This document shows positions 1 to 64,000 of a DNA stretch of 64,000 nucleotides, piece by piece. Each line of letters begins with the position of its first letter. Positions within the stretch are counted from its first letter, which is position 1. Under the pieces are notes generated by a model, which was not told where the DNA came from, did no database searches, and saw only the letters and a program-made list of their open reading frames with translations. The translations under genes were made by a program, and so were the position numbers. The stretch is from the NCBI GenBank assembly GCA_005777185.1, contig SXNL01000242.1:1-64000 (forward strand), written 5' to 3'. The stretch is from Myxococcales bacterium (GTDB lineage Bacteria; Myxococcota_A; Polyangia; Polyangiales; Polyangiaceae).

Positions 1-100
1 CGGCGCCCGTGAAGCCGTTGATGGTGTTCCGGAAGTCGTTCCGGGCGACCAGACGGCGACTGCCCAGATCGATCGTGGGCCTCCCGAGCGTGAGCCCGAC
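1..100 (-). pseudogene. Fragment resembling an alginate-export-type outer-membrane barrel protein
   Basis: In the frame whose codons start at base 100 of the minus strand, the first 100 bases read V-G-L-T-L-G-R-P-T-I-D-L-G-S-R-R-L and then V-A-R-N-D-F-R-N-T-I-N-G-F-T-G-A. The alternating strand pattern (LGR, DLGSRRLVARN, FRNTINGFTG) resembles the alginate-export/porin-like barrel family, judged from memory of the family. It is fused directly to the acetyl-CoA synthetase sequence, with a short gtcggg repeat at the join. It is only 33 residues with no start, so the family call is tentative. Confidence 0.4.
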
Positions 101-1059
101 CCGACGTCGGCGGTGCACCAGTAGAGGTCCGAGTCCCTGAGGTCGAAGACGAACCTCGACGTGACGTGCGCGCCCGCGAGGTACCCCGCGGTCGTGTGCA
201 GGACCCCCTTCGGCTTTCCCGTCGAGCCCGACGTGTACAGGATGAAGAGCGGATGCTCCGCGTCGAACGCGTACGGGTTTCGCGCGAGATCGCGCGCGCG
301 CTCCGAGGGGGCCTTCTCGACCAGCGTGTGCCAGTGGTGATCTCGCCCCTCCCTCATGGAGACGGGCGCCCTGTCGGGGCCCACGCGGCGGAGCACGACG
401 ACATGCTCGATCGTCGGCGTCTCACCGAGCGCCTTGTCGGCCATGTCCTTCAGGGGGACGACGTGGCCCCGCCGCCACGCGCCGTCCTGCGTGATGAGCA
501 CCTTGGCCTGGCTGTCGTTGATGCGATCGCGCAGCGCCTCGGCGCTGAAGCCGCCGAAGACGACCGAGTGCGTCGCACCGAGGCGGGCGCACGCGAGCAT
601 CGCGACGGCGGCCTCGGGCACCATTCCCATGTAGATCGTGACGCGATCGCCCGCGACGACCCCGAGATCCGCCAGCGCGGCCGCGAGGCGCACGACGTCG
701 CGGTGGAGCTCGAAGTACGTGATCGTCCGCGTGTCTCCCGGCTCGCCCTCGAACACGATGGCGGCCTTCGTGCGGCGCGACGTCGCCAGGTGGCGATCGA
801 GGCAGCTCTCGCTGACGTTGAGCTTGGCGCCCGCGAAGAACGTCGCCCGCGGGAGCTCCCACGACTGGAACGTCGTCCACGGCTCCCGGAACACCAGGTC
901 CCGCGTGTGCTCGCGCCAGAACGCCTCGGGCTCGTCGAGCGAGCGCCGCAAGAGATCCATGTATTCTGCATGTGATTGCACGAGGGCGTGCGCGGTGAAC
1001 GACTGCGAGGGAACGAACCTTCGATCTTCCTTGAGGCGTGACTCGATGCTGTCTGACAT
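1..1059 (-). pseudogene. acs: Acetyl-CoA synthetase (AMP-forming), N-terminal part, disrupted near base 100
   Basis: Read from the ATG at 1059, residues 1-320 match the N-terminal half of AMP-forming acetyl-CoA/propionyl-CoA synthetases, which activate acetate to acetyl-CoA through acetyl-AMP. The ATP/AMP-binding signature YTSGSTGKPKG lies at residues 275-285 and DLYWCTADVG at 311-320. The family then continues with W-V-T-G-H-S/T, but here the frame becomes unrelated low-complexity sequence after base 100, while another frame of the same strand encodes a different protein family. The gene is therefore broken by a real rearrangement or an assembly misjoin. It lies 64 bp downstream of the CPBP gene, at the end of a run that begins with PEP carboxykinase, so a role in acetate assimilation and gluconeogenesis is plausible. 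The family assignment is firm; the exact acyl substrate is not. Confidence 0.85.
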
Positions 1060-1123
1060 GCGCCGAAGGTACCACGCATCTCGGAGCGCGGACGGCCCGG
1101 TCCGGGGCCGCGGGCGCCAGGGA

Positions 1124-1930
1124 TCAGCGTCGATCCGCCGCGCGGAGACGGGCCGCGGCGGCCGCGATCGCGAGGGCTGCCGCGCCGAGCGCGACCGCGA
1201 GGACGATGCCCCGGGGGCCGGCCTTCTCGGGGTCGGCGCCGAGGCGGGTGAGGCACAGGCTCGCCGCGTTGTTGGCGCAGTGCGCGACCACGGACGCGCG
1301 CGTCGAGCGGGCGGCGTGCGCGAGCCATCCGAGCAGGAAGCCCGCGAGGATCGCGAAGGCGCCCTGCTTCAGGTCCAGGTGGAAAACGCCGAACAGGACG
1401 GACGAAACGGCGATCGCCGGCGCCGGCCCCCACCGCGCGGCGAGGCGCGACTGGACGAACCCGCGGAAGTAGAGTTCCTCTCCCACGGCGGGTCCGAGGG
1501 CGAGGCAGACCAGCGCGAGCAGGAAGGCGGGGAGGCTCGCGCGCGAGAGCGCCTCCGTGATCTTCGTGAGGACGCCGGTGTCCTTGTACCCCGAGATCTC
1601 GAGCGCGAGGCTGAACGCGACGCTGGTCGCGACGAGCCCCACGGTCGCGAGGACGAGCGTGGCGGTCGTGGCGCGTGACGGACCGAGGGCGAGGCGGTCG
1701 GTGATCGGCGTCCGCGACAGGCGCGCACCCACGAGCGAGACGGCGGTCAGCGCGACGACCGAGAGCGATGCCGCGTACGACAGGCCGGGCAGCGTGAGGA
1801 TGAAGGCCTCGAACCGGTGCGATCCGACGAGCAGCACGACGGGGATCGCGCCGGCCACGTTGAGCGTGACGAGCAGCGCGAGCGCGAGCACGAACGATAC
1901 GAGGACCGGCCAGACCGCGGGCGGCCTCAC
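1124..1930 (-). CDS. CPBP (CAAX/ABI-type) intramembrane metalloprotease
   Basis: This 268-residue polytopic membrane protein has the CPBP glutamic-protease signature: G-E-E-L-Y-F-R-G at residues 150-157 (Glu151, Glu152, Arg156), a second motif with His184 in FGVFHLD, and H-C-A-N-N near 217-221. Family members cleave substrates inside the membrane or process peptides; the substrate here is unknown. The start is set by context: GTG at 1930 overlaps the TGA of the upstream FKBP gene as GTGA, indicating translational coupling. Upstream in-frame sequence lies inside the FKBP gene and encodes no membrane segment. Hydrophobic helices occur around residues 7-36, 44-68, 90-111, 133-149, 172-183 and 190-206. 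It sits in the minus-strand run from pckG to acs. Confidence 0.85.
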   Translation of the reverse strand: MRPPAVWPVLVSFVLALALLVTLNVAGAIPVVLLVGSHRFEAFILTLPGLSYAASLSVVALTAVSLVGARLSRTPITDRLALGPSRATTATLVLATVGLVATSVAFSLALEISGYKDTGVLTKITEALSRASLPAFLLALVCLALGPAVGEELYFRGFVQSRLAARWGPAPAIAVSSVLFGVFHLDLKQGAFAILAGFLLGWLAHAARSTRASVVAHCANNAASLCLTRLGADPEKAGPRGIVLAVALGAAALAIAAAAARLRAADRR

Positions 1931-2854
1931 TTGATCGCGACGAGCTCGATGTCGAACACCAGGGGCCCCGCGGGGGCGCCGGGGCGCTTGGGCTTGTCGC
2001 CGTAGGCGAGGTCCGCGGGGATCCAGAAGCGGGTGCGCTCGTCGAGCACCATGAGCTGCACGCCCTCGGTCCACCCCTTGATGACGCGGCCGAGCGTGAA
2101 CGTGCCAGGATCGCCGGTCTCCGACGTGTCGAAGAGCCGCCCGTCGGGCGTCCAGCCGGAGTAGTGCACGGTGACGATGTCGGTGGGGCCGGGGTGACGC
2201 GTGCCTTTGCCTGGCTTGAGGACGCGGTAGGTGAGGCCGGACGCGGTCCTCGTGGCGGAGGCCGGCGGCGACTTCACGTCCTCCGGCGCGCGCGGCGCCC
2301 GCGCCAGCGACAGGAGCTCGACGTCGAAGACGAGGTCACCCGTAGGCATCCCCATGCCCTGTGGCCTGTCGCCGTAAGCGAGCGAGGAAGGGATCCAGAG
2401 GCGCCGCTTCTCGCCGGGCACCATGAGCCTCAGGCCCTCCGTGAAGCCCTTGACGACCTGATCGAGGCGGAACTCGGACGGCTCGCCGCGTGTGCGCGAG
2501 CTGTCGAACATCCTCCCGGCCTTCGTCCAGGCGGTGTAATGCACCTTCACGCGGTCGAGCTCCGCCGGGCTGTCCTTGCCCGAGCCTTCCTTCAGGACCT
2601 TCGTCGCGAGGCCAGACGGCGTGCGCTTCGCGTCGGCCGGTGGTGCGGCGACGTCCGGGGGCGCGGGGAGATCCGCCTCCGTGAGCCTCGGGGTTGGGGG
2701 GGGGCGGCGAGCCCGCGCGCGAGAGATCGGCGCTGGGTGCGGAGAGGACGGGGGGAGGTGGCGTGGGCCTCGATTCGTCCCTCGGCCTGTCGCAGGCGGC
2801 GGCGGCGAGGGCGAGGACGATGGGGAGGAGGGAAAGCCGCGCCACGTTCAACAC
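1927..2854 (-). pseudogene. Double-FKBP-domain lipoprotein peptidyl-prolyl isomerase, frameshifted at a G9 tract
   Basis: A GTG at 2854 opens a lipoprotein signal peptide (MLNVARLSLLPIVLALAAAAC), then a Pro-rich linker. At the run of nine G (nine C on the coding strand, 2696-2704) the frame must change to continue into P-T-P-R-L-T-E-A-D and then two complete FKBP domains. The first includes VHYTAWTKAGRMFDSS and GFTEGLRLMVPGEKR. The second includes VHYSGWTPDGRLFDTS and GWTEGVQLMV. Removing one C restores a single protein of about 308 residues. FKBPs catalyse cis-trans isomerisation of Xaa-Pro bonds; this one would act in the periplasm as a lipid-anchored folding helper. The 5' end overlaps the ferritin-like gene by 7 bp and the 3' end overlaps the CPBP gene by 4 bp. 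The break could be a sequencing error, phase variation or a true mutation. Confidence 0.75.
2696..2704. repeat. Homopolymer of nine G at a frameshift site
   Basis: Nine consecutive G on the plus strand (nine C on the coding strand) lie exactly between the lipoprotein signal/linker and the FKBP domains. With eight residues in the tract the two halves join in frame. Tracts of this kind are prone both to slipped-strand mutation and to base-calling error. Confidence 0.9.
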
Positions 2855-3519
2855 CCCGGCGCGCGCGTCACGCCGGAGCGGAGCCGCGCGGCCTCCAGGA
2901 GCTCCTCCGCGAGCTCGAGCGTGCGCGCTGCCGCGTGCCGGCCGGCCGCTTGCGCCGCGTCGGTCGTCGCGAGCTCCAGGAGGAGGGCGCGCCCGAGCTC
3001 GTGGTGGTGCTGCTCGTCAGGCTGGATGACGTCCTCGTAGAGCCGCGCGGTGTCCTCGTCCTTCCTGGCGCGGCAGTAGCGGATGAACTCGGCGTTCCGC
3101 ACGAGCGCGAGCTCCTCGCGCGTGAACTGCGCAGCCGCCACGCGCGCCACCGTGCCCTGCAGCCCCGAGAGATACTCGAGCAGCGGGCTCCTCCCGTGCG
3201 CATACGGGTCATGGTCCGCCGTGTCGAAGCCAAGCTCGAGGAGGCGCTTCTCGATCAGGCGGTAGTGCTTCGCCTCGTCGCCCGCCTGGCGCGCGAAGGC
3301 GACCTTCACCTTGATCTCGGGCGTCGTCGAGATCCAGCCGGCCGCGCACTCCACGGCCTCGAGCTCGCTCTTGAGCGCGAGGATGAGGAGACTCCTCACC
3401 GAGATCTCGCCCTTCTCGTCGCCGCTCGCGGACAGGTCCGCGATGCGCGCGAGCGCGCGGGCGTTCGCCTCCTCCAGCTCGTGCACGAACTCCCTCGACG
3501 ACAACGACATGGCGCTCAT
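2848..3519 (-). CDS. Ferritin-like four-helix di-iron protein
   Basis: This 223-residue, mostly helical protein carries the ligand pattern of the ferritin-like superfamily. There is a Glu-bearing helix (LKSELEAVECAAGW, about 50-63), a helix with D-E-A-K-H-Y (E-x-x-H), a third helix with NAEFIRY, and a fourth with D-E-Q-H-H-H (E-x-x-H). These could hold a di-iron centre for oxidation, hydroxylation or iron storage. No subfamily was recognised. It starts at ATG 3519, one base after the stop of the upstream lipoprotein gene, and overlaps the next gene by 7 bp, so it is part of the same transcription unit. The C-terminal 50 residues are Ala/Leu/Glu-rich. No signal peptide is visible, so it is probably cytoplasmic. 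Confidence 0.65.
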   Translation of the reverse strand: MSAMSLSSREFVHELEEANARALARIADLSASGDEKGEISVRSLLILALKSELEAVECAAGWISTTPEIKVKVAFARQAGDEAKHYRLIEKRLLELGFDTADHDPYAHGRSPLLEYLSGLQGTVARVAAAQFTREELALVRNAEFIRYCRARKDEDTARLYEDVIQPDEQHHHELGRALLLELATTDAAQAAGRHAAARTLELAEELLEAARLRSGVTRAPGC

Positions 3520-3520
3520 G

Positions 3521-4324
3521 CTACTGCCCGTCGATGTAGAGCGACAGCTTCCCCTTGCGGGGCTCGTAGGAGCACGCGAACGCCCGCCGCGATCGGCCCC
3601 ACGGGGTGTCCGCCTCGGCCCAGCCCTGCCAGGCCTGGGTGCAGTTCGCGAACGTGCGGATCTCGTGGGGGGGAGCCGCCGATGGTGAGAAGGTGAGCCC
3701 CTCGGTGAACGAGAGCTTCGCCTTCACCGCGGCCTGGCACATGGTCTCGAGCTCGCCGTGCCGCCTGGGCGTGACGCCGGCAACCCGGCCATCGTGGCAG
3801 AGCCAGCCGCCGATGTCGTGCTGGTCGTGGGACGTGATCCAGTCGATGCTCTGGACCTCGAACGAGGAGTCGCGGGGCCGCTGGAGCACGAAGTTGCCGG
3901 CGAGCGGACCCGCGGTGATCTCGTACCACTTGGGCGGCGGCGTACCCCGCCCCTCCACACGAAGCGCGAGCTTCGTACGAGGTCCGAGGACCTCCTTGTC
4001 GGCCTTCCCCCCGCTCACGACGATCACGAACGCGGAGGGCGTGCGGTCCATCACGTCGAGCAGCACCATGCCCTTGAGCGGGGGGATCTCGTAGCTGTAC
4101 GCCGTGACCGCCCCGAGAGCGAGGCTCTTGGCCGACTGGACGTCGCGCGGGGGACGCGCGCGGGGATCCTTCAACAGCTCCGCGAGGGTGGCCGCCAGCT
4201 CGACCTCCCGGGGAGCCGCGGATGGCAACTCGTCGACGCGGGCGGGCGCCTCGCGCGAGCAAGCGGCGAGGAGCGCGAGGGAGCCGGCCCCGACCCCTGC
4301 TGCCCTCGTCGCCCTCGGACGCAC
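3521..4324 (-). CDS. Uncharacterised lipoprotein
   Basis: The 267-residue product begins at GTG 4324 with a short Arg-rich n-region, a hydrophobic stretch (VGAGSLALLAAC) and a lipobox with Cys22, so it should be a lipid-anchored envelope protein. The mature part has four well-spaced Cys residues (in DIGGWLCHDG, LETMCQA, FANCTQA and FACSYEP), suggesting two disulfides, and ends close to LYIDGQ. No known domain was recognised. It is seven bases downstream of the pckG stop and one base upstream of the ferritin-like gene, so it is probably co-transcribed with both. Confidence 0.7.
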   Translation of the reverse strand: MRPRATRAAGVGAGSLALLAACSREAPARVDELPSAAPREVELAATLAELLKDPRARPPRDVQSAKSLALGAVTAYSYEIPPLKGMVLLDVMDRTPSAFVIVVSGGKADKEVLGPRTKLALRVEGRGTPPPKWYEITAGPLAGNFVLQRPRDSSFEVQSIDWITSHDQHDIGGWLCHDGRVAGVTPRRHGELETMCQAAVKAKLSFTEGLTFSPSAAPPHEIRTFANCTQAWQGWAEADTPWGRSRRAFACSYEPRKGKLSLYIDGQ

Positions 4325-4331
4325 GGAAGCG

Positions 4332-6122
4332 TCAGTGGTGCTCGGCGGCGCGGATCGCGTCGACGCGCGCGAGGAGAAGCTCGCGCTGGAGCTCGAGGAC
4401 GCGCGGCACGGAGGTCCCGAGCGAGGCGAAGAACTCGCCCTGCGACTCGAGCTCCGCCTTCCACTCGGCGAGGTCCACGTGGGTGGCGTCGTCGACGCGG
4501 TCGTGGTGGATGTCCAGGCCCGAGAGGTCGAGGTCTCCGGCCTTCGGAACCCAGCCGAAGGGTGTCTCCTGACCGCCCACCCGGAGCCGCGCCCGGTCGA
4601 CGATCCACTTCAGGACGCGCATGTTCTCGCCGAAGCCCGGCCAGAGGAACTTGCCGGCCTTGTCCTTCCGGAACCAGTTCACCATGAAGATCTTCGGCGG
4701 GTTGAGGAGTCGCGACTGCATCCCCAGCCAGTGCGCGAAGTACTCGCCCATGTTGTACCCGCAGAACGGCAGCATCGCGAACGGATCGCGCCGCACGACG
4801 CCCACCTTCCCGGTCGCCGCGGCGGTGGTCTCGGAGCCGAGCGTGGCCCCGTAGAAGACGCCGTTCAGCCAGTTGAACGCCTGCATCACCAGCGGGATCG
4901 TCGATGCGCGCCGTCCGCCGAACACGATCGCGCTGATCGGGACGCCGCTCGGATCGTCCGAGAAGCGCGAGATGCAAGGGTTGTTGGTGGCGGGGGCGGT
5001 GAAGCGCGAGTTCGGATGCGCCGCCTTCTCGGTGGACCGCGGCGTCCAGGGGCGGCCCTGCCAGTCGATGAGCTCGTGCGGCGTGGGACCGTCCTTGCCC
5101 TCCCACCAGACGTCGCCGTCGGGCGTCCTCGCCACGTTGGTGAACAGCGTGTCGCGCGAGATCGTCTTCATCGCGTTCGGGTTGGAGTCGTTGCTCGTCC
5201 CCGGTGCGACGCCGAAGTAGCCGGCCTCGGGGTTGATCGCGTAGAGGCGCCCGTCCTCGCCGACGCGCATCCATGCGATGTCGTCGCCGACCGTCCAGAT
5301 CTTCCAACCCTTGAAGCGCTTGGGCGGGATCATCATCGCGAAGTTCGTCTTGCCGCAGGCGCTCGGGAACGCCGCGGCCACGTAGGTCATCTCGCCCTCC
5401 GGGCTCTCGACGCCCAGGATGAGCATGTGCTCGGCCAGCCAGCCCTCCTTCTTTCCGAGGTAGCTGCCGATGCGGAGCGCCAGGCACTTCTTCCCGAGCA
5501 GCACGTTGCCGCCGTACCCGGAGCCGACGCTCCAGATGGTGTTGTCCTGCGGGAAGTGGCAGATGAAGCGCCGCTCCGGGTTGCAGTCCAGTACCGAGTG
5601 GAGGCCACGGTTGAAGTCGTTCGACGCGCCGAGCATCGCGAGAGCGCGCGCGCCCATGCGCGTCATGATGCGCATGTTCAGGACGACGTAGACGCTGTCG
5701 GTGAGCTCGACGCCGACCTTGCTCATGGGGGAGCCGATGGGCCCCATGACGTAGGGGATGACGTACATCGTCTTCCCCTTCATCGATCCGTCGAAGAGCT
5801 TTCCGAGCTTGTCGTACGCGTCCTTCGGCGGCATCCAGTTGTTCGTCGGGCCGGCCTCCTCCTTCGTTGGCGTGCAGATGAACGTGAGGTTCTCGACACG
5901 CGCCACGTCGTTCGGGTTCGAGCGATGGAGGTGGCAGCCGGGGAGCTTCTCCTGGTTCAGGGGCTCGAGGATCCCTTCGGAGGTCGCGACGGCGGTCAGC
6001 CTCGCGGCCTCCTCGGCGGAGCCGTCGCACCAGACGATCCGGTCGGGCTTCGTCAGGCGCGCCATCTCGGCGACCCAGCTCTCGAGGTGGACGTTCTTCG
6101 TGGGGGATTCGGCGGTGATCAT
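4332..6122 (-). CDS. pckG: Phosphoenolpyruvate carboxykinase (GTP)
   Basis: The 596-residue protein is a full-length GTP-type PEP carboxykinase, converting oxaloacetate and GTP to PEP, CO2 and GDP in the first committed step of gluconeogenesis. Diagnostic segments are the kinase P-loop F-P-S-A-C-G-K-T-N at 252-260, the substrate-region [17 protein letters not shown], the metal-site region [10 protein letters not shown], and the nucleotide-binding region [20 protein letters not shown]. The start ATG 6122 ([17 protein letters not shown]) matches the usual N-terminus; an upstream in-frame extension looks non-coding. It heads a minus-strand run that ends with acetyl-CoA synthetase, so carbon from acetate could be routed to sugars by genes of one unit. 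No promoter motif was convincing in the 170 bp before it. Confidence 0.97.
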
Positions 6123-6292
6123 CGGGCGGGCATTTACCCGACTTTGACCCGGCGCGCACGTTCCGAGGCTCGCCGGCGTCGACAAGACCGCGGAATGCAT
6201 CGCCATTTTCCGCGCTGCGCACCGCTGTGCGAGCCCGCCGGAATGCGGCGGGCCCTCACCCCGTCCAAGCGTACGGACGTTTCCGGGGTAAC

Positions 6293-7000
6293 ATGAAGAA
6301 GTCGCCGATGCGTGGTCCCTTGCTCGCCGTAGCCGCCGTCGCCCTCCTCGGGTGCTCCTCCGCAACGACGCAGCCCAAGGGCGCCGTGATGGCCGCCCCC
6401 CCGCCGAAGGACGACGGGAGCGCGTCGAAGGGTGGCCAGGGAGGCGAGACCCACGCGGCGGCCCTCGAGCAGCTCAAGACCGCCCCCTTTCTGGCGCGCG
6501 TCGACCGTCAGGACGCCGTGAAGATCTCTCTGCCGGACGGCGAGCGATGGGTGCGCGTGAAGTTCTGGGCGATGCAGAGCCTCGTCGGCTATCGCTACGG
6601 CAAGGACCACCACGCGATCGTCGCGGGGTTCGTCACCCGCGTCCCCGACAACACGGTGACCGGGGCGTGCGGGCGGAGCATCGAGGACCTGGCGAGGCCG
6701 TGGCTGGACGCATTCGACGTCGCCATCAAGCACGACCCGCCACAGGCGGTGATGTGGAACCGGCAGGTCGTGGAGGTGGACCTGCTGACCGCCAAGACCG
6801 CGACGCTCGTGGCTCGCGATGATTTCGCGGTCGCGTTCGCGTCCTACCCTGCGTGGAAGAACGCGTGCCTGACGGTCGGCATCGCCATCCCGGGACGCGG
6901 CGAGATCGAGCGCGCGCGCGAGGTCCGCGACCGCTTCGCGAAGGAGGTGTTCCCGAAGCTCGAGATCCTCACCCCGACGGAGCCGCCCGAGCGCTACTGA
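6293..7000 (+). CDS. Uncharacterised lipoprotein
   Basis: The 235-residue product from ATG 6293 ([21 protein letters not shown]) has a classical lipoprotein signal with Cys21, then a Pro/Gly/Lys-rich linker to about residue 55. A globular domain follows ([22 protein letters not shown], then [19 protein letters not shown], then [20 protein letters not shown]). Two conserved-looking Cys in the mature part could pair. I do not recognise the domain. In-frame sequence upstream of 6293 is Arg-rich and lacks signal character, so this start is preferred. It is transcribed divergently from pckG and ends 135 bp before the convergent zinc-ribbon gene. Confidence 0.7.
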
Positions 7001-7135
7001 GCCCGGTCGCGAGCGGGTGCCGCCCCGGGGGAGCTTGGCCCACGGATCCGATTTCGTGAATCGGGAACGGGACAGGCGCGCGCGGAGAGGGCGCCCGCCA
7101 GGCGGGACGGCGCGCCGAACGCGGGCCGGGCTGCG
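7001..7135. other. Intergenic region between convergent genes with small hairpins
   Basis: This GC-rich spacer lies between two converging stop codons. It holds a 6-bp stem with a 5-nt loop (ccgatt/aatcgg, 7048-7064) and a Gly/Cys-codon-like GC-rich inverted stretch near 7085-7100. Either could act in transcription termination, but there is no T tract. No open frame with coding character was seen. Confidence 0.4.
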
Positions 7136-8251
7136 CTAGCCCTGGCACTTCATCGCGCACTGCAGGTTGCCGCGGCAGCCGCAGGGATCGGACCCGCTCT
7201 TCTTCACCTTCGGCGCGGGCGGCAGCGACACCTTGTTGTCCGGCGCGCTCTTGGCCTTCGACGTCGCCGAGCCCTGGACGCCCGAGCTCTGCACGATCGT
7301 CGCGTTCTTGCCGGCCGTCGCGCGCGCCTTCGTCTTCGACCCGCCCGACGAGCCTCCCGACGATGCGACGCTCGAGCCCTGCGGAGTCTTCGCCTTCGTG
7401 GGCTCTTCGGCCTTGGGCTTCGCGGCGTCCTCGCTGCCCTTCGACGCCGCGGCAGACGCGCTCTCCTGCACGGCGGGCGTGGTCGGCGTCAGCCTGGGCT
7501 CCGCGTTCGATCTCGGCGCCGTGAGCGAGGCGGTCGCCTTCGCGTCCTCCACGCTGCCCGTCTTCATTGCGAAGCCGATCCCCACGCCGACGAAGGCCAC
7601 GAACGCGAGGGCCGCGGCCGCGGCTCCCGCGAACAACGCGCGCTGCCGGTGCGGCGCGAAGGGCGGGATCGACATGCTGAACCCTGTCTCGCGCACCGGA
7701 TCGGGCTCGAACAATGGGGCCCCGGGCGGCTTGACCGTGCCGCCGTTCCGGCACATCGCGAGCAGATCGATCTCCCCGGCGTCGTCTGCCGTCATCGCGG
7801 CCGGCGCTACGGACGGAGCCTTGGGGGGCTCGCTGCTCCGCGCTATCGCCTGCTTGAGGTCGGCCACGTTGAAGAGGACGGAGTTCTCGTGCCGCTCACC
7901 GCAGAGGCCACGGGGAATCATCGACGCGGACGGAGGCACCTCCGACGGACGTGGCGGGCTCTCCGAGGGGCGTGGCGTGGCGAACATGTCGCGCTGGTCT
8001 CGCTCGTCGGGCTTCCTTCGAGCCGCGCGGGACTCCTCGGCGGGCGGCACGTACGCTGGGGGCGGAACGGACCGCGTCGAGGTCGGCCCGGGGGCCACGG
8101 AGCTGCGCGCGGACGAATGGGCGGCCTCCGCGGGGCCCGCCACCACCCACGAAGCGCCGCATGAGGGGCATCGCATCAGGGCGGTCCGGCCACGGACCTT
8201 GTCGTCCGAGACTTCGTAGGTCGATGCGCAGGTGGGACATGAGACGAACAT
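7136..8251 (-). CDS. MJ0042-type zinc-ribbon membrane protein
   Basis: The 371-residue protein starts at ATG 8251 with a zinc ribbon of the MJ0042 type common in myxobacteria: C5-x2-C8 and C28-x2-C31 around STYEVSDDKVRGRTALMRCP. A long Pro/Ser-rich region follows. It contains the short motif HENSVLFNVADLKQA (about 121-135) that recurs in myxobacterial proteins of this class, and IDLLAMCRNGG near 161. A single transmembrane helix lies at about 205-229, then a Lys/Ser/Ala-rich tail ending in a compact Cys cluster (CGCRGNLQCAMKCQG). The ribbon should be cytoplasmic and the Cys-rich end outside. Function is unknown; a role in envelope signalling is only a guess. Confidence 0.75.
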   Translation of the reverse strand: MFVSCPTCASTYEVSDDKVRGRTALMRCPSCGASWVVAGPAEAAHSSARSSVAPGPTSTRSVPPPAYVPPAEESRAARRKPDERDQRDMFATPRPSESPPRPSEVPPSASMIPRGLCGERHENSVLFNVADLKQAIARSSEPPKAPSVAPAAMTADDAGEIDLLAMCRNGGTVKPPGAPLFEPDPVRETGFSMSIPPFAPHRQRALFAGAAAAALAFVAFVGVGIGFAMKTGSVEDAKATASLTAPRSNAEPRLTPTTPAVQESASAAASKGSEDAAKPKAEEPTKAKTPQGSSVASSGGSSGGSKTKARATAGKNATIVQSSGVQGSATSKAKSAPDNKVSLPPAPKVKKSGSDPCGCRGNLQCAMKCQG

Positions 8252-8408
8252 GGCCCCGCCTCCTGCAAGAGTCGTGTCAACGTCGGTCAAGGGGAGGGAG
8301 CGCAGAACCTGCTGCAAAAAGGCCGCTGTCCAGGGGGAGGGTGCGGCCGCCAACACTCACATGGATCGATCACGAACCAGGCCACGCCGAGGCATGGACC
8401 CAGGCGGA

Positions 8409-9422
8409 TCAGGCCGGGCTCACGGCCACGCGCCGCGCAAGGGCGCCGGCGAACTCCATCGTCGAGGCGCTCCCGCCCAGGTCCGGCGTGCGTGGGCCCC
8501 CGGAGCGGAAGTTCTCGACGATGGCGCGCGCGACCCGGTCTGCCGCGCGCGGCTCGTTCATGTGGTGCAGCATCATCACAGCGCTCTGGATGAGCGCCGT
8601 CGGGTTCGCGAGGCCCTTGCCCACGATGTCGGGCGCCGTCCCGTGGACGGCCTCGAAGACGGCCGCCTGCTCGCCGATGTTCGAGCCTGGAACGATGCCG
8701 AGCCCGCCGACGAGGCCGGCGCCCAGATCGCTCAGGATGTCGCCGTAGAGGTTCTCGGTCACGATCACGTCGAGCTTGTTGGCGTCCCTGACCATCTGCA
8801 TCGCGCAGGCGTCGACGATCATCTCGAACGGCTCGATCCTCGGGTGCCGCTGCGCGACGCGCCGGAAGCACTCGAGGAGGAGGCCATCCGACAGCTTCAT
8901 GATGTTCGCCTTGTGGATCACGGTGACGCGGTGGCGTCCCATGCGCTCCGCGTACGCGAACGCGTACTCGCAGATGCGGGTGCAGGCAGGCTCGGTGATG
9001 AGCTTGATGGACTGGGCGATGCCGGGCATGATCATGAGCTCGAGGCCCGCGTACAGGCCCTCGGTGTTCTCTCGCACGATGACGATGTCGGTGCCTTCGA
9101 AGCGCGGCTCGAGGGCAGGGAGGCTCTTGATCGGTCGCACGTTCGCGTAGAGGTCGAGCGTCTGCCGGAGGGTGACGTTGACCGACTTGAAGCCCTTGCC
9201 GATGGGCGTCCCGATCGGGCCCTTCAGCGCGACCTTGTTCCGGCGGATCGACTCGATCACCTCCGGGGGCAGGGTGGTGCCCCGCTTCTCGGCGACCTCG
9301 GCGCCCGCATGGTGAACCTCCCACACGACGTCGATGCCGGTCGCCTCCACGACGAGCCGCGTCGCGTCCGCGACCTCGGGCCCGATTCCATCTCCCGGGA
9401 CGAGCGTGATCGTGTGCGCCAT
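8409..9422 (-). CDS. Isocitrate/isopropylmalate dehydrogenase family, likely NAD-dependent isocitrate dehydrogenase
   Basis: The 337-residue enzyme belongs to the beta-decarboxylating dehydrogenase family. It has the N-terminal PGDGIGPEV, the substrate loop LKGPIGTPIGKGFKSVNVTLR, the active-site segment VRENTEGLYAGLE, HKANIMKLSDGLLLE, and the metal-binding ENLYGDILSDLGAGLVGGLG. The length and the S-x-N-x-x-L-R pattern fit short NAD-type isocitrate dehydrogenases better than isopropylmalate dehydrogenase, but homoisocitrate dehydrogenase cannot be excluded from sequence alone. The expected reaction is isocitrate to 2-oxoglutarate, CO2 and NADH. The start ATG 9422 is only 17 bp from the start of the divergent hydrolase gene. 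Confidence 0.85.
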   Translation of the reverse strand: MAHTITLVPGDGIGPEVADATRLVVEATGIDVVWEVHHAGAEVAEKRGTTLPPEVIESIRRNKVALKGPIGTPIGKGFKSVNVTLRQTLDLYANVRPIKSLPALEPRFEGTDIVIVRENTEGLYAGLELMIMPGIAQSIKLITEPACTRICEYAFAYAERMGRHRVTVIHKANIMKLSDGLLLECFRRVAQRHPRIEPFEMIVDACAMQMVRDANKLDVIVTENLYGDILSDLGAGLVGGLGIVPGSNIGEQAAVFEAVHGTAPDIVGKGLANPTALIQSAVMMLHHMNEPRAADRVARAIVENFRSGGPRTPDLGGSASTMEFAGALARRVAVSPA

Positions 9423-9439
9423 CGGGGAGCAAGCTACTT

Positions 9440-10345
9440 GTGTTCGACCCCCGCTTGCGCGGATATTTGCGTCTGCTCGTGCCGACCTCGTGCCACACTC
9501 CCGCCAACGGGCTCGTTCACCACGTGCTCCGGTGGGAGGAGGCGCGCGAGGCGCGCGGCGTCGTGTTCCTCCTGCACGGGTACATGGACGCGGCGGGGAC
9601 GTGGGACCTCGTCGCCCCGACGCTCGCGGACGCGGGCTACCGGGTGTTCGCGCCGGACATGCGCGGGTTCGGGGCAGGCGCGCGCGTGTCCGCGGGCGGG
9701 TATTACCACTTCGCCGACTACGTCCTCGACGTCGCGGATCTCACCCAGGCGCTCGCGGGCAGCGCGCCGCTGTTCGTCGTGGGGCACTCCATGGGCGGCA
9801 CCGTCACGACCCTCTTCGGCGGCGCGTTCCCGGAGCGGCCGCGCGCGATCGCGGTGCTCGAGGGGGTTGGCCCTCCCGAGACGCCGGCCGAGTTCACGCC
9901 GCTCCGCATGCGGCGCTGGATCGAGGATGTCCGGCGGGTGCGCGCCGGGGATCCGAAGCCGCTCTCTCGCGCGGACGCCCTCGCGCGGCTCGCCATGAAC
10001 CACCCGCGCGTCGGCCCGGAGACGCTCGCCACGCGTCTGGAACACCTCGTGCGGGACGTGGAGGGCGGCGTCGCCTGGCGATACGATCCCCTGCACAAGA
10101 CGACGTCGCCGGTGGCGTTCTCCGCCGCCGTCTACCGGGAGTTCGCGAAGCGCGTCTCCTGCCCGGTCCTGTTCGTGAGCGGCGGGGCGACGGGGTTCCA
10201 TCCCGAGGACGAGGAGGAGCGCCTCGCGTGTTTCGCGCGCCTCACACGGCTCACGCTGCCCGACGCGGGCCACATGCTCCACTGGACGCGGCCCGTCGAC
10301 CTCGCGGTCGGCCTGCTGGACTTTCTCCGCGGGTGCGCGCCCTAG
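9440..10345 (+). CDS. Alpha/beta hydrolase
   Basis: The 301-residue protein has the alpha/beta-hydrolase core: oxyanion region FLLHGYMDAAGTWD (about 43-56), nucleophile elbow V-G-H-S-M-G-G with Ser117, and the catalytic His in PDAGHMLHW near the end. Substrates of such enzymes are esters, lactones or epoxides; none can be assigned here. GTG 9440 is preceded at about 10 bases by GGGGAG. An alternative GTG at 9479 would shorten the protein by 13 residues and leave room for a promoter. It diverges from the isocitrate dehydrogenase gene and ends just before the 120-bp nested palindrome. Confidence 0.85.
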   Translation: MFDPRLRGYLRLLVPTSCHTPANGLVHHVLRWEEAREARGVVFLLHGYMDAAGTWDLVAPTLADAGYRVFAPDMRGFGAGARVSAGGYYHFADYVLDVADLTQALAGSAPLFVVGHSMGGTVTTLFGGAFPERPRAIAVLEGVGPPETPAEFTPLRMRRWIEDVRRVRAGDPKPLSRADALARLAMNHPRVGPETLATRLEHLVRDVEGGVAWRYDPLHKTTSPVAFSAAVYREFAKRVSCPVLFVSGGATGFHPEDEEERLACFARLTRLTLPDAGHMLHWTRPVDLAVGLLDFLRGCAP

Positions 10346-10347
10346 GG

Positions 10348-10467
10348 CCAATGCCGTTCGGTTAGGCGCGATCCAGCGCAAGAGGAGGGGTGCCCCCACT
10401 CGCCGCGCTACGCGCGACGGGTGGGGGCACCCTCGCTCGAACGAATGCCTTATCCGAACGGCATTGG
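10348..10467. repeat. 120-bp nested inverted-repeat element (MITE/REP-like)
   Basis: The element is bounded by perfect 14-bp inverted repeats, ccaatgccgttcgg at 10348-10361 and its complement at 10454-10467. Inside is a 12-bp stem, gggtgcccccac (10388-10399) with gtgggggcaccc (10421-10432), around a GC-rich loop. It begins two bases after the hydrolase stop and ends 33 bp before the convergent M16 stop. No clear target-site duplication was found. It could be a miniature inverted-repeat element, a REP-type unit or a bidirectional terminator. Confidence 0.7.
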
Positions 10468-10500
10468 ATCCAGGGCGACACCCGTCCGCGGCACCGTGCT

Positions 10501-11787
10501 TCAGGCGCCGCCGAAGGCCCGCACGAGCGAGCGGAGGCGGTCTTCGTCGGCTCGATCGAGGAGGCCCACCGCGAGGACGTTGAGTCGGTCCGGGCGCGCG
10601 ACGAGTGCGGCGACGCTGGCGATCTCGCTCGACGCCACGGCGACGTTCCGTGCGACCCGGGCGTCGGGCGTCTCGACGTCGCCCTGCAGCCACCCGAGCC
10701 CGAGGAACGCAGCGAGGTCCTCCGGCGCGTCCGTGAGGGCGCGCATGTCCCACAGAGAGCGCCGTCGCGCCTTCTCGAGCTCCGCGGGCGTGGGCCCCTC
10801 GGCGCCGAGCTCGACCATCATGGCCAGGATCTCCCGGGTGATCTGGCCCGCGCGCTCGTGCACGCACCCCACGGCGAAGTCGAGGACGCCGGAGTCCGCG
10901 TACCCGTCGTACGCGGCGCTGACGTCGTACGAGAGCCCCTGATCGTCGCACAGGCGGTGGTACAGGCGCGTCGCCATGCCGTCGTCGACGACGCGCATCA
11001 GCATGTCCATCGCGGCCCTCCGATCGCTCGCGAGCGACGGCGCGCGGAAGGCGACGCGGAGATCCGTCTGGCTCCCCGCGTTCTCCACGAACGAGAACCG
11101 CGGGCCGCGCTGCGTGTCGTCCGGCGCGGTCGCGAGGGCGGGCTCGCCGCTCGCCACGTCCCCGAAGGCACGCGCGGCGGCGTCGAGCGCGGTCCCCTCC
11201 TGGATCGCACCCGAGAACACCAGCACCATGTTGGCCACGTTGTAATGGCGCGCGTGGTGGGCGCGCAGGGCGGCCTCGTCGAACGAGCGGACGCTCGCGA
11301 CGTCGCCCGTGATCGTCCAGCCGAGCGGGTGGCCGGGGTAGATCTGCGCCCGCGAGAGGTTGTCGGGATCGACCTCGCGGCCGTCTTCGTCCAGGTCTTC
11401 GAGGATCTCCTCCTCGACGATGCGCTTCTCGACCTCGATGTCCGCGAACGTCGGGCGCGTGATCACGTCGCCGAAGAGGGCCGTCGCCTCGCCGATGCAC
11501 TCGGAGGGGACCGTCACGGAGAACACGCCGTGGTCCACGTAGGTCGCCGCGTGGAGGTAACCGCCGAGCGACTCGAACGCCAGGTTGACGTCGTGCGCCC
11601 GGGGCAGGCGAGGCGTCCCCCGATACAGCATGTGCTCGAGGAAATGCGACAGGCCGTGGGTCGCTCGCGTCTCGTACCGCGATCCCACGCGCACGTAGAG
11701 CGCCACGTGAGCGCGCGAGAGGTGGGGCCCCGGCGCGACGATCACGTCGAGCCCCGAGGGGAGGCGCTGCGTGAGGAACGACCTCAT
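10501..11787 (-). CDS. M16 family zinc metallopeptidase
   Basis: The 428-residue protein carries the inverted zinc motif of M16 peptidases, H-F-L-E-H at residues 48-52, with the downstream acidic VEKRIVEEEILEDLDE that supplies the third ligand. The second M16 domain follows, including LMRVVDDGMATRLYHRLCDDQGLSYDV. Length and architecture match single-chain pitrilysin/processing-peptidase-like bacterial enzymes, which degrade small peptides. There is no signal peptide at ATG 11787, so the product is probably cytoplasmic. It lies 13 bp downstream of the PpiD-like chaperone gene and is probably co-transcribed with it, an arrangement that suggests shared protein quality control. Confidence 0.9.
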   Translation of the reverse strand: MRSFLTQRLPSGLDVIVAPGPHLSRAHVALYVRVGSRYETRATHGLSHFLEHMLYRGTPRLPRAHDVNLAFESLGGYLHAATYVDHGVFSVTVPSECIGEATALFGDVITRPTFADIEVEKRIVEEEILEDLDEDGREVDPDNLSRAQIYPGHPLGWTITGDVASVRSFDEAALRAHHARHYNVANMVLVFSGAIQEGTALDAAARAFGDVASGEPALATAPDDTQRGPRFSFVENAGSQTDLRVAFRAPSLASDRRAAMDMLMRVVDDGMATRLYHRLCDDQGLSYDVSAAYDGYADSGVLDFAVGCVHERAGQITREILAMMVELGAEGPTPAELEKARRRSLWDMRALTDAPEDLAAFLGLGWLQGDVETPDARVARNVAVASSEIASVAALVARPDRLNVLAVGLLDRADEDRLRSLVRAFGGA

Positions 11788-11800
11788 CCTGCGCGGGGCC

Positions 11801-13507
11801 CTACTCCTCGTCGTCGTCGGTGTGGGCGGGCGCGCCGCCGTCTGCCTTGGGCGTGCCGTCGAGGAGGTACGACTCGTCGATCTTGATGTCCTCCTTGTGC
11901 GCCTCACGCAGGCGTCGAACGTATGACGACAGTGCCTCCGCTTGCTTGACCCCGACGATGCCCGCGACGTACGCGTCGCGCTCCTTGTCGAAGTCCTCGC
12001 GCGTCGCCGCCCTGTGCGACTTGAGCGACACGATCACGTACCCGTCGTTTGCGCGCACCGGCTCCTTCATGAGCTCGCCGTCCTTCGCGTTGAACGCGAA
12101 GCCCATGACCGCAGTGGTCACGTCGATCCCCAGGGACGGGATCGGGTCGCCTCCGTGGTTGAACGCGCTGGACGTCACGAGCTGGGGCCGCTCGGGATCC
12201 GTCTCCCACGACTCCTCGACCTTGGCCTGGGCCTGCGCGGCGTCCGGCGCGCCCGCGTCGGCCACCGGGGCGGGCGCCGGGGGCGTCTTCTTCGCTTCGT
12301 CCTTGATGTACGCGCCGATCGCCTCCCGGATCGCGGCGTCGGGCGACCTCTTCGCGGACAGCCCCGCGTGGATCTTCGAGGCGAGCCCGTGCGCGATCTC
12401 CTGCGACTTCGCCTTGACGTAGGCCGCGCGCGCGGGGTCGTCCTTGCGGATGATGTGGAAGCCGAACTGACTCTCCACCGGCGCGTCCGTCATATCGCCG
12501 GCCTTGAGCGCGTCGGCGCCCTTCTTGAAGGGCTCCACGAACCCGTCGGTCTTGTCGGTGCCGAGATCGCCGCCCTTCGAGCCGCTGCCGGGATCCGCGG
12601 AGAACTGGCGCGCGAGCTTGGCGAAGTCCTCGCCCTTCTTGATGCGCGCGATGAGGTCCTCGGCCTTGGCCTTCGCTTCCGCCTTGCCGTCGCCGGCGTC
12701 GCCCTTCGCGTCGGGCTTGATGAGGATGTGTCGGATGTTGGGCGCCTTGACCTGCGCCGCGTTCGACTTGTCCTTCGCCCACTCCTCGATCTGCGCCCGC
12801 GTCGCCGCGACCGCCCAGCGCTCGACCCAGTCGGTCTTGACGGAGACGTAGTCGACCGTCGCCGAGCTCTTCTCGGCCTGGTAGAGCTCGAAGGCCTCGG
12901 TGTCGCTCGTGCGGACCGGCGCGCGGACGAGGTCGCGCATCTTCGCGGCGAGCAGCTCGCGGCCCTGCCACTCCCTGAACTCGACGGCGGAGCGGCCCGT
13001 GAGGACGCGGATCTGCCGCTCGTAGGTCTTCATGTCGAACTGCTTCGTCTTCGGATCGCGGAAGCCCGCGTACACGTGGCCGTCGCGGACCCCGAGGCTC
13101 ATGCCCTTCGACGGGTCGGCCACGGGCACGCTGACGTAGATGAAGCCGCCGAAGATCGAGTCGTTGATCTCGTCCTCCGTGACGGAGAGGCCGAGGCGCT
13201 CGGCCTCGACGATCAGGAGTTCGCGCTCGATGAGTCCGTCGAGCGTGATGCGCGAGAGGCCCATGGACTTCGCGCGCGCGGTGAGGAGGTTCCCGCCTTG
13301 ATCGCGCGGGATCAGGATCCGGTACGATGCCTTCTGCGACTTGGGATCGACGCAGAAGCCGCGCACGGTAGCGACGCAGGCCTCCTTGAGCGAGGCCGTC
13401 TTGCGGCCCGCGTTCGGCCAGCCGATGACGAAGGCGAGCACGGTCGCGATGATGATCGCGCCGTAGACGATCGACTTGAGACCGCTCTTGCGGAAGAGAT
13501 CGAGCAT
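11801..13507 (-). CDS. PpiD/SurA-like membrane-anchored peptidyl-prolyl isomerase
   Basis: The 568-residue protein has an N-terminal membrane anchor (SIVYGAIIIATVLAFVIG, about 12-29), a SurA_N-like helical region, and a parvulin domain. The parvulin core includes IRHILIKPD, FAKLARQFSADPGSGSKGGDLG and VESQFGFHIIRKDD. A second C-terminal parvulin-like or helical segment (PSLGIDVTTAVMGFAFNAKDGE) follows a Pro/Ala linker, and the tail is Asp/Glu-rich. Such proteins are periplasmic chaperones tethered to the inner membrane that help outer-membrane proteins fold. It is preceded by a small gene five bases upstream and followed by the M16 peptidase. Confidence 0.88.
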   Translation of the reverse strand: MLDLFRKSGLKSIVYGAIIIATVLAFVIGWPNAGRKTASLKEACVATVRGFCVDPKSQKASYRILIPRDQGGNLLTARAKSMGLSRITLDGLIERELLIVEAERLGLSVTEDEINDSIFGGFIYVSVPVADPSKGMSLGVRDGHVYAGFRDPKTKQFDMKTYERQIRVLTGRSAVEFREWQGRELLAAKMRDLVRAPVRTSDTEAFELYQAEKSSATVDYVSVKTDWVERWAVAATRAQIEEWAKDKSNAAQVKAPNIRHILIKPDAKGDAGDGKAEAKAKAEDLIARIKKGEDFAKLARQFSADPGSGSKGGDLGTDKTDGFVEPFKKGADALKAGDMTDAPVESQFGFHIIRKDDPARAAYVKAKSQEIAHGLASKIHAGLSAKRSPDAAIREAIGAYIKDEAKKTPPAPAPVADAGAPDAAQAQAKVEESWETDPERPQLVTSSAFNHGGDPIPSLGIDVTTAVMGFAFNAKDGELMKEPVRANDGYVIVSLKSHRAATREDFDKERDAYVAGIVGVKQAEALSSYVRRLREAHKEDIKIDESYLLDGTPKADGGAPAHTDDDEE

Positions 13508-13512
13508 CGCGC

Positions 13513-13944
13513 TTACGCTCCCGCGGCCTTCTCGAAGGCGAGCGCTGCACGCAGCTCGGTCGTCAGGCGGTCCAGGCCGCCGTCGACGGCCTTGGTGTGG
13601 ATGACCTCGAAGAAGGTGTCGAGCGTCTTGGTGGGATCGCTGGGATCCTGCACGTGGGTGACCTGCGTTCCGAGCTCCTGGAAGCCGTCGTCCAGCGCGG
13701 GGGAGGCGAGCCTGCGGACCCGCGCAAAGAGCATCTGCTCGTCGTCGTGAGGGAAATCACGGCTCTCGGCCCGCATCACGAGCTTGATGACAAAGCCTTC
13801 ATCCCCATGCGCCCGCACACGGACACCCGAATCGAGGATGAGGTTCTCCCGCACACGCTCTGCCAGGACGATCTCGTCGGCCAGCGTGCGAAAGACCTCG
13901 AAGCCCGCGGAGACGAGCGCTTTCTTCAGTTGCGGAGGGGTCAT
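13513..13944 (-). CDS. Uncharacterised 143-residue protein
   Basis: From ATG 13944 the protein reads MTPPQLKKALVSAGFEVFRT and continues with an alternating polar/hydrophobic pattern. There is no signal peptide, membrane segment, Cys motif or recognised domain. It is probably a small cytoplasmic alpha/beta protein. It is first in a probable three-gene operon (this gene, the PpiD-like gene after five bases, then the M16 peptidase) and diverges from the PilZ gene across 133 bp. Function is unknown. Confidence 0.7.
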   Translation of the reverse strand: MTPPQLKKALVSAGFEVFRTLADEIVLAERVRENLILDSGVRVRAHGDEGFVIKLVMRAESRDFPHDDEQMLFARVRRLASPALDDGFQELGTQVTHVQDPSDPTKTLDTFFEVIHTKAVDGGLDRLTTELRAALAFEKAAGA

Positions 13945-14077
13945 GAACGCGGCGGCGCGCCGACGGTGGGCGCACCCCACTTGTCGGCTCTTACACCTAC
14001 ATCGGCCAAAAGCGTAGCGAAACCGACAGGACGGGAACCGTTGTCCAGGAATTCCGGTTCTTGGTATCATCGGGACG

Positions 14078-14503
14078 GTGACCCACAAGACCCCCACGCC
14101 ACCGGAAGGTGTTCCGGTCGGCTCGCCCTCGCAGGGCTCGCAGCGCGCGATGCGGCGCGTCGGGGTCCGGCACGAGGTGTCGGAGCGCGTGGTCATGCGC
14201 GAGGTGGGGGAGGGTACGGATCGCGGCCCACCGTTCGAGGGCTGGGCCCTCAATGTCTCACGCGGTGGCCTCCGGGTGATCGTCGAGCAGAAGGGTCTCG
14301 GGCTCGGCGGCGACTTCGAGATCACCGTCGGTGAGGACGAGGTCTCGCGCCGGGGTCGCATCGTGTGGGTCCAGGAGGAGCCGGACGGCGCCATCGTCGG
14401 GATCGAGTTCACGAGCCTGAGTGGGGTGCATCGCTCCGTACCTCCGGCGCCCATCACGTCGCGGCGCCTCCCGGGCACGCGCGTCGAGGAGCCGGAGAAG
14501 TAG
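14078..14503 (+). CDS. PilZ domain protein (cyclic-di-GMP binding)
   Basis: The 141-residue protein consists of a Pro-rich lead and one PilZ domain. The two nucleotide-binding elements are visible: an Arg-rich R-R-V-G-V-R-H-E-V stretch (R-x-x-x-R type, about 26-34) and N-V-S-R-G-G-L-R (D/N-x-S-x-x-G). The barrel strand VGIEFTSLSG follows. PilZ proteins bind cyclic-di-GMP and alter motility, secretion or polysaccharide export; this one has no attached output domain and would work as an adaptor. GTG 14078 is the best start. The gene stands alone, convergent with the following lipoprotein gene at a 6-bp gap. Confidence 0.88.
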   Translation: MTHKTPTPPEGVPVGSPSQGSQRAMRRVGVRHEVSERVVMREVGEGTDRGPPFEGWALNVSRGGLRVIVEQKGLGLGGDFEITVGEDEVSRRGRIVWVQEEPDGAIVGIEFTSLSGVHRSVPPAPITSRRLPGTRVEEPEK

Positions 14504-14509
14504 CGGCCG

Positions 14510-15340
14510 TCAGCCCCTGCACAGGGGCGTGAATCGCGTGTTCCGGTTCGGCGTGGTGAGCGTCGCCCCCTGCTCGTCGTAGGCGAGAGTGACGAAGCTC
14601 CCCGTCGTCTCGTTCGTGACCCGGATGGTGCTCCCGGGCTCCGGGCACGCGAGCGCGCAGCGCTTGAAACCGATGATCTCGATCTTCACCTTCCGCTTGC
14701 CGACCTCGCCCGTGGAGCTGCCGTCCACGCTGAAGCACGGCTCGAGGAGCGACCACTTCACCGTCTTCACCGTCCTTCGGCTGAACGCCTTCCCGGAGGT
14801 GGACGACCCTGACATGGAGGCCTCCCAGCGCATCTCCCGTGCCGCTCCGGAGCCGGAGATCTCGGCACGGGCCGCCCAGTCGACCTTGGCCTTGTTCACC
14901 TCGAGGTCGTTGCCCGTGAGGTTCACGATGAGGTTGCCCCGGACCTGCTCCCGCCGCGCCACGATGACGCCGCTCACCTCCCGGAGGCCGAACCTGCCGT
15001 AGCACTTCACCAGCTCGTACCGGATCTCGTTGGTCGCGGCGACGTGGGTGGCGGTGAAGCACCCCTTGGGGAGGTACTTGCCCTCGACCGTGAGATCCAG
15101 CGCGCCGGCCGGTGCGTTCGGCCGCGCGTCGACTCCGATGAGGGACGCCGTGAGGGCCTCGGTGTCACTCTCGGCGGCGTGGGTGCTCGATCCATCCGCG
15201 GCGAGCTCCGCAGGATCGTCGCTCATCGGCCCGTCGTCCTTCTTGCACCCCGAGCTGGCGAGGGCGATCGCGAGGATCACCAGCACCGGAGGCGCACGGC
15301 CCCAGCCGCGTGCTCGGTCGAATGCGCCCTGGTGCATCAT
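14510..15340 (-). CDS. Uncharacterised lipoprotein
   Basis: The 276-residue product has a signal peptide (VLVILAIALASSGC) with lipobox Cys32, then an acidic Ser/Thr/Ala-rich linker. The mature region contains six Cys in pairs (KGCFTATH, LVKCYGRFG, LEPCFSVDG, FKRCALACPEPG, TPLCRG), which suggests a disulfide-stabilised beta-rich domain. No family was recognised. ATG 15340 and the next codon are both Met. It faces the PilZ gene and has a 184-bp upstream region shared with the FHA-sigma54 gene. Confidence 0.7.
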   Translation of the reverse strand: MMHQGAFDRARGWGRAPPVLVILAIALASSGCKKDDGPMSDDPAELAADGSSTHAAESDTEALTASLIGVDARPNAPAGALDLTVEGKYLPKGCFTATHVAATNEIRYELVKCYGRFGLREVSGVIVARREQVRGNLIVNLTGNDLEVNKAKVDWAARAEISGSGAAREMRWEASMSGSSTSGKAFSRRTVKTVKWSLLEPCFSVDGSSTGEVGKRKVKIEIIGFKRCALACPEPGSTIRVTNETTGSFVTLAYDEQGATLTTPNRNTRFTPLCRG

Positions 15341-15458
15341 ATCGGAAGTGTCCCTCGTCGGTCGCGATCGGACAACCTTGATACAAGCGCCGTGCCTCCC
15401 GGGTCGCTCGGTAGCAACTTCTATAAGTGCTCGATAAAGTTCATGTTTCTATCCGCGT

Positions 15459-15486
15459 CAGGGTGGACGCGTCCACGTCCACCCTG
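15459..15486. promoter_or_regulatory. Inverted repeat upstream of the FHA-sigma54 regulator gene
   Basis: A perfect 11-bp inverted repeat, cagggtggacg (15459-15469) and cgtccaccctg (15476-15486), has a six-base spacer and ends 38 bp before the ATG of the activator gene. Its position suits an operator or a leader hairpin; there is no T tract. The sequence just upstream is unusually AT-rich for this genome (around 15421-15450), as expected near a promoter. Confidence 0.5.
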
Positions 15487-15524
15487 GACGATTCACGACG
15501 TGATCGGTGCTAGGCTGGCCCGCG

Positions 15525-16829
15525 ATGTCGCACGGCTCCACACGCACCCGGGTCCTCCACTGGTTCGTCCGCGGCGGCACCGTGACGTTGCCCGACGGAG
15601 CCACGGTGTCGATCGACGTGGATCCGATCGTCGTCGGTCGCGACGCCAACGCCCAGATCCCCCTGCAAGATCTCGAGGTGAGCGCCCTCCACTGCGAGCT
15701 CCGGGCGGTGACCGAGGGGATTCTCGTCAGGGATCTCGGCTCGACCAACGGCACGCACGTGGGATCCGTGCGCATCGCCGAGGCCGTCGTCACGCAGAAG
15801 ACGGACGTCGTCGTGGGTGCGACGAAGCTCGTCGTCGAGCCGCTCACCAAGCATCGCGTGGATGTGGCATTCGCTGACCGGTACGGCGCCCTCGTCGGGT
15901 CGTCTCCGCGGATGCGCCGCGTGTTCAACGTGCTCGAGCGCGTCGGGCCGACCCAGCTGTCCATCCTGATCCTCGGAGAGACCGGAACCGGCAAGGAGGT
16001 CGTCGCGCGCGTCGTCCACGACGGCAGCCCACGCAAGGCCGGCCCCTTCGTGGTCGTGGACTGCGGGTCCATCCCCGCGACGCTCGCCGAGAGCATCCTC
16101 TTCGGGCACGAGAAGGGAGCCTTCACGGGTGCGAACGAGCGACGCAAGGGAGCCCTCGCGGAGGCCGATGGCGGGACCCTCTTCCTCGACGAGCTCGGCG
16201 AGCTCCCCCTCGACCTCCAGCCCAAGCTCCTGCGCGCGCTCTCCGAGCGTCAGATCAAGCGCGTGGGCGGCTCGCAGGTGGAGCCCATCGACATCCGCGT
16301 CCTCGCCGCGACGCGCCGCGACCTCGGCGCCGAGATGAACGGGGGGCGCTTCAGGAGCGATCTCTTCTTCCGTATCGCGCAGGTGCGCGTCGAGCTACCC
16401 GCGCTCCGGGAGCGCCTCGGGGATCTGCCGCTCCTGGTCGAGGAGATCTGCAAGAAGGCCGATCGCCCATCGGCTGCCCCCGCGGTCGAGAAGTGGATTC
16501 AGAGCCGCATGGCCTCGTACGACTGGCCGGGCAACGTGCGCGAGCTCGTGAACGTCGTCTCGGTCGCGGCCGAGCTCGCCGACACACCCGAGGCCATCGA
16601 CGACGTGCTCACGCTCTCGCGGGGGGACGCCGAGCCCCCCCGCCACCCCCACACGGCGTTCGCGGAGGCCAAGCGCGGAGCGGTGGCGGCGTTCGAGCGC
16701 GAGTACTTCGGCAGCCTGTCGAGGGTCGCGAAGGGCAACGTGAGCGAGATGGCCAGGCAGAGCGGGATGGAGCGGCACCACGTCCGCGCGTACCTCCGCA
16801 AGTACGGGATCGATCGCGAGAAGGACTGA
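15525..16829 (+). CDS. FHA-domain sigma54-dependent transcriptional activator
   Basis: From ATG 15525 the 434-residue protein has an N-terminal FHA domain (VVGRDANAQIPLQDLEVSALH and LGSTNGTHVG, about 36-80), which binds phosphothreonine. An AAA+ sigma54-interaction domain follows, with Walker A G-E-T-G-T-G-K-E (151-158), the sigma54-contact loop G-A-F-T-G-A (198-203) and Walker B LFLDE (219-223). A C-terminal Fis-type helix-turn-helix (VSEMARQSGMERHHVRAYLRK) completes it. FHA-sigma54 regulators are typical of myxobacteria and are thought to read out Ser/Thr kinase activity; the kinase gene ending at 17788 is a nearby candidate partner. It is convergent with the TPR-like gene across 15 bp. Confidence 0.95.
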   Translation: MSHGSTRTRVLHWFVRGGTVTLPDGATVSIDVDPIVVGRDANAQIPLQDLEVSALHCELRAVTEGILVRDLGSTNGTHVGSVRIAEAVVTQKTDVVVGATKLVVEPLTKHRVDVAFADRYGALVGSSPRMRRVFNVLERVGPTQLSILILGETGTGKEVVARVVHDGSPRKAGPFVVVDCGSIPATLAESILFGHEKGAFTGANERRKGALAEADGGTLFLDELGELPLDLQPKLLRALSERQIKRVGGSQVEPIDIRVLAATRRDLGAEMNGGRFRSDLFFRIAQVRVELPALRERLGDLPLLVEEICKKADRPSAAPAVEKWIQSRMASYDWPGNVRELVNVVSVAAELADTPEAIDDVLTLSRGDAEPPRHPHTAFAEAKRGAVAAFEREYFGSLSRVAKGNVSEMARQSGMERHHVRAYLRKYGIDREKD

Positions 16830-16844
16830 CGCGGTATCCGCGCG

Positions 16845-17801
16845 TCAGAACGAGACGCGGAGCGCGCCGGGGCCCGCCGCCAGAGGCACCTGTGTCTGGC
16901 GCGTCCCCAGGTAATAGAAGGCGGCGAGGCTGCCCGTCACCAGGGACAGCGTGAGCGGCACCGCCAACGTCGCGTAGGCGGTGGCGCGCGCCCCGGTGTA
17001 CTCGTTCTCGAGGGCCGCGCCGCGCGTGCGCTGCAGATCCGCCGAGGCCAGCGCGTCGTGCTCGGCTCGGATGCCGAGCGCGCGATCGTAGGTGAGGATC
17101 GGCACGATCGTCGACGCGGCCGCGAGTCCGCCCGACACGTAGACCACCCACAGCGGGTAAGGTCGCTCGGTCACCGTCGTATACGCGACGGGCCGGGGCG
17201 CCTCCTCCGGAGGCGGCGGTTCGATGCGGATCTCGACGCCCTCCTTGACGCTGTGACGCTCCGTCCGCGCGCGCGGCGTGCCGGGTTCGAACACGACGAC
17301 GTGCTCGCCGGGGCGCACGTAGGCGACGAAGCCCGACACCCGCGGCTCGCCCGCGTCGATCTGGACGGGCACGGGTCGCGCACCGACCACGACGCGCAGG
17401 CGTGCGTGTGACCGCGCGAGGTCGTCGAGGCGCGCGCGCGCGTCGGCCTCCTGCTTCTGGACGATGGCCTCGAGCTCCTCACCGAGGGTACGGCGCACAT
17501 CGACCTCCGCGAGGTACGTCTCGTAGCGTTCGGCCGCACGCGTCGAGTCGCCGTACGCGTCGTAGGCGCGGGCGAGGTTGAAGGCCAGCCGATAGCCGCG
17601 CTTCGGACCCAGGTCGCGGTAGATGGACTCCCAGTCGACGATCGCGTCGGCGAACTGGCTCTGCTTGTACTTCTCCATCCCGGCCCGGAAGCGCTCGCGG
17701 TATCGTTCGAGATCGTCGTCCGCGCGCGCCGTCGTCGCGAGCGAGGCGAGGGCGATCGTGATCGCGAGCGCAGTCGAGCGGGCACGATCAGAACGGCGCA
17801 G
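16845..17801 (-). CDS. TPR/PEGA-like envelope protein with a probable CTG start
   Basis: The reading frame is open from a stop near 17823, and a clear signal peptide (L-R-R-S-D-R-A-R-S-T-A-L-A-I-T-I-A-L-A-S, cleaved after TARA) precedes the first ATG at 17678. No ATG, GTG or TTG lies in frame upstream. A CTG at 17801 sits six bases after GGGGGAGG and is the likely start, giving 318 residues. The mature protein has helical repeats (ADAIVDWESIYRDLGPKRG, then LAFNLARAYDAYGDSTRAAERYETYL), a beta domain resembling PEGA (VPVQIDAGEPRVSGFVAYVRPGE), and two membrane helices near the C-terminus. It overlaps the kinase gene by 14 bp, so it is probably translated with it and may be its envelope partner. 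Confidence 0.75.
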   Translation of the reverse strand: MRRSDRARSTALAITIALASLATTARADDDLERYRERFRAGMEKYKQSQFADAIVDWESIYRDLGPKRGYRLAFNLARAYDAYGDSTRAAERYETYLAEVDVRRTLGEELEAIVQKQEADARARLDDLARSHARLRVVVGARPVPVQIDAGEPRVSGFVAYVRPGEHVVVFEPGTPRARTERHSVKEGVEIRIEPPPPEEAPRPVAYTTVTERPYPLWVVYVSGGLAAASTIVPILTYDRALGIRAEHDALASADLQRTRGAALENEYTGARATAYATLAVPLTLSLVTGSLAAFYYLGTRQTQVPLAAGPGALRVSF

Positions 17802-19341
17802 GATCGACCTCCCCCGCGCTCACGCTCGGTCTCGGCGGCGGTGGGGTGGGGGCCGCGCTCGCCACACCCGACGTGGCGCTCGTCCTCTCGGCGGGGACGG
17901 CGACGAGCGGTCTCGCGGGCGCGCGCACGACCGGGGCGAGCGGGGAGGGCCTCGGGGGGGCGAGAGAGGACGAAGAGTCGACGCGGGGCGGGGCGACCGC
18001 CGGCTCCACGCTCGTGCCGGGGGTAGGCGGCGCGATCGCGGCGGCGGACGGCGCCGCGGCCGCCGGCTCCGGGGTCGACGGAGGGGTGACCTGCCGCGGC
18101 GCCGCGGATCGCGCCACGGCCACAGCGACCAGCGCGGCCGCGACGAGACCGAGCCCGATGGCCCACCGGGGGGATCGCGGCGCGGGCGCCGGTTCAGCGG
18201 GCGACGTCTCGACGGCCTCGAGCGTCGCGGTCCCCGCGGTGGGCGCGAGGCGGTCGGCCACGCGTGTCGAACCCGGCGCAGCGGCGAGGTCGGGCGGGGG
18301 TGAGGGAGCGAGGCTCTCGCGGAGCTCGTCGGCCTGTTCGGGGGCGGCGACCTCGAGCGCCTCGCGGAGGCGCGCGCGATCTGTGCTGGCCTCGTCCTCG
18401 AAGAGGGGACCGACGAACGCGCGCAAGGCCTTCTCGTCGGCGCGCTCTTCGCGCTCGGCGAGGAACGTGTGTAGAGCCTCGGCCACGTCGCGCGCGGTGG
18501 GCGGCCGGTCGCCGGGCCTCCGCGCCACGAGCGCGCGGTACAGCGAGCGCAGTCCGGGCGGCGCCTCGGGCAGGTCCGGGGGCTCCTCGAGCGCGAGCCG
18601 CCTGAGGACATCCATGTCCGTGCCTTCGCCCCACATGCGCGAGCCGCTCGCGAGCTCGAACAGGACGGCGCCCACGGCCCATAGATCGCTCGTGCGATCG
18701 AGCGGCTCGCCCATGGCCTGCTCGGGAGACATGTAGGCCATCTTGCCCTTGATCTCGCCCGTCCTCGTGTTCGAGCCCGCCTCGTCGATCTTCGCGACGC
18801 CGAAGTCGAGGAGTTTCACGTGACCGTCGTAGGAGACCATCACGTTGTGCGGCGACACGTCACGGTGCACGACCTGCAGCGCCTGCCCGTTCACGTCACG
18901 GAGCTCGTGCGCCGCGTGGAGGCCCTGGCACGCCTCCGCCAGGACGTGCGCGACGATTGCGAGAGGCATCGTGATCCCGCGCTCACGCGCGCGCTTCACG
19001 ATCGAGGACAGGGTCTGCCCCTCGACGTATTCCATCGCGAGGAAGAGCTCGCCCCGGATCTCGCCGAAGTCGTAGGCGCGCACCACGTTCGGGTGGGACA
19101 GCAGCGCCCCGAGGCGCGCCTCGCGGAGAAACATGTCGGTGATGCGCCGGTCCCCGGTGGACTCCGGGAGGAGGCGCTTCAGCGCCACGATCCGCTGGAA
19201 GGAGCCCTCGCCCCGCTCGAGGGCCACCTCGACCGCCCCCATCCCGCCCTTCCCGACGCGAAACAGGGTCCGGTAACGCTGCTCCAGCGTTCGTCGCGCG
19301 GACTCGGTCTTCTCGCTCGGGGAATCCCCCATCCTGAGCAC
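17788..19341 (-). CDS. Membrane-anchored Hanks-type Ser/Thr protein kinase
   Basis: The 517-residue protein has a complete kinase domain: Gly loop VGKGGMGAVEV (29-39), Lys55 in VALKRL, the catalytic loop H-R-D-V-S-P-H-N with Asp161, DFG Asp179, and the APE-equivalent YMSPEQA. The domain ends near residue 295. A single transmembrane helix lies at about 393-411, followed by a Pro/Ala/Ser-rich extracytoplasmic tail without a folded domain. Start candidates are GTG 19341 and ATG 19332. The downstream gene overlaps by 14 bp and encodes an exported TPR-like protein. Phosphothreonine-binding readers such as the FHA regulator at 15525 are plausible partners. Confidence 0.94.
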   Translation of the reverse strand: MLRMGDSPSEKTESARRTLEQRYRTLFRVGKGGMGAVEVALERGEGSFQRIVALKRLLPESTGDRRITDMFLREARLGALLSHPNVVRAYDFGEIRGELFLAMEYVEGQTLSSIVKRARERGITMPLAIVAHVLAEACQGLHAAHELRDVNGQALQVVHRDVSPHNVMVSYDGHVKLLDFGVAKIDEAGSNTRTGEIKGKMAYMSPEQAMGEPLDRTSDLWAVGAVLFELASGSRMWGEGTDMDVLRRLALEEPPDLPEAPPGLRSLYRALVARRPGDRPPTARDVAEALHTFLAEREERADEKALRAFVGPLFEDEASTDRARLREALEVAAPEQADELRESLAPSPPPDLAAAPGSTRVADRLAPTAGTATLEAVETSPAEPAPAPRSPRWAIGLGLVAAALVAVAVARSAAPRQVTPPSTPEPAAAAPSAAAIAPPTPGTSVEPAVAPPRVDSSSSLAPPRPSPLAPVVRAPARPLVAVPAERTSATSGVASAAPTPPPPRPSVSAGEVDPAPF

Positions 19342-19404
19342 ATGCTAGCATCCCCCTCGCTCGTGACGCGCCCGATCGCGACAACCTGCCGGCCGAGGAG
19401 CCTC

Positions 19405-20616
19405 GTGCGGTCCGTCGCCCGTCGAGACCGGAGGCGCGCCGCCGTCCTCGGCGTGACGTCGGTCGCGATCGCGGCATGGATCGCGAACGCTTGCCTCCCG
19501 GATCTCGCCGTCTACCCGCCCGCGTCGGTGGGCGATGGCGGTGTTGTGATCGGATCCTCGGCGCGCTGCGGCGACGGGATCGTGCAGACGACCGACGCGC
19601 GCTTCGAGCAGTGCGACGAGGGTGAGGCCGGGAAGCTCCCTGGCTGCGCGAGCTGCCGGCTCGACTGTTCGGAGGATGGCGGCCACATCGAGGACCGGAC
19701 GGGACACTGCTACTTCCCAGCGGGCGCGACGTCGACCTACGCGGAGGCGCGCGCCGCGTGCGAGCAGCGCGGCGCCCACGTCGTCACGCTGGGCGGGGCC
19801 GACGAGCTCGAGTTCGTGACCTCCTCTCTCGGGGCCAGGGTCGACGCCTACTGGACGGGCCTCCTCGTGAGCACGGCGCTCGGCGGCTACGAGGCGGCCA
19901 ATCCGGAGGAGCCCGGCTGGCCCTACCCGCCGCTGCTGACGACGCGGGCCTGCCCCGGCTGCTACGCACCCGTGCGTCCCACGAACGAAGCGGGCACCTT
20001 CCCGAGCTGGTCCTCGGATGGCGGCGCGCTGGAGTTCTGCATCGCCGGGTTCACGACCCGCGCCGACGCGGGTTGGCTCACGGTGCCCTGCGTGCGGGGC
20101 GACGCCGGCGCGCTGGGGGTCGTGTGCGAGCGGGAGCCGCCAGGTGCACGGACCGAGGACTGCCTCGGTGGGTCCTGTCTGCGCGTCGTCGAGACGCTCG
20201 CCAGGAAGCGCTACCTCCTCGCGGATCAGCCGGTGTTGCCCGAGGACGCGCCGCGGGCATGCACCCAGCTCGGCGGACGCCTCGTGGTGTTCACGTCCAC
20301 GCGGGAGCGCGAGCAGGTGACCCGCGAGCTTGGCCGGAGGCTCCTGTCGTTGGGTCAGAAGAAGGTGACGTTCTTCATCGGCCTGTCGCGCACGGCCGGG
20401 AAGCCATGGCTGTGGGAAGACGGTGCGGACGAGTCCGCTCATCCCCCGGTCTGGGGAGAGAGCGCGCCCGGGGTTCCCCCCGTGCCCGATCGCGCTGGCC
20501 GCGCGTTCCTCGTCCTGGGCCTTGCGCTCTACGACACCGCGCTGGCCCGCGCCGATCAAGGAACCGAACCCCCCACCGACGCCCGAAAGGGCGTCCTCTG
20601 CGAGTTTCCCCTCTGA
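19405..20616 (+). CDS. Secreted Cys-rich protein with C-type-lectin-like domains
   Basis: GTG 19405 is preceded by GAGGAG at a good distance and gives a 403-residue product. It starts with an Arg-rich n-region and a hydrophobic stretch (AAVLGVTSVAIAAWIANAC), and Cys33 may be a lipid anchor. A myxobacterial Cys-rich repeat follows (CGDGIVQTTDARFEQCDEG, then CASCRLDC). Two C-type-lectin-like modules come next, the first with TGHCYFPAGATSTYAEARAAC and VCER, the second with RYLLADQPVLPEDAPRAC and GVLCEFP. These fold as disulfide-bonded sugar- or protein-binding domains. An upstream in-frame ATG at 19342 is an alternative start. The gene diverges from the kinase gene and may encode a surface adhesin. 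Confidence 0.75.
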   Translation: MRSVARRDRRRAAVLGVTSVAIAAWIANACLPDLAVYPPASVGDGGVVIGSSARCGDGIVQTTDARFEQCDEGEAGKLPGCASCRLDCSEDGGHIEDRTGHCYFPAGATSTYAEARAACEQRGAHVVTLGGADELEFVTSSLGARVDAYWTGLLVSTALGGYEAANPEEPGWPYPPLLTTRACPGCYAPVRPTNEAGTFPSWSSDGGALEFCIAGFTTRADAGWLTVPCVRGDAGALGVVCEREPPGARTEDCLGGSCLRVVETLARKRYLLADQPVLPEDAPRACTQLGGRLVVFTSTREREQVTRELGRRLLSLGQKKVTFFIGLSRTAGKPWLWEDGADESAHPPVWGESAPGVPPVPDRAGRAFLVLGLALYDTALARADQGTEPPTDARKGVLCEFPL

Positions 20617-20651
20617 TTCCACCGGGCGCATCGCGCCCGTTCGGGAAACAC

Positions 20652-20674
20652 GCGGGGGCCTCTCGACCCCCTCG
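20652..20674. terminator. GC-rich hairpin with TCTC loop between convergent genes
   Basis: The sequence gcgggggcctctcgacccccTcgc folds with G5/C5 pairing around a loop containing TCTC. It lies 35 bp after the stop of the lectin-like gene and 5 bp after the stop of the MlaC-like gene, where a bidirectional terminator is expected. It resembles hairpins at 33331, 33369 and 62803. Confidence 0.5.
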
Positions 20675-20679
20675 CAGCG

Positions 20680-21306
20680 TCAGGGCGCGTTCGCCTTGTC
20701 GCCGATCTTCTTCGCGACGTACGCGTAGTCGTGCTCCCGGAGCATCTTCGCCACCTGCTCCCGGTAGTTCGCCGTGAGGCTCGAGCCCTCCGTGACGATG
20801 TCGACGACCCGGTACGCCTCGCCCGACCCGCGAACGACGTAGTCGATCTGCACGGACGGATCGCGCGGCTTCACCTTGGACTTCGCCTCGGTGCGGATCT
20901 TCGACTCGTTCTGCACCGTCGCGCGCGAGCCCTTGTAGGTGATGTCGTAGTCGAGCGTCTTCATGAGGTTCTTGCGGTACGTCTTCTGCACGAGCTTCTT
21001 GAACAGACCCGTCATCTCGGCCTTCTGCGCCGAGGAGAGGCTCGTCCAGTTGTCCACGCAGGAGATCCCCGCCGGACACATCCCGAAGATGCGCCGGGTG
21101 AGTTCGTCGTAATCGAAGGTGATGCCGAGCTCCTGGTCGACCTGCCCGTCACGCGAAGCCGTGGACGGCTGGCGGAGGAGCTGGGAGATCTTGCCGTGCT
21201 TCTGCTCGATGAACGACTGCGCCTCGCTCTCGCCGGCGAACGCCGGGAGCGAGACCAGGCAGAGGGTGGAGAGGACGAGGGCGGCGAGGGCGTTACGGGT
21301 TCGCAT
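20680..21306 (-). CDS. MlaC/Ttg2D-like periplasmic phospholipid-binding protein
   Basis: The 208-residue protein from ATG 21306 has a cleavable signal peptide (MRTRNALAALVLSTLCLVSL, cleavage after PAFA) and the ABC-auxiliary/MlaC fold. Recognisable segments are ITFDYDELTRRIFG, LSSAQKAEMTGLFKKLVQKTYRKNL and YRVVDIVTEGSSLTANYREQVAKML. MlaC proteins shuttle phospholipids between outer- and inner-membrane complexes. The protein has an extra Cys pair (FGMCPAGISCVDNW) not typical of the family. An MCE/MlaD-like protein is encoded 9 kb away at 29974, but no permease or ATPase is in the window. It lies 181 bp downstream of pilS. Confidence 0.8.
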   Translation of the reverse strand: MRTRNALAALVLSTLCLVSLPAFAGESEAQSFIEQKHGKISQLLRQPSTASRDGQVDQELGITFDYDELTRRIFGMCPAGISCVDNWTSLSSAQKAEMTGLFKKLVQKTYRKNLMKTLDYDITYKGSRATVQNESKIRTEAKSKVKPRDPSVQIDYVVRGSGEAYRVVDIVTEGSSLTANYREQVAKMLREHDYAYVAKKIGDKANAP

Positions 21307-21487
21307 GGTTCTCCGACGGTGGAACGTGGGCACGAGGGGGGGTGCCCGCCCGCGTGGATCTATCCGCGTTGGACGAGAAGTCAAAAAGCGTCATGCATGC
21401 CAAACCGAAAGTCGCGCAAGTTCCTGGAATCATTCATCAGAAAGGGTGAACGGCGACGGGGGGCACGGGCGACTCGTGAACGCGGGT

Positions 21488-22777
21488 TCACGCGACGCTC
21501 AAGGAGATACGGAACTCGGCCCCCCCACCTTCCGGCGAGATCACCTCGATGCTGCCTCCATGGTCGTCCACGACGCGCTTCACGACGGCGAGGCCGATGC
21601 CGGTGCCGTGCGATCGCGTGGTGAAGAAGGCGTCGAAGATCTGCCCCTTGGAGTCCTCGGGCACGCCCGGCCCGCGGTCGCGTACGACAAGCACGATACG
21701 CTGCCCCTCGCGGGCGAGCGACACGAGCACGTCCTTGCCAGGGGGACTCGCCTGCACGCCGTTGCGGACGAGGTTCCAGATGAGCTGACGCATCCGCGCG
21801 CCGTCGCACTGGACGAAGAGGCCGGCCTCGGGACCCTCGAAGCGGACGGAGACGTCACCGGCTCCGGAGCGCTCCGAGTGGCGTGCGAGCTCGATGACCT
21901 CCTGAGCCAGCCGCGCCACGTCCGTGAGCTCCGGCTCCGGGGGCTTGTGGCGCGCGATCTCCATCATGTCGGTCACGAGGCTGTTCAGGCGGTCCGACTC
22001 GCGGTGAACGATGTCGCAGAGTCGGCGATCCTCGTCGGAGAGCGCCGGCGACTCGCGGAGCATCTCGATCGACCCGGCTATCGCTCCGAGCGGGTTGCGG
22101 ATCTCGTGCGCGAGGCCTGCAGCGATGCGCCCGAGCACGGCGAGGCGTTCGGCATGCTCCGCGCGCTCCCTCGCGACCTCGAGGGCTCCGCCCGTCCTCT
22201 TGAGGCGATGGGCGAGGTAGCCGGCGAGCATCGTGACGACGACGATGCCGAGCCCGTTCGTCAGGATGGGGTAGCTCAGCGTCTCGCTGCTGGTCGCGTA
22301 GTTGCGGGTGAGCTGGTCCGCCGGCGCCTCCAGCCAGTGGTTCAGGAACGCCAGGCACAGGGTCAGGTAGAACGAGAACCCCACGATCGCGGCGGCGACG
22401 GCGCCTCGGCGTCCAATGAGGATGGCCGCGAGCAGGCACGTGAGCCCGTAGAACGACGTCGCGCCGCTCGCGGCGCCGCCCGACACGTAGACGATGACCG
22501 TCCACGTGGCTTGGTCGAAGACGATCTGGGCGTACGCGAGGGGGCGGAGCTGTCGCCCCGTGCTCAGGACGACCGCGTAGACGATCGCGAGCCCGAACCC
22601 GGTGCCGATGGTGACGGTCACGACGCCCTGGCTCGTGACGAACTGGTTCAGATCTCCGCGCAGGTAGAAGAACGTCGTCGCCGTCAGGAGGAGCACGAGG
22701 AACCCGAGCCTCGCGGCGGTGATCCACGCCAGCCGGGTCCGGAGATCCTCGTTTTCGGTCGGGTCGAGCTCGGTCAA
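21488..22777 (-). CDS. pilS: PilS-like membrane sensor histidine kinase
   Basis: The 429-residue protein has six hydrophobic helices in its first 190 residues, a linker, a HisKA dimerisation domain with the phospho-acceptor in L-A-H-E-I-R-N-P (His224), and an HATPase domain (RNGVQASPPG, DRGPGVP, HGTGIGLAVVKRV). No PAS domain is evident. The multi-helix input domain and its place directly after pilC support PilS, the kinase that controls pilin transcription with the sigma54 activator PilR. Its ATG overlaps the pilC stop as ATGA. The usual pilR is not the next gene: an MlaC-like gene follows after 181 bp. Confidence 0.85.
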   Translation of the reverse strand: MTELDPTENEDLRTRLAWITAARLGFLVLLLTATTFFYLRGDLNQFVTSQGVVTVTIGTGFGLAIVYAVVLSTGRQLRPLAYAQIVFDQATWTVIVYVSGGAASGATSFYGLTCLLAAILIGRRGAVAAAIVGFSFYLTLCLAFLNHWLEAPADQLTRNYATSSETLSYPILTNGLGIVVVTMLAGYLAHRLKRTGGALEVARERAEHAERLAVLGRIAAGLAHEIRNPLGAIAGSIEMLRESPALSDEDRRLCDIVHRESDRLNSLVTDMMEIARHKPPEPELTDVARLAQEVIELARHSERSGAGDVSVRFEGPEAGLFVQCDGARMRQLIWNLVRNGVQASPPGKDVLVSLAREGQRIVLVVRDRGPGVPEDSKGQIFDAFFTTRSHGTGIGLAVVKRVVDDHGGSIEVISPEGGGAEFRISLSVA

Positions 22778-23982
22778 TCGGCCTTGATCTTACCCGCGAG
22801 GCTGAAGATCGGCAGGTACATCGCGATCAGCACGGTCCCGACCGTGCCGCCGATGCTCACCATCATCGCGGGCTCGATGAGGCTGGTCAGCGAGCCGACC
22901 GCCACGTCCACTTCGTCCTCGTAGAAGTCCGCGATCTTGTTGAGCATCGCGTCGAGCGCACCCGTCTGCTCGCCGACGCCGATCATCTGGACGACCATGG
23001 GCGGGAACACGTTGCTCTCGGCGAGGGGGCCCGCCATGTTCTGGCCCTCGGAGATCCTTGTGCGTGCGTTCATGATGGCCGCCTCGATGACCATGTTGCC
23101 GGCCGTCTTCGCCACGATGTCGAGCGCGTCGAGGATGGGGACGCCCGAGGAGAGGAGGGTCCCCAGCGTGCGGGTGAAGCGCGCGACGGCGACCTTGCGG
23201 ATCACCGGCCCGAGGATGGGGAGCCTGAGGAAGACGATGTGATAGATGCGCCGGGTCTGCGGGCGCTTGTAGGTGTACGCGACAACCGCGGCCCCCACGA
23301 TCCCGCCGACGACGATGAACGGGAGGTTGTGGATGAACGCCTCCGACACGGAGATGACGAACTGCGTGATGCCGGGGAGATCGTCGGCGGAGCCGAGATC
23401 CTTGAAGATGGTCTTGAACGACGGGATGACGAACCCGAGGAGGACGCCCAGCACCGCGCAGAAGACGACGAGCACGGCGCTCGGGTAGACCATCGCGCCC
23501 TTCACCTGGCGGATGAGCTTCATGTTCTTCTCGTAGTAGTTCGCGAGCCGGTTCAAGATCGTGTCGAGGATGCCGCCGATCTCGCCGGCCTGCACCAGGT
23601 TGCAGTACAGCGGGTCGAACACCTTCTCGTGACGGCGCAGCGAGTCGCTGAAGGTCGCGCCCTGCTCGACGCTCCCCTTGACGTCGCGCAGGACCTTTGC
23701 GAACGCCTTGTTCTCGGTCTGGCCCTGCAGGATGTCGAGGCACTGCACGATGGGGAGCCCCGCGTCGATCATCGTCGCGAAGAGCCGCGTGAACGTCACG
23801 AGGTCCTTGCCGGTGACGCCGGACCCGATCGAAATGTTCAGATCGATCTTCTTCTTGATCTTCGTCGGGTTGAGCTGCTGGCCCTTGAGGCGTGCGGTGA
23901 CGCCGGCCGCGTCCTCGGCCTCCATCGTCCCCTTGCGGAGCTCCCCGGTCTTGGACCGCGCCTCCCATGCGAATTCGGCCAT
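22774..23982 (-). CDS. pilC: Type IV pilus inner-membrane platform protein PilC
   Basis: The 402-residue protein has two GspF-type domains (one with LFATMIDAGLPIVQCLDILQ, the second with FTRTLGTLLSSGVPILDALD) and the hydrophobic helices expected of PilC. It also has the N-terminal FAWEARSKTGELRKGTMEAE typical of the family and the Glu/Gly-rich VQAGEIGGILD. PilC is the inner-membrane platform on which the PilB and PilT motors act during pilus extension and retraction. It starts at ATG 23982, 31 bp from the divergent serine hydrolase gene, and is translationally coupled to pilS by a 4-bp overlap. The motor genes are not in the window. Confidence 0.96.
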   Translation of the reverse strand: MAEFAWEARSKTGELRKGTMEAEDAAGVTARLKGQQLNPTKIKKKIDLNISIGSGVTGKDLVTFTRLFATMIDAGLPIVQCLDILQGQTENKAFAKVLRDVKGSVEQGATFSDSLRRHEKVFDPLYCNLVQAGEIGGILDTILNRLANYYEKNMKLIRQVKGAMVYPSAVLVVFCAVLGVLLGFVIPSFKTIFKDLGSADDLPGITQFVISVSEAFIHNLPFIVVGGIVGAAVVAYTYKRPQTRRIYHIVFLRLPILGPVIRKVAVARFTRTLGTLLSSGVPILDALDIVAKTAGNMVIEAAIMNARTRISEGQNMAGPLAESNVFPPMVVQMIGVGEQTGALDAMLNKIADFYEDEVDVAVGSLTSLIEPAMMVSIGGTVGTVLIAMYLPIFSLAGKIKAD

Positions 23983-24013
23983 CGTTCTTCGATGCTATCC
24001 ATCTTCGGGGGGT

Positions 24014-25138
24014 ATGGTCAATTCCGGCGCCGCGCCCAAGAACTTGCGCGCGCCATGGCCGTTCCGCTCCAATGGGTTCGTGGGCGCGCTCGACGGCATC
24101 GCGGACAGGGTCGTCCGGGGTGGTGCTGCGCCCGCGTGTGCGGTCGGGTGTGCGGCGCTCGGGCGACGCGGGTGGGCGGAGGAGACGGGCGGCGCCGACG
24201 AAGCCATCTTCGATCTCGCCAGCGTGACGAAGCCCATGACGGCCCTCGCGATCGCGCGCGCGGGGCTCCGGCGCAGGCGCCTCGGGGAACTGCTCCCGGA
24301 GCTTTCCCCGTCGCCGCTGGGCGCGGCGACGCTCGAGGACCTGCTGTCGCATCGCGTCGGCCTCGTCGATCACCTGCCGCTCTACCTGCCCGTGGTCGTC
24401 GGGGAGTCCGTCGACCAGGACGAGGCGCTGGGCCGGATCGCGGGTTCGCTGCGGGAGGGGCTCGCGTGGCCCCCGCCGCACGGCGGCCACCCTCCCGTCT
24501 ACAGCGATCTCGGCTACATCCTCGCCGGCGTGGCTCTCGCGCGCGCCATGGACGTCGAGGACGCGGGCGCGGCCATCGAGCGCCTCGTCGTCGCGCGCCT
24601 CGACGCGCTGGACGAGCTCGGCACCATCCGCGGGCTGGCAGGTCGCGGCGTCGACCTGGAGCGCGTCCAGCCGACGGAGGACGTTCCGTGGCGGGGTGGC
24701 GTCGTGCGTGGCGCGGTGCACGACGAGAACGCTTGGGCGCTGACGGGCACGGGCGGATCGGGCCACGCGGGAATGTTCGGCGCCGTCGGCGCGGTGGTTC
24801 GCTTCGGGGAGGCGGTGGCGCTCGCGCTCCGCGGCGAGGGACCGCTCGCGGCCGGCGACGTGGGGGCGTGGCTCGTCGCCGCCCGCCCGGGGGGCTCGCT
24901 CGCGGCGGGCTTCGATCGCAAGAGCGAACCCTCGAGCGCCGGAACGGTTTGCGGGCCGGAGACGGTCGGCCACCTCGGCTTCACCGGCACGAGCCTCTGG
25001 ATCGATCTCGAGGCGGGAGCCGTCGTCGCCGTCCTCTCGAATCGTGTGCATCCTACACGTAACAACGCGCGCATCCGGGAGCTCCGGCCAGAGGTGCACG
25101 ACGCGTTGTTTCGTAGGGCGGCGCGTTCGAGGGTATGA
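24014..25138 (+). CDS. Serine beta-lactamase-like hydrolase
   Basis: The 374-residue protein has the class C/penicillin-binding-protein-like triad: S-V-T-K (Ser70, Lys73), a Y-S-D element in VYSDLGYILAG (about 156-166), and G-F-T-G-T-S replacing the K-T-G box. No signal peptide is seen at ATG 24014, so a cytoplasmic esterase or transpeptidase-like role is more likely than antibiotic resistance. SHRVGLVDHLPLY follows the family pattern after the active-site helix. Six Gs lie just before the start. The gene is seven bases upstream of the UbiB-family gene, so the two are probably co-transcribed. Confidence 0.85.
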   Translation: MVNSGAAPKNLRAPWPFRSNGFVGALDGIADRVVRGGAAPACAVGCAALGRRGWAEETGGADEAIFDLASVTKPMTALAIARAGLRRRRLGELLPELSPSPLGAATLEDLLSHRVGLVDHLPLYLPVVVGESVDQDEALGRIAGSLREGLAWPPPHGGHPPVYSDLGYILAGVALARAMDVEDAGAAIERLVVARLDALDELGTIRGLAGRGVDLERVQPTEDVPWRGGVVRGAVHDENAWALTGTGGSGHAGMFGAVGAVVRFGEAVALALRGEGPLAAGDVGAWLVAARPGGSLAAGFDRKSEPSSAGTVCGPETVGHLGFTGTSLWIDLEAGAVVAVLSNRVHPTRNNARIRELRPEVHDALFRRAARSRV

Positions 25139-25145
25139 TCCGGCG

Positions 25146-26954
25146 ATGAAGGCGCACGCTCCCGAGGACGCGGTCGTGGCCTCCACGCCCCCGAGCCCGT
25201 CGGGGGCGTTCCGGACGAGCCGTCGCGCCCTCGCGCTCGACGGAAAGGGCGCCCCGCCCGCCGCGGCTCGAGGTCCTGTCGCCGAGGCCGTCTACCGGAG
25301 CGCTGGCGCGAACCGGTGGCGCTTCATCCGCGCGTACAGCACGACCTTCACCGTCATCGGGAGCTACCTGTGGCTGCGCTGGTGCTCCCGCCTCCTCGGC
25401 CGCGCCTACCGCGAGAATCGCATCGACGCCGTGCACAAGAGGAACGCGCGGCGCGTCTACGACACCATCGTGGCGCTCCAGGGGCTGTTCATCAAGGTGG
25501 GGCAGCTCCTCTCGATCCTGGCGAACTTCCTCCCGAGCGAGTTCCGAGCCGAGCTCGAGGGCCTGCAGGACCGCGTACCCCCTCGCCCCTTCTCCGAGAT
25601 CGCGCCCCGCGTCGAGGGCGAGCTCGGCGCGCCGCTCGGCGTGCTCTTCAAGGAGTTCCACCACGATCCCATCGCCAGCGCCTCGCTGGGCCAGGTGCAC
25701 GAGGCCGAGACGTTCGAAGGTGTACACGTCGCGGTGAAGGTACAGCACGCGGACATCGACGAGATCGTCCGCCTCGACCTCGGCACCATCCGTCGCATCG
25801 TGATGATCGTGCAGTGGTTCGTGCCGCTCAAGGGCCTCGACGCATACTACCTGCAGATCAAGGAGCTGCTCCGTCAGGAGCTCGACTTCAAGCTCGAGGC
25901 CGACAACATCGAGCGCATCGCGAAGAACTTCGAGAAGAACCCGCGGGTGCGCTTCCCCGTGCCCATCCGGTCGCACTCGACCGCGCGCGTGCTCACGACG
26001 TCCTTCGTCGACGGCGTGAGGATCGGGGACGCGGCGGCCGTCGAGGGGCTCGGGGTCGACAGGAAGGACCTCGCGTCGCGCCTGGTCCGCGCGTACTGCC
26101 AGATGATCTTCGTCGACGGCGTGTACCACGCCGATCCGCACCCCGGGAACGTGCTCGTCAACGCGGAGGGTGACCTCGTCCTCCTCGACTTCGGAGCCGT
26201 CGGCGAGCTCTCTCAGGAGATGCGCGAGGGGATCCCGGAGTTCCTCGAGGGGGTCATCCGCCGCGACACCGACCAGGTCGTGAAGGCGCTCCGCAAAATG
26301 GGCTTTCTGTCGCGGACGAGCGACGTCGGGACGAGCGAGAAGATCATCGAGTATTTCCACCGACGCTTCCAGGAGGAGGTCAAGCTCGAGAGCCTCAACC
26401 TGAAGGACATCAAGATCGATCCCCAGCGCGGCTTCGAGAACCTGCTCGACCTCCGCCGGATGAACGTCGGCCTCAAGGATCTCGCCGAGGCCTTCCATGT
26501 GCCGAAGGACTGGGTGCTCCTCGAGCGGACGCTCCTCCTGGTGTACGGGTCGTGCGCGACCCTCGATCCGGAGCTGGAGCCGATGGGTATCATCCAGCCG
26601 TACCTGCAGGAGTTCGTCCTCGGAAATCGCGACTGGCGCGAGATCGCGATGGAGACGATCCGCGACATGGCGCTCTCGGCGGTCACGCTGCCGGAGGACA
26701 TGAAGAAGTACCTCCAGAAGGCCAACCGCGGCGAGATGGAGCTGCGCGTCCACGGCCTGCAGGAGGGCGCGCGCACCGTCTACGCCATCGGCCGGCAGCT
26801 CATCTACACGGCGATCGCCATCGCGTCCGGGTTCGCGGCGATGAGCTTCCACGGGCGCGGCGAGGAGGCGCACGCACGCCTGCTCCTCGGCGTCACGGTC
26901 GTCGCCGCGTCGCTGCTCGTGATGTCGTCGCTGCTTGCGCGGCCCCGCCGTTGA
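25146..26954 (+). CDS. ABC1/UbiB-family atypical kinase
   Basis: The 602-residue protein is a UbiB/ADCK-type kinase-like ATPase. It has the family KxGQ element (IKVGQLLS), the Ala-rich nucleotide loop ASASLGQVHEA, Lys at about 198 in VAVKVQH, H-A-D-P-H-P-G-N and the DFG-type LLDFGAVGEL. Two hydrophobic helices near the C-terminus (about 540-600) anchor it in the membrane. UbiB proteins support ubiquinone or other isoprenoid-lipid metabolism by an ATPase activity. No ubiquinone biosynthesis gene is adjacent; the close partner is the serine hydrolase seven bases upstream. The ATG at 25146 follows a Gly-rich leader and gives an N-terminal tail with no obvious signal. Confidence 0.93.
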   Translation: MKAHAPEDAVVASTPPSPSGAFRTSRRALALDGKGAPPAAARGPVAEAVYRSAGANRWRFIRAYSTTFTVIGSYLWLRWCSRLLGRAYRENRIDAVHKRNARRVYDTIVALQGLFIKVGQLLSILANFLPSEFRAELEGLQDRVPPRPFSEIAPRVEGELGAPLGVLFKEFHHDPIASASLGQVHEAETFEGVHVAVKVQHADIDEIVRLDLGTIRRIVMIVQWFVPLKGLDAYYLQIKELLRQELDFKLEADNIERIAKNFEKNPRVRFPVPIRSHSTARVLTTSFVDGVRIGDAAAVEGLGVDRKDLASRLVRAYCQMIFVDGVYHADPHPGNVLVNAEGDLVLLDFGAVGELSQEMREGIPEFLEGVIRRDTDQVVKALRKMGFLSRTSDVGTSEKIIEYFHRRFQEEVKLESLNLKDIKIDPQRGFENLLDLRRMNVGLKDLAEAFHVPKDWVLLERTLLLVYGSCATLDPELEPMGIIQPYLQEFVLGNRDWREIAMETIRDMALSAVTLPEDMKKYLQKANRGEMELRVHGLQEGARTVYAIGRQLIYTAIAIASGFAAMSFHGRGEEAHARLLLGVTVVAASLLVMSSLLARPRR

Positions 26955-27008
26955 CGGGCTTCGAGGGGGCGGAGCGGCCTACCTCCCGCGCTGGTGGTCC
27001 AGCGAACG

Positions 27009-27737
27009 TCAAGCCACCGGAGGTGGTGGCACCGTCTGGCGGGTCCGTTCGAGCATCCGCAGGTACATCTTCGCCTGGGAGTTGTCGGGCTCGACCTCGA
27101 GCACCCTCGCCCAGGCCTCCTCGGCGGTGGTGACGTCGTTGAGGGCGAGGAGCGTCACGCCGAGCTGGATGCGCGCGGGGACGTAGCCGGGCCTGTGCTC
27201 GAGAGCCGCGAGGTAGTGCGCCTTCGCGGCGGCGAGGTCGTTCTGTTCGCGGAGGAGGTTCCCGAGCCGCGTATGGAGGTCCGCGAAGTGCGGGCAGAGG
27301 CGCACGGCGCGCTCGTACTCCCGGATAGCCTCGAGCGGCAGGCCGGCGTCGGCGTAGGCCTGCGCGATGTCCGCGTGCATGTTCGCGATCTTGCCGCGCG
27401 CGAACGGATCGAGCGCCTGGGGCGACGCGCTCCCCGCGCGGATGCGGGAGTAGACCTCGCGCGCCTTCTCGTATTTCCCTCGGTCGTTGCAGGTGACGGC
27501 GAGGTTCAGGGCCGCCTCCGTGTAGGAGGGGTTGATGGCGAGGGCGCGCTCGAAGTGGTGCTCCGCGGCCACCAGGTTGCCCCGGCCGTGGGCGATCACG
27601 CCGAGCATGTCGTGCACGTCGGCGTAGCGGTCCTCCTCCTCGAGCACGTGACGGAGGAGTTGCTCGGCCTTCTCGAACTCGCGTCTTGCGTAGTGCTCGC
27701 GGCCCAGGATGAGGAGCTGTTTCACGTTTTCGTTCAT
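27009..27737 (-). CDS. Tetratricopeptide-repeat protein
   Basis: The 242-residue protein from ATG 27737 is built almost entirely of TPR helices: LGREHYARREFEKAEQLL, GVIAHGRGNLVAAEHHFERA, LNLAVTCNDRGKYEKAREVY, IAQAYADAGLPLEAIREYER, LGNLLREQNDLAAAKAHYLA and LGVTLLALNDVTTAEEAWAR. About six repeats are visible. There is no signal peptide or membrane helix, so it is probably a cytoplasmic scaffold. Closely related TPR proteins occur in myxobacterial motility and envelope clusters, but no function can be assigned here. It diverges from the M23 peptidase gene by 137 bp and converges on the UbiB gene. Confidence 0.88.
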   Translation of the reverse strand: MNENVKQLLILGREHYARREFEKAEQLLRHVLEEEDRYADVHDMLGVIAHGRGNLVAAEHHFERALAINPSYTEAALNLAVTCNDRGKYEKAREVYSRIRAGSASPQALDPFARGKIANMHADIAQAYADAGLPLEAIREYERAVRLCPHFADLHTRLGNLLREQNDLAAAKAHYLAALEHRPGYVPARIQLGVTLLALNDVTTAEEAWARVLEVEPDNSQAKMYLRMLERTRQTVPPPPVA

Positions 27738-27874
27738 GGTCTCTCCCGCCGCGGGTCGCGTAAGGATACGTGCCGACGGGGTCGGCGAGCAACGGGAACC
27801 GCCGACGCCTCCTGGCGCCACCCCGGGGGCGGCCGGTTGCGCGCGCAGCCCGTCGCGTGTATTCGGCCTGTGCT

Positions 27875-29344
27875 GTGACGGACCTCGTGGACACACCTCC
27901 CGCCCAGACGGGGCGGCGTGCAGACGGTCCGCTGTTCCTTCCGGTGCTGGTCGGGCTTCTCTACCTCCTGGCGGCGCTCGGCGCGCAGCGGGAACGTGGT
28001 GCGCAGGCCGTCGCCTCGCCGTCCGCCGAGCCTGCGGCACGCGCCGGCGGCCAGGAGGCGCTCGAGGACGGGGGCGCGCGCCTCGCGATCGCGGCAGCGC
28101 CCTTCGTGCGCGCATGGCGCGTGGCTGACATGAAGGATGACCCGAACGTCGTCGTCGTGGAGGGGGCGTTCGGGCGCCGGTCGCTCGTCAATGCCCTCGC
28201 GCACGCCCACGTGACGCGCGCAGAGGCGCTCCGCGTCGCGAAGGCGTTCGACGGCATCGTGCGGTTCGAGCACCCCGCGCACGCCACCTTCGCCCTCGCG
28301 AAGGAGAAAGCTGGCGGTCGCGTGGTCGCCTTCGAGCACATCGTCTCGCCGGACGAGATCTTCCAGGCCCGCACCGAGGAAGGCCGGCTCGTCGGCAAGA
28401 AGCTGGAGTTGCACATCGAGCGCCGCACCGTGGAGGTGGGCCTCGCCGTGAAGGAGGACCTCGCCGGCGCCGTGGAGGACGCGCGGCTGGCCCCGGACCT
28501 CCTCCGTGCGCTCGACGAGGCGCTCGACGGGCACGTCGACCTGGGCTCGGTCCGGCGCGGGGCGCGGCTGCGCGTCCTGGCCGACGAGGAGCGGATCGAG
28601 GCCGACACCGTGTATTTTCCACGCATCTCCGCGCTCGAGTACACGCCCCCGCGCGGGTCGAGCTTGCGGGTCTACCACCACGAGCGCGCGCACGGCCCGC
28701 GCAAGGAGGGCCACCGAGATCGCCACGCCGGCCACTACGACGCGCGTGGACAGCGTCCCTACCGGGGCCAGTGGCGCTCCCCCGTGCCCTCCGCGCGGGT
28801 CACCTCGCGCTTCAATCCGCAGCGGCTACACCCCGTCCTCCACGTCGTCATGCCCCACAACGGCGTGGACTTCGGCGCGGCGTCCGGGACACCCGTGTAC
28901 GCGACCGCGCCCGGTGTCGTGAAGAGCGTGGGCGACGGCGGTCCCTGCGGCAACATGGTCCAGATCGACCACGACAAAGGCCTCACGACCGCCTATTGCC
29001 ACCTCTCGCGCTTCGCCCCGGGCCTCCACGCGGGCCAGCACGTGGAGGCGAAGCAGCTGGTCGGGTACGTGGGCCAGACCGGCAGGGTGACCGGCCCGCA
29101 CCTCCACTTCGCAGTGAAGCGCGGCGAAGCGTTCATCGACCCGCTCGCGATGAAGCTCGACGGCGTGGTCTCGCTTCCCGCCCGCGAACGGGCTGCCTTC
29201 GACGGCGCCCGCGAGGGGCTCGACCGCCGGCTCGACGCCATCCTGCTCCCCGGCGCCGTCGAGCCTGACGGCGCGGTGCCTGCGGAGGACGACGAGCTCA
29301 TCGCGGACGCGCCCGATCTGGACGGCGGCGCCGCCCATCCCTAG
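27875..29344 (+). CDS. M23-family peptidoglycan endopeptidase
   Basis: GTG 27875 gives 489 residues with an N-terminal membrane segment (LFLPVLVGLLYLLAALG, about 20-36) and a long region related to LysM-less M23 proteins (VVVEGAFGRRSLVNAL, then VRFEHPAHATFALAKE). A LytM/M23 domain comes next, with the zinc ligands in H-N-G-V-D-F-G, the catalytic HLSRF and H-L-H-F. The enzyme should cut peptide cross-links in peptidoglycan or regulate amidases. The domain ends near residue 440 and is followed by an acidic tail. It is nine bases upstream of the DUF697-like gene and probably forms an operon with it. Confidence 0.9.
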   Translation: MTDLVDTPPAQTGRRADGPLFLPVLVGLLYLLAALGAQRERGAQAVASPSAEPAARAGGQEALEDGGARLAIAAAPFVRAWRVADMKDDPNVVVVEGAFGRRSLVNALAHAHVTRAEALRVAKAFDGIVRFEHPAHATFALAKEKAGGRVVAFEHIVSPDEIFQARTEEGRLVGKKLELHIERRTVEVGLAVKEDLAGAVEDARLAPDLLRALDEALDGHVDLGSVRRGARLRVLADEERIEADTVYFPRISALEYTPPRGSSLRVYHHERAHGPRKEGHRDRHAGHYDARGQRPYRGQWRSPVPSARVTSRFNPQRLHPVLHVVMPHNGVDFGAASGTPVYATAPGVVKSVGDGGPCGNMVQIDHDKGLTTAYCHLSRFAPGLHAGQHVEAKQLVGYVGQTGRVTGPHLHFAVKRGEAFIDPLAMKLDGVVSLPARERAAFDGAREGLDRRLDAILLPGAVEPDGAVPAEDDELIADAPDLDGGAAHP

Positions 29345-29353
29345 GATGGAACC

Positions 29354-29857
29354 GTGGCCAACGACGACGCCCGCGCTCCGGATGCGCCCGCAACTCCGAC
29401 GGAGCCAACGCCCCCCGACGCCGCCCGTGCCGAGGCTAATCCGGTCGCGGAGGTCGCGCCGCCGAAGGCTGCGGCGGCACCCCTCGAGAAGCCCAAGGTG
29501 TACTGTCGCGATCGGGCGCGCGCGCTCGTGCACAAGTACGCCATCGCGGGGACGGCGTTCGCGGCGATCCCCATCCCGATGGCGACGAGTCCCGGCCTGA
29601 CGGCGCTGGAGACGCACCTCATCTACTGGATCGGTCGGACGTACGACGACGCGCCGACCCACCCGGAGACGCTCATGATCGCCAGCGGCCTCGAGCTCGC
29701 GAGCGTCGGCCTGCGCACGGTGGCCCGCGAAGCTGCGGGCCTCGTGCCGGTCGTCGGATGGGTCATCAAGGCGGCGATCGCCGGCGCGTCCATCGAGGCG
29801 ATCGGGAACGTGATCATCCACCATTTCGAAGGCAAGCATCCGAACAAGCTCTGCTGA
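29354..29857 (+). CDS. DUF697-like small membrane protein
   Basis: The 167-residue protein has a Pro/Ala-rich N-terminal tail of about 45 residues followed by a compact domain with the pattern VHKYAIAGTAFAAIPIPMA, then TALETHLIYWIG, then VPVVGWVIKAAIAGASIEAIG. This resembles the DUF697 domain that is usually attached to GTPases of the YcjF/dynamin-related group. Two amphipathic or membrane-embedded helices are likely. The GTG at 29354 follows the peptidase gene by nine bases. A dynamin-like GTPase is encoded 1.7 kb further on, on the other strand, but no direct link can be shown. Confidence 0.65.
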   Translation: MANDDARAPDAPATPTEPTPPDAARAEANPVAEVAPPKAAAAPLEKPKVYCRDRARALVHKYAIAGTAFAAIPIPMATSPGLTALETHLIYWIGRTYDDAPTHPETLMIASGLELASVGLRTVAREAAGLVPVVGWVIKAAIAGASIEAIGNVIIHHFEGKHPNKLC

Positions 29858-29921
29858 CGTCCTCGCTCGCGAGCCGTGAGGGCCCCCTCGAACGCGCGTC
29901 GCGTGGCCCGCGCACCCACCA

Positions 29922-29949
29922 GAAATCGTCGCTTGCGGAAGCGATTTCC
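29922..29949. promoter_or_regulatory. Hairpin upstream of the MCE gene
   Basis: The arms gaaatcg-tcg-ctt and aag-cgatttc pair around a gcgg loop with one three-base bulge. The hairpin is AT-richer than its surroundings and ends 24 bases before the ATG of the MCE gene. It could be a terminator for the upstream pair of genes or a site controlling the MCE gene. Confidence 0.45.
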
Positions 29950-29973
29950 TGATACCTCTCTCGTGCTGAACGG

Positions 29974-31443
29974 ATGGCCAAGCTCACCCAGGCAGCCAAG
30001 GTAGGGGCGTTCGTCATCGCCATGAGCGGTGCCAGCTACTTCGTCTACCGGACCGTGAGCAAGGAGGTGGGGGGCGGGTCCGGGTACGTCGTGCACGCGT
30101 ACCTGGTCGACGCGACCGGCCTGGCGCCGCACTCCCGCGTCACCATGGCGGGCATCCCGGTCGGTTCGATTCAGAAGATCTCGCTCGAGCAGGGCAGAGC
30201 GCGCGTCGACGTTCGCGTCGCGGGCGACGTGGCGCTCAACCAGAGCGCCCGGCTCGGCGTGAAGAGCGCCTCGCTGCTCGGCGAGAACATCATCGTCCTC
30301 ACGCCGGGCGTCGGCGAGCCGCGCAAGAAGGACGGCGACGAGATCGACGTCATCCCGGAGGGGCGCACCTTCGACAACCTGAAGGATCAGATGGGGCGCA
30401 TCGCGGATCTCGTCGAGAAGGTGGCCGCTCAGCTCGCGGCCACCATCGGCTCCGATCAGGGCCGCGAGCAGATGAAGACGATCCTGCAGAACCTGACCGA
30501 GGCCACCGAGGCCATCAACCTCACCGTGCGTGAGAACCGCGCGGCCGTGAAGGAGACCCTCACCAGCATCGACGCGATCACCACGCGTGGTCAGCCCGAG
30601 ATCGCGAAGATCCTCGAGAACGTCCGGATCATCACCGAGGACGTCCGCGCCCTCATGGCGAAGGGCGGGGCGAGTGGCCAGACAGGTGAGCTTCGGGCCA
30701 CGATAGAGCGCCTCGATCGCGCGTCGAAGAGCCTGGAGTCCACGCTCGAGAAGACCGACGTCATCGCGGGCCGCATCGAGCGGGGCGAGGGCAGCCTCGG
30801 CAAGCTGTCCAAGGACGACGCGCTGGTCAACGAGGTCCAGGGCGTGGCGGAGGGGGTAGGGGACTACGTCGATCGCCTCCAGCGCCTTCAGACGGTCATG
30901 GGCCTCCGCAGCGACTACAACTTCCTGGCGAACACCATCAAGAGCTACGTGGAGCTCAGGCTCCAGCCTCGGGAGGACAAGTATTACCTCATCGAGCTCA
31001 TCAACGACCCGCGCGGGAAGACGACTTTCACGCAGACCGACGTCGACACCACCAACCCGAACGATCCCGCCCACTACCGCACCGTGACGACCACCACGAC
31101 GGACGCCTTCCGGTTCTCGCTGCAGTTCGCGCGGCGCCTCGGCCCGGTGACCGGGCGCTTCGGCATCAAGGAGTCGACGGGCGGGGTCGGCCTCGACCTC
31201 CACCTGCTCTCCAACCGCTTCGAGATCATCAGCGACTTCTTCGGCTTCGGGGAGGAGATTCGCCCCAGGTACCGCGTGTACATCGGGTACGAGTTCATCA
31301 AGCGCCTCTGGCTCCTCGGCGGCGTGGATCACGTCTTCCTGACGAACCGACGCGACTACTTCCTCGGCCTCCAGCTTCGCTTCACCGACGACGATCTGAA
31401 GACGGTGCTTCCCTTCACGGGCGGGGCCACCACCACACGGTGA
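29974..31443 (+). CDS. MCE/MlaD-type lipid-transport protein with a possible C-terminal beta-barrel
   Basis: The 489-residue protein starts with a membrane anchor (VGAFVIAMSGASYFVYRTV, about 10-28) and one MCE domain (YVVHAYLVDATGLAPHSRVT, AGIPVGSIQKISL, KSASLLGENIIVLTPG, about 38-115). A long helical region follows (about 140-300), with heptad patterns and the MCE-typical ERGEGSLGKL. The last 170 residues are different: they look like amphipathic beta-strands (FRFSLQFARRLG, RYRVYIGYEFIKRL, YFLGLQLRF) ending in an aromatic-rich strand. A trans-envelope lipid conduit reaching into the outer membrane is possible. It is the only MCE protein in the window; the MlaC-like gene is at 20680. Confidence 0.85.
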   Translation: MAKLTQAAKVGAFVIAMSGASYFVYRTVSKEVGGGSGYVVHAYLVDATGLAPHSRVTMAGIPVGSIQKISLEQGRARVDVRVAGDVALNQSARLGVKSASLLGENIIVLTPGVGEPRKKDGDEIDVIPEGRTFDNLKDQMGRIADLVEKVAAQLAATIGSDQGREQMKTILQNLTEATEAINLTVRENRAAVKETLTSIDAITTRGQPEIAKILENVRIITEDVRALMAKGGASGQTGELRATIERLDRASKSLESTLEKTDVIAGRIERGEGSLGKLSKDDALVNEVQGVAEGVGDYVDRLQRLQTVMGLRSDYNFLANTIKSYVELRLQPREDKYYLIELINDPRGKTTFTQTDVDTTNPNDPAHYRTVTTTTTDAFRFSLQFARRLGPVTGRFGIKESTGGVGLDLHLLSNRFEIISDFFGFGEEIRPRYRVYIGYEFIKRLWLLGGVDHVFLTNRRDYFLGLQLRFTDDDLKTVLPFTGGATTTR

Positions 31444-31481
31444 CCTGGCTCGAAGGGGGACGACGATTCACGAGGCCGGAT

Positions 31482-31504
31482 CCCGTGGGCCAGAGGCCCG
31501 CGGG
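31482..31504. terminator. Strong GC hairpin between convergent genes
   Basis: The arms cccgtgggcc (31482-31491) and ggcccgcggg (31495-31504) form a 10-bp stem with one G-T pair and an aga loop. It lies 38 bp after the MCE stop and 9 bp after the dynamin stop, consistent with a bidirectional terminator without a T tract. Confidence 0.6.
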
Positions 31505-31513
31505 CGGCCCTAG

Positions 31514-33280
31514 CTAGGCGACGCGCACCTTGTCCTTGGGGGCCCAGAGGGCGGCGCGGAGGTCGTCGAGCTTGGTCTTCGACGCGTCGAGGCGGCCCGC
31601 CTGGACGTCGAGGTCCTCCTTCATCTGCTCGTCGGTGCGACCGCCGGCCTCGCGCGCGGCCTTCGTCGCGTTCAGGACCTCGAGGACCTCGCGGTGGAGC
31701 TCGGTGCCCGCACTCACGACCCACGCGTCGAGCTTGGTCGCGAACTCGTCGATCATCTCCTCGAAGCGAGGCGCCATCTTGTCGGCGGCCTGGCGGACCA
31801 GGTCGGGAGCCAGCTCCTTCGCCCTCTTCTTGTACTCGGCGTCGAGGCGGTCCTTGAAGACGATCGCCAGGACGGGCGCCGCCGCCATGATGGCCAGCCC
31901 CACGAAGACGTTCACGAGGAGTGCGCCGAGCCCAACTGCGAATACGCCCGCGACGCCCATGTCGTACTTGAGGCTGTCCACGTGCACGTCGAGGCGCTTC
32001 TGGTCCATCCCCATGAGCTCGGCGATGCGCTTGGTGCTCTCGTGCGCGTCCTCCCGGACGAGGGCCACCGTCGTCTCGGCGAGCTCCTCGAGCTTGGCGG
32101 CGATGTCCTTCGTCTCGGCCTCGACCCAGGTCTTGAAGGTGTCCTCCAGGAAGGCCGGGAGGTGCTTGTTGAGCTCGTCCTTCTTGGCGTTCTCGATGAT
32201 CGTGGGGAGCTGGCGCACCGTCTCGTCAACGAAGCGCTCGAGGTCCTTCTTCGCGAGCATCTTGATGGCGCTGACCTCCTCCTTGATCTTGATGCGGCGC
32301 TGCTCGATCGTGCCCGCCTGGCCCGCGAGGTCCTGCTCGAGCATCTTGATGCGGCGGTCCAGCTCCTCGCCCTTCATGGCGAGCGATCGTCGGCGCGCGT
32401 CGATCCCCTTCTGCAACATGGCGTGTACGTTGAGCGCCTCGCCGAGCGCGTTGTCGAGGAGGATGCGGCCACGCTCCTCCGCGAGGAAGCGCGTGAGGTG
32501 ATCGAGGAGCTCCGGCATGCCGCTCTCGGCGCCGCGACCGGCGAGGGCCGTCTCGGCGCTGATCGGGAAGACGACCGGGTCCTTCACGAGGGTCGCGAGC
32601 TGTGCGCGCGCGTACTCCAGGGCCTCCTTGCGCTCGTTCTCGTCGAGGATGTCCCACTTCGTGATGACGAACACGATCTTGTCACGCGACGCCTTGAGGA
32701 GCTTCTCCTGCAGGAAGATTCGCTCGGACTCCTTGAGGATCTGCCCCGCGTCGAGGAGGAAGAGCACCGCGTCGGCGCGGGGGATGTAGCTGTAGGTGAT
32801 GTCCGCGCGCGAGAGCGACAGGTCGTTCACGCCTGGGGTGTCGACGAGGAGGATCCGCTCGCGGAGCAGCGGCGCGGGGTAGCCCACCTCGAGGTAGTCC
32901 ACGTCGTCGGCGCTCTCGCCGCCGCCGACGGCGAACCTCCGCGCCCCCTCGAAGGGGATGACCTCACGTCGGCCCGACTGGTAGACCACCGCGGCCTCGG
33001 GGGACTCGGCGTGCTTCAGGTGATGGATCGCGGCGGTCGTGGGCGTGACGCCTACCGCGAGGACCGTCTCGCCGAGAAGCGCGTTCACGAACGACGTCTT
33101 GCCGTGGTTGAACTCACCCACGACGACGAGGTGGAAGCGATCCTCCTCGAGCTTCTTCACGAGCTCCCTGTCGACCCGCTCCTTCAGCGTCCGCGCCCCC
33201 ACGCCGTCGGCGACGAGCGAGAGCTCCGAGATGGCCACAGTCACGTCGAGCTTCCGCTCACGAAATGCGTCGAGCATCAT
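31514..33280 (-). CDS. Dynamin-like GTPase
   Basis: The 588-residue protein is a bacterial dynamin-like protein. It has the P-loop G-E-F-N-H-G-K-T-S-F (55-64), a switch I Thr pair in TPTTAAIHHLK, D-T-P-G (G3), and T-K-W-D (G4). The long helical neck and trunk that follow contain a hydrophobic pair (GVAGVFAVGLGALLVNVFVGLA and the next helix, near 450-490), which probably inserts in the membrane. Such GTPases remodel or stabilise membranes. Switch II is followed by LSLSRADITYSYIPRADAVL, typical of the family. It lies 119 bp downstream of the M48 peptidase gene, with two hairpin repeats in the gap. Confidence 0.9.
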   Translation of the reverse strand: MMLDAFRERKLDVTVAISELSLVADGVGARTLKERVDRELVKKLEEDRFHLVVVGEFNHGKTSFVNALLGETVLAVGVTPTTAAIHHLKHAESPEAAVVYQSGRREVIPFEGARRFAVGGGESADDVDYLEVGYPAPLLRERILLVDTPGVNDLSLSRADITYSYIPRADAVLFLLDAGQILKESERIFLQEKLLKASRDKIVFVITKWDILDENERKEALEYARAQLATLVKDPVVFPISAETALAGRGAESGMPELLDHLTRFLAEERGRILLDNALGEALNVHAMLQKGIDARRRSLAMKGEELDRRIKMLEQDLAGQAGTIEQRRIKIKEEVSAIKMLAKKDLERFVDETVRQLPTIIENAKKDELNKHLPAFLEDTFKTWVEAETKDIAAKLEELAETTVALVREDAHESTKRIAELMGMDQKRLDVHVDSLKYDMGVAGVFAVGLGALLVNVFVGLAIMAAAPVLAIVFKDRLDAEYKKRAKELAPDLVRQAADKMAPRFEEMIDEFATKLDAWVVSAGTELHREVLEVLNATKAAREAGGRTDEQMKEDLDVQAGRLDASKTKLDDLRAALWAPKDKVRVA

Positions 33281-33330
33281 TCCCCTGAACCTTCTCTTCC
33301 TTGTGATTCGTCTGCCGTGTGTGTTGGGGA

Positions 33331-33397
33331 GCTCGAGGGGCCTCTCGGCCCCCTCGAACCGGGGGGCGGCTCGAGGGGCCTCTCAGCGCCCTCGAAC
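33331..33397. repeat. Two tandem 29-bp hairpin repeats
   Basis: Copies at 33331-33359 and 33369-33397 agree at 27 of 29 positions (gctcgaggggcctctc, then ggccccctcgaac in copy 1). Each copy folds as tcgaggggcc and ggcccctcga around a TCTC loop, and they are separated by nine bases. The second copy starts two bases after the M48 stop. The half-sequence ggccccctcgaac recurs at 29881-29893. Confidence 0.75.
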
Positions 33398-33399
33398 GG

Positions 33400-34314
33400 T
33401 CACGCGTTGTCCTTCAGGATGGCCTTCACGCGATCGTCGACCTCCTTCATCTCGAGGCCGCCGTCGCCGAGCCTGGCCGACCTTCGGTAGACGGCGCTCT
33501 CCTGGAAGACGCGCATCGCGAGCACGCGCTTGGGCAGGTACGGGTGGGTGGCGAACGCCTCCATCCAACGGCCGATGCCGTCCTTCCCTTCCTCGTACTG
33601 CTCGAGGAAGGCGTCCAAGTTGAACTCGTCGTACAGCTTGTGGGACCCGAGGACCAGCTTCGTGAGGGCGCGCTGCGAGATGACGGTGTCCCCCGAGCAG
33701 AGCATCCCCGCGCGATCGCAGGTGATCTCGGCGCGACGCGACCACGCGCGGAGGGCCATGATGATGGGCTCAAGGGCGATCTGCGTGAGCGGGCCGAGCA
33801 CCCGCGACAGCATGAGACCGCCGGCCTGGGTGAGCAGGTAGAGGGTGGTCAGGTAGACAACGTGCGAGTTGTGGATGTGGCCGCACTCGTGCCCGATGAC
33901 CGTGAGCAGCTCCTCGTCCGAGTAGTGATCGACGAGCGCCGAGTGCACCATGATGAAGGACTCGTCCTCCGTGCCGTACGTCGCGGCGTTCAGGACGGGC
34001 GAGTTCACGATGTAGACGGTGGGCGTGGGGATGTCGAGGACGCCTGCGGCCTTCTTCGCGATCGCCTGGATGCGGGGGAACTGCCGATCCCCGACCTTCA
34101 CGGCCGAGCCGAGGAGCCGGCCGCGCTCGACTTCCTTGAAGACACGCACCGCGCTCGACACGGCCATCTCGACGGGCCTCGCGTTGGCGAACGCTGCGCG
34201 CGTCTGCTTGTCGAGGACGTACGTGTACTCCCGCCCGACGTCGAGGTTCGCGACACGCTCCCCCTTCCTCCGTGCCACGAACGCGTCGAAATCGAGCTGC
34301 GGGGGCTGCGCCAT
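33400..34314 (-). CDS. M48-family metalloprotease
   Basis: The 304-residue protein has the M48 zinc motif H-E-C-G-H (His142, Glu143, His146) and a downstream SRRAEITCDRAG that provides the third ligand Glu. The region ahead (RIQAIAKKAAGVLDIPTPTVYIVNSPVLNAATYG) is typical of M48 proteins. One or two hydrophobic helices (VVYLTTLYLLTQAGGLML, then IALEPIIMALRAW) sit between the metal sites, as in HtpX/YcaL-like enzymes, suggesting membrane association. There is no signal peptide at ATG 34314. It probably acts in membrane protein quality control. It is followed by the dynamin gene and preceded at 120 bp by the REC-PAS-kinase gene. Confidence 0.9.
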   Translation of the reverse strand: MAQPPQLDFDAFVARRKGERVANLDVGREYTYVLDKQTRAAFANARPVEMAVSSAVRVFKEVERGRLLGSAVKVGDRQFPRIQAIAKKAAGVLDIPTPTVYIVNSPVLNAATYGTEDESFIMVHSALVDHYSDEELLTVIGHECGHIHNSHVVYLTTLYLLTQAGGLMLSRVLGPLTQIALEPIIMALRAWSRRAEITCDRAGMLCSGDTVISQRALTKLVLGSHKLYDEFNLDAFLEQYEEGKDGIGRWMEAFATHPYLPKRVLAMRVFQESAVYRRSARLGDGGLEMKEVDDRVKAILKDNA

Positions 34315-34434
34315 CGTCTTGGGTTCCTCGTCCTCTCTACGGATTGGGCGGTGCGTCGATCGCGCCGTAGAGCCTAACGACGCCCCGAACCCCGCGCAAC
34401 GCGGACCATCGAGAGGGACGCGTCAAGCCTACAT

Positions 34435-35913
34435 TCACCTACCTGCGGGGATCCGCACGTGGACACGCGTGCCGTGGCCCGGCTCGGAGTCGATGCGGAC
34501 GTCGCCGCCGTGCTGGTCGACGATCTTGCGAACGATGGAGAGGCCGAGGCCGGTGCCCGCAGGCTTCGTCGTGAAGAACGGATCGAAGATGCTCTCGAGG
34601 TGCTCGGGAGAGACACCGGGCCCCGTGTCCTCGACCGAGACGACCACGGCGTCGGCGATCGGCTGCACGCGCGCCACGAGCTCGCCACCCTCCTTCATCG
34701 CCTCGAGCGCGTTCACGACCAGGTTCACGACGACCTGCTTCAGCTTCTCGACGTCGCCGATGGCCACGCATCCGTCGTGCGCGATCTCCGTGCGCAGCGT
34801 GACACGATGCGTCTGCGCCGGGATGGCGTGGAGCTCGAGTACATCCGCGACGAGGCGGCCGACGTGAACGGGCTGGCGCGCGATGCCGCGAGGGCGCGCG
34901 AGCTCGAGGAACTCGGTGAGGAGCCGCTCGAGGCGGCCGATCTCGTCTCCCACGATCGTGCCGCGTTGCTTGAGCGCGTCCTTGTGGGCCGCGTCGCAGT
35001 CCAGCTTGTCGACGTCCCGCCCGAGGAGGCGGAGCTGGAGGAGCGCGGCGTTCAGGGGGTTCCGGATCTCGTGCGCCAGGTTCAGCGCGAGCGTGCTCAT
35101 CGCGCTGATGGCCTCGGCGTCCGCGGCCCGCCTCTCGAGGGCGTGGCGCTCGGTGACGTCGATGCCAACGCCGTACAGGAGGCCGCCCGACTCCCTCGAT
35201 GGCGAGAGATGCCAGCGCACGCGGCGCCGGATGTCGGACATGCCCGTCTCCACCTCCTTGACGACGATGGCGAGATCGCGCTCCTTGCGCTGCGAGCGCA
35301 CGCCCGCCAGCGCGGCCTCGATCTTGGTTCGATCGCCCTCCGGGAGCAAGCGCACGAACGGCCGCCCGAGCACGACGTCCTCGGTCGCGCGCGCCATGTC
35401 GAGGGCCTTGCGGTTGACGAGGACGACACGGTTCTCGGGATCGAGCGCGACGACCAGCACGTCGGTGACGTCGACCAGGTCGCGGTAGCGCCGCTCCAGC
35501 TCGTCGCGCTCGCGTTTTAGCCGCACCTTGGTGAGCGCCTGCTCCACGGTGCTGATCAGCTCCTCCGGTCGGAACGACTTGAGCACGAAGGCGAACGCGC
35601 CGGAGCGGAGCGCCGCGATGGCCGCGTCGACGCTCGCGAAGCCCGTGATGAGCACCACCTCGGAGAACCGCGCGCGCTCGCGGAGGGGCTCGATGAGGTC
35701 GACGCCGCTCACGTCGGGAAGCTTCACGTCGACGATCGCCACGTCGAAGCCCTCCTCCTCGGCCACGCGGCGCGCCTCGTTCCCGTCGCCGGCGACCATC
35801 ACGCGGAGCCCCTCCGCGAGCGGCCCGGATGAGGGCGTCCGGAGCACGCCCTCGAGGGTGCTGGTCAGATCGACGTTGTCGTCGACGATGAGGATCCGGG
35901 CGTCGCGCTTCAG
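34435..35913 (-). CDS. REC-PAS-histidine kinase hybrid, probable CTG start overlapping gatB
   Basis: The 492-residue protein has an N-terminal receiver domain (ILIVDDN, Asp62 in AIVDVKLPD, Lys112 in FVLKSFRPEE), a PAS domain (about 140-255), a HisKA domain with L-A-H-E-I-R-N-P (His281) and a C-terminal HATPase (NLVVNALEAM, DTGPGVSPE, GTGLGLSIVRKI). The receiver begins at its normal position (K-R-D-A-R-I-L-I-V) right after the gatB stop, where no ATG, GTG or TTG is in frame. The best start is CTG at 35913, which overlaps the gatB TGA as CTGA behind GGAGGAG. Frame continues upstream only as non-coding sequence within gatB. It acts in the cytoplasm; its input and partner are unknown. Confidence 0.88.
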   Translation of the reverse strand: MKRDARILIVDDNVDLTSTLEGVLRTPSSGPLAEGLRVMVAGDGNEARRVAEEEGFDVAIVDVKLPDVSGVDLIEPLRERARFSEVVLITGFASVDAAIAALRSGAFAFVLKSFRPEELISTVEQALTKVRLKRERDELERRYRDLVDVTDVLVVALDPENRVVLVNRKALDMARATEDVVLGRPFVRLLPEGDRTKIEAALAGVRSQRKERDLAIVVKEVETGMSDIRRRVRWHLSPSRESGGLLYGVGIDVTERHALERRAADAEAISAMSTLALNLAHEIRNPLNAALLQLRLLGRDVDKLDCDAAHKDALKQRGTIVGDEIGRLERLLTEFLELARPRGIARQPVHVGRLVADVLELHAIPAQTHRVTLRTEIAHDGCVAIGDVEKLKQVVVNLVVNALEAMKEGGELVARVQPIADAVVVSVEDTGPGVSPEHLESIFDPFFTTKPAGTGLGLSIVRKIVDQHGGDVRIDSEPGHGTRVHVRIPAGR

Positions 35914-37370
35914 GGCTCCTCCGCGACGGTGGACAGCACCTGCACGAGTATCTCGTTCACGAGCGCGGGGTTCGCTCGGCCGGACGAGGCCTTCATCACC
36001 TGGCCGACGAAGAAGCCGAGCAACGCCTTCTTGCCGGCGCGCCAGGCGATGGCGCTCTTCTCGTTGGCGGCGACGACGGCGACGCACAGGCGCCGGATCT
36101 CGTCCGGATCGAGGATCTGGCTGAGCCCGAGCTCGGCGACGACGTCGTCCGGCGTCTTCCCGGTCCCGCACATCCGCGCGAAGACGGCCTTGGCCTGCTT
36201 GCCGCTGATCGTGCCCTCCTCGACGAGGGTGAGGAGCCGTGCCACGTGCCGGGCGCGGACGGGGAGGTCCATCGCGAGGCCGTGCGCGCGCGCCTCGCGC
36301 AGGACCTCCGATCCGACGAAGTTCGCCGCCTTCACCGGATCGGCGCCGGCCGCGAGGGCGTCCTCGTAGAACGCCGATAGCCGCGGGTGGGATGTGAGCA
36401 CCTCGGCGGCCTGCCGCGGGAGGCCCAGGGAGTCCATGTAGCGTGCACGCTTCGCCGCGGGGAGCTCGGGGAGGGCACGGTCGATCTCTCGAACGAGGGC
36501 GAGGTCGATGTCGAGGGGAGGGAGGTCCGGATCCGGGAAGTACCGGGAGTCGTGCGCCTCCTCCTTCGATCGCATCGCGAAGGTCGTGCCGGTGGCTTCG
36601 TCCCAGCCGCGCGTCTCCTGCGCGATCGTCCCGCCGGTCTCGAGGACGGCGCGCTGGCGCGCGATCTCGCTCCCGATCGCGCGCTCGACGAAGCGGAACG
36701 AGTTGAGGTTCTTGAGCTCGACGCGCGCGCCGAGGTCCGCCCGCCCCACCGGGCGGATCGAGACGTTCGCGTCGCAGCGGAAGGATCCCTCCTCCAGGTT
36801 GCCGTCGTTCACGCCGACGCAGACGAGGACGTCGCGCAGCGCGCGGAGGTAGATCGCCGCCTCCTCGCCGCTCGAGAGGTCCGGGTGCCCCACGATCTCG
36901 ATCAGCGGGACGCCCGCGCGGTTGAGGTCGACGCGCGCGCGGCCGGGCTCGTGGAGGCTCTTGCCCGCGTCCTCCTCCAGGTGGATCCGCTGGATCCGCG
37001 CGATCTTCGGCCCGGCGCCCGGCACGGCGATCTCGAGGGCGCCGTCCTCGCTGAAGGGGCGGTCGTACTGGGTGATCTGGTACCCCTTCGGCAGGTCCGG
37101 GTAGAAGTAGTTCTTCCGCGCGAAGATGCTGCGCGGCAGGATCGTGAGGCCGAGGGCGCGCGCCGCGCGGACGCCCATGCGGACGGCCTCGCGATTGAGG
37201 ACCGGCAGCGCCCCGGGGAGGCCCAGGCACACGGGGCAGACGTGGGTGTTGGGCGGCGCGCCGAACGTCGCTTCGCAGCCGCAGAACAGCTTCGTCCGCG
37301 TCAGGAGCTGCGCGTGGACCTCGAGTCCGATGGTCGCTTCGAACGTCGGCGTGCTCATGCAAGTGCTCAT
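35910..37370 (-). CDS. gatB: Aspartyl/glutamyl-tRNA amidotransferase subunit B
   Basis: The 486-residue protein is full-length GatB: IGLEVHAQLLTRTKLFCGC, the zinc Cys pairs in C-G-C and C-P-V-C-L-G-L-P-G, RKNYFYPDLPKGYQITQY, and the YqeY-like tail (ISGKQAKAVFARM, then FVGQVMKASSGRANP). GatB is the kinase subunit of GatCAB, which converts Glu-tRNAGln and Asp-tRNAAsn to the amide forms. ATG 37370 and ATG 37358 are both possible starts; the second is closer to the family. gatA and gatC are not adjacent. The downstream REC-PAS-kinase is coupled by a 4-bp overlap, an unusual neighbour for a translation gene. Confidence 0.96.
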   Translation of the reverse strand: MSTCMSTPTFEATIGLEVHAQLLTRTKLFCGCEATFGAPPNTHVCPVCLGLPGALPVLNREAVRMGVRAARALGLTILPRSIFARKNYFYPDLPKGYQITQYDRPFSEDGALEIAVPGAGPKIARIQRIHLEEDAGKSLHEPGRARVDLNRAGVPLIEIVGHPDLSSGEEAAIYLRALRDVLVCVGVNDGNLEEGSFRCDANVSIRPVGRADLGARVELKNLNSFRFVERAIGSEIARQRAVLETGGTIAQETRGWDEATGTTFAMRSKEEAHDSRYFPDPDLPPLDIDLALVREIDRALPELPAAKRARYMDSLGLPRQAAEVLTSHPRLSAFYEDALAAGADPVKAANFVGSEVLREARAHGLAMDLPVRARHVARLLTLVEEGTISGKQAKAVFARMCGTGKTPDDVVAELGLSQILDPDEIRRLCVAVVAANEKSAIAWRAGKKALLGFFVGQVMKASSGRANPALVNEILVQVLSTVAEEP

Positions 37371-37443
37371 GTAAGGGCGAACGGTGTCGGCTGGGAAGCG
37401 CGGTTTGTTGGCGGCCCCGGCCAGGGTCGCCTACGGTCTAGCC

Positions 37444-37734
37444 ATGCTGGCCGATTTCGTCGAGCGAGGCCTGCCCATGGCCATCCTCGCCGTCGCCCTC
37501 GTGAGCGTCCCGGTCATGATCCTCCGCCCGGAGGGCCTCGCGCGCATGCGCGCGCTCGAACAGGAGCTCGCGGGCGTGCAGAAGGAGAACGCCCAGGCGA
37601 AGCGCGAGATCGGCGAGCTCCGCGTCGAGGTCAAGCGTCTGCGCGAGGATCCGCGCGCCGTCGAGCGCATCGCGCGCGATCAGCTCGGTCTCGTCCGCAG
37701 GAGCGAGGTGGTGTTTCACTTCAGGAAACCGTGA
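37444..37734 (+). CDS. FtsB/DivIC-like septum formation initiator
   Basis: The 96-residue protein from ATG 37444 has one transmembrane helix (MAILAVALVSVPVMIL, about 12-27) and a coiled coil (MRALEQELAGVQKENAQAKR, then EIGELRVEVKRLREDP). It closes with the family motif AVERIARDQLGLVRRSEVVFHF. FtsB/DivIC proteins link FtsL and FtsQ in the division complex, with the coiled coil in the periplasm. An earlier in-frame GTG at 37384 would add 20 residues. It diverges from gatB by 73 bp and is followed after 13 bp by the MshEN-like gene. Confidence 0.85.
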   Translation: MLADFVERGLPMAILAVALVSVPVMILRPEGLARMRALEQELAGVQKENAQAKREIGELRVEVKRLREDPRAVERIARDQLGLVRRSEVVFHFRKP

Positions 37735-37747
37735 TAGCGTCACGAGG

Positions 37748-39088
37748 GTGAGCTACGAGCTCGGCCGTGCGCTCCTCGCCAGCGAGGTCGTCTCCACCTC
37801 CGCGCTATCGGCGGCGCTCTTCGCGGCCGTCACCCACGACGTGCACCTCGTCCGCGCGCTCCTGTCCACGGGCGCGCTCGAGCCCGCCGCGCTCGACAGA
37901 TTCCTCGGACGCACGGACGCGGCGGTGGCGAAGAGCGTGTCCCCGATGCCGGAGCTCGTGCGGCGTTTGCCGGCGCGCCTGTGCGCGCGCCTCCTCCTCG
38001 TGCCGGTGCGGCTCGATCCCGTCACGGGCACAGTGGACGTCGCGATGGCCGACGTCCGCGACCGTCACGCGCAGGAGGAGGTCCGCTTCCACCTCGCCGC
38101 GCCGGTCCGGCCGCTGCGCGCACCCCTCGCGGCGATGCAGGACGCTCTGGATCGCCTGGCAGAGGAGGCGCGCGCGGCGCGCAACTCGTACGAGCACGAG
38201 CTCGTCATGCGCGCCTCGGTGGCGGCGCGCCCGGGGAGCTCGAGGCCACCCGGTGACACGCCTCCCTGGGGGACGCCCGCGGTGCGGGTCGCGCGCGCGA
38301 GCGAGCCGGCACATGGCCTCGGATCGGAGATCCCCATCCCCCTCACACGCCGCACGTACGCGCCCGCGCCAGGTGGGACGCAGCGCCCGCCGGCGTTCGA
38401 CCTGCCGGACGCGGACGACGCGTCCACGCACGGAGACCGCATCACGCGCGCGTACATGCTGGCGGCTGCCCCGGTCGCCGTCGAGGCGCCGGCGCCGGCG
38501 GCACGCGCCACCGACGAGGTGGCCGAGGCCGTGACGACGAAGATCGATCCCCTGACGTCGCTGATCCCGGGCCCGCCGCCCGTCGCGTCTTTCCGATCGC
38601 CTTCCGGGACGCCGCAGTTCGTCCCCGACACGAGCGCCGTCGTTGCGGCGATGAAGGCCGCGTTCGATCGTGATCAGGTGCTCGAGCTCCTGCTCACCGG
38701 CGCGCGGGCCGTGGCCGGTCGCGTGGCGATCTTCGTCGTCAAGCGCGGCGGCTTCGTGGGGTGGTCGTGCACGCCCGACTTCGGCGAGCGGGCGCAGCTC
38801 CAGTCCCTCCTCGTTCCGCTGGCCTTGCCGAGCGTGCTCTCGATCGCGGCCAACGAGGGGCTGTACCTCGGGGCGCTCCGCCATGACGAGGCGCACGCGC
38901 CGATCTTGCGGGTGATGCGCACCGCTTCGCGGGATGTCGCGGCGTGTGCCGTGAGGGTCGCGGGGAAGCCCACGCTGGTGATCCTCGCGGACGAGCTCGG
39001 GGACACGATGATCGCAACGCGGCGCCTCGAGGAGCTCGCGCGCGTGGCGGGCGAGGCGCTCGGCAGGATCCTGCGCGCGCGGCGCTGA
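37748..39088 (+). CDS. MshEN-like (GspE N-terminal domain) protein without an ATPase domain
   Basis: The 446-residue protein begins with a helical domain like the N-terminal part of GspE/PilB/MshE (LGRALLASEVVSTSALSAAL, then LDRFLGRTDAAVAKSVSPMP, then LARRLPARL-type segments). Segments such as LLVPVRLDPVTGTVDVAMAD resemble the MshEN core that binds cyclic-di-GMP. A Pro/Ala-rich linker spans about 145-290. The last 150 residues (MKAAFDRDQVLELLLTGARA, then VAIFVVKRGGFVGWSC) look like a GAF-type sensory domain. No Walker motif is present, so it is not a secretion ATPase. It may be a cyclic-di-GMP or effector-binding regulator. Confidence 0.65.
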   Translation: MSYELGRALLASEVVSTSALSAALFAAVTHDVHLVRALLSTGALEPAALDRFLGRTDAAVAKSVSPMPELVRRLPARLCARLLLVPVRLDPVTGTVDVAMADVRDRHAQEEVRFHLAAPVRPLRAPLAAMQDALDRLAEEARAARNSYEHELVMRASVAARPGSSRPPGDTPPWGTPAVRVARASEPAHGLGSEIPIPLTRRTYAPAPGGTQRPPAFDLPDADDASTHGDRITRAYMLAAAPVAVEAPAPAARATDEVAEAVTTKIDPLTSLIPGPPPVASFRSPSGTPQFVPDTSAVVAAMKAAFDRDQVLELLLTGARAVAGRVAIFVVKRGGFVGWSCTPDFGERAQLQSLLVPLALPSVLSIAANEGLYLGALRHDEAHAPILRVMRTASRDVAACAVRVAGKPTLVILADELGDTMIATRRLEELARVAGEALGRILRARR

Positions 39089-39109
39089 TCTGCTGCTAGG
39101 TTGTCGGGC

Positions 39110-40768
<1,659 letters not shown>

Positions 40769-40789
40769 GCGGTGCTACGATCGGTTCGC

Positions 40790-42928
40790 ATGAGGAGCCG
40801 CCGGGTTCACGCGCTGGTGCTCGTCACCCTTGGATCCTTCGGCGCTGCGTTCGCCGCGTGTGGGGATCCGGCGCGCGACCTCTTCGTGCGCCCCTACGAC
40901 TCAGGCGTCGCCGATGCCCGTCCGTGCGACGCGTGCGAGGCCGGCGACGCCGAGACGGTGGATCCCACGCTCGGCGGTCCGTGCCTCGACGACGCCCAGT
41001 GTCAGGACGGCATCCTCTGTACCTTCGATCGCTGCGACAAGGGGATCTCGCGTTGCAGGTTCAGCCCGGATGACGCCCAGTGTCAGGACGGGAACCACTG
41101 CAACGGCAAGGAGATCTGCGCGCCGCGCCTCGGGTGCCAGCCCGGGCCAGCCGTCACGTGCCAGGATGGCGACGCCTGCACGGTGGACCGGTGCGTCGAG
41201 GCGACGCGATCGTGCGAGCACCTCCCGCGGGACGCCGACGGCGACGGCGATCCCACGGACCACTGCGTGTCCAAGCGGGACTGCGACGACGACGATCCCA
41301 CGGTGTCGAGCAAGCGCGGCGAGATCTGCGGAAACGGCAAGGACGACAACTGCGACGGCCGCGTGGACGAGACGCCCTGCGGCGTCCCGGTGGGCGACAC
41401 CTGCGCGGCCGCCATCGCGGTGACCGCGCCGGGGGCGTACGTGGTGTCGACGGTCGCGGCCAAGAAGGACCACACGGCGTCCTGCTCGGTGACGACCCCG
41501 GCCGCCTCGACCGACGTCGTCGTGGCCATCACGATCCCGGCGGGAGGGCCGAGGGACGTCGCCATCCGTGCGTCGTCCGCGACCACGGAGATCGCTGTCG
41601 CCCTCGAGACGACGTGCGGCGTGGCGGCCACGGACGTGGGCTGCCAGGTGGTGAAGAAGGGCGTGGAGACGCGGCTCCTCGGCCGATCGCTCGCGCCGGG
41701 GACGTATTTCCTCCTCGTTTCCACGCAGGACGAGGCGACCGTCGATCTGCGCATCGACTTCCAGCCCGCGACCACCCGGCCGACGAACGAGTCCTGCGCT
41801 TCGCCCGCGGCGATCCCGACGGACACGGTGGTGCCGGTCTCGATCGTCGACGCGGCGAGGGATCTCGCCACGGGCTGCACGAAGAGCGCGACGGGCGACC
41901 TCACCTACGCGTTCACGCTCGCGGCGCCGAAGGACGTGCGCGTCTTCGCGCAGACGGTCTCGGGGACGGGGGCGGCCGTCGTGAGCCTGCGCGGCTCGCC
42001 GTGCGCGACGACCGAGACCCGGTGCCGCGTGGGGAACGCGCCTCCGCTCTTCGCGCGGAGCCTCCCGGCGGGAACGTACACGGTCGCGGTCTCGGCGACC
42101 TCGCCGATCGACGCGAACCTGCTCGTGAAGACCTACCCTCCGACCGTCGCGCCGGCGAACCAGACCTGTGCGGCGCCGCCTCCGGCCGTCGTCAACGCGC
42201 CGCTGTCGGTCGATCTCTCCGGCCAGGAGGACGCGATCCAGAACGGCTGCCTCCCCGGAGCGCCCAACGCGGCGTACGAGCTCGTCCTCGCGCAGCCGAG
42301 CGACGTCATGGTCATCGGTCGCTTTCCGCCCGGCGATCAAGGGGCGGTCGCCTTCGGCGGGACCGCCTGCACGGCCGCGGACACGCTGGTGTGCGCCGCC
42401 GGGGCCACCCCCGTGCGCATCTCGCGGCGCAACGTGCCGGCGGGCACCTACCGCGTGGTGGTCGCCGAGGAGTACGGCAAGACCGCGCGCCTCGACGTCC
42501 TCGTGCGGCCCACCGTCCCGCCCACCGTCGTCTCCGGAGCGGACGACTGCGCGTCCGTGCTCACGATCCCGGGCGCCGGCGGCTTCTTCACGGGCGACAC
42601 GCGGACCGCTACGCCGACGTTCAGCGCGGGGTGCGACGTGGCGGGTCTCCCGGCCGGGGGCGCCAAGGATCAGATCCTGAAGCTCGTCCTGACGCAGCCT
42701 CGGCGCGTCGTGCTCAACATGGACGGTTCGACCTACTCCACGGTGCTGGACGTGCGGAGCGGCCTCGCATGCCCAGGGGCCGAGGTCCCCGACGCGTGCT
42801 ACGCGGGGACCTCCGGGCCGCGCAGCTTCCTGGACCTCTCGCTCGGCGCGGGGACCTACTTCCTGCAGGTCGACGGCTTCAACAAGGACGAGGGCCCATG
42901 GAACCTGGACGTGCGCGCGATCCCCTGA
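40790..42928 (+). CDS. Cell-surface lipoprotein with Cys-rich repeats and a MopE-like metal-binding motif
   Basis: The 712-residue protein starts with a signal (VHALVLVTLGSFGAAFAAC, lipid-anchor Cys24). Cys-rich repeats of the kind CQDGILCTFDRCDKG, CQDGNHCNGKEIC and CQDGDACTVDRCVEA follow (about 70-142). Next is the putative metal-binding motif known from MopE (D-A-D-G-D-G-D-P, then C-D-D-D-D-P, E-I-C-G-N-G-K-D-D-N-C-D-G, about 148-194). The rest comprises four or five related beta-rich modules of about 110 residues, each with a PAGTY- or APGTYFLLV-like strand and one Cys pair. Myxobacteria encode many such surface proteins. MopE binds copper; the metal here is not known. It ends within the start of the thioesterase gene. 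Confidence 0.85.
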   Translation: MRSRRVHALVLVTLGSFGAAFAACGDPARDLFVRPYDSGVADARPCDACEAGDAETVDPTLGGPCLDDAQCQDGILCTFDRCDKGISRCRFSPDDAQCQDGNHCNGKEICAPRLGCQPGPAVTCQDGDACTVDRCVEATRSCEHLPRDADGDGDPTDHCVSKRDCDDDDPTVSSKRGEICGNGKDDNCDGRVDETPCGVPVGDTCAAAIAVTAPGAYVVSTVAAKKDHTASCSVTTPAASTDVVVAITIPAGGPRDVAIRASSATTEIAVALETTCGVAATDVGCQVVKKGVETRLLGRSLAPGTYFLLVSTQDEATVDLRIDFQPATTRPTNESCASPAAIPTDTVVPVSIVDAARDLATGCTKSATGDLTYAFTLAAPKDVRVFAQTVSGTGAAVVSLRGSPCATTETRCRVGNAPPLFARSLPAGTYTVAVSATSPIDANLLVKTYPPTVAPANQTCAAPPPAVVNAPLSVDLSGQEDAIQNGCLPGAPNAAYELVLAQPSDVMVIGRFPPGDQGAVAFGGTACTAADTLVCAAGATPVRISRRNVPAGTYRVVVAEEYGKTARLDVLVRPTVPPTVVSGADDCASVLTIPGAGGFFTGDTRTATPTFSAGCDVAGLPAGGAKDQILKLVLTQPRRVVLNMDGSTYSTVLDVRSGLACPGAEVPDACYAGTSGPRSFLDLSLGAGTYFLQVDGFNKDEGPWNLDVRAIP

Positions 42929-43386
42929 CGGCGCGTCCGCAGGCGGCGTCGCGGACGGAGATGACCGAGTATGTGCTCCCGCAGCACTCGAACGCGCTCG
43001 GCAACGTGTTCGGCGGGCAGATCATGGCGTGGGTCGACCTCTGCGGCGCGATCGCCGCGCAGCGGCACAGCGGGCGCGTCGCGGTGACGGCGTTCGTGGA
43101 CGATCTCAAGTTCGACCGCCCGGTCAAGGTGGGTGAGGTCGTCCACCTCGTCGCGCAGGTGACGGCGACGTTCCGCACCTCGATGGAGATCGAGATCGTC
43201 GTCACCGGGGAGGACAGCCGGAGCGGACGCCGGTGGCCGTGCGTCGCGGCCAAGCTCACGTTCGTCGCGATCGACGAGGCGGGGATCCCGACGCCGGTCG
43301 CGCCGCTCGCGCTCGATACGGACGAGACGCGCGCCTCCCAGGCGGCGGGCGAGGAGCGCCGCCGGGTGCGGCTGCGCTCGCGATAG
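42898..43386 (+). CDS. Hotdog-fold acyl-CoA thioesterase
   Basis: The 162-residue protein has the hotdog thioesterase core: SRTEMTEYVLPQHSNALGNV, then FGGQIMAWVDLCGAIAA (the active-site Asp is in this helix), then VTAFVDDLKFDRPVKVGEVV. It resembles YciA/BACH-type enzymes that hydrolyse acyl-CoA to free acid and CoA. ATG 42898 gives the N-terminal SRTEMTEYV region intact and overlaps the preceding lipoprotein gene by 31 bp; ATG 42961 is a shorter alternative. With the nearby acyl-CoA mutase it could take part in acyl-CoA turnover. Six bases separate its stop from the convergent pseudo-protease gene. Confidence 0.88.
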   Translation: MEPGRARDPLTARPQAASRTEMTEYVLPQHSNALGNVFGGQIMAWVDLCGAIAAQRHSGRVAVTAFVDDLKFDRPVKVGEVVHLVAQVTATFRTSMEIEIVVTGEDSRSGRRWPCVAAKLTFVAIDEAGIPTPVAPLALDTDETRASQAAGEERRRVRLRSR

Positions 43387-43392
43387 GGGCGG

Positions 43393-44223
43393 TCAGTCGC
43401 ACCCGATCGGGCCGACCTTCGCAGGGTCCAGGCCCTTGGCGACGTCGGTCGCGATCTGCAGCAGGCTCCGCGCGTGGGTCGTGTCGAGGCGAAACGCCGT
43501 GGTCGTCCTGCGCGGCGAGCCCTCGGGATCGTCGCGGTGCGAGATGAGCCCCACGAGCGCGCCGCCGTTGCCGTCGACGATCGGTCCGCCGACGTCGCCC
43601 TTGCACAGCGGCACGTCGATGGTGATCGCCTCCGACTCGATCGCGACCACCGAGCCCGGACGGCCCTTCGCCCGGATGGGCTCGCCCGCGCACTTTCCGA
43701 AGCCGAGGGCGGAGATGCTCCCGCCGATGCCCGGTGCCATCGCGACCTTCGGCGGCTCGACCCACTCCGCAGGCTCCGCGAGCACGAGGACCGCCACGTC
43801 GAGGTGTTTCCAGGAGCAGTTCGGCGCGACGACGATCGCGACCTTGCGCTGCGTCCACGTGAGCGTGCTCGAGGCGAGCTCGACCCTCACTTCCTGGTCG
43901 GCGGGGACGACGACGGCGTTGCGCGCCTTCTTGACGCACTGGTGGGCCGTGGCGACGAGCCGAGGACCGATGACGACGCCGGAGCAGACGGCCTCTGGCG
44001 TGTGGACGTGGACGAGGGCGCGCTCCTCGCGCGTCCCGACCATCGGGTGGTCGGGCTCGACGGCGGAGTCGTTGTCGGGCAGCTCGGCGAGGCGCTCGTT
44101 CTCGTGTGCATGGGCGTGCTGCACGACCTGCGGACCGCCCACGTTGGAGGGCTTCTCCTGGTTGACGAGCTCCACGCCGCCGCAAGCGGCTGCGGCGAGC
44201 GCGAGGGGGAGAATGCGCTGCAC
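43393..44223 (-). CDS. Trypsin-like lipoprotein with Ser-to-Val change at the nucleophile position
   Basis: The 276-residue protein begins MQRILPLALAAAAC, giving a lipoprotein signal with Cys14. The mature part has the chymotrypsin fold: VCSGVVIGPRLVATAHQCV with His94, HLDVAVLVL with Asp142, and LCKGD-V-GGPIVDGNGGALVG. The last motif is normally G-D-S-G-G-P; here residue 211 is Val (codon gtc, 43591-43593), so the nucleophile is missing and the protein should be catalytically dead. The His-Cys spacing is also altered by one residue (H-Q-C). It is nine bases downstream of the NrsF-like anti-sigma gene, so it is probably part of the sigma-factor operon and may be a binding or sensing protein. 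Confidence 0.85.
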   Translation of the reverse strand: MQRILPLALAAAACGGVELVNQEKPSNVGGPQVVQHAHAHENERLAELPDNDSAVEPDHPMVGTREERALVHVHTPEAVCSGVVIGPRLVATAHQCVKKARNAVVVPADQEVRVELASSTLTWTQRKVAIVVAPNCSWKHLDVAVLVLAEPAEWVEPPKVAMAPGIGGSISALGFGKCAGEPIRAKGRPGSVVAIESEAITIDVPLCKGDVGGPIVDGNGGALVGLISHRDDPEGSPRRTTTAFRLDTTHARSLLQIATDVAKGLDPAKVGPIGCD

Positions 44224-44232
44224 GCCCTGAGG

Positions 44233-44922
44233 CTACCCGAGTCTCCCGCGGCCTGGAAGGGACGTCGTGCCGAACAGCCGGTCGCCGACGAGCGCCCCCG
44301 CCGCGGCGAGCCCCACGAGCGGCAGGACGTGGCCGAGCGCGACGTGCGCCAGCTCGCCGACCCAGCAGTGGAGCACGATGAGCGCCCCCCCCAGGGCGCC
44401 GATGGCCGCAAACAGGAGCGCGCCCGTCGCCCGAGGATGCACCGGATCGATGGCGCGGTACGTGGCGCCGACCGCAGCGAGCGGGCCCGCCGCGTACGCG
44501 AGGGTGATCGCGAAGCATGTAACATGCATGGACACCGGGACGGCCGCCTCGCCCGCCGCCCCGAGAAGGTGCTCGAGGAGAGCGTACCACGCGAGGAGCA
44601 CCGGTCCCATCGCCGCCGCGCAGGCGACGAGCAGGCGCGTGGGCGGCCCGAGCATCGCGCCTCGCCTCCCGATCGCGAGCCACGCGCCCGCCATGGCGAT
44701 CGCCGCCCACCCGAGCAACGTGCCGTACACGAGCGTCGTGGGGCGGCCGTTCAAGTGCACTCCGCCCGTCAGGCCGACCGCGACGACGCTCGCGACGAGA
44801 CCCGCCGCGAGGAGGCGGGATCGCGTGCGCGAGACCTGCGCCCGCGACGGGGCAGGGGCGATCTTGATCGCGTCCTCGATCGTGGCCTGGAGCCGGCGCG
44901 CGTTTTCGCGGTCTCTCGTCAC
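44233..44922 (-). CDS. NrsF/DUF1109-like anti-sigma factor (six membrane helices)
   Basis: The 229-residue protein has a short cytoplasmic N-terminus (MTRDRENARRLQATIEDAIK) and six hydrophobic helices. The last two include IVLHCWVGELAHVALGHVLP, similar to the C-terminal part of NrsF. NrsF proteins hold ECF sigma factors at the membrane until a signal is sensed. The start overlaps the sigma-factor stop as GTGA, the coupling expected of a cognate sigma/anti-sigma pair. It is assigned mainly from topology, size and position; similarity is weak in places. The lipoprotein gene downstream may provide the envelope signal. Confidence 0.7.
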   Translation of the reverse strand: MTRDRENARRLQATIEDAIKIAPAPSRAQVSRTRSRLLAAGLVASVVAVGLTGGVHLNGRPTTLVYGTLLGWAAIAMAGAWLAIGRRGAMLGPPTRLLVACAAAMGPVLLAWYALLEHLLGAAGEAAVPVSMHVTCFAITLAYAAGPLAAVGATYRAIDPVHPRATGALLFAAIGALGGALIVLHCWVGELAHVALGHVLPLVGLAAAGALVGDRLFGTTSLPGRGRLG

Positions 44923-45497
44923 GAGGGCCTCCGGGCGATTGCGGCGCGCAGGGCCTCGTAGGCGCGATGAGCGCGCAGCTTGACGGCCGCCACCGTGGTG
45001 CCGAGGACGGCCGCCGCCTCGCCGAGGCTGAGCCCCTCCTGCTTGACCAGCTCGAATGCGACGCGCTGGTTCTCGGGCAGGTCCGCGAGCGTCGCGCGGA
45101 GGACGTCCGCGAGCCCCTGCGCGTCGACGAGCTCCTCCGCCGAGGCATCGACCGACGCGAGGAGGTCGGCGGCGTCGCCCTCGTCCGCGTCCTGGGCGAG
45201 GACGATGCGCCGGCCGCGGCGGTGCGCGTCGATGATGCCCCTCCGCGCGATCGCGAACGCCCAGGGGATCACCGCGGCGCCCTCCACGAAGCGCCCACGG
45301 GCGCCGTGGATACGGAGCATCGTCTGCTGCAGGAGATCGTCCGCCAGCGCCTCGTCGCGCGTCTGCCGATGGAGGAACCCGTAGAGACGCGGCGCGAGGC
45401 CCTCGTAGAGCTCTCCGAACGCCGCGTCATCGCCCGCGGCATAGCGATCCATCGCGCGGTCGAGGCTCGAGTCGTCGCGGGATGTCGCCACGAGCAC
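44919..45497 (-). CDS. ECF RNA polymerase sigma factor
   Basis: The protein has sigma region 2 (FGELYEGLAPRLYGFLHRQT, then DDLLQQTMLRIHGARGRF) and region 4 (LPENQRVAFELVKQEGLSLG, then EAAAVLGTTVAAVKLRAHRA), with an acidic linker. That is the minimal ECF/group IV architecture. GTG 45497 or 45491 gives about 190-192 residues; an in-frame extension further upstream falls into a palindromic repeat and is unlikely to be coding. It is translationally coupled to the NrsF-like gene by a 4-bp overlap. Its regulon is unknown, but autoregulation of the three-gene operon is common for such pairs. Confidence 0.92.
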   Translation of the reverse strand: MLVATSRDDSSLDRAMDRYAAGDDAAFGELYEGLAPRLYGFLHRQTRDEALADDLLQQTMLRIHGARGRFVEGAAVIPWAFAIARRGIIDAHRRGRRIVLAQDADEGDAADLLASVDASAEELVDAQGLADVLRATLADLPENQRVAFELVKQEGLSLGEAAAVLGTTVAAVKLRAHRAYEALRAAIARRPS

Positions 45498-45531
45498 CCC
45501 GTCTACCACGACGCCGGCCTGCCACGCAGGC

Positions 45532-45581
45532 GTCACCCCGCCCCCTCTCCCTCCGCGGAGAGGGAGGCCGGGAGGGTGAGG
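45532..45581. repeat. REP-like palindrome ahead of the sigma-factor operon
   Basis: A perfect 8-bp stem (ccctctcc, 45543-45550, and ggagaggg, 45557-45564) is flanked by complementary outer arms (tcacccc and gggtga), giving an imperfect hairpin of about 50 bp. The CCCTCTCC/GGAGAGGG...GGGTGAGGG pattern resembles widespread repetitive extragenic palindromes of proteobacteria. It lies between the kinase stop (45662) and the sigma start and could end kinase transcription. Confidence 0.6.
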
Positions 45582-45661
45582 GCTGCGCGGAAGAACAGAG
45601 GCCTCGATCGGCACGAGCGTCACGAGAGCGTTACGCGGGACGGCGGATCTGGTTTCGCACG

Positions 45662-47740
45662 TCAGGTGGCGCGCTCCCGGACCAGGAGACCGGCGGCGAA
45701 GAGGAGCTTGAGCGCCAGCAGCACGTCACGTCGCTGGCCGCGGACGAGGTCGGCTTTGTGGCCGGGCGGGCGCCGCTCGCCGAACGTGGCCTCGAGGATC
45801 TCTCCCACGGTCGTCCCGTCCGTGGCCGTGGCGAGGACGCGGGACACGGACGGTGGCCATACCACGTCGGTCGTGGTCCGGCGCGTCCCCGCGACGTGTC
45901 CGTCTCCGGTCCGGATGCGCGCGCCGAGCGGCAGCCCGAAGGACTCGAACGCGTCCCCGTCCGGGTGCTGCACGGCGAGGCCCGACAGCAGGATGGTGGG
46001 GAGGTCCAGGTCGAGGGGGAACTCGACGTGCTCGGGCTTCCGGGCGTCGTAGAACGAGGCCTTGCCGCGGCGCCACCTGAACGTGTCGGCGACGCGATCG
46101 CGCCCCTGGTCGCGGATCGCCCGGAAGACGCCCACCGGGCCGATGAGGCCCAGGGCGATGAGCGTGTCGCCCATCCGTCCGCCGTATCGTGGCAGGACGG
46201 CGAGCGCGAGGTCGAGCTCCTCTCGCGCCAGCTTTCCTCGCCGGACGAGGTACTCACCGAGGAGCTCCGTGGCGTCGCTGGAAGCGACGTGGTGGAGCTT
46301 TCCGTGGAGAAAGAAGAGCTCCTTCCGCCCCGGCGTCTCGCCCACCTCGGCGCGCGGGTCGGCCTCGTGCTCGACCACGAGCGCGCCCGTCGCCCGGTCT
46401 GCCACGAGGTGCAGGAGGACGTCGAGCATGCCGACCGTGCCGAGATCCTGCGTCCACGTCGGGCCGTCGGGGTCGGACAGGGTGTGGCCCTTCGTGCCCG
46501 TGACTGGAGCGACGAAGCGCGCCAGATCTTCGATGGATTCGATGTCGCGCATGCCCCCGCCGAGGTAATCGATGCGATCCCCGCGGCCGATGGCCCCCGT
46601 CGCGAGGAGCTCGACGAGCTTCGCGAACGTGTACGGCCCCCCTCGGGTGCCGTCCTTGAACTCGACGAGCGACGGCGCAAGCGCGTATTGGCCCGTCGTG
46701 TTGCCGCTGTCTGGCGGCGGGGAGTCGGCTCGTCCCTGCTCGCGCGGGGGGGGAGCCGCGACGGCGCGCATCGCCTGCACGCTCTGGTGCACGGCCTTGA
46801 TGCCGTCCGCCGATCCGAGGCGCTCGACGCGCTTTACTCCCGCGGCCAGGTCCCGTCGGGCCATCGCCGGATCCGCCTCGAAGGGTGAGAGCGCCTCGTT
46901 GAACGCCAGCGCGGACGGGAAGCGTTCCGCAGCGGAGCACGAAAGACCCCGCTTGAGCACCTCGTACAGCCCGACGGGCAGGTCGTCCCTCGCCGCGTCG
47001 AGCAGATCGGTCCTGCAGTCCCGGATCTGCAGGAGCACCGCCAGCTGGCCCGTGCCGGGGAAGAGTGGCCTGCCGAGCAGCATCTCCGCGAGGACCACCG
47101 CCAAGCTGAAGAGATCCGCGCGCTGGTCCGCCGGCTCACCGGCGACCTGCTCCGGCGCGAAGTACGAGAACTTCCCGCTCAGCACCTGCGCCCCGGTCGA
47201 CGCGGGGCCGACCAGGGAGCGTGCGATCCCGAAGTCCCCGAGCTTCACGCCGCCCGTGCGCGACAGGTAGATATTCGACGGCGACACGTCCCGGTGCACG
47301 ATGTCGAGCCGGTCGCCGGCCTCGCCCCGCGCTTCGTGCACGCTCGCGAGGGCGCGCAGCACCTCGCGCGCCACGTACACCGACACGCCCGGGCTGAGCG
47401 CGTCGCCGTCCTGCCGAAGGGCGCGAAGGAGGCGGTACAGATCCGCACCCTCGATGTACTCCATCGCCAGGTACGGTTCGCCCTGCTCGTCTGTGCCCGC
47501 CCCGAAGACGCTGACGACGTTCTCGTGATGCACGCACGCGTGGAGGCGCGCCTCGCGGTCGAACATCGTCCGGCCCTCCGTATCCGCGCCGAAGTGGGGG
47601 AGGAGGCGCTTGACGACGAGCCGGTCCGGGAAGGGGCCTCCCACCTCGGCCGGGTGCGCGAGGAACACCTCCGCCGTTCCCCCGACGGCGATGCGCGCAT
47701 CGAGGTAGAACGGACCGAAACGAACGGGCTTCGCGGTCAT
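45662..47740 (-). CDS. Ser/Thr protein kinase with GYF-like and PATAN/DUF4388-like domains
   Basis: The 692-residue protein has an active-looking kinase domain: VGGTAEVFLA loop (19-28), Lys44, H-R-D-V-S-P-S-N with Asp151 and D-F-G with Asp169. A Pro-rich linker leads to a GYF_2-like segment (EFKDGTRGGPYTFAKLVELL, about 355-400). A PATAN/DUF4388-type region follows (GMLDVLLHLVADRATGALVV, then KELFFLHGKLHHV, about 430-530), and the end resembles a GspE-N-like helical domain (LGEYLVRRGKLAREELDLAL, then GRMGDTLIALGLIGP). There is no membrane helix, so it is cytoplasmic. PATAN-like domains occur in signalling proteins of bacteria with type IV pili. The sigma-factor operon is downstream; the multiheme lipoprotein gene is divergent. 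Confidence 0.9.
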   Translation of the reverse strand: MTAKPVRFGPFYLDARIAVGGTAEVFLAHPAEVGGPFPDRLVVKRLLPHFGADTEGRTMFDREARLHACVHHENVVSVFGAGTDEQGEPYLAMEYIEGADLYRLLRALRQDGDALSPGVSVYVAREVLRALASVHEARGEAGDRLDIVHRDVSPSNIYLSRTGGVKLGDFGIARSLVGPASTGAQVLSGKFSYFAPEQVAGEPADQRADLFSLAVVLAEMLLGRPLFPGTGQLAVLLQIRDCRTDLLDAARDDLPVGLYEVLKRGLSCSAAERFPSALAFNEALSPFEADPAMARRDLAAGVKRVERLGSADGIKAVHQSVQAMRAVAAPPPREQGRADSPPPDSGNTTGQYALAPSLVEFKDGTRGGPYTFAKLVELLATGAIGRGDRIDYLGGGMRDIESIEDLARFVAPVTGTKGHTLSDPDGPTWTQDLGTVGMLDVLLHLVADRATGALVVEHEADPRAEVGETPGRKELFFLHGKLHHVASSDATELLGEYLVRRGKLAREELDLALAVLPRYGGRMGDTLIALGLIGPVGVFRAIRDQGRDRVADTFRWRRGKASFYDARKPEHVEFPLDLDLPTILLSGLAVQHPDGDAFESFGLPLGARIRTGDGHVAGTRRTTTDVVWPPSVSRVLATATDGTTVGEILEATFGERRPPGHKADLVRGQRRDVLLALKLLFAAGLLVRERAT

Positions 47741-47793
47741 GTCGTCGGCGGCCGCTCGATCTTACGCCCAATCGTGGGTAGTGTCGGACAAAA

Positions 47794-49410
47794 GTGCGAA
47801 CCAACCTCGTCTGCGCAACCCTGTTCGCCCTCTCGGCCGCGACCGCCGCGTGCGAGGCATGCCGGCCGTCGACCCAGGGTCCCGCGACGGGCGCGACCGG
47901 CCGGCCAACGGATCCCGATCGGCCGACCGTCAGGCTGTATGTCGTCAGCGACCTCGCGGGCGCGCTCGAGCCCTGCGGGTGTGTGAAGGACCAGAAAGGC
48001 GGGCTCGATCATGCGGCCGCGTGGATCGCCGAGGAGAGGAAGCGCGCCCCGGACGCGGCGATCGTGAGCGCAGGGCCATTGTTCTACATGGATCCGGAGC
48101 TGAAGGCCGACAACGCCGCGCAGGATCGGGCCAAGGCCGAGACCCTGGCCCGTGTGCTCGGCAAGCTGGGCCTGCTGGCCTTCGCGCCAGGTCGGAACGA
48201 GCTCGCCGGCGGAGCGCCCGGCCTCGAGGCGCTCGTGCGCGCGAGCGGGGCGCGCATGCTCGCCGCGAACGTCACCGGGCTCCCCGGCGCGGCGTCGACC
48301 GAGCTGCGCGAGTTCCAGGGCGTCAAGGTCGGGTTCGTGGGCGTGACGGCGCTCGACCCGCCCGCCGCGCTCGGGGCGCAGGTCGGCCCCGCGGAGGCGG
48401 CCGTGAAGGCTGGCGTGGCCACGCTGAAGGCGCAGGGGGCGAACGTGCTCGTCCTGCTCGCGGCGACCGGTCGCGGCACGGCGAAGCGCCTCGCCGACGC
48501 CGTCCCGGAGCTCACCGCCATCGTCGTCGGATCTCCGGGCGGCTCCGGCGATCGGAACACCGACGGCCCACCGCCGGAGCGCGTCGGGGACACCCTCGTC
48601 CTGGAGACCGGCAATCACCTCCAGACGGTCGGCGTGCTGGATCTCTTCGTACGCGACCGCAAGTTCACCTTCGCCGACACGACGGGCGTCGAGCGGGCGA
48701 AGCAGCGTGACGACGTGGCGCGCCGCATCGACGAGCTCCGCGCGAGGATCGCGGACTGGGAGCGGGACGGCCGTGTCGCTGCCGCGGACATCGCCGCGCG
48801 CAAGGGCGATCTCGCGAAGCTGGAGGCCGAGCGGGCCGAGCTCGAGAAGGCCCCCCCGCCCGCGACGGGGAGCTACCTTCGCTTCCGCTCCGTCGAGATT
48901 CGCGAGGGCATGGGCCAGGATCCTGGCACCAAGGCGGAGCTCTCTGCGTATTACAAGCGCGTCAACGACGACAACAAGGCGCGCTTCAAGGACAGGAAGC
49001 CCGCGAAGCCGGCCGCGGGCGAGCCCTCCTACAGCGGCGTCGAGGCGTGCACCAACTGTCACGACGAGCCGCGCGCCGTCTGGGACAAGACGGCGCACGC
49101 GCGCGCCTACAAGACGCTCGCGGACCAGTCCAAGGAGTACAACCTCGACTGCGTGAGCTGTCACGTCACCGGCTACGACCGCCCCGGCGGCAGCACCGTC
49201 ACGTTCGTATCCGACCTCGAGAACGTGCAGTGCGAGCAGTGCCACGGCCCCGGATCTCTCCACGTCAAGGAGCCGAAGAAGGTGAAGGTGCCCGTTCCGA
49301 AGCCCGCGGCCGAGTCGTGCGCCGCGTGTCATCACCCGCCGCACGTGCACGCGTTCGACGCCGCGTCCAAGATGGATCTCGTCCTCGGCAAGGGCCACGG
49401 GAAGAAGTAG
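47794..49410 (+). CDS. Lipoprotein fusing a degenerate 5'-nucleotidase-like domain to a four-heme cytochrome c
   Basis: From GTG 47794 the 538-residue protein has a signal peptide with Cys20 as the likely lipid anchor. Residues about 45-300 follow the fold pattern of UshA-type metallophosphatases (YVVSDLAGALEPCGC, VSAGPLFY, FAPGRNELAGG), but the metal ligands are replaced: D-x-H-G is D-L-A-G, G-D is G-P, and N-H-E is R-N-E. A coiled-coil-like segment (about 310-355) separates this from a cytochrome part with four C-x-x-C-H heme motifs at about 419, 453, 480 and 509. It is exported and probably periplasmic or surface-bound. UshA-like (seleno)proteins with a CGC/CGU motif may be the nearest relatives, from memory. 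Confidence 0.85.
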   Translation: MRTNLVCATLFALSAATAACEACRPSTQGPATGATGRPTDPDRPTVRLYVVSDLAGALEPCGCVKDQKGGLDHAAAWIAEERKRAPDAAIVSAGPLFYMDPELKADNAAQDRAKAETLARVLGKLGLLAFAPGRNELAGGAPGLEALVRASGARMLAANVTGLPGAASTELREFQGVKVGFVGVTALDPPAALGAQVGPAEAAVKAGVATLKAQGANVLVLLAATGRGTAKRLADAVPELTAIVVGSPGGSGDRNTDGPPPERVGDTLVLETGNHLQTVGVLDLFVRDRKFTFADTTGVERAKQRDDVARRIDELRARIADWERDGRVAAADIAARKGDLAKLEAERAELEKAPPPATGSYLRFRSVEIREGMGQDPGTKAELSAYYKRVNDDNKARFKDRKPAKPAAGEPSYSGVEACTNCHDEPRAVWDKTAHARAYKTLADQSKEYNLDCVSCHVTGYDRPGGSTVTFVSDLENVQCEQCHGPGSLHVKEPKKVKVPVPKPAAESCAACHHPPHVHAFDAASKMDLVLGKGHGKK

Positions 49411-49411
49411 G

Positions 49412-50899
49412 TCAGCGCGCCCCATCCCGGAGCCACCCGCCACGCGCGTACACGACCGCGTACACGAGCGCGCTCGTGAAGTTGGTGACGGCCACGCACA
49501 TGAAGAGCGCGTGGAGGGAGCCGTGGAACACCGCCACGGAGAGGATCGAGAGCGGGAACTGGGCTCCGAGGACGACGCACATGTCGACCAGGAGCGTCGT
49601 CCGCGTCGCGCCTGCGCCGGCGATCCCGTTCCCGAGGACGACGCCGACGCCGAGCCCGAAGTACGACGGTGCGACCACCCGCAGGTAGTCCATGCCGAGC
49701 GCGATCGGGGCGGCGTGATCGTCGAAGAGACGGAGGATGCTCTCCCCCAATCGGTACACGACCAGGACCAGGAGCACGCTCGACAGGGTGCCGAAGGCCG
49801 CCGCCCACACCCCGGCGCGCCTCGCGCGCGCGGCCTTGCCCGCGCCCAGGTTCTGGCCCACGAAGGTCTGCGCGCAGGACCCCCACCCCATGGATACGAA
49901 GAGCGCCATCGTGTCGAGGCGGAAGACGAGCCCCATCGCCGTGGACGCCGTCTGGTCGAGATCGGTCGTGAAGAAGCGCGCGACCAGCGAGTTCGTCACG
50001 AGCATCGCCGTGATGCGCAGGAAGAACTGCGCGGACGTCGGCCACGACACCCCCAGGATCCGACGCACCTCTGCGAGGTCCGGGCCGCGCTGTCCCGGGG
50101 GTGGGAGCCCGATCCGGAAGCGCCGCACGAGGACGAGGACGTTGGGCACGAGCACCAGCCCGCGGGCGAGGAGCGTCGCCCACGCCGCGCCGACCATCCC
50201 CATCCGCGGCACGTGGAGCGCCCGCGCGATGGTTCCGCCCCACGACAGGAACGATGGCGAGGGACCGTCGCCGTAGATGAAGACGACGGCGAGGAGCACG
50301 TTCAGCACGTTGCCGAGCACGAGGAGCGACACGGGGGTCTTCGACGATCCGAGCGCCCGCTGGATGCTCGTGAGCTGCAGCAACAGGAAGATCGAGAAGC
50401 TGCCACCGACCATCACGCGCAGGTACTTGACGCCCGCGTCGGCGACCGCGCCCTTCGCGCCCACGAGGTCGCGGACGAGGAAGCCTGCGCCGAAGACCCC
50501 GATCACCCCGAAGACCGCCGAGAGGAGAAGGACGATCAGGACGGACTGCCACGCCGTCCGGGCGATGCTCTCGTGGTCGTTCGCGCCCTTCTGCTTCGCG
50601 AGGAGCACGCCCGTCCCGGTCGAGACGCCGAAGCTCACGATCGTGCCGAGCGCGGTGATCTGGTCGCAGATCCCGAGCGCGCCCACGGACGCGCTCACCT
50701 CCTCGGGCGGGAGGTGGGCGATCAGCCACGCGTCGGCCAGGTTGAACGTGGTCTGGAGCGCCATCCCGACGGCGATCGGTCCCCCGAAGCGGAAGACCTC
50801 CCACGCGAGGTGGCCCTCTACGATGCGGCGCGTGCCGTCGTGGGTAGGGCCGTCGGCCGACCCGGCCTTCGACCCCGGCTGCGCGCGGACGCCGTCCAT
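49412..50899 (-). CDS. MATE-family multidrug/toxin exporter
   Basis: The 495-residue protein has twelve hydrophobic helices in two homologous halves, beginning FRFGGPIAVGMALQTTFNLADA and FLRITAMLVTNSLVA. Both show the MATE pattern, as do ALGICDQITALGTIVSFGVS and MGWGSCAQTFVGQNLGAG. MATE proteins export cationic drugs or metabolites using Na+ or H+ gradients. The N-terminal 30 residues are polar. It lies one base from the convergent cytochrome gene and diverges from the DUF362 gene by 159 bp. No regulator is adjacent. Confidence 0.93.
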   Translation of the reverse strand: MDGVRAQPGSKAGSADGPTHDGTRRIVEGHLAWEVFRFGGPIAVGMALQTTFNLADAWLIAHLPPEEVSASVGALGICDQITALGTIVSFGVSTGTGVLLAKQKGANDHESIARTAWQSVLIVLLLSAVFGVIGVFGAGFLVRDLVGAKGAVADAGVKYLRVMVGGSFSIFLLLQLTSIQRALGSSKTPVSLLVLGNVLNVLLAVVFIYGDGPSPSFLSWGGTIARALHVPRMGMVGAAWATLLARGLVLVPNVLVLVRRFRIGLPPPGQRGPDLAEVRRILGVSWPTSAQFFLRITAMLVTNSLVARFFTTDLDQTASTAMGLVFRLDTMALFVSMGWGSCAQTFVGQNLGAGKAARARRAGVWAAAFGTLSSVLLVLVVYRLGESILRLFDDHAAPIALGMDYLRVVAPSYFGLGVGVVLGNGIAGAGATRTTLLVDMCVVLGAQFPLSILSVAVFHGSLHALFMCVAVTNFTSALVYAVVYARGGWLRDGAR

Positions 50900-51058
50900 C
50901 GGAACGCGACCCTAGCATCCAGCGGCGACGTCTCGTGACGCCGCGGGACGCCGCCGACGAAATGTCGTGATTTCAACGACATGGATCCTGCACACCTGGA
51001 CCCACAAAAGCATCCGCAAAGGTTGCGGCCCCCCTGTCCGACGCGTTATGAGGAAGGC

Positions 51059-52084
51059 GTGGGCGACGCGAAAAGCACGGAAAAAACAGGACCTTCCGAG
51101 ACGGCGCGGCCCGGTCGTCGGGAGCTGCTGACGCGCGTCGGCGCGACGCTCGGGGTGACCGTCGGAGCCGCGGCCCTCGGCCGAGTAGCGTGGGATGGGG
51201 GCGGCTTCGGCGCCGCGACGCTCTCGGGCGCGCGCCAGGTCCGTGACTACCGGGTCGCGGGCGCCCTGCAGGGTGTGGCCGAGATGGCGATCGCCCGCGG
51301 AAAGGACGACGAGGCGGTGCGCGCGGAGGCGCTCGTGAAGCGCGCGCTCGATGCGATGGGCGGCATGAAGCGCTTCGTGAGCCGCGGCGACGTCGTCGTC
51401 GTGAAGCCGAACATCGGGTGGGATCGTGCCCCGATCCACGCCGCGAACACCAACCCGGAGGTGGTCGCGGCCGTCGTGAAGCAGGCGTTCGACGCGGGGG
51501 CGAAGCGCGTGGTCGTCGCGGACGGCTCCTGCAACGACCCGCACCGGTGCTTCCAGCGATCGGGGATCTGGAAGATGGCCTACGACCTGGGCGCGGACGT
51601 CGTGCTCCCCGCGGAGCACCGCTTCCGCACCGTGCGCATGAAGGGCGAGGTCCTCGACGAGTGGCCGATCTTCACGACGCTCGTCGATGCGGACAAGGTC
51701 ATCAACGTCCCGGTCGCGAAGCACCACAACCTCGCGAAGTACACGGCCGCCATGAAGAACTGGTACGGCGTCCTCGGCGGCCGGCGGAACCGCCTGCACC
51801 AGAACATCGACGTGTCGATCGCGGATCTGGCGACCTTCATGCGGCCCTCCCTCGTGGTCGTCGACGCGATACGCGTGCTCGTGCGCAACGGCCCCCAGGG
51901 CGGGAACATCGACGACACGAAGCCGATGAACACGATCATCGCGTCGGTCGACCAGGTCGCGGCGGACGCGTTCGGGTGCACGCTGATCGGGCAGCACCGC
52001 GACAACCTGCCGTACCTCAAGCTCGGCCACGAGCGCGGGCTCGGCACGATGTACTACGAGAACCTCCGCGTGAGGGAGGTCTGA
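51059..52084 (+). CDS. DUF362-domain protein with Tat signal
   Basis: From GTG 51059, which is preceded by AGGAAGG, the 341-residue protein carries a twin-arginine signal (P-G-R-R-E-L-L-T-R-V-G, Arg20-Arg21) with a hydrophobic stretch. The DUF362 core follows (RGDVVVVKPNIGWDRAP, then KQAFDAGAKRVVVADGS, then NVPVAKHHNLAKYTAAMKNW). DUF362 proteins often accompany ferredoxins and iron-sulfur membrane proteins, but their reaction is not established. The mature protein has two Cys residues near SCNDPHRCF (about 160). It sits one base upstream of the fused NapH-NapG-like gene, so the two probably function together. Confidence 0.88.
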   Translation: MGDAKSTEKTGPSETARPGRRELLTRVGATLGVTVGAAALGRVAWDGGGFGAATLSGARQVRDYRVAGALQGVAEMAIARGKDDEAVRAEALVKRALDAMGGMKRFVSRGDVVVVKPNIGWDRAPIHAANTNPEVVAAVVKQAFDAGAKRVVVADGSCNDPHRCFQRSGIWKMAYDLGADVVLPAEHRFRTVRMKGEVLDEWPIFTTLVDADKVINVPVAKHHNLAKYTAAMKNWYGVLGGRRNRLHQNIDVSIADLATFMRPSLVVVDAIRVLVRNGPQGGNIDDTKPMNTIIASVDQVAADAFGCTLIGQHRDNLPYLKLGHERGLGTMYYENLRVREV

Positions 52085-52085
52085 C

Positions 52086-54206
52086 ATGAAGGCCGCCGCG
52101 GGGCCGCACGCGGGCGTGTCCCTCGATCTCACCGGGATCGAGGCGATCAACGCGGCGGACCTCCTCGCGGGCCACGCGGAGCCCATCCCGTGGAAGACGG
52201 GTCAGGTCGGCGTCGTGGCGCCGCTCGACGGCTCGGCGGACGGCGGACAGCGAACCACGGACGGCGGCCGGCGGACGGCGGCCGGCGGACGGCGGACGGC
52301 GGACAGCCGACAGCGGCCGGCGGACAGCGGATGCGCCTCCGGGGCCTGCGGCTGCAAGGCCACGCCGGCGAAGTCCTCGTCGGCCATGGCGACCGCCGAG
52401 CGCTCGCGCACGGCCGAGATCGCCGCGATGCTCGGGATGGCCGACGGCGGCACCGCCGCCACGCCGGGCAAGAAGCAGAAGATCGATCCGAAGCTCCCCG
52501 GCTCGGGCATCCCGCCGCGGCGGTCGATCCGCGTCCTCCTGTGGGTGCGCCGCGTCTCGCAGGTCGGCTTCCTCGCCATCTTCCTCTACTTCCTCTTCCA
52601 GACGGCGTTCCGCGGCAACTTCGCGGCGAGCGCCGACACGCAGGTGCGGCTCCCGCTCCCCGTCGAGGCCTTCCTGCTCGCCGATCCGTTCGTCGCGGCG
52701 ATGACCCTGCTCTCGACCCACACCGTGTACCGCGGCCTCCTCTGGAGCCTCGGGCTCCTCGCGCTCACGCTCGTCTTCGGGCGCGTCTTCTGCGGGTGGA
52801 TCTGCCCGTTCGGGACCCTGCACCACTTCTTCGGCTGGATCCTCCCGTCGCGCCGCGGACGCGGTGCCGCCCGCGTGGAAGCGAACAAGACCCGCGGCTA
52901 CCAGCGCGCGAAGTACTACCTGATGTACGCCTTCCTCCTCGCGTCCGTCGGCGGCAGCGCGATCGGTGGGCTCTTCGATCCCATCTGCGTTGCGGTCCGG
53001 TCGATCGGCCTCGGCGTCATCCCCGCGGCGCAGTACCTCACCGGCCGTGGCCTCGGCGCCGCGCAGAACATCCCCGCGCGGCCGATCCAGGCCGCGGCGG
53101 ACCACTCGCAGGACTTCCTCGCGAAGACGGTGTGGCAGTCGCACCAGTTCTACTTCCACCAGACGTGGCTGATCCTGTTCCTCCTGGTGGCGGTCCTCTT
53201 CGCGAACCGCTTCATCCCGCGCTTCTGGTGTCGCGTGCTGTGCCCGCTCGGCTCGTTCCTCGGCGTGTTCGCGCGCTTCGCGCTCTTCGGGATGGAGAAG
53301 GACCACGCGAAGTGCACGGACTGCAACCTCTGCCTCGTGAACTGCCAGGGCGCGGACAGCCCGCAGGGGGGCGTGAAGTGGCGGCAGGACGAGTGCCACG
53401 TGTGCCTCAACTGCGAGAACGCTTGCCCGGAGGATGTCATCAAGTTCCGCATCCTGCCCAGCCGCGCGAGCACGACGACGGTGCCGGATCTCCAGCGCCG
53501 CACGCTCCTCGCCACCGCGGCCGCCGGCGCGGCGTTCATCCCGGCCGCGCGGGTCGCCGACTCGCTCGACGTGAACTACCACGCGAAGGTCATCCGCCCG
53601 CCCGGCGCCGTCGAGGAGCGCGCCTTCCTCGAGCGGTGTATCCGCTGCGCCGAGTGCATGAAGGTGTGCCCGAACAACGCCCTCCACCCCGCCTTCTTCG
53701 AGAGCGGCGTCGAGGGCGTGTGGACGCCCATCCTCATCGCCCGCATCGGCTACTGCGAGCACTCGTGCGTGCTCTGCGGCCAGGTGTGCCCGACGGGTGC
53801 CATCCAGAAGATCACCGAGAAGGAGAAGCTCGGGCTCGGCACGCCCCCGGTGAAGATCGGCACGGCCTTCTACGACCACGGTCGCTGCCTCCCCTGGAGC
53901 ATGCAGACGCCTTGCATCGTCTGCGAGGAGTTCTGCCCCACGTCGCCCAAGGCCATCTGGGTCGAGGAGGTCGAGGCCCCCGTCCGCGACAGCAAGCCCG
54001 GCGCGAACGGGGCCGAGCCCGCGATGAAGACGGTCAAGCTGCAGCGCCCCCACGTCGACCCGGCCCTGTGCATCGGGTGCGGCGCCTGCGAGAAGGTCTG
54101 CCCCGTCCAGGATCAACCCGCCGTGTACATCACGAGCGTCGGCGAGAGCCGCTCGAAGAGCAACGTCATCCTGCTCGAGAACACGAACTACAACCAGAAG
54201 AGCTGA
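52086..54206 (+). CDS. Fused NapH-NapG-like polyferredoxin membrane protein
   Basis: The 706-residue protein combines two proteins that are usually separate. Residues 1-140 are a poorly conserved tail with a repeat-coded linker and a Cys cluster (GCASGACGC, 82-90). Residues 150-400 hold four to five membrane helices and two C-x-x-x-C-P motifs (236-241, 382-387), as in NapH/MauN. Two ferredoxin motifs follow (410-420, 437-447). A Tat-like Q-R-R-T-L-L-A-T-A-A-A at 470-480 marks the start of a NapG/MauM-like half. That half has four more Cys clusters (518-528, 557-568, 601-617, 662-672), so six 4Fe-4S sites are possible. It should pass electrons from quinol to a periplasmic partner. DUF362 is encoded one base upstream. 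Confidence 0.88.
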   Translation: MKAAAGPHAGVSLDLTGIEAINAADLLAGHAEPIPWKTGQVGVVAPLDGSADGGQRTTDGGRRTAAGGRRTADSRQRPADSGCASGACGCKATPAKSSSAMATAERSRTAEIAAMLGMADGGTAATPGKKQKIDPKLPGSGIPPRRSIRVLLWVRRVSQVGFLAIFLYFLFQTAFRGNFAASADTQVRLPLPVEAFLLADPFVAAMTLLSTHTVYRGLLWSLGLLALTLVFGRVFCGWICPFGTLHHFFGWILPSRRGRGAARVEANKTRGYQRAKYYLMYAFLLASVGGSAIGGLFDPICVAVRSIGLGVIPAAQYLTGRGLGAAQNIPARPIQAAADHSQDFLAKTVWQSHQFYFHQTWLILFLLVAVLFANRFIPRFWCRVLCPLGSFLGVFARFALFGMEKDHAKCTDCNLCLVNCQGADSPQGGVKWRQDECHVCLNCENACPEDVIKFRILPSRASTTTVPDLQRRTLLATAAAGAAFIPAARVADSLDVNYHAKVIRPPGAVEERAFLERCIRCAECMKVCPNNALHPAFFESGVEGVWTPILIARIGYCEHSCVLCGQVCPTGAIQKITEKEKLGLGTPPVKIGTAFYDHGRCLPWSMQTPCIVCEEFCPTSPKAIWVEEVEAPVRDSKPGANGAEPAMKTVKLQRPHVDPALCIGCGACEKVCPVQDQPAVYITSVGESRSKSNVILLENTNYNQKS
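52230..52335 (+). repeat. GGCGGAC-rich imperfect tandem repeat inside a gene
   Basis: About 105 bases consist of irregular copies of ggcggac, ggcggacagc and ggcggccggcgga. They code for a low-complexity DGG/RRTA linker at residues 49-84 of the NapH-NapG-like protein. The same unit appears once more at 61048-61063 in an intergenic position. It looks like an expanded short repeat that has stayed in frame. Confidence 0.75.
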
Positions 54207-54242
54207 AAAAAAACCGGCTCCGGCGTACGCTGACCCTCTGCC

Positions 54243-55292
54243 ATGCCGAAGAACGACACCTTTCTCCGCGCGTGCAGGCGCGAGGCCGTCCCGTACACGC
54301 CCGTGTGGATGATGCGTCAGGCCGGGCGGTACATGGCCGAGTACCGCAAGCTCCGCGAGACGCGCACTCTCCTCGAGCTCTGCAAGACGCCGGAGCTCGC
54401 GCTCGAGGTCACCCTGCAGCCGCTCCGCCTCGGCTTCGACGCGGCGATCCTCTTCGCGGACATCCTCCTCCCTCTCGAGCCGATGGGGGCGTCGTTCGAG
54501 TTCGCGAAGGGGGAGGGCCCCGTGATCCACGAGCCCATCTCGCGCGTGGAGCAGATCGACGCGCTTCGCGTCATCGATCCCCAGGAGGGCCTCGGCTACG
54601 TGATGCAGGCGATCCGCCTCCTGAAGGGCGAGCTCTCGGTCCCGCTCATCGGCTTCGCGGGGGCGCCGTTCACGCTGGCGAGCTACCTCGTCGAGGGGGG
54701 AAAATCCGCGCACTTCGTCAAGACGAAGCGCCTGATGTACGAACAGCCGGCCGCGTGGAGCGTCCTCATGGGCAAGCTCGCGGAGGTCGTCCGCCGCTAC
54801 CTGCACGCGCAGATCGACGCGGGTGCCGACGCGGTGCAGCTCTTCGACTCGTGGGTGGGCCAGCTCTCACCCGCGGACTACGAGGAGCACGTGCTCCCGC
54901 ACGTCGCGCACATCCTCTCGGATGTCGAGACGCGGGGCGTGCCCGTGATCCACTTCGGGACGGGCACCGCGACCCTCCTCGAGCTGCAGCGACGCGCCGG
55001 CGGCACCGTGATCGGCCTCGACTGGCGCACCCCGCTCGCCGACGGGTGGCGTCGCGTGGGTCACGATCGCGGCGTGCAGGGCAACCTCGATCCCACCGTC
55101 CTGTTCGCGGGCGCGGATCTCGCGCGGCGTCACGCGAAGCGGGTGCTCGACGCGGCGGAGGGCCGTGCGGGGCACGTGTTCAACCTCGGCCACGGCATCC
55201 TGCCGGAGACCCCGGTGGACACGGTGAAGGCCGTGGTCGATTTCGTGCACGAGACCAGCGAGAGGCGTCCGCGAGGTCCGAGCGTGGGATGA
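54243..55292 (+). CDS. hemE: Uroporphyrinogen decarboxylase
   Basis: The 349-residue protein is a complete HemE: PVWMMRQAGRYMAEYR, the substrate-binding FADILLPLEPMG, GFAGAPFTLASYLVEGG, and the C-terminal FNLGHGILPETPVD. It removes four carboxyl groups from uroporphyrinogen III to form coproporphyrinogen III. It starts at ATG 54243, 36 bp after the NapH-NapG-like gene, and overlaps hemH by four bases (ATGA). The order hemE-hemH-hemY is the same as in Bacillus subtilis and suggests one heme-biosynthesis operon. Confidence 0.97.
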   Translation: MPKNDTFLRACRREAVPYTPVWMMRQAGRYMAEYRKLRETRTLLELCKTPELALEVTLQPLRLGFDAAILFADILLPLEPMGASFEFAKGEGPVIHEPISRVEQIDALRVIDPQEGLGYVMQAIRLLKGELSVPLIGFAGAPFTLASYLVEGGKSAHFVKTKRLMYEQPAAWSVLMGKLAEVVRRYLHAQIDAGADAVQLFDSWVGQLSPADYEEHVLPHVAHILSDVETRGVPVIHFGTGTATLLELQRRAGGTVIGLDWRTPLADGWRRVGHDRGVQGNLDPTVLFAGADLARRHAKRVLDAAEGRAGHVFNLGHGILPETPVDTVKAVVDFVHETSERRPRGPSVG

Positions 55293-56209
55293 CCGACACG
55301 GCCATCGTCCTCATCGGTCACGGCACGGTGGAGGATCTGGACGATCTGCCCGCGTTCCTCGGGAACATCCGGCAAGGACACGCCGCGCCCCCCGCGCTGG
55401 TGGCGGAGGTCCGGCGGAGGTACGAGGCGATCGGCGGACGGTCGCCGCTCCTCGACATCTGCCGCGCGCTCGCCGGGAGGCTCGAGGCGGTGATGCGCGT
55501 CCCGGTCGCCGTCGCGTCGAGGCTGTCCACGCCGACGCCGGGGGACGTCCTCGCTCGGCTGGCCGCCGGAGGCACGAGGCGGATCTGCGCGATCCCGCTC
55601 GCCCAGCACTCGAGCCACGTGTACCGCGCCGCGATGGTGGCCGCGCGCGACGGGCTGGCCCTCCCCGGTCGCGCCCCGCTGGCGCTGGCGTGCGCCGCGA
55701 ACTGGGGGGGCCGGGCCGATCTGGCCAATGTGTATGCTGCACGTATTCACGAGCTGCTTCCGCCGGATCGCGCGGGCACCCACGTCCTCTTCACGGCGCA
55801 CAGCCTCCCGATGGCGGTGCTCGACGCGGGTGATCCCTACGAGGCCGAGGTGCGCGCGGCCGCCGCGAACGTCGCGACGATCCTGGGCCTGCGGGACGAG
55901 GAGCATGACGTGGCCTTCCAGAGCCAGGGCGCGCCCACGGGTCGCCCGGTGGCGTGGCTCGGCCCCGACCTCCGCGCGGCCCTCGAGGTCGCGCGAACGA
56001 GGGGCAAGACACACGTCGTCGTGAGCCCGATCGGCTTCCTCGCCGACCACGTGGAGATCCTCTACGATCTCGACGTCGAGGCTCGCGCGTGGGCCGCCGA
56101 GCTCGGGCTCTCGTTCTCGCGCGCGCGCTCGCCCAACGCGGACGACGATCTCGTCCTCGTCTTGCGCGGCGTCGCCGAGGAGCTCCTGGCGCGGGACATC
56201 TGGTCGTGA
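55289..56209 (+). CDS. hemH: Ferrochelatase
   Basis: The 306-residue protein inserts ferrous iron into a porphyrin. Family segments are IVLIGHGTVEDLDDLPAFLG, VFTAHSLPM-type LFTAHSLPMAVLDAGDPY with the metal-binding His, AFQSQGAPTGRPVAWLGPDL, and SPIGFLADHVEILYDLDVEA with the conserved Glu. Length matches bacterial ferrochelatases. Its ATG overlaps the hemE stop and its TGA overlaps the hemY start, so the three are translationally coupled. Whether the substrate is protoporphyrin IX or coproporphyrin III cannot be told from the sequence. Confidence 0.93.
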   Translation: MTDTAIVLIGHGTVEDLDDLPAFLGNIRQGHAAPPALVAEVRRRYEAIGGRSPLLDICRALAGRLEAVMRVPVAVASRLSTPTPGDVLARLAAGGTRRICAIPLAQHSSHVYRAAMVAARDGLALPGRAPLALACAANWGGRADLANVYAARIHELLPPDRAGTHVLFTAHSLPMAVLDAGDPYEAEVRAAAANVATILGLRDEEHDVAFQSQGAPTGRPVAWLGPDLRAALEVARTRGKTHVVVSPIGFLADHVEILYDLDVEARAWAAELGLSFSRARSPNADDDLVLVLRGVAEELLARDIWS

Positions 56210-57654
56210 GGCGGCGGCTGCGCGTGATCGTCGTCGGCGGAGGCATCACCGGCCTCTCGGTGGCGCACGCCCTGGAGTCGACGCTCGAGGGGATCGACGC
56301 GGACGTGACGCTCCTCGAGGCGTCCGAGCATCTGGGCGGGAACATCCTGACGGAGAAACGGAGCGGGTTCGTCCTCGACGCCGGCCCCGACGCGTGGGTC
56401 GCAACCAAGCCGCACGCCACGCGGCTCGCGCGCGAGCTCGGCCTCGAGAAGGAGCTCATCGGCACCAACCCGGATACACGCAAGGTCTACATCGCGCATG
56501 CCGGCCGCCTCCACGCCATGCCGGAGGGGCTGGTGCTCGGCGTGCCCACCGCGGTTCGCCCGATGGTCGAGACGGAGCTGTTCTCGTGGGACGCGAAGCT
56601 CCGAATGGGCCTCGACCTCGTGATCCCCCCGCGGAGGTTCGGCCCGGACGACGACGAGTCCATCGCGGACTTCGTCGGGCGGCGCCTCGGCGAGGAGGTG
56701 TCGGATCGGCTCGTCGGGCCGCTCCTCTCTGGCATCTTCGCCGGTGACGCCGAGGCCCTCTCCATTCGCGCGACCTTTCCGCAGTTCGTCGAGGCCGAAG
56801 CCAAGTACGGCTCGCTGATCCGCGCGATGCGCGCACAGGCACGCGAGCGCGCGGCGGCCGCCGGGGGCGCCAGCGTGAAGCCCCCCAGCATGTTCGTCTC
56901 CCTCGCGGGCGGGATGGCCGATCTGCCGACCACGCTCGCGCACAAGCTCCGGTTCGCGACCGTCGAGACGTCGTCGCCGGTCGAGGTGGTCGAGCGCCTG
57001 CCGCTCGGGGATGCGCGTGGCCCCTGGCTCGTCCAGACCCCGGGCGCCGATCGCTTCGCGGACGCCGTCGCCCTCACGGCCCCCCTTCACGTCGCGGCCC
57101 GCCTCGTCGGCGCCGAGGATCCCAGCCTCGGCGCGGCGCTCTCCGACTTCCACTACGCCTCCACGGCCACCGTGTTCCTGGGCTACAGGCGCCGCCAGGT
57201 GGCGCACCCCCTCGACGGCGTGGGCTTCATCGTGCCGCGGTCCATGCAGCGCCCGATCCTCGCCTCCACGTGGGTCTCCAGCAAGTGGAGCCACCGCGCG
57301 CCCGCGCAGCACGTGCTGCTCCGGGTCTTCCTCGGCGGCGCGCACGGCGAGCACGTGCTCGATCGCGAGGACGACGATCTCCTCGGGCTGGCCGAGTCCG
57401 AGCTCGACCGGCTCATGGGGCTGTCGGCGCCACGCGTCCTCGGCAGGGTCTTCCGTTTCCCGCGGCGTAGCCCCCAGCCGGTCGTCGGTCACCTGGGCAA
57501 GGTCGCGCGGGTCCGTCGCCTGCTGGCGGATCGCCCGGGCCTCTTCGTCGCGGGCAACGGCTTCGAGGGGACGGGCATCCCGGACTGCATCAAGCAGGCC
57601 GAGGCCGTGGCCGAGGAAATCCGCGACCTTGCGCGCGCCGACCAACACCCGTAG
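56206..57654 (+). CDS. hemY: Oxygen-dependent protoporphyrinogen/coproporphyrinogen oxidase (HemY type)
   Basis: The 482-residue flavoprotein has the N-terminal FAD motif V-V-G-G-G-I-T-G-L-S and the family segment HLGGNILTEKRSGFVLDAGP. The C-terminal FVAGNGFEGTGIPDCIKQAE is the second FAD contact. It matches the HemY/PPO enzymes known from Myxococcus, which oxidise protoporphyrinogen IX with O2. GTG 56206 overlaps the hemH stop as GTGA and is the right start for the nucleotide-binding fold. The enzyme is membrane-associated without transmembrane helices. The PRPP synthetase-like gene follows after 12 bp. Confidence 0.95.
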   Translation: MRRRLRVIVVGGGITGLSVAHALESTLEGIDADVTLLEASEHLGGNILTEKRSGFVLDAGPDAWVATKPHATRLARELGLEKELIGTNPDTRKVYIAHAGRLHAMPEGLVLGVPTAVRPMVETELFSWDAKLRMGLDLVIPPRRFGPDDDESIADFVGRRLGEEVSDRLVGPLLSGIFAGDAEALSIRATFPQFVEAEAKYGSLIRAMRAQARERAAAAGGASVKPPSMFVSLAGGMADLPTTLAHKLRFATVETSSPVEVVERLPLGDARGPWLVQTPGADRFADAVALTAPLHVAARLVGAEDPSLGAALSDFHYASTATVFLGYRRRQVAHPLDGVGFIVPRSMQRPILASTWVSSKWSHRAPAQHVLLRVFLGGAHGEHVLDREDDDLLGLAESELDRLMGLSAPRVLGRVFRFPRRSPQPVVGHLGKVARVRRLLADRPGLFVAGNGFEGTGIPDCIKQAEAVAEEIRDLARADQHP

Positions 57655-57666
57655 AACGAGGGGCCC

Positions 57667-58581
57667 GTGTCGAAGAAGATCGTCTTCACCATCTCGAGCT
57701 ACGCCTACATGGCGGACGCCTTCGTCGCGGAGGGCGGATTCGACCGGGGCGCGATCGAGCGCAGGACCTTCCCCGACGGCGAGCGCTACCTCCGCCTCCT
57801 CGACGACGCGTGGGGGCGAGACGTGGTCCTCCTCGGCGGGACGCCGACGGACGGAGACTGGCTCGAGCTCTACGATCTGGGCTGCGCGATCTCGCGATCG
57901 GGTGCGCGCTCGCTCGCGATCGTGATGCCGTACTTCGGGTACGCCACGATGGAGCGCGCCGTCTTTCCCGGCGAGGTGGTGACCGCGAAGAGCCGCGCGC
58001 GGCTGATCTCGGCCATCCCTCCGTGCGAGGGCGGATCGCGGGTGTTCCTCTTCGACCTGCACACGGACGGCATCGAGTTCTACTTCTCGGACAACCACAC
58101 CACGCGACACCTGTATGGTGCACCCATCGTCACTTCGTCCGTGAAGGCGATGATGGGGGACACGCCCTACGTGCTCGGGGCGACGGACGCGGGCCGCGCG
58201 AAATGGGTCCAGAGCCTCGCGCGGTCGCTCGGCGTCGAGCCGGCGTTCGTCTACAAGAAGCGGGATCCGTCGACGGGCGGGCTCTCCGTGACGGGCATCA
58301 ACGCCGACGTGAGCGGCAAGGACGTCGTGCTCTACGACGACATGATCCGCACCGGCTCGTCCCTCGTGCAGGCCGGCCGCGCGTACCTCTCGCAGGGGGC
58401 CGCGCGCGTCCACGCGATCGCGTCGCACCTCGTCCTCCCGGGCGATTCGCTCGAGAAGATCCGCGCGGCGGGGGTCTTCACCCACCTCGTCGGCACGGAC
58501 TCGCACCCCGGCTCGCGGCGGCTGCCGCCCGAGGACGTGGTGAGCGTCGTGCCGCTCCTGGTCGGCGCGATCGGGCGGTGA
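57667..58581 (+). CDS. Ribose-phosphate pyrophosphokinase-like protein
   Basis: The 304-residue protein resembles PRPP synthetases: ERRTFPDGERYLRL, MPYFGYATMERAVFPGEVVT (the flexible ATP loop region), DLHTDGIEFYF and the PRPP-binding VLYDDMIRTGSSLV. The canonical enzyme makes PRPP from ribose 5-phosphate and ATP. The catalytic loop is less basic than in standard Prs proteins, so a specialised paralog is possible. GTG 57667 is the only sensible start. It ends the heme operon, and its stop directly abuts the stop of the convergent membrane protein gene (tga/tca). Confidence 0.85.
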   Translation: MSKKIVFTISSYAYMADAFVAEGGFDRGAIERRTFPDGERYLRLLDDAWGRDVVLLGGTPTDGDWLELYDLGCAISRSGARSLAIVMPYFGYATMERAVFPGEVVTAKSRARLISAIPPCEGGSRVFLFDLHTDGIEFYFSDNHTTRHLYGAPIVTSSVKAMMGDTPYVLGATDAGRAKWVQSLARSLGVEPAFVYKKRDPSTGGLSVTGINADVSGKDVVLYDDMIRTGSSLVQAGRAYLSQGAARVHAIASHLVLPGDSLEKIRAAGVFTHLVGTDSHPGSRRLPPEDVVSVVPLLVGAIGR

Positions 58582-59217
58582 TCAGCCGTACCCGTAGGGC
58601 GTGAACGGCCCCGTCGCCGCCGAACGGGCGGCGTCGATCTCGCGTGCAGCGGCGTCGATCTTCGACATGAACGCGTACCAGAGGAACGGCATGACGATCG
58701 GGAAGGCGAAGTAGGAGATCCCGGCCGCGATGGCGAGCCCCTTGGGGGCGGGCGGGCCGGCCGCGTGCTGCACGCGCAGCCGGTCCACCGCGTCGCAGAT
58801 CCCGCAGGTGATCACGAACATCCAGTAGAAGTGGAAGTAGGGGATGAGGAGGAAGAAGCCGGCCATGCCCGGGGTGATCCAGTTCTTCCAGTGGCGCGTC
58901 CACCGTTCGTGAGCGGGCAGCCACGTCCAGGTCTTCACCACCCACCCGATCGCGAAGGGGATCAGCGCGTAGATCATCAGCGAGGCGAGCACGATCACGA
59001 CGAGCCCGATCGGACCGAGGTCGCCCGCCGGCTCGCCCATCTGCCGGTCCATGTCGTCGAGAATCCCCGCCGTCATCAGCGCGCCGCCGGCGAGCCACCC
59101 GAGGCTCATGAAGATGGCGACACCGAGGTACCCGCCGCGGATCCACCCCGGCGCCGAGGGCCCGCCGGCCGGCGAAACCGAGGGGGGCATGGCGCGGTAG
59201 AAGGGAGGGGCGTTCAC
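58582..59217 (-). CDS. Uncharacterised membrane protein (four helices)
   Basis: The 211-residue protein has four hydrophobic segments: GGYLGVAIFMSLGWLAGGAL (about 28-47), GLVVIVLASLMIYALIPFAIG (about 72-92), MAGFFLLIPYFHFYWMFVITC (about 118-138) and GISYFAFPIVMPFLWYAFM (about 166-184). A conserved-looking HERWTRHWKNWITPG precedes the third. The two Cys (ITCGICD) lie near the end of helix three. I do not recognise the family. It is 84 bp downstream of the second mutase gene and could be expressed with it. Confidence 0.65.
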   Translation of the reverse strand: MNAPPFYRAMPPSVSPAGGPSAPGWIRGGYLGVAIFMSLGWLAGGALMTAGILDDMDRQMGEPAGDLGPIGLVVIVLASLMIYALIPFAIGWVVKTWTWLPAHERWTRHWKNWITPGMAGFFLLIPYFHFYWMFVITCGICDAVDRLRVQHAAGPPAPKGLAIAAGISYFAFPIVMPFLWYAFMSKIDAAAREIDAARSAATGPFTPYGYG

Positions 59218-59301
59218 GGTCGTGATGGTACGCTCGCCCGTCGACTTTTTCCCCTCAAAGCGTGTGCGGCTCGGCGCACGCTCGCGAGGGCCGCCTCTCG
59301 G

Positions 59302-61020
<1,719 letters not shown>

Positions 61021-61064
61021 GGGCAGATATTACCACGCGCCGCCACAGGCGGCGGACAGCGGAC

Positions 61065-61754
61065 CTACTTCCCCTCCGCCGCCTTCAACGCCTCTGCCTC
61101 CGCCGCCGCCTCCGCCTTCGCGGCGCGACGCTCCTTCAGGTACTCGATGACGCCGGGCATGATGGAGATCAAGATGATCAGCAGGATGACCCGATGGAAG
61201 TTCCGCTTGATGATGTCCATCTGCCCGAAGAAGTACCCTGCACCGAACATCAACACGACCCAGGCGATGGCGCCCGTGATGTTGAAGAGGATGAACCTGC
61301 GGTAGTTCATCGCCCCGGCCCCGGCGACGAACGGTGCGAACGTCCGCACGATGGGGACGAAACGGGCGAAGATGATGGTCTTGCCGCCGTACTTGGCGAA
61401 GAACTTCTCCGTCTTCACCAGGTGCTTCTTGTTGAACAGGCGGGACTTCTCGCTCTTCATCACGCGCGGGCCGATGGACTGGCCCACGTGGTAATTGACC
61501 GTGTCCCCGACGATCGCGCTCACGATGATGCCGGTCGCGAGGACCCACGGGTTGAGCTGCCCGAGCGACGACACCGCGCCGGCCGCGAAGAGGAGGGAGT
61601 CGCCGGGCAGGAACGGCGTCACCACGAGTCCCGTCTCGCAGAAGACGATGAGGCAGAGGATCGCGATGGTCCAGCCCCCGTACTGGGCCGTCAGATCGGT
61701 CAGGTACTTGTCGAGGTGGAGCGCGATGTCGACGAGCTTCTTCAGCGATTCCAT
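61065..61754 (-). CDS. DedA-family membrane protein
   Basis: The 229-residue protein shows the DedA/SNARE-associated pattern: GLVVTPFLPGDSLLFAAGAV, then G-D-T-V-N-Y-H-V-G and F-A-R-F-V-P-I-V-R-T-F-A-P, with re-entrant and membrane helices. DedA proteins act as lipid (undecaprenyl phosphate) or phospholipid flippases and support membrane homeostasis. The C-terminus is a charged Ala/Lys/Glu-rich helix. ATG 61754 is five bases after the stop of the PP2C gene, so the two are co-transcribed. The mutase gene is 44 bp downstream. Confidence 0.93.
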   Translation of the reverse strand: MESLKKLVDIALHLDKYLTDLTAQYGGWTIAILCLIVFCETGLVVTPFLPGDSLLFAAGAVSSLGQLNPWVLATGIIVSAIVGDTVNYHVGQSIGPRVMKSEKSRLFNKKHLVKTEKFFAKYGGKTIIFARFVPIVRTFAPFVAGAGAMNYRRFILFNITGAIAWVVLMFGAGYFFGQMDIIKRNFHRVILLIILISIMPGVIEYLKERRAAKAEAAAEAEALKAAEGK

Positions 61755-61759
61755 GAGAC

Positions 61760-62710
61760 TCAGCCCCCCGGTTCCCGGGGCGGTCGGGGCGTGTCCCCCT
61801 CGACGTTGAGCGGCTGGGTCGGCTCCTCGGGGGCGCCCAGCTGGTCCGCGGTCGGGATCTTGGCCGCCTCGATCTCGATGGTCCGGGCCTCGTCGATGGC
61901 CTCCTCGATGCGGATCACGACGGCGGTCACGTTGTCCTCGCCGCCGCGCTCGTTCGCCTTCGCGATCAGGCGCGTCGCGGCTTCCTGGATGTCCCGGGTG
62001 GTGGTGACGATGTGCTCGATGTCGTCGTCGAGCATCATGCCGCTCAGGCCGTCCGAGCAGAGGACGTAGACGTCTCCCACCTGGGGGTCGTCATGCTGCA
62101 GGTCGACCACCACCTGGTCCTGCATCCCCAGGGCGCGCGTGATGACGTTCTTCGGCAGCTCGCTGCGCTGCTCCTCCGTGAGGTCGGGCATCGCGAGGAG
62201 GTAGTCGTTCACGAGCGAGTGGTCCCGCGTCATGAGCTGGATCTCGCCGCCGCGGACGCGGTAGCAGCGGGAATCCCCCACGTGGCCGATGTACATGCGC
62301 CGCTTGCGCGGGCTGAACATGGCGCCCACGACCGTGGTCCCCATCCCGTGGCACTCGCGCGACCGCGTGCTGCGCTCGAAGATCTGTCGGTTGGCGACGC
62401 GGATCCCGGTGAGGAGGCGGTTCTCCTCCTCCGACAGGTTGGTGTCGAAGTGGAACGGCCAGGTCACGTCCTCGTTCGCCGTCGAGCGGAAGAACTCGGA
62501 GATCGTCTCCGTGGCGAGCTTGGAGGCGACGTCCCCGGCGCGGTGGCCGCCCATGCCGTCCGCGACGACGTAGAGGTCGTACTCCTTCAGGACGACGAAG
62601 GAATCCTCGTTGTGCTCGCGTTGCCGGCCCACGTCGGTCAGGCCCGCGGCGATGGCGCGCACGGGCGCGCCCTTGCCGGAGATGTCTCTAGCTTCGTGGG
62701 GGCGGCTCAC
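61760..62710 (-). CDS. PP2C-type protein phosphatase
   Basis: The 316-residue protein has the PPM/PP2C motifs: R-E-H-N-E-D-S-F, V-V-A-D-G-M-G-G-H (metal-binding Asp), G-H-V-G-D-S-R, LCSDGLSGM and GGEDNVTAVVI. PP2C enzymes remove phosphate from Ser/Thr residues, so it could reverse the kinases at 17788 and 45662. A short Pro-rich tail follows the domain. The GTG at 62710 is used here; a later GTG before RAIAAGLTDVG would give a more typical N-terminus. It is 131 bp downstream of frr and five bases upstream of the DedA gene. Confidence 0.95.
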   Translation of the reverse strand: MSRPHEARDISGKGAPVRAIAAGLTDVGRQREHNEDSFVVLKEYDLYVVADGMGGHRAGDVASKLATETISEFFRSTANEDVTWPFHFDTNLSEEENRLLTGIRVANRQIFERSTRSRECHGMGTTVVGAMFSPRKRRMYIGHVGDSRCYRVRGGEIQLMTRDHSLVNDYLLAMPDLTEEQRSELPKNVITRALGMQDQVVVDLQHDDPQVGDVYVLCSDGLSGMMLDDDIEHIVTTTRDIQEAATRLIAKANERGGEDNVTAVVIRIEEAIDEARTIEIEAAKIPTADQLGAPEEPTQPLNVEGDTPRPPREPGG

Positions 62711-62802
62711 GCGAGCTTCAGGCTTTCACCCTGCCGAGGGGGTGTCAAGGGTTGGGGGCGCTGGCGACCTAGCGGTTTCATCGAGATTTCCTGGGAGGGT
62801 CC

Positions 62803-62845
62803 TAGGGGCTCTCTCCCCCCCGAAACCTGAGGCGGGGGCCCTCAG
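62803..62845. terminator. Hairpin pair after frr
   Basis: Two GC-rich structures lie just past the frr stop: taggggctctctcccccc (62803-62820), with a TCTC loop between G and C runs, and ctgagg/cctcag (62827-62832 and 62840-62845), whose stem covers the frr stop codon. Together they would end frr transcription. The first resembles the TCTC-loop hairpins at 20652 and 33331. Confidence 0.5.
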
Positions 62846-63399
62846 ACCTCCATGATGTCCTTTTCCTTGTGGCTCACGAGTGCCTCGACGTGCTTCGAGC
62901 CGTCGGAGACGGTCTCCTCGGCCTTCTTCTTCGCGCGATCGACGTCGTCCGCGCTCGCGTCGCCGGCCGTATCGATCTCGTCGAGCATGTCGAGGGCGTC
63001 GTGGCGCGCCTTTCGGATGGCGACCTTGCACTCCTCGCCGTACTTCCGGGCCACCTTCACGAACTCCTTCCGACGCTCCTCGGTGAGGGGCGGGAGAGGC
63101 ACGCGGATGACATCGCCGTCGGGCTGCGGGTTGAGGCCGAGATCGCTCTCGCGGAGCGCCTTCTCGACGGCCTTGATGACGCTCTTGTCCCAGGGCTTCA
63201 CCGTGATGAGCCGCGGCTCGGGCACGTTGATGTGCGCCATCTGCGCCAGGGGGGTCATGGTCCCGTAGTACTCGACGCGGATCCCGTCGAGGAGGTTCGG
63301 GGAGGCCCGGCCCGCGCGCAGCTTCCCCAGGTCGCGCTTGAGGGCCTCGTGGGCCTTCGCGATCGAGGAAACAAGCTCTTTATGGACGTCGTCGAGCAT
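62842..63399 (-). CDS. frr: Ribosome-recycling factor
   Basis: The 185-residue protein is full-length RRF: ALKRDLGKLRAGRASPNLLD, VPEPRLITVKPWDKSVIKAV, ALRESDLGLNPQPDGDVIRV, PLPPLTEERRKEFVKVARKY and a C-terminal EKDIMEV. RRF with EF-G splits ribosomes after termination. It starts at ATG 63399. The usual upstream partners (pyrH, tsf, rpsB) are not here; the next gene on the other strand encodes a secreted Cys-rich protein. The start region has no clear promoter in the 150 bp between them. Confidence 0.97.
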   Translation of the reverse strand: MLDDVHKELVSSIAKAHEALKRDLGKLRAGRASPNLLDGIRVEYYGTMTPLAQMAHINVPEPRLITVKPWDKSVIKAVEKALRESDLGLNPQPDGDVIRVPLPPLTEERRKEFVKVARKYGEECKVAIRKARHDALDMLDEIDTAGDASADDVDRAKKKAEETVSDGSKHVEALVSHKEKDIMEV

Positions 63400-63551
63400 C
63401 GGGGTCTCCGTTTGCGCGGCATCCTAGCCGCGATCGGCGGTCGGCGGAAGGGCCGTGGCGTGTTACTTGCGTGGCGTCGCACCCGAGCACGCCGCCGCGC
63501 CCCTCACCCGGCCCAGAATGCGATGCCGGCCCGCCCCGTCCAACGAGAGCT

Positions 63552-64000
63552 GTGTCCCGCCGACCCGCCCCCCTCGCCGCGCTCCTCGCCGCGCTCCTCG
63601 CCAGCGTCCTGGCGCTGGTGCCCGATCGCGTGGCGCTCGCGGACGACCCGGGGGCGCGGGACGCGGGCCCGGGGGGCCACGCCGCTCGCGTGCGGCCACC
63701 GAACCCGGAGGATGTCGAGCACATGTGCGCGCTCCTCACGGGCTGCGAGAAGCTCCCCATCCCTCCCCAGCTCGTCCCGCGCGACTTCGCGCAGTGCGTG
63801 AGGCGGATGACGGCGGATCTCACGTCGGCCAAGGCGCTGGAGACGTCGCTCAGCCTGCGCGAGTGCGGTCTCGCAGCGAGCTCCTGCGCGCAGCTGCGCA
63901 CGTGCGCGCTCCGCGGGACGCAGCCCTCCGTGTGCGGCGAGCGGGGGAAGGCCGGCTCCGTGGACCTGTGTGACGGCGAGGGACGCGCGGTGACGTGCTT
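63552..64000 (+). CDS. Secreted Cys-rich protein, truncated at the right edge
   Basis: From GTG 63552 a signal peptide (LAALLAALLASVLALVPDRV, ending ALA) leads to a mature region with regularly spaced Cys: HMCALLTGCEKLPIPPQLVP, then FAQCVRRM, LRECGLAASSCAQLRTCALR, SVCGERG and LCDGEGRAVTC. At least nine Cys occur in about 100 residues, pointing to a disulfide-rich extracytoplasmic protein. The family was not recognised. The frame is open to the end of the window (149 codons plus two bases), so the C-terminus is missing. It is divergent from frr. Confidence 0.7.
   Translation, partial: MSRRPAPLAALLAALLASVLALVPDRVALADDPGARDAGPGGHAARVRPPNPEDVEHMCALLTGCEKLPIPPQLVPRDFAQCVRRMTADLTSAKALETSLSLRECGLAASSCAQLRTCALRGTQPSVCGERGKAGSVDLCDGEGRAVTC

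Follow-up and report, generated by a model that had tools for sequence, protein, structure and literature searches.

An elongated form of MlaD has been described in V. parvula (Grasekamp et al., 2023; PMC10665443). In the main text of that paper this protein of 419 amino acids is presented as having an N-terminal anchor, one MCE domain, a long helix and a C-terminal barrel, with no MlaA; the barrel was modelled as ten strands, and the two ends of the protein were placed in the inner and outer membrane by fractionation. Such barrels were inferred there in 103 sequences, approximately 10% of MlaD, and tend to be found in the absence of MlaA and MlaC, this being a tendency and no rule. It was also argued that a phospholipid would not fit inside so narrow a barrel. 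No word starting with Myxo or Deltaproteobacteria is found in the same main text, and a literature search gave no paper recognisable, from its title and the start of its abstract, as concerning such proteins in Myxococcota. The MlaD of E. coli (183 amino acids) consists of an anchor and an MCE domain with neither a long helix nor a barrel, and E. coli is described as relying on MlaC and MlaA (PMC10665443). In E. coli PqiB and in the Mce1A-F proteins of M. smegmatis, an MCE ring is described as leading into a helical tube (PMC10665443), the arrangement proposed below for our protein; by published accounts PqiB has three such rings and is partnered by an outer-membrane lipoprotein, and Mce1 is a heterohexamer to which each chain contributes one strand at the tip.

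The stretch of DNA analysed here (the window, 64,000 nucleotides) encodes a protein that prediction identifies as a further, well-conserved member of this published elongated, barrel-type MlaD; the idea itself is not new. Its sequence profile matches a chain of E. coli MlaD (6zy2, E 2.3e-14) and, as the best of the Mce1 chains, 8fed_B (E 8.9e-13). The order of parts is common to the window protein and V. parvula MlaD, a likeness drawn from prediction rather than from comparison of the sequences, although the former is longer (489 amino acids) and its barrel is modelled with 12 strand segments, two of them (residues 349-358 and 367-376) polar. The published V. parvula mlaD is encoded together with mlaE and mlaF, whereas in the window's family, as far as its loci were covered, the barrel gene lies outside an mlaEFD operon, and MlaC is present. 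What is new here is this separation from mlaE and mlaF, the tight mlaE-mlaF-mlaD operon of a relative from another family (genome G046), and the retention in the window's family of separate MlaE and MlaF proteins of that lineage.

Gene organisation and flanking sequences

The mlaD-like gene occupies positions 29974-31443 of the forward strand, from an ATG start to a stop codon within this range, its assignment resting on the open reading frame, the Pfam MlaD match, homologs and structural models. An N-terminal helix (residues 1-27, 29974-30054; helix at 2-27 in the model) is hydrophobic and likely forms an inner-membrane anchor. It is followed by a single MCE domain at residues 37-112 (30082-30309; PF02470, 59.4 bits against a cut-off of 25.1, E 4.1e-16). 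The equivalog model for MlaD of the MlaABCDEF system, TIGR04430, gives 62 bits and falls below its cut-off of 135, and no Pfam or NCBIfam family exceeds its cut-off in the tail. In a full-length AlphaFold2 model helices lie within residues 133-300 and strands from 306 onward. The MCE domain, the long helical segment and the strand-rich tail of 170 residues described in the first-pass annotation are thus all recovered.

The same annotation had begun the feature at 29922, which is the position of a hairpin, the gene itself beginning at 29974. An imperfect inverted repeat is indeed present directly upstream of the gene, but the upstream stretch of 91 nucleotides folds no better than its shuffles (z +1.09; 172 of 200 at least as stable), so the hairpin is not notable. 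Inverted repeats of 7 to 11 bases were seen in the upstream stretches of six of 17 relatives, none of the six, by eye, having the sequence found in the window. A common upstream motif, GTGAAGTTT, suggested by visual inspection of close relatives, was rejected as it occurs in just 7 of 70. A 167-amino-acid protein with a weak DUF697 match (E 0.019) is encoded just upstream (29354-29857, forward strand) and recurs near the barrel gene in two of 80 loci. Convergent with the barrel gene is one for a dynamin-like GTPase (31514-33280, reverse strand; Dynamin_N, E 1.9e-26), found near barrel mlaD in none of the 80 loci within the flanks examined.

The C-terminal domain

The C-terminal domain covers residues 306-471 (30889-31386). 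When modelled alone with AlphaFold2 from 72 sequences it is predicted to be ordered (pLDDT 83.9, pTM 0.70), forming a meander of 12 strand segments that most closely resembles barrels of the outer membrane or designed membrane barrels. A Foldseek search with this model gave four matches with E below 0.001, all of them membrane barrels (KdgM, 5.4e-4; two chains of the designed barrel TMB10, 8.4e-4; PcoB, 8.4e-4), with low TM-scores of 0.35-0.47 by query; a lyase was also returned at E 1.8e-3. In a second alignment (VIA) OpcA ranked first (Z 17.3, rmsd 4.2, 153 residues aligned), followed by TMB10, a designed barrel of ten strands (Z 14.8, rmsd 2.7, 133 residues aligned). Next below the membrane barrels in the ranking came soluble ones, namely DUF3598 (Z 12.0) and chains of nitrobindin, a barrel of ten strands (Z 11.5-11.9 over 134-136 residues), and the fold by itself therefore leaves a soluble barrel possible. 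A search of PDB sequences with the tail profile gave one match, with E 0.94, which was taken as chance.

The distribution of residues over the two faces of the strands bears on this point. Hydrophobic and polar residues alternate along the strands with a mean face difference of 3.15, compared with 1.59 (sd 0.34) after permutation, and alternation as strong was reached in none of 5000 within-strand permutations; for this test the strands were taken from the predicted model and a hydrophobicity scale with raised values for Trp and Tyr was used. The alternation is clear in nine strands, and the two polar segments named above barely alternate, so that approximately ten segments show the pattern of membrane strands. 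Of the two faces of the nine alternating strands, the polar one varies less among homologs (entropy 0.62 bits at 47 positions versus 0.84 bits at 44 positions; Mann-Whitney p 0.036). This favours a membrane barrel, in which the polar side would line the inside. The last strand, FLGLQLRF (residues 463-470, 31360-31383), stands 19 residues from the C-terminus; F463, G465 and L468 are invariant in the 73 rows of the alignment and F470 is kept in at least 90%. We take this strand to resemble the beta-signal of outer-membrane proteins that are substrates of BAM. On the predicted model, the tail may be read as about ten membrane strands with a hairpin outside the membrane.

Alternatively, the tail could be a lipid-binding barrel like those of nitrobindin or lipocalin, soluble in the periplasm at the end of the helical tube and handing lipid to a carrier such as MlaC. 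The scores of nitrobindin and DUF3598 are in keeping with this, as are the MlaC gene in the window and the presence of MlaC in 55 of 59 genomes, but the membrane barrels outrank the soluble ones in both searches, the better-conserved polar side would, in a soluble barrel, point to the solvent, and the last strand carries a BAM-like signal. We consider a soluble barrel rather improbable.

The helical segment

Residues 133-300 (30370-30873) are predicted to form a mostly helical, amphipathic segment with a period of approximately 103 degrees. The spacing of its hydrophobic residues, one repeat every 100-105 degrees, is of the kind seen in coiled coils or in a helical tube; for each helix tested, 0-1 of 1000 permutations was as periodic. 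A straight helix of residues 133-269 would measure approximately 20 nm and one of residues 133-300 approximately 25 nm. The tube is putative, model confidence in the helical part being very low (block means of pLDDT 33-43; pTM of the full-length model 0.39). In one genome the match to barrel MlaD (G033:C1:11066015-11067676) is split by approximately 200 extra bases in the helical segment within one open frame, and the length of the putative bridge may accordingly vary.

Conservation and distribution

Conservation was examined in 59 genomes of the family and order, that of the window included. A match to barrel MlaD at 1e-5 or better was obtained in 55, and by our own count of the match table it extends to the tail in 52, in some of them in pieces (G035, G036). 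Two genomes (G009, G026) have an N-terminal piece only and G051 the MCE part only; no match at this threshold was seen in G010, G013, G045 and G057. A scan of named genomes, in which the best 80 of 195 relatives were kept, returned titles of Myxococcales, Polyangia, Deltaproteobacteria and one Proteobacteria, and showed the gene in named strains of Sorangium, Polyangium and Minicystis. The full-length alignment comprises 72 of these 80 loci (L080 was left out for an in-frame stop, and L086, L088, L094-L097 and L105 as near-duplicate or partial); the tail alignment additionally omits L077. Mean identity to the window protein over the 72 homologs (71-72 counted per region) is 74% in the tail, 56% in the MCE domain and 48% in residues 113-305. 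The tail that the first-pass annotation singled out is therefore shared widely and is the best conserved region, unlike a loose end.

MlaE and MlaF

The window contains no gene for MlaE or MlaF. Its own genome (82% complete) has three MCE proteins, five MlaE and two MlaC. At 340 and 369 amino acids, the two MCE proteins encoded elsewhere are smaller than the barrel protein, and neither showed a match to its tail; one lies with two MlaE and an MlaF and the other beside an MlaF. Among 42 loci with approximately 6 kb on both sides of the barrel gene, a partial MlaE was found approximately 5 kb away in one (L070) and a close MlaF in none. The arrangement in G046, from another family of the same order, is a contiguous one in which mlaE, mlaF and a barrel mlaD follow each other and the last two overlap; the 528-amino-acid product of the latter is MlaD by Pfam, and the window protein aligns with it over its whole length, tail included. 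In G048 mlaE sits next to mlaF, with the barrel gene at another site in the genome.

Two kinds of gene in the window's family group with those of G046 and G048 in trees, an MlaE encoded beside alr and an orphan MlaF (contig C16 in the window's own genome). The trees were quick FastTree reconstructions, midpoint-rooted, with some overlapping loci present twice (e.g. L148 and L154) and, for MlaE, without the gene of G045. At the seven orphan-MlaF loci no other Mla part was found within the stretches examined. The placement of the orphan MlaF of the window's genome rests on the tree because its lead over a paralog on C341 as a match to G046 MlaF is narrow (215 versus 202 bits). The G046 operon, the grouping in the trees and the isolation of the orphan-MlaF loci suggest that a single MlaE-MlaF-MlaD system, its genes since drifted apart, is likely to exist in the window's family.

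The alr-linked MlaE tracks the barrel gene weakly (Fisher p 0.003, or 0.03 if a doubtful match in G010 counts as present), with tables for the 59 genomes that were filled by eye, ignore kinship and incomplete assemblies, score G009 and G026 as barrel-positive on their N-terminal pieces and G051 as negative, and are supportive at most. G045 and G051 keep the alr-type MlaE with the barrel protein missing, and G009 and G042 show the reverse. A second type of orphan MlaE (C209) was set aside as a partner since its presence shows no association with the barrel gene (Fisher p 1.0). In G000, two contigs (C388 and C105; L121, L123) both carry alr-mlaE with MlaE proteins 95% identical, reflecting either a duplication or an assembly that mixes two strains.

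MlaC and MlaA

The MlaC-like protein noted at 20680 in the first-pass annotation is borne out by a PF05494 match (E 3.9e-22); it is a periplasmic protein of 234 amino acids encoded at 20680-21384 on the reverse strand. The genomes lacking MlaC (G018, G025, G039 and G042) all have the barrel protein, which leaves 48 of the 52 barrel genomes with MlaC. MlaA (PF04333) was found in none of the 59, the window's own included, by a search that does find MlaA in E. coli. Of the published trend for MlaA and MlaC to be absent alongside barrel MlaD, the MlaA half alone holds in the sampled genomes, and the lack of MlaA fits a chain that needs none. In the window, in G005 (contig C55) and at locus L047 an MlaC gene lies 5-9 kb from barrel mlaD, which may point to a loose linkage; within the flanks examined it was not seen near the barrel gene at the other 79 of the 80 named loci.

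A proposed one-chain bridge

Taken as a whole, and as a reading built on sequence and prediction, the window protein is probably a long, barrel-bearing MlaD that connects the two membranes and transports phospholipid in a system without MlaA. Six copies would be held in the inner membrane, each by its N-terminal helix, their MCE domains forming a ring on an MlaE/MlaF ABC transporter; the helical segments would join into a tube of 20-25 nm crossing the periplasm, and every chain would end in a small beta-barrel inserted in the outer membrane. The cargo would be phospholipid, most likely taken from the outer membrane to the inner, and the partners in the window's family would be the MlaE encoded beside alr and the orphan MlaF, both elsewhere in the genome. 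The first-pass proposal of a span from inner to outer membrane in one chain, unlike the MlaA-dependent MlaD, holds as the best reading, given a tail that is predicted to be ordered and barrel-like and is conserved, and given that no MlaA was found in the sampled genomes. Counting against it are the scores of soluble barrels, the low Foldseek TM-scores, the weak full-length model, the distance of the gene from mlaE and mlaF in the window, the frequency of MlaC in the barrel genomes although a bridge would not need it, and the published argument on the width of the barrel. That the protein joins the membranes as a mere tether or anchor, with no lipid in the tube and MlaC as the carrier, would explain why MlaC is kept, but this is improbable as the MCE domain and the G046 operon point to a transporter, no MlaA that could partner MlaC was found in the 59 genomes, and the MlaC genes may go with the two remaining MCE proteins.

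Genomes without the barrel protein

In three genomes, G010, G045 and G051 (L172, L171 and L170 on contigs C215, C659 and C375), genes for MlaE, a short MlaD (172 amino acids in G045 and G051), a TolC-like protein of the OEP family, MlaC and MlaF are clustered, and the OEP protein may take the place of MlaA. The MlaF of these clusters falls in the barrel lineage (support 0.94-0.96) and the MlaE of G010 and G051, more weakly, with the barrel clade (0.60). This suggests, as far as sequence trees can, a swap between bridge and shuttle in either direction; acquisition of the short-MlaD cluster by transfer from elsewhere is also conceivable. Neither the barrel protein nor a clear alr-type MlaE was found in G013 and G057. 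We tentatively suggest, as a possibility that is less likely to be right than wrong, that one MlaE/MlaF lineage of the order has changed its route through the periplasm, using mostly the one-chain barrel bridge and in a few genomes a short MlaD, an MlaC shuttle and a TolC-like outer-membrane protein replacing MlaA. If true, this would be a natural exchange of bridge and shuttle on one engine, and would include a shuttle with an OEP-family outer end.

Significance for the order

These findings extend the bridge-type MlaD to most sampled genomes of one myxobacterial order, where strong conservation of its tail contrasts with a gene that lies away from those of its likely partners. The occurrence together, in a single order, of a predicted bridge protein, MlaC and a lack of MlaA makes this group a good test ground for the question of whether bridge and shuttle are alternatives.

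Follow-up and report, generated by a model that had tools for sequence, protein, structure and literature searches.

The window, by which we mean the whole stretch of 64,000 nucleotides that was analysed, contains on its minus strand three genes in tandem, encoding in order an ECF sigma factor, an NrsF-type anti-sigma factor and a lipoprotein of trypsin fold (Table 1). The sigma protein also gave a generic ECF match besides its two Pfam regions. The close packing of these genes described in an earlier note on this DNA was confirmed, with the sigma stop and the anti-sigma start overlapping as GTGA at 44919-44922 and nine bases separating the anti-sigma stop from the lipoprotein start. The sigma start given in that note (45497) is plausible, and an alternative at 45491 (GTGGCGACATCC, giving MATSRDD...) agrees with the relatives equally well. 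The claim of a single operon of three genes is also supported, and co-transcription of the sigma, anti-sigma and lipoprotein genes is probable. We considered the kinase gene further upstream as an additional member, but it probably lies outside the operon because a conserved sigma promoter stands between the kinase and sigma genes. The source genome is 82% complete and belongs to a family that includes Labilithrix.

Table 1. Features at and around the sigma/anti-sigma/lipoprotein locus, with the motif-preceded genes of the source genome.
Feature	Position	Strand	Basis or remark
ECF sigma factor gene	44919..45491, or to 45497 with alternative start	-	Pfam matches to sigma-70 regions 2 and 4
NrsF-family six-helix anti-sigma gene	44233..44922	-	Pfam NrsF, residue conservation, hydropathy
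Lipoprotein pseudoprotease gene, trypsin fold, 276 aa	43393..44223	-	Pfam, orthologues, structure model
Cys14 lipobox codon	44182..44184	-	invariant in 14 orthologues
Gln95 codon, catalytic His position	43939..43941	-	alignment to intact paralogues
Asp142 codon, catalytic Asp position	43798..43800	-	retained in 14/14
Val211 codon, catalytic Ser position (GDVGGP)	43591..43593	-	
Predicted ECF-type autoregulatory promoter CGAAACC-N15-CGTA	45632..45657	-	motif shared upstream of sigma genes
Possible second promoter, extended -10-like GTGGTAGACG	45500..45509	-	just before start codon
Ser/Thr kinase gene with DUF4388 and weak GYF_2 match	45662-47740	-	just upstream of sigma promoter
MopE-type metal-binding-motif lipoprotein gene	40772-42928	+	
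Motif-preceded genes, source genome	L205, upstream of 1488 (subtilase); L206, upstream of 1461 (moaA)	-	
Motif upstream of cytochrome P460-like lipoprotein gene, source genome	L133, upstream of 1463 (-)		

Seventeen genomes have the sequence GAAAC(N)-N15/16-CGTA, mostly as CGAAACC, in front of the sigma gene, and the corresponding predicted promoter of the window lies immediately past the stop codon of the kinase gene. The extended -10-like sequence just before the sigma gene is a possible second promoter, and (A/G)TG(A/G)TAGAA-like sequences, as judged by eye, occupy this place in many relatives.

The anti-sigma factor matched Pfam NrsF (PF06532) with 37.2 bits, above the curated cut-off of 26.8, and the anti-sigma factors of its relatives did so with 52-70 bits. 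Kyte-Doolittle hydropathy gave six hydrophobic segments, consistent with six membrane helices, and no periplasmic domain; the periplasmic loops would be of about 15 residues or fewer, a placement that assumes a cytoplasmic N-terminus and comes from hydropathy rather than from a dedicated topology predictor. Among the 35 relatives aligned, 34 share C136 and 34 share C186, and none departs from H193, H198 or P201. The two cysteines stand 50 residues apart, as do C131 and C181 of Caulobacter NrsF (PMC3511200) and C129 and C179 of Bradyrhizobium OsrA (PMC3420878), and in both of those proteins substitution disturbs the control of the sigma factor. H193 and H198 lie near the sensor Cys186 and are possible metal ligands.

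The lipoprotein gave Pfam scores of 50.4 bits for Trypsin_2 and 47.1 bits for Trypsin, and its proposed chymotrypsin fold is borne out by these matches and by an AlphaFold2 model (pLDDT 82, pTM 0.79, with residues 1-43 of low confidence), which is a trypsin fold and matched trypsin-fold structures with Z of about 20-22 in Foldseek and VIA comparisons. Anchoring as a lipoprotein is supported by the conserved lipobox Cys14. The complete His-Asp-Ser triad of active S1 peptidases is absent. The replacement of the catalytic Ser by Val211 and the retention of Asp142 had been recognised in the earlier note; its third assignment, His94 as a retained catalytic His, was wrong. VATAHQCV of the window protein aligns without gaps to VLTAHHCV of intact paralogues in both phmmer and BLASTP alignments, so the catalytic position is Gln95, and a retained catalytic His is ruled out; His94 is the neighbouring residue, at a position where several orthologues have Gln or Arg. 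With Gln95 and Val211 at triad positions, two of the three triad residues have therefore been lost. An intact S1 paralogue is encoded in the same genome (G000 contig C203), with both His and Ser present (TAHHC and GDSGGP); it is 33% identical to the pseudoprotease across the trypsin domain and has the same cysteine positions, but lacks the residues specific to the pseudoprotease.

The nearest solved structure is Streptomyces UmbA, which was ranked first by Foldseek, by sequence profile (1.6e-11 versus 5.7e-6 for the best non-UmbA molecule) and by VIA-align (Z 21.7, rmsd 2.9, 189 residues), its lead in fold lying within the tie range (Z 21.7 versus 20.9, with ordinary proteases tied at 20-21). 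The UmbA trypsin domain has no full triad, is inactive and holds the N-terminal strand of UmbB in its cleft (PMC11062931). Both proteins are exported bacterial trypsin folds with an incomplete triad, but UmbA has lectin domains as well and belongs to a secreted particle, unlike the window lipoprotein, which ends with its trypsin domain. Because the C-terminal lectin domain of UmbA type is absent, we take UmbA as a precedent for how the fold works and not as evidence of membership.

A family profile search over 183 genomes of the order gave 14 orthologues of the pseudoprotease, scoring 354-442 bits; the next matches, at no more than 130 bits, are paralogues of the intact type, several of them in the same genomes. 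A fifteenth match from another search (G023) is an intact paralogue and was left out. The 14 orthologues form a single clade (support 99/97), in which both the catalytic His and the catalytic Ser have been lost throughout and the Asp is invariant. At the Ser position 11 proteins have Val and the other three have Thr, Ala or Arg, each once; at the His position 10 have Gln and four have Arg. A Ser was looked for in close relatives and none was found among the 14 orthologues, so the claim of a lost nucleophile stands. Seven residues (His72, His74, Ser118, Thr124, Arg126, Asp203 and Thr242) are invariant in the family and different in the intact paralogues, and Arg68, likewise lineage-specific, is common to 13 of the 14. 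The only close pair of orthologues, G091 (Labilithrix sp. ACE_MYX5, contig JAHBWA010000033.1) and G092, gave a dN/dS of 0.14; the distant pairs (0.43-1.03) were set aside because their sequences have diverged and GC-rich codon bias inflates the ratio. Judged from these sequences, this is an old and conserved pseudoprotease family that is maintained rather than decaying, and a single origin of the loss of catalysis fits the data.

The three-gene order was sought in the relatives and recurs. The pseudoprotease gene lies directly behind the anti-sigma gene in 3 of the 14 genomes (the window's, G081 and G089), that is, in two genera besides the window's. A starch-synthase-like gene stands between the two in G002, G090 and G093, and in 8 of the 14 genomes the pseudoprotease directly follows either the anti-sigma gene (3) or glgA (5). 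G091 and G092 have kept glgA and the pseudoprotease alone; in G011 the sigma, anti-sigma and glgA genes are about 10 kb away from it; in G001 it follows an acyl-CoA thioesterase gene in the same direction, the sigma and anti-sigma genes being located on a different contig; and in G026, G061, G082 and G094 it is located elsewhere. A wider block common to the relatives comprises the thioesterase, a MopE-like lipoprotein and methylmalonyl-CoA mutase genes. Synteny of the window's MopE-type gene with the genes for the thioesterase and the pseudoprotease is conserved, and in several relatives Glyco_transf_5 starch-synthase-like genes stand between or beside the anti-sigma and pseudoprotease genes at L058, L059, L078, L080, L081 and L083. 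Anti-sigma matches occur in 39 and the pseudoprotease in 14 of 108 genomes of the family. An orthologous sigma factor was not found at E 1e-30 in G091 (96% complete), G092 (83%) or G061 (99%), and the close pair that shows purifying selection on the pseudoprotease consists of two of these genomes.

The regulon motif was drawn up by eye from the same genomes that were searched with it as a pattern, and it exceeded the reversed pattern in most genomes keeping the sigma factor (motif/reversed counts of 12/3 in G011, 11/2 in G089, 12/0 in G095 and 8/0 in G001). The corresponding counts in sigma-less genomes were 1/1 in G091 and 8/7 in G061, with G092 (6/2) as an exception, and in the G021 group both patterns were numerous. 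Of 40 matches in the genomes of five relatives, 21 were intergenic, versus 18% at random, and 17 stood where a correctly oriented ORF begins, versus 4.3%. The motif precedes genes for a lipoprotein MsrA (in three relatives), DUF1223, a YceI-like protein, a peroxiredoxin lipoprotein, MoaA (in the source genome and in a single relative), a P460-like lipoprotein, porin-like proteins and an S1 protease. Several of these targets are supported by one to three genomes each, and the YceI, porin-like and S1 names come from reading the sequences, the YceI-like protein being without a Pfam match. The sites in the source genome are at the sigma operon, moaA, the P460-like lipoprotein gene and the subtilase gene. 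The S1 protease gene in G011, with an intact TARHC (L171), has the motif 31 bases upstream. The motif apparently marks an envelope-oxidation regulon, whose membership is predicted here. We also considered the pseudoprotease as a member of this regulon everywhere; this was unsupported, because no copy of the motif was found at the pseudoprotease where it is unlinked from the sigma gene (G001, G026, G061, G082, G091, G092 and G094).

The sigma/anti-sigma pair can be compared with Caulobacter SigF-NrsF and Bradyrhizobium EcfF-OsrA (ECF16, DUF1109/NrsF), which likewise consist of an ECF sigma factor and a linked six-helix NrsF anti-sigma factor. The Caulobacter promoter GTAACC-N16-CGAA and the CGAAACC-N15/16-CGTA found here are both of AACC type and autoregulated, but differ in the -10 element. 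Envelope methionine-sulfoxide targets, predicted here from the motif, may also be common to these systems, and the motif targets resemble the three methionine sulfoxide reductases controlled by EcfF/OsrA (PMC3420878) and YedY, the target of SigF (PMC3511200). The likeness to ECF16 includes the linked NrsF anti-sigma factor and the autoregulated promoter, the match of the sigma factor itself being to ECF factors in general. Unlike either system, the window has a trypsin-fold pseudoprotease lipoprotein as third gene and its host belongs to the Polyangiales.

Two other systems resemble the locus in composition. In the CarQ-CarR-CarS operon of Myxococcus, an ECF sigma factor is combined with a six-helix anti-sigma factor of DUF1109 type and one further gene (PMC9304148); CarR is described as having little similarity to the other DUF1109 factors and as occurring in the Cystobacterineae only. 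The order of sigma, six-helix anti-sigma and third gene is as in the window, but CarS is a small DNA-mimic antirepressor and no lipoprotein. RseA-RseB (MucA-MucB) is similar in having an envelope protein encoded behind the sigma and anti-sigma genes, its fold being unrelated. RseB and MucB are known accessory envelope proteins of anti-sigma factors, and RseA and MucA are cleaved and possess a domain in the periplasm, whereas NrsF offers short loops only. We found no description of a pseudoprotease in an anti-sigma operon in the open-access literature.

The explanation that we favour, to which we give about an even chance, is a SigF/NrsF-type (ECF16-like) oxidant switch joined by an envelope binding protein of dead-trypsin type that is one of its outputs and not its obligatory sensor, the third gene being lineage-specific. 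From its sequence, the switch appears to be of a known type in which thiol sensing is built in. Thiol-active oxidants or metals would act on the anti-sigma factor's own C136 and C186 and release the sigma factor, which would then transcribe its own operon from CGAAACC-N15-CGTA and also a few envelope redox-repair genes, among them those for methionine sulfoxide reductase, peroxiredoxin, MoaA (molybdenum cofactor), DUF1223, YceI and the P460-like lipoprotein. The pseudoprotease, tethered in the envelope, would most likely work as a binding or adaptor protein, with a peptide or protein held in its former substrate cleft. It is best read as being co-expressed with the switch in some lineages as an envelope binding protein.

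Against this output role, the linkage of sigma and pseudoprotease could be inherited synteny (with glgA, asnS, the thioesterase and the MopE-like gene), the lipoprotein then being an unrelated envelope protein whose position is without regulatory meaning. The surrounding genes are conserved together, and the pseudoprotease occurs behind glgA or thioesterase genes or alone and is selected without the sigma factor, but the spacing is tight (9 bases in the window, about 28 in G081), the same-direction placement directly behind the anti-sigma gene or glgA is repeated and the operon promoter lies upstream; we consider a mere neighbour possible but somewhat doubtful. The earlier note had proposed that the dead protease triggers the anti-sigma factor, and a ligand- or peptide-binding protein that adjusts the threshold of the anti-sigma factor through its loops, as RseB does with RseA, would have the right membrane face, a fold capable of holding peptides, the precedent of RseB and MucB, and genes that are adjacent in three genera and probably co-transcribed. 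The anti-sigma factor, however, retains two sensor cysteines of its own and presents short loops without a periplasmic domain, and most NrsF systems of the family occur without the pseudoprotease (39 versus 14 genomes). The retention of the pseudoprotease, under purifying selection, where an orthologous sigma factor was not found argues against an obligate-sensor role. Such a sensor is therefore unlikely in our view, and its boldest form, a peptide- or ligand-binding co-regulator that gives the redox switch a second input, is more doubtful still; if true, it would mean a pseudoprotease-gated sigma factor. Of the earlier interpretation, then, the probable operon, the conserved dead protease, the envelope anchoring and the gene order, seen in two other genera, were upheld, and the trigger role was not.

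There is very little to recommend a residual or altered hydrolase activity through a non-canonical set of residues: the Asp, the oxyanion-loop glycines and the cystine positions are retained, but the orthologues have Val, Ala, Thr or Arg in place of the nucleophile and Gln or Arg in place of the base, with no evident alternative conserved nucleophile. We rejected a recent mutation, pseudogene or sequencing error, since 14 open orthologues have their dead sites in common; decay or error would account for the missing residues and nothing more, and has next to no probability given the intact reading frames, the family's own invariant residues and the low dN/dS of the close pair.

What is known at this locus, as far as sequence can tell, is the type of switch, and what appears to be new is the trypsin-fold pseudoprotease lipoprotein as third gene of the operon. 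The pseudoprotease, carried by some soil myxobacteria, is probably made during oxidative stress, as an envelope binding protein rather than as the sensor of the switch. Bacterial pseudoproteases are little studied, and here a bounded, conserved family of dead trypsins, whose intact paralogues occur in the same genomes, stands next to a redox-sensing sigma switch for which a promoter and a regulon are predicted. The locus thus offers a way to test the role of a dead trypsin fold in the envelope stress response, and the SigF/NrsF oxidant response appears to reach the Polyangiales, with a promoter motif that can be tested.
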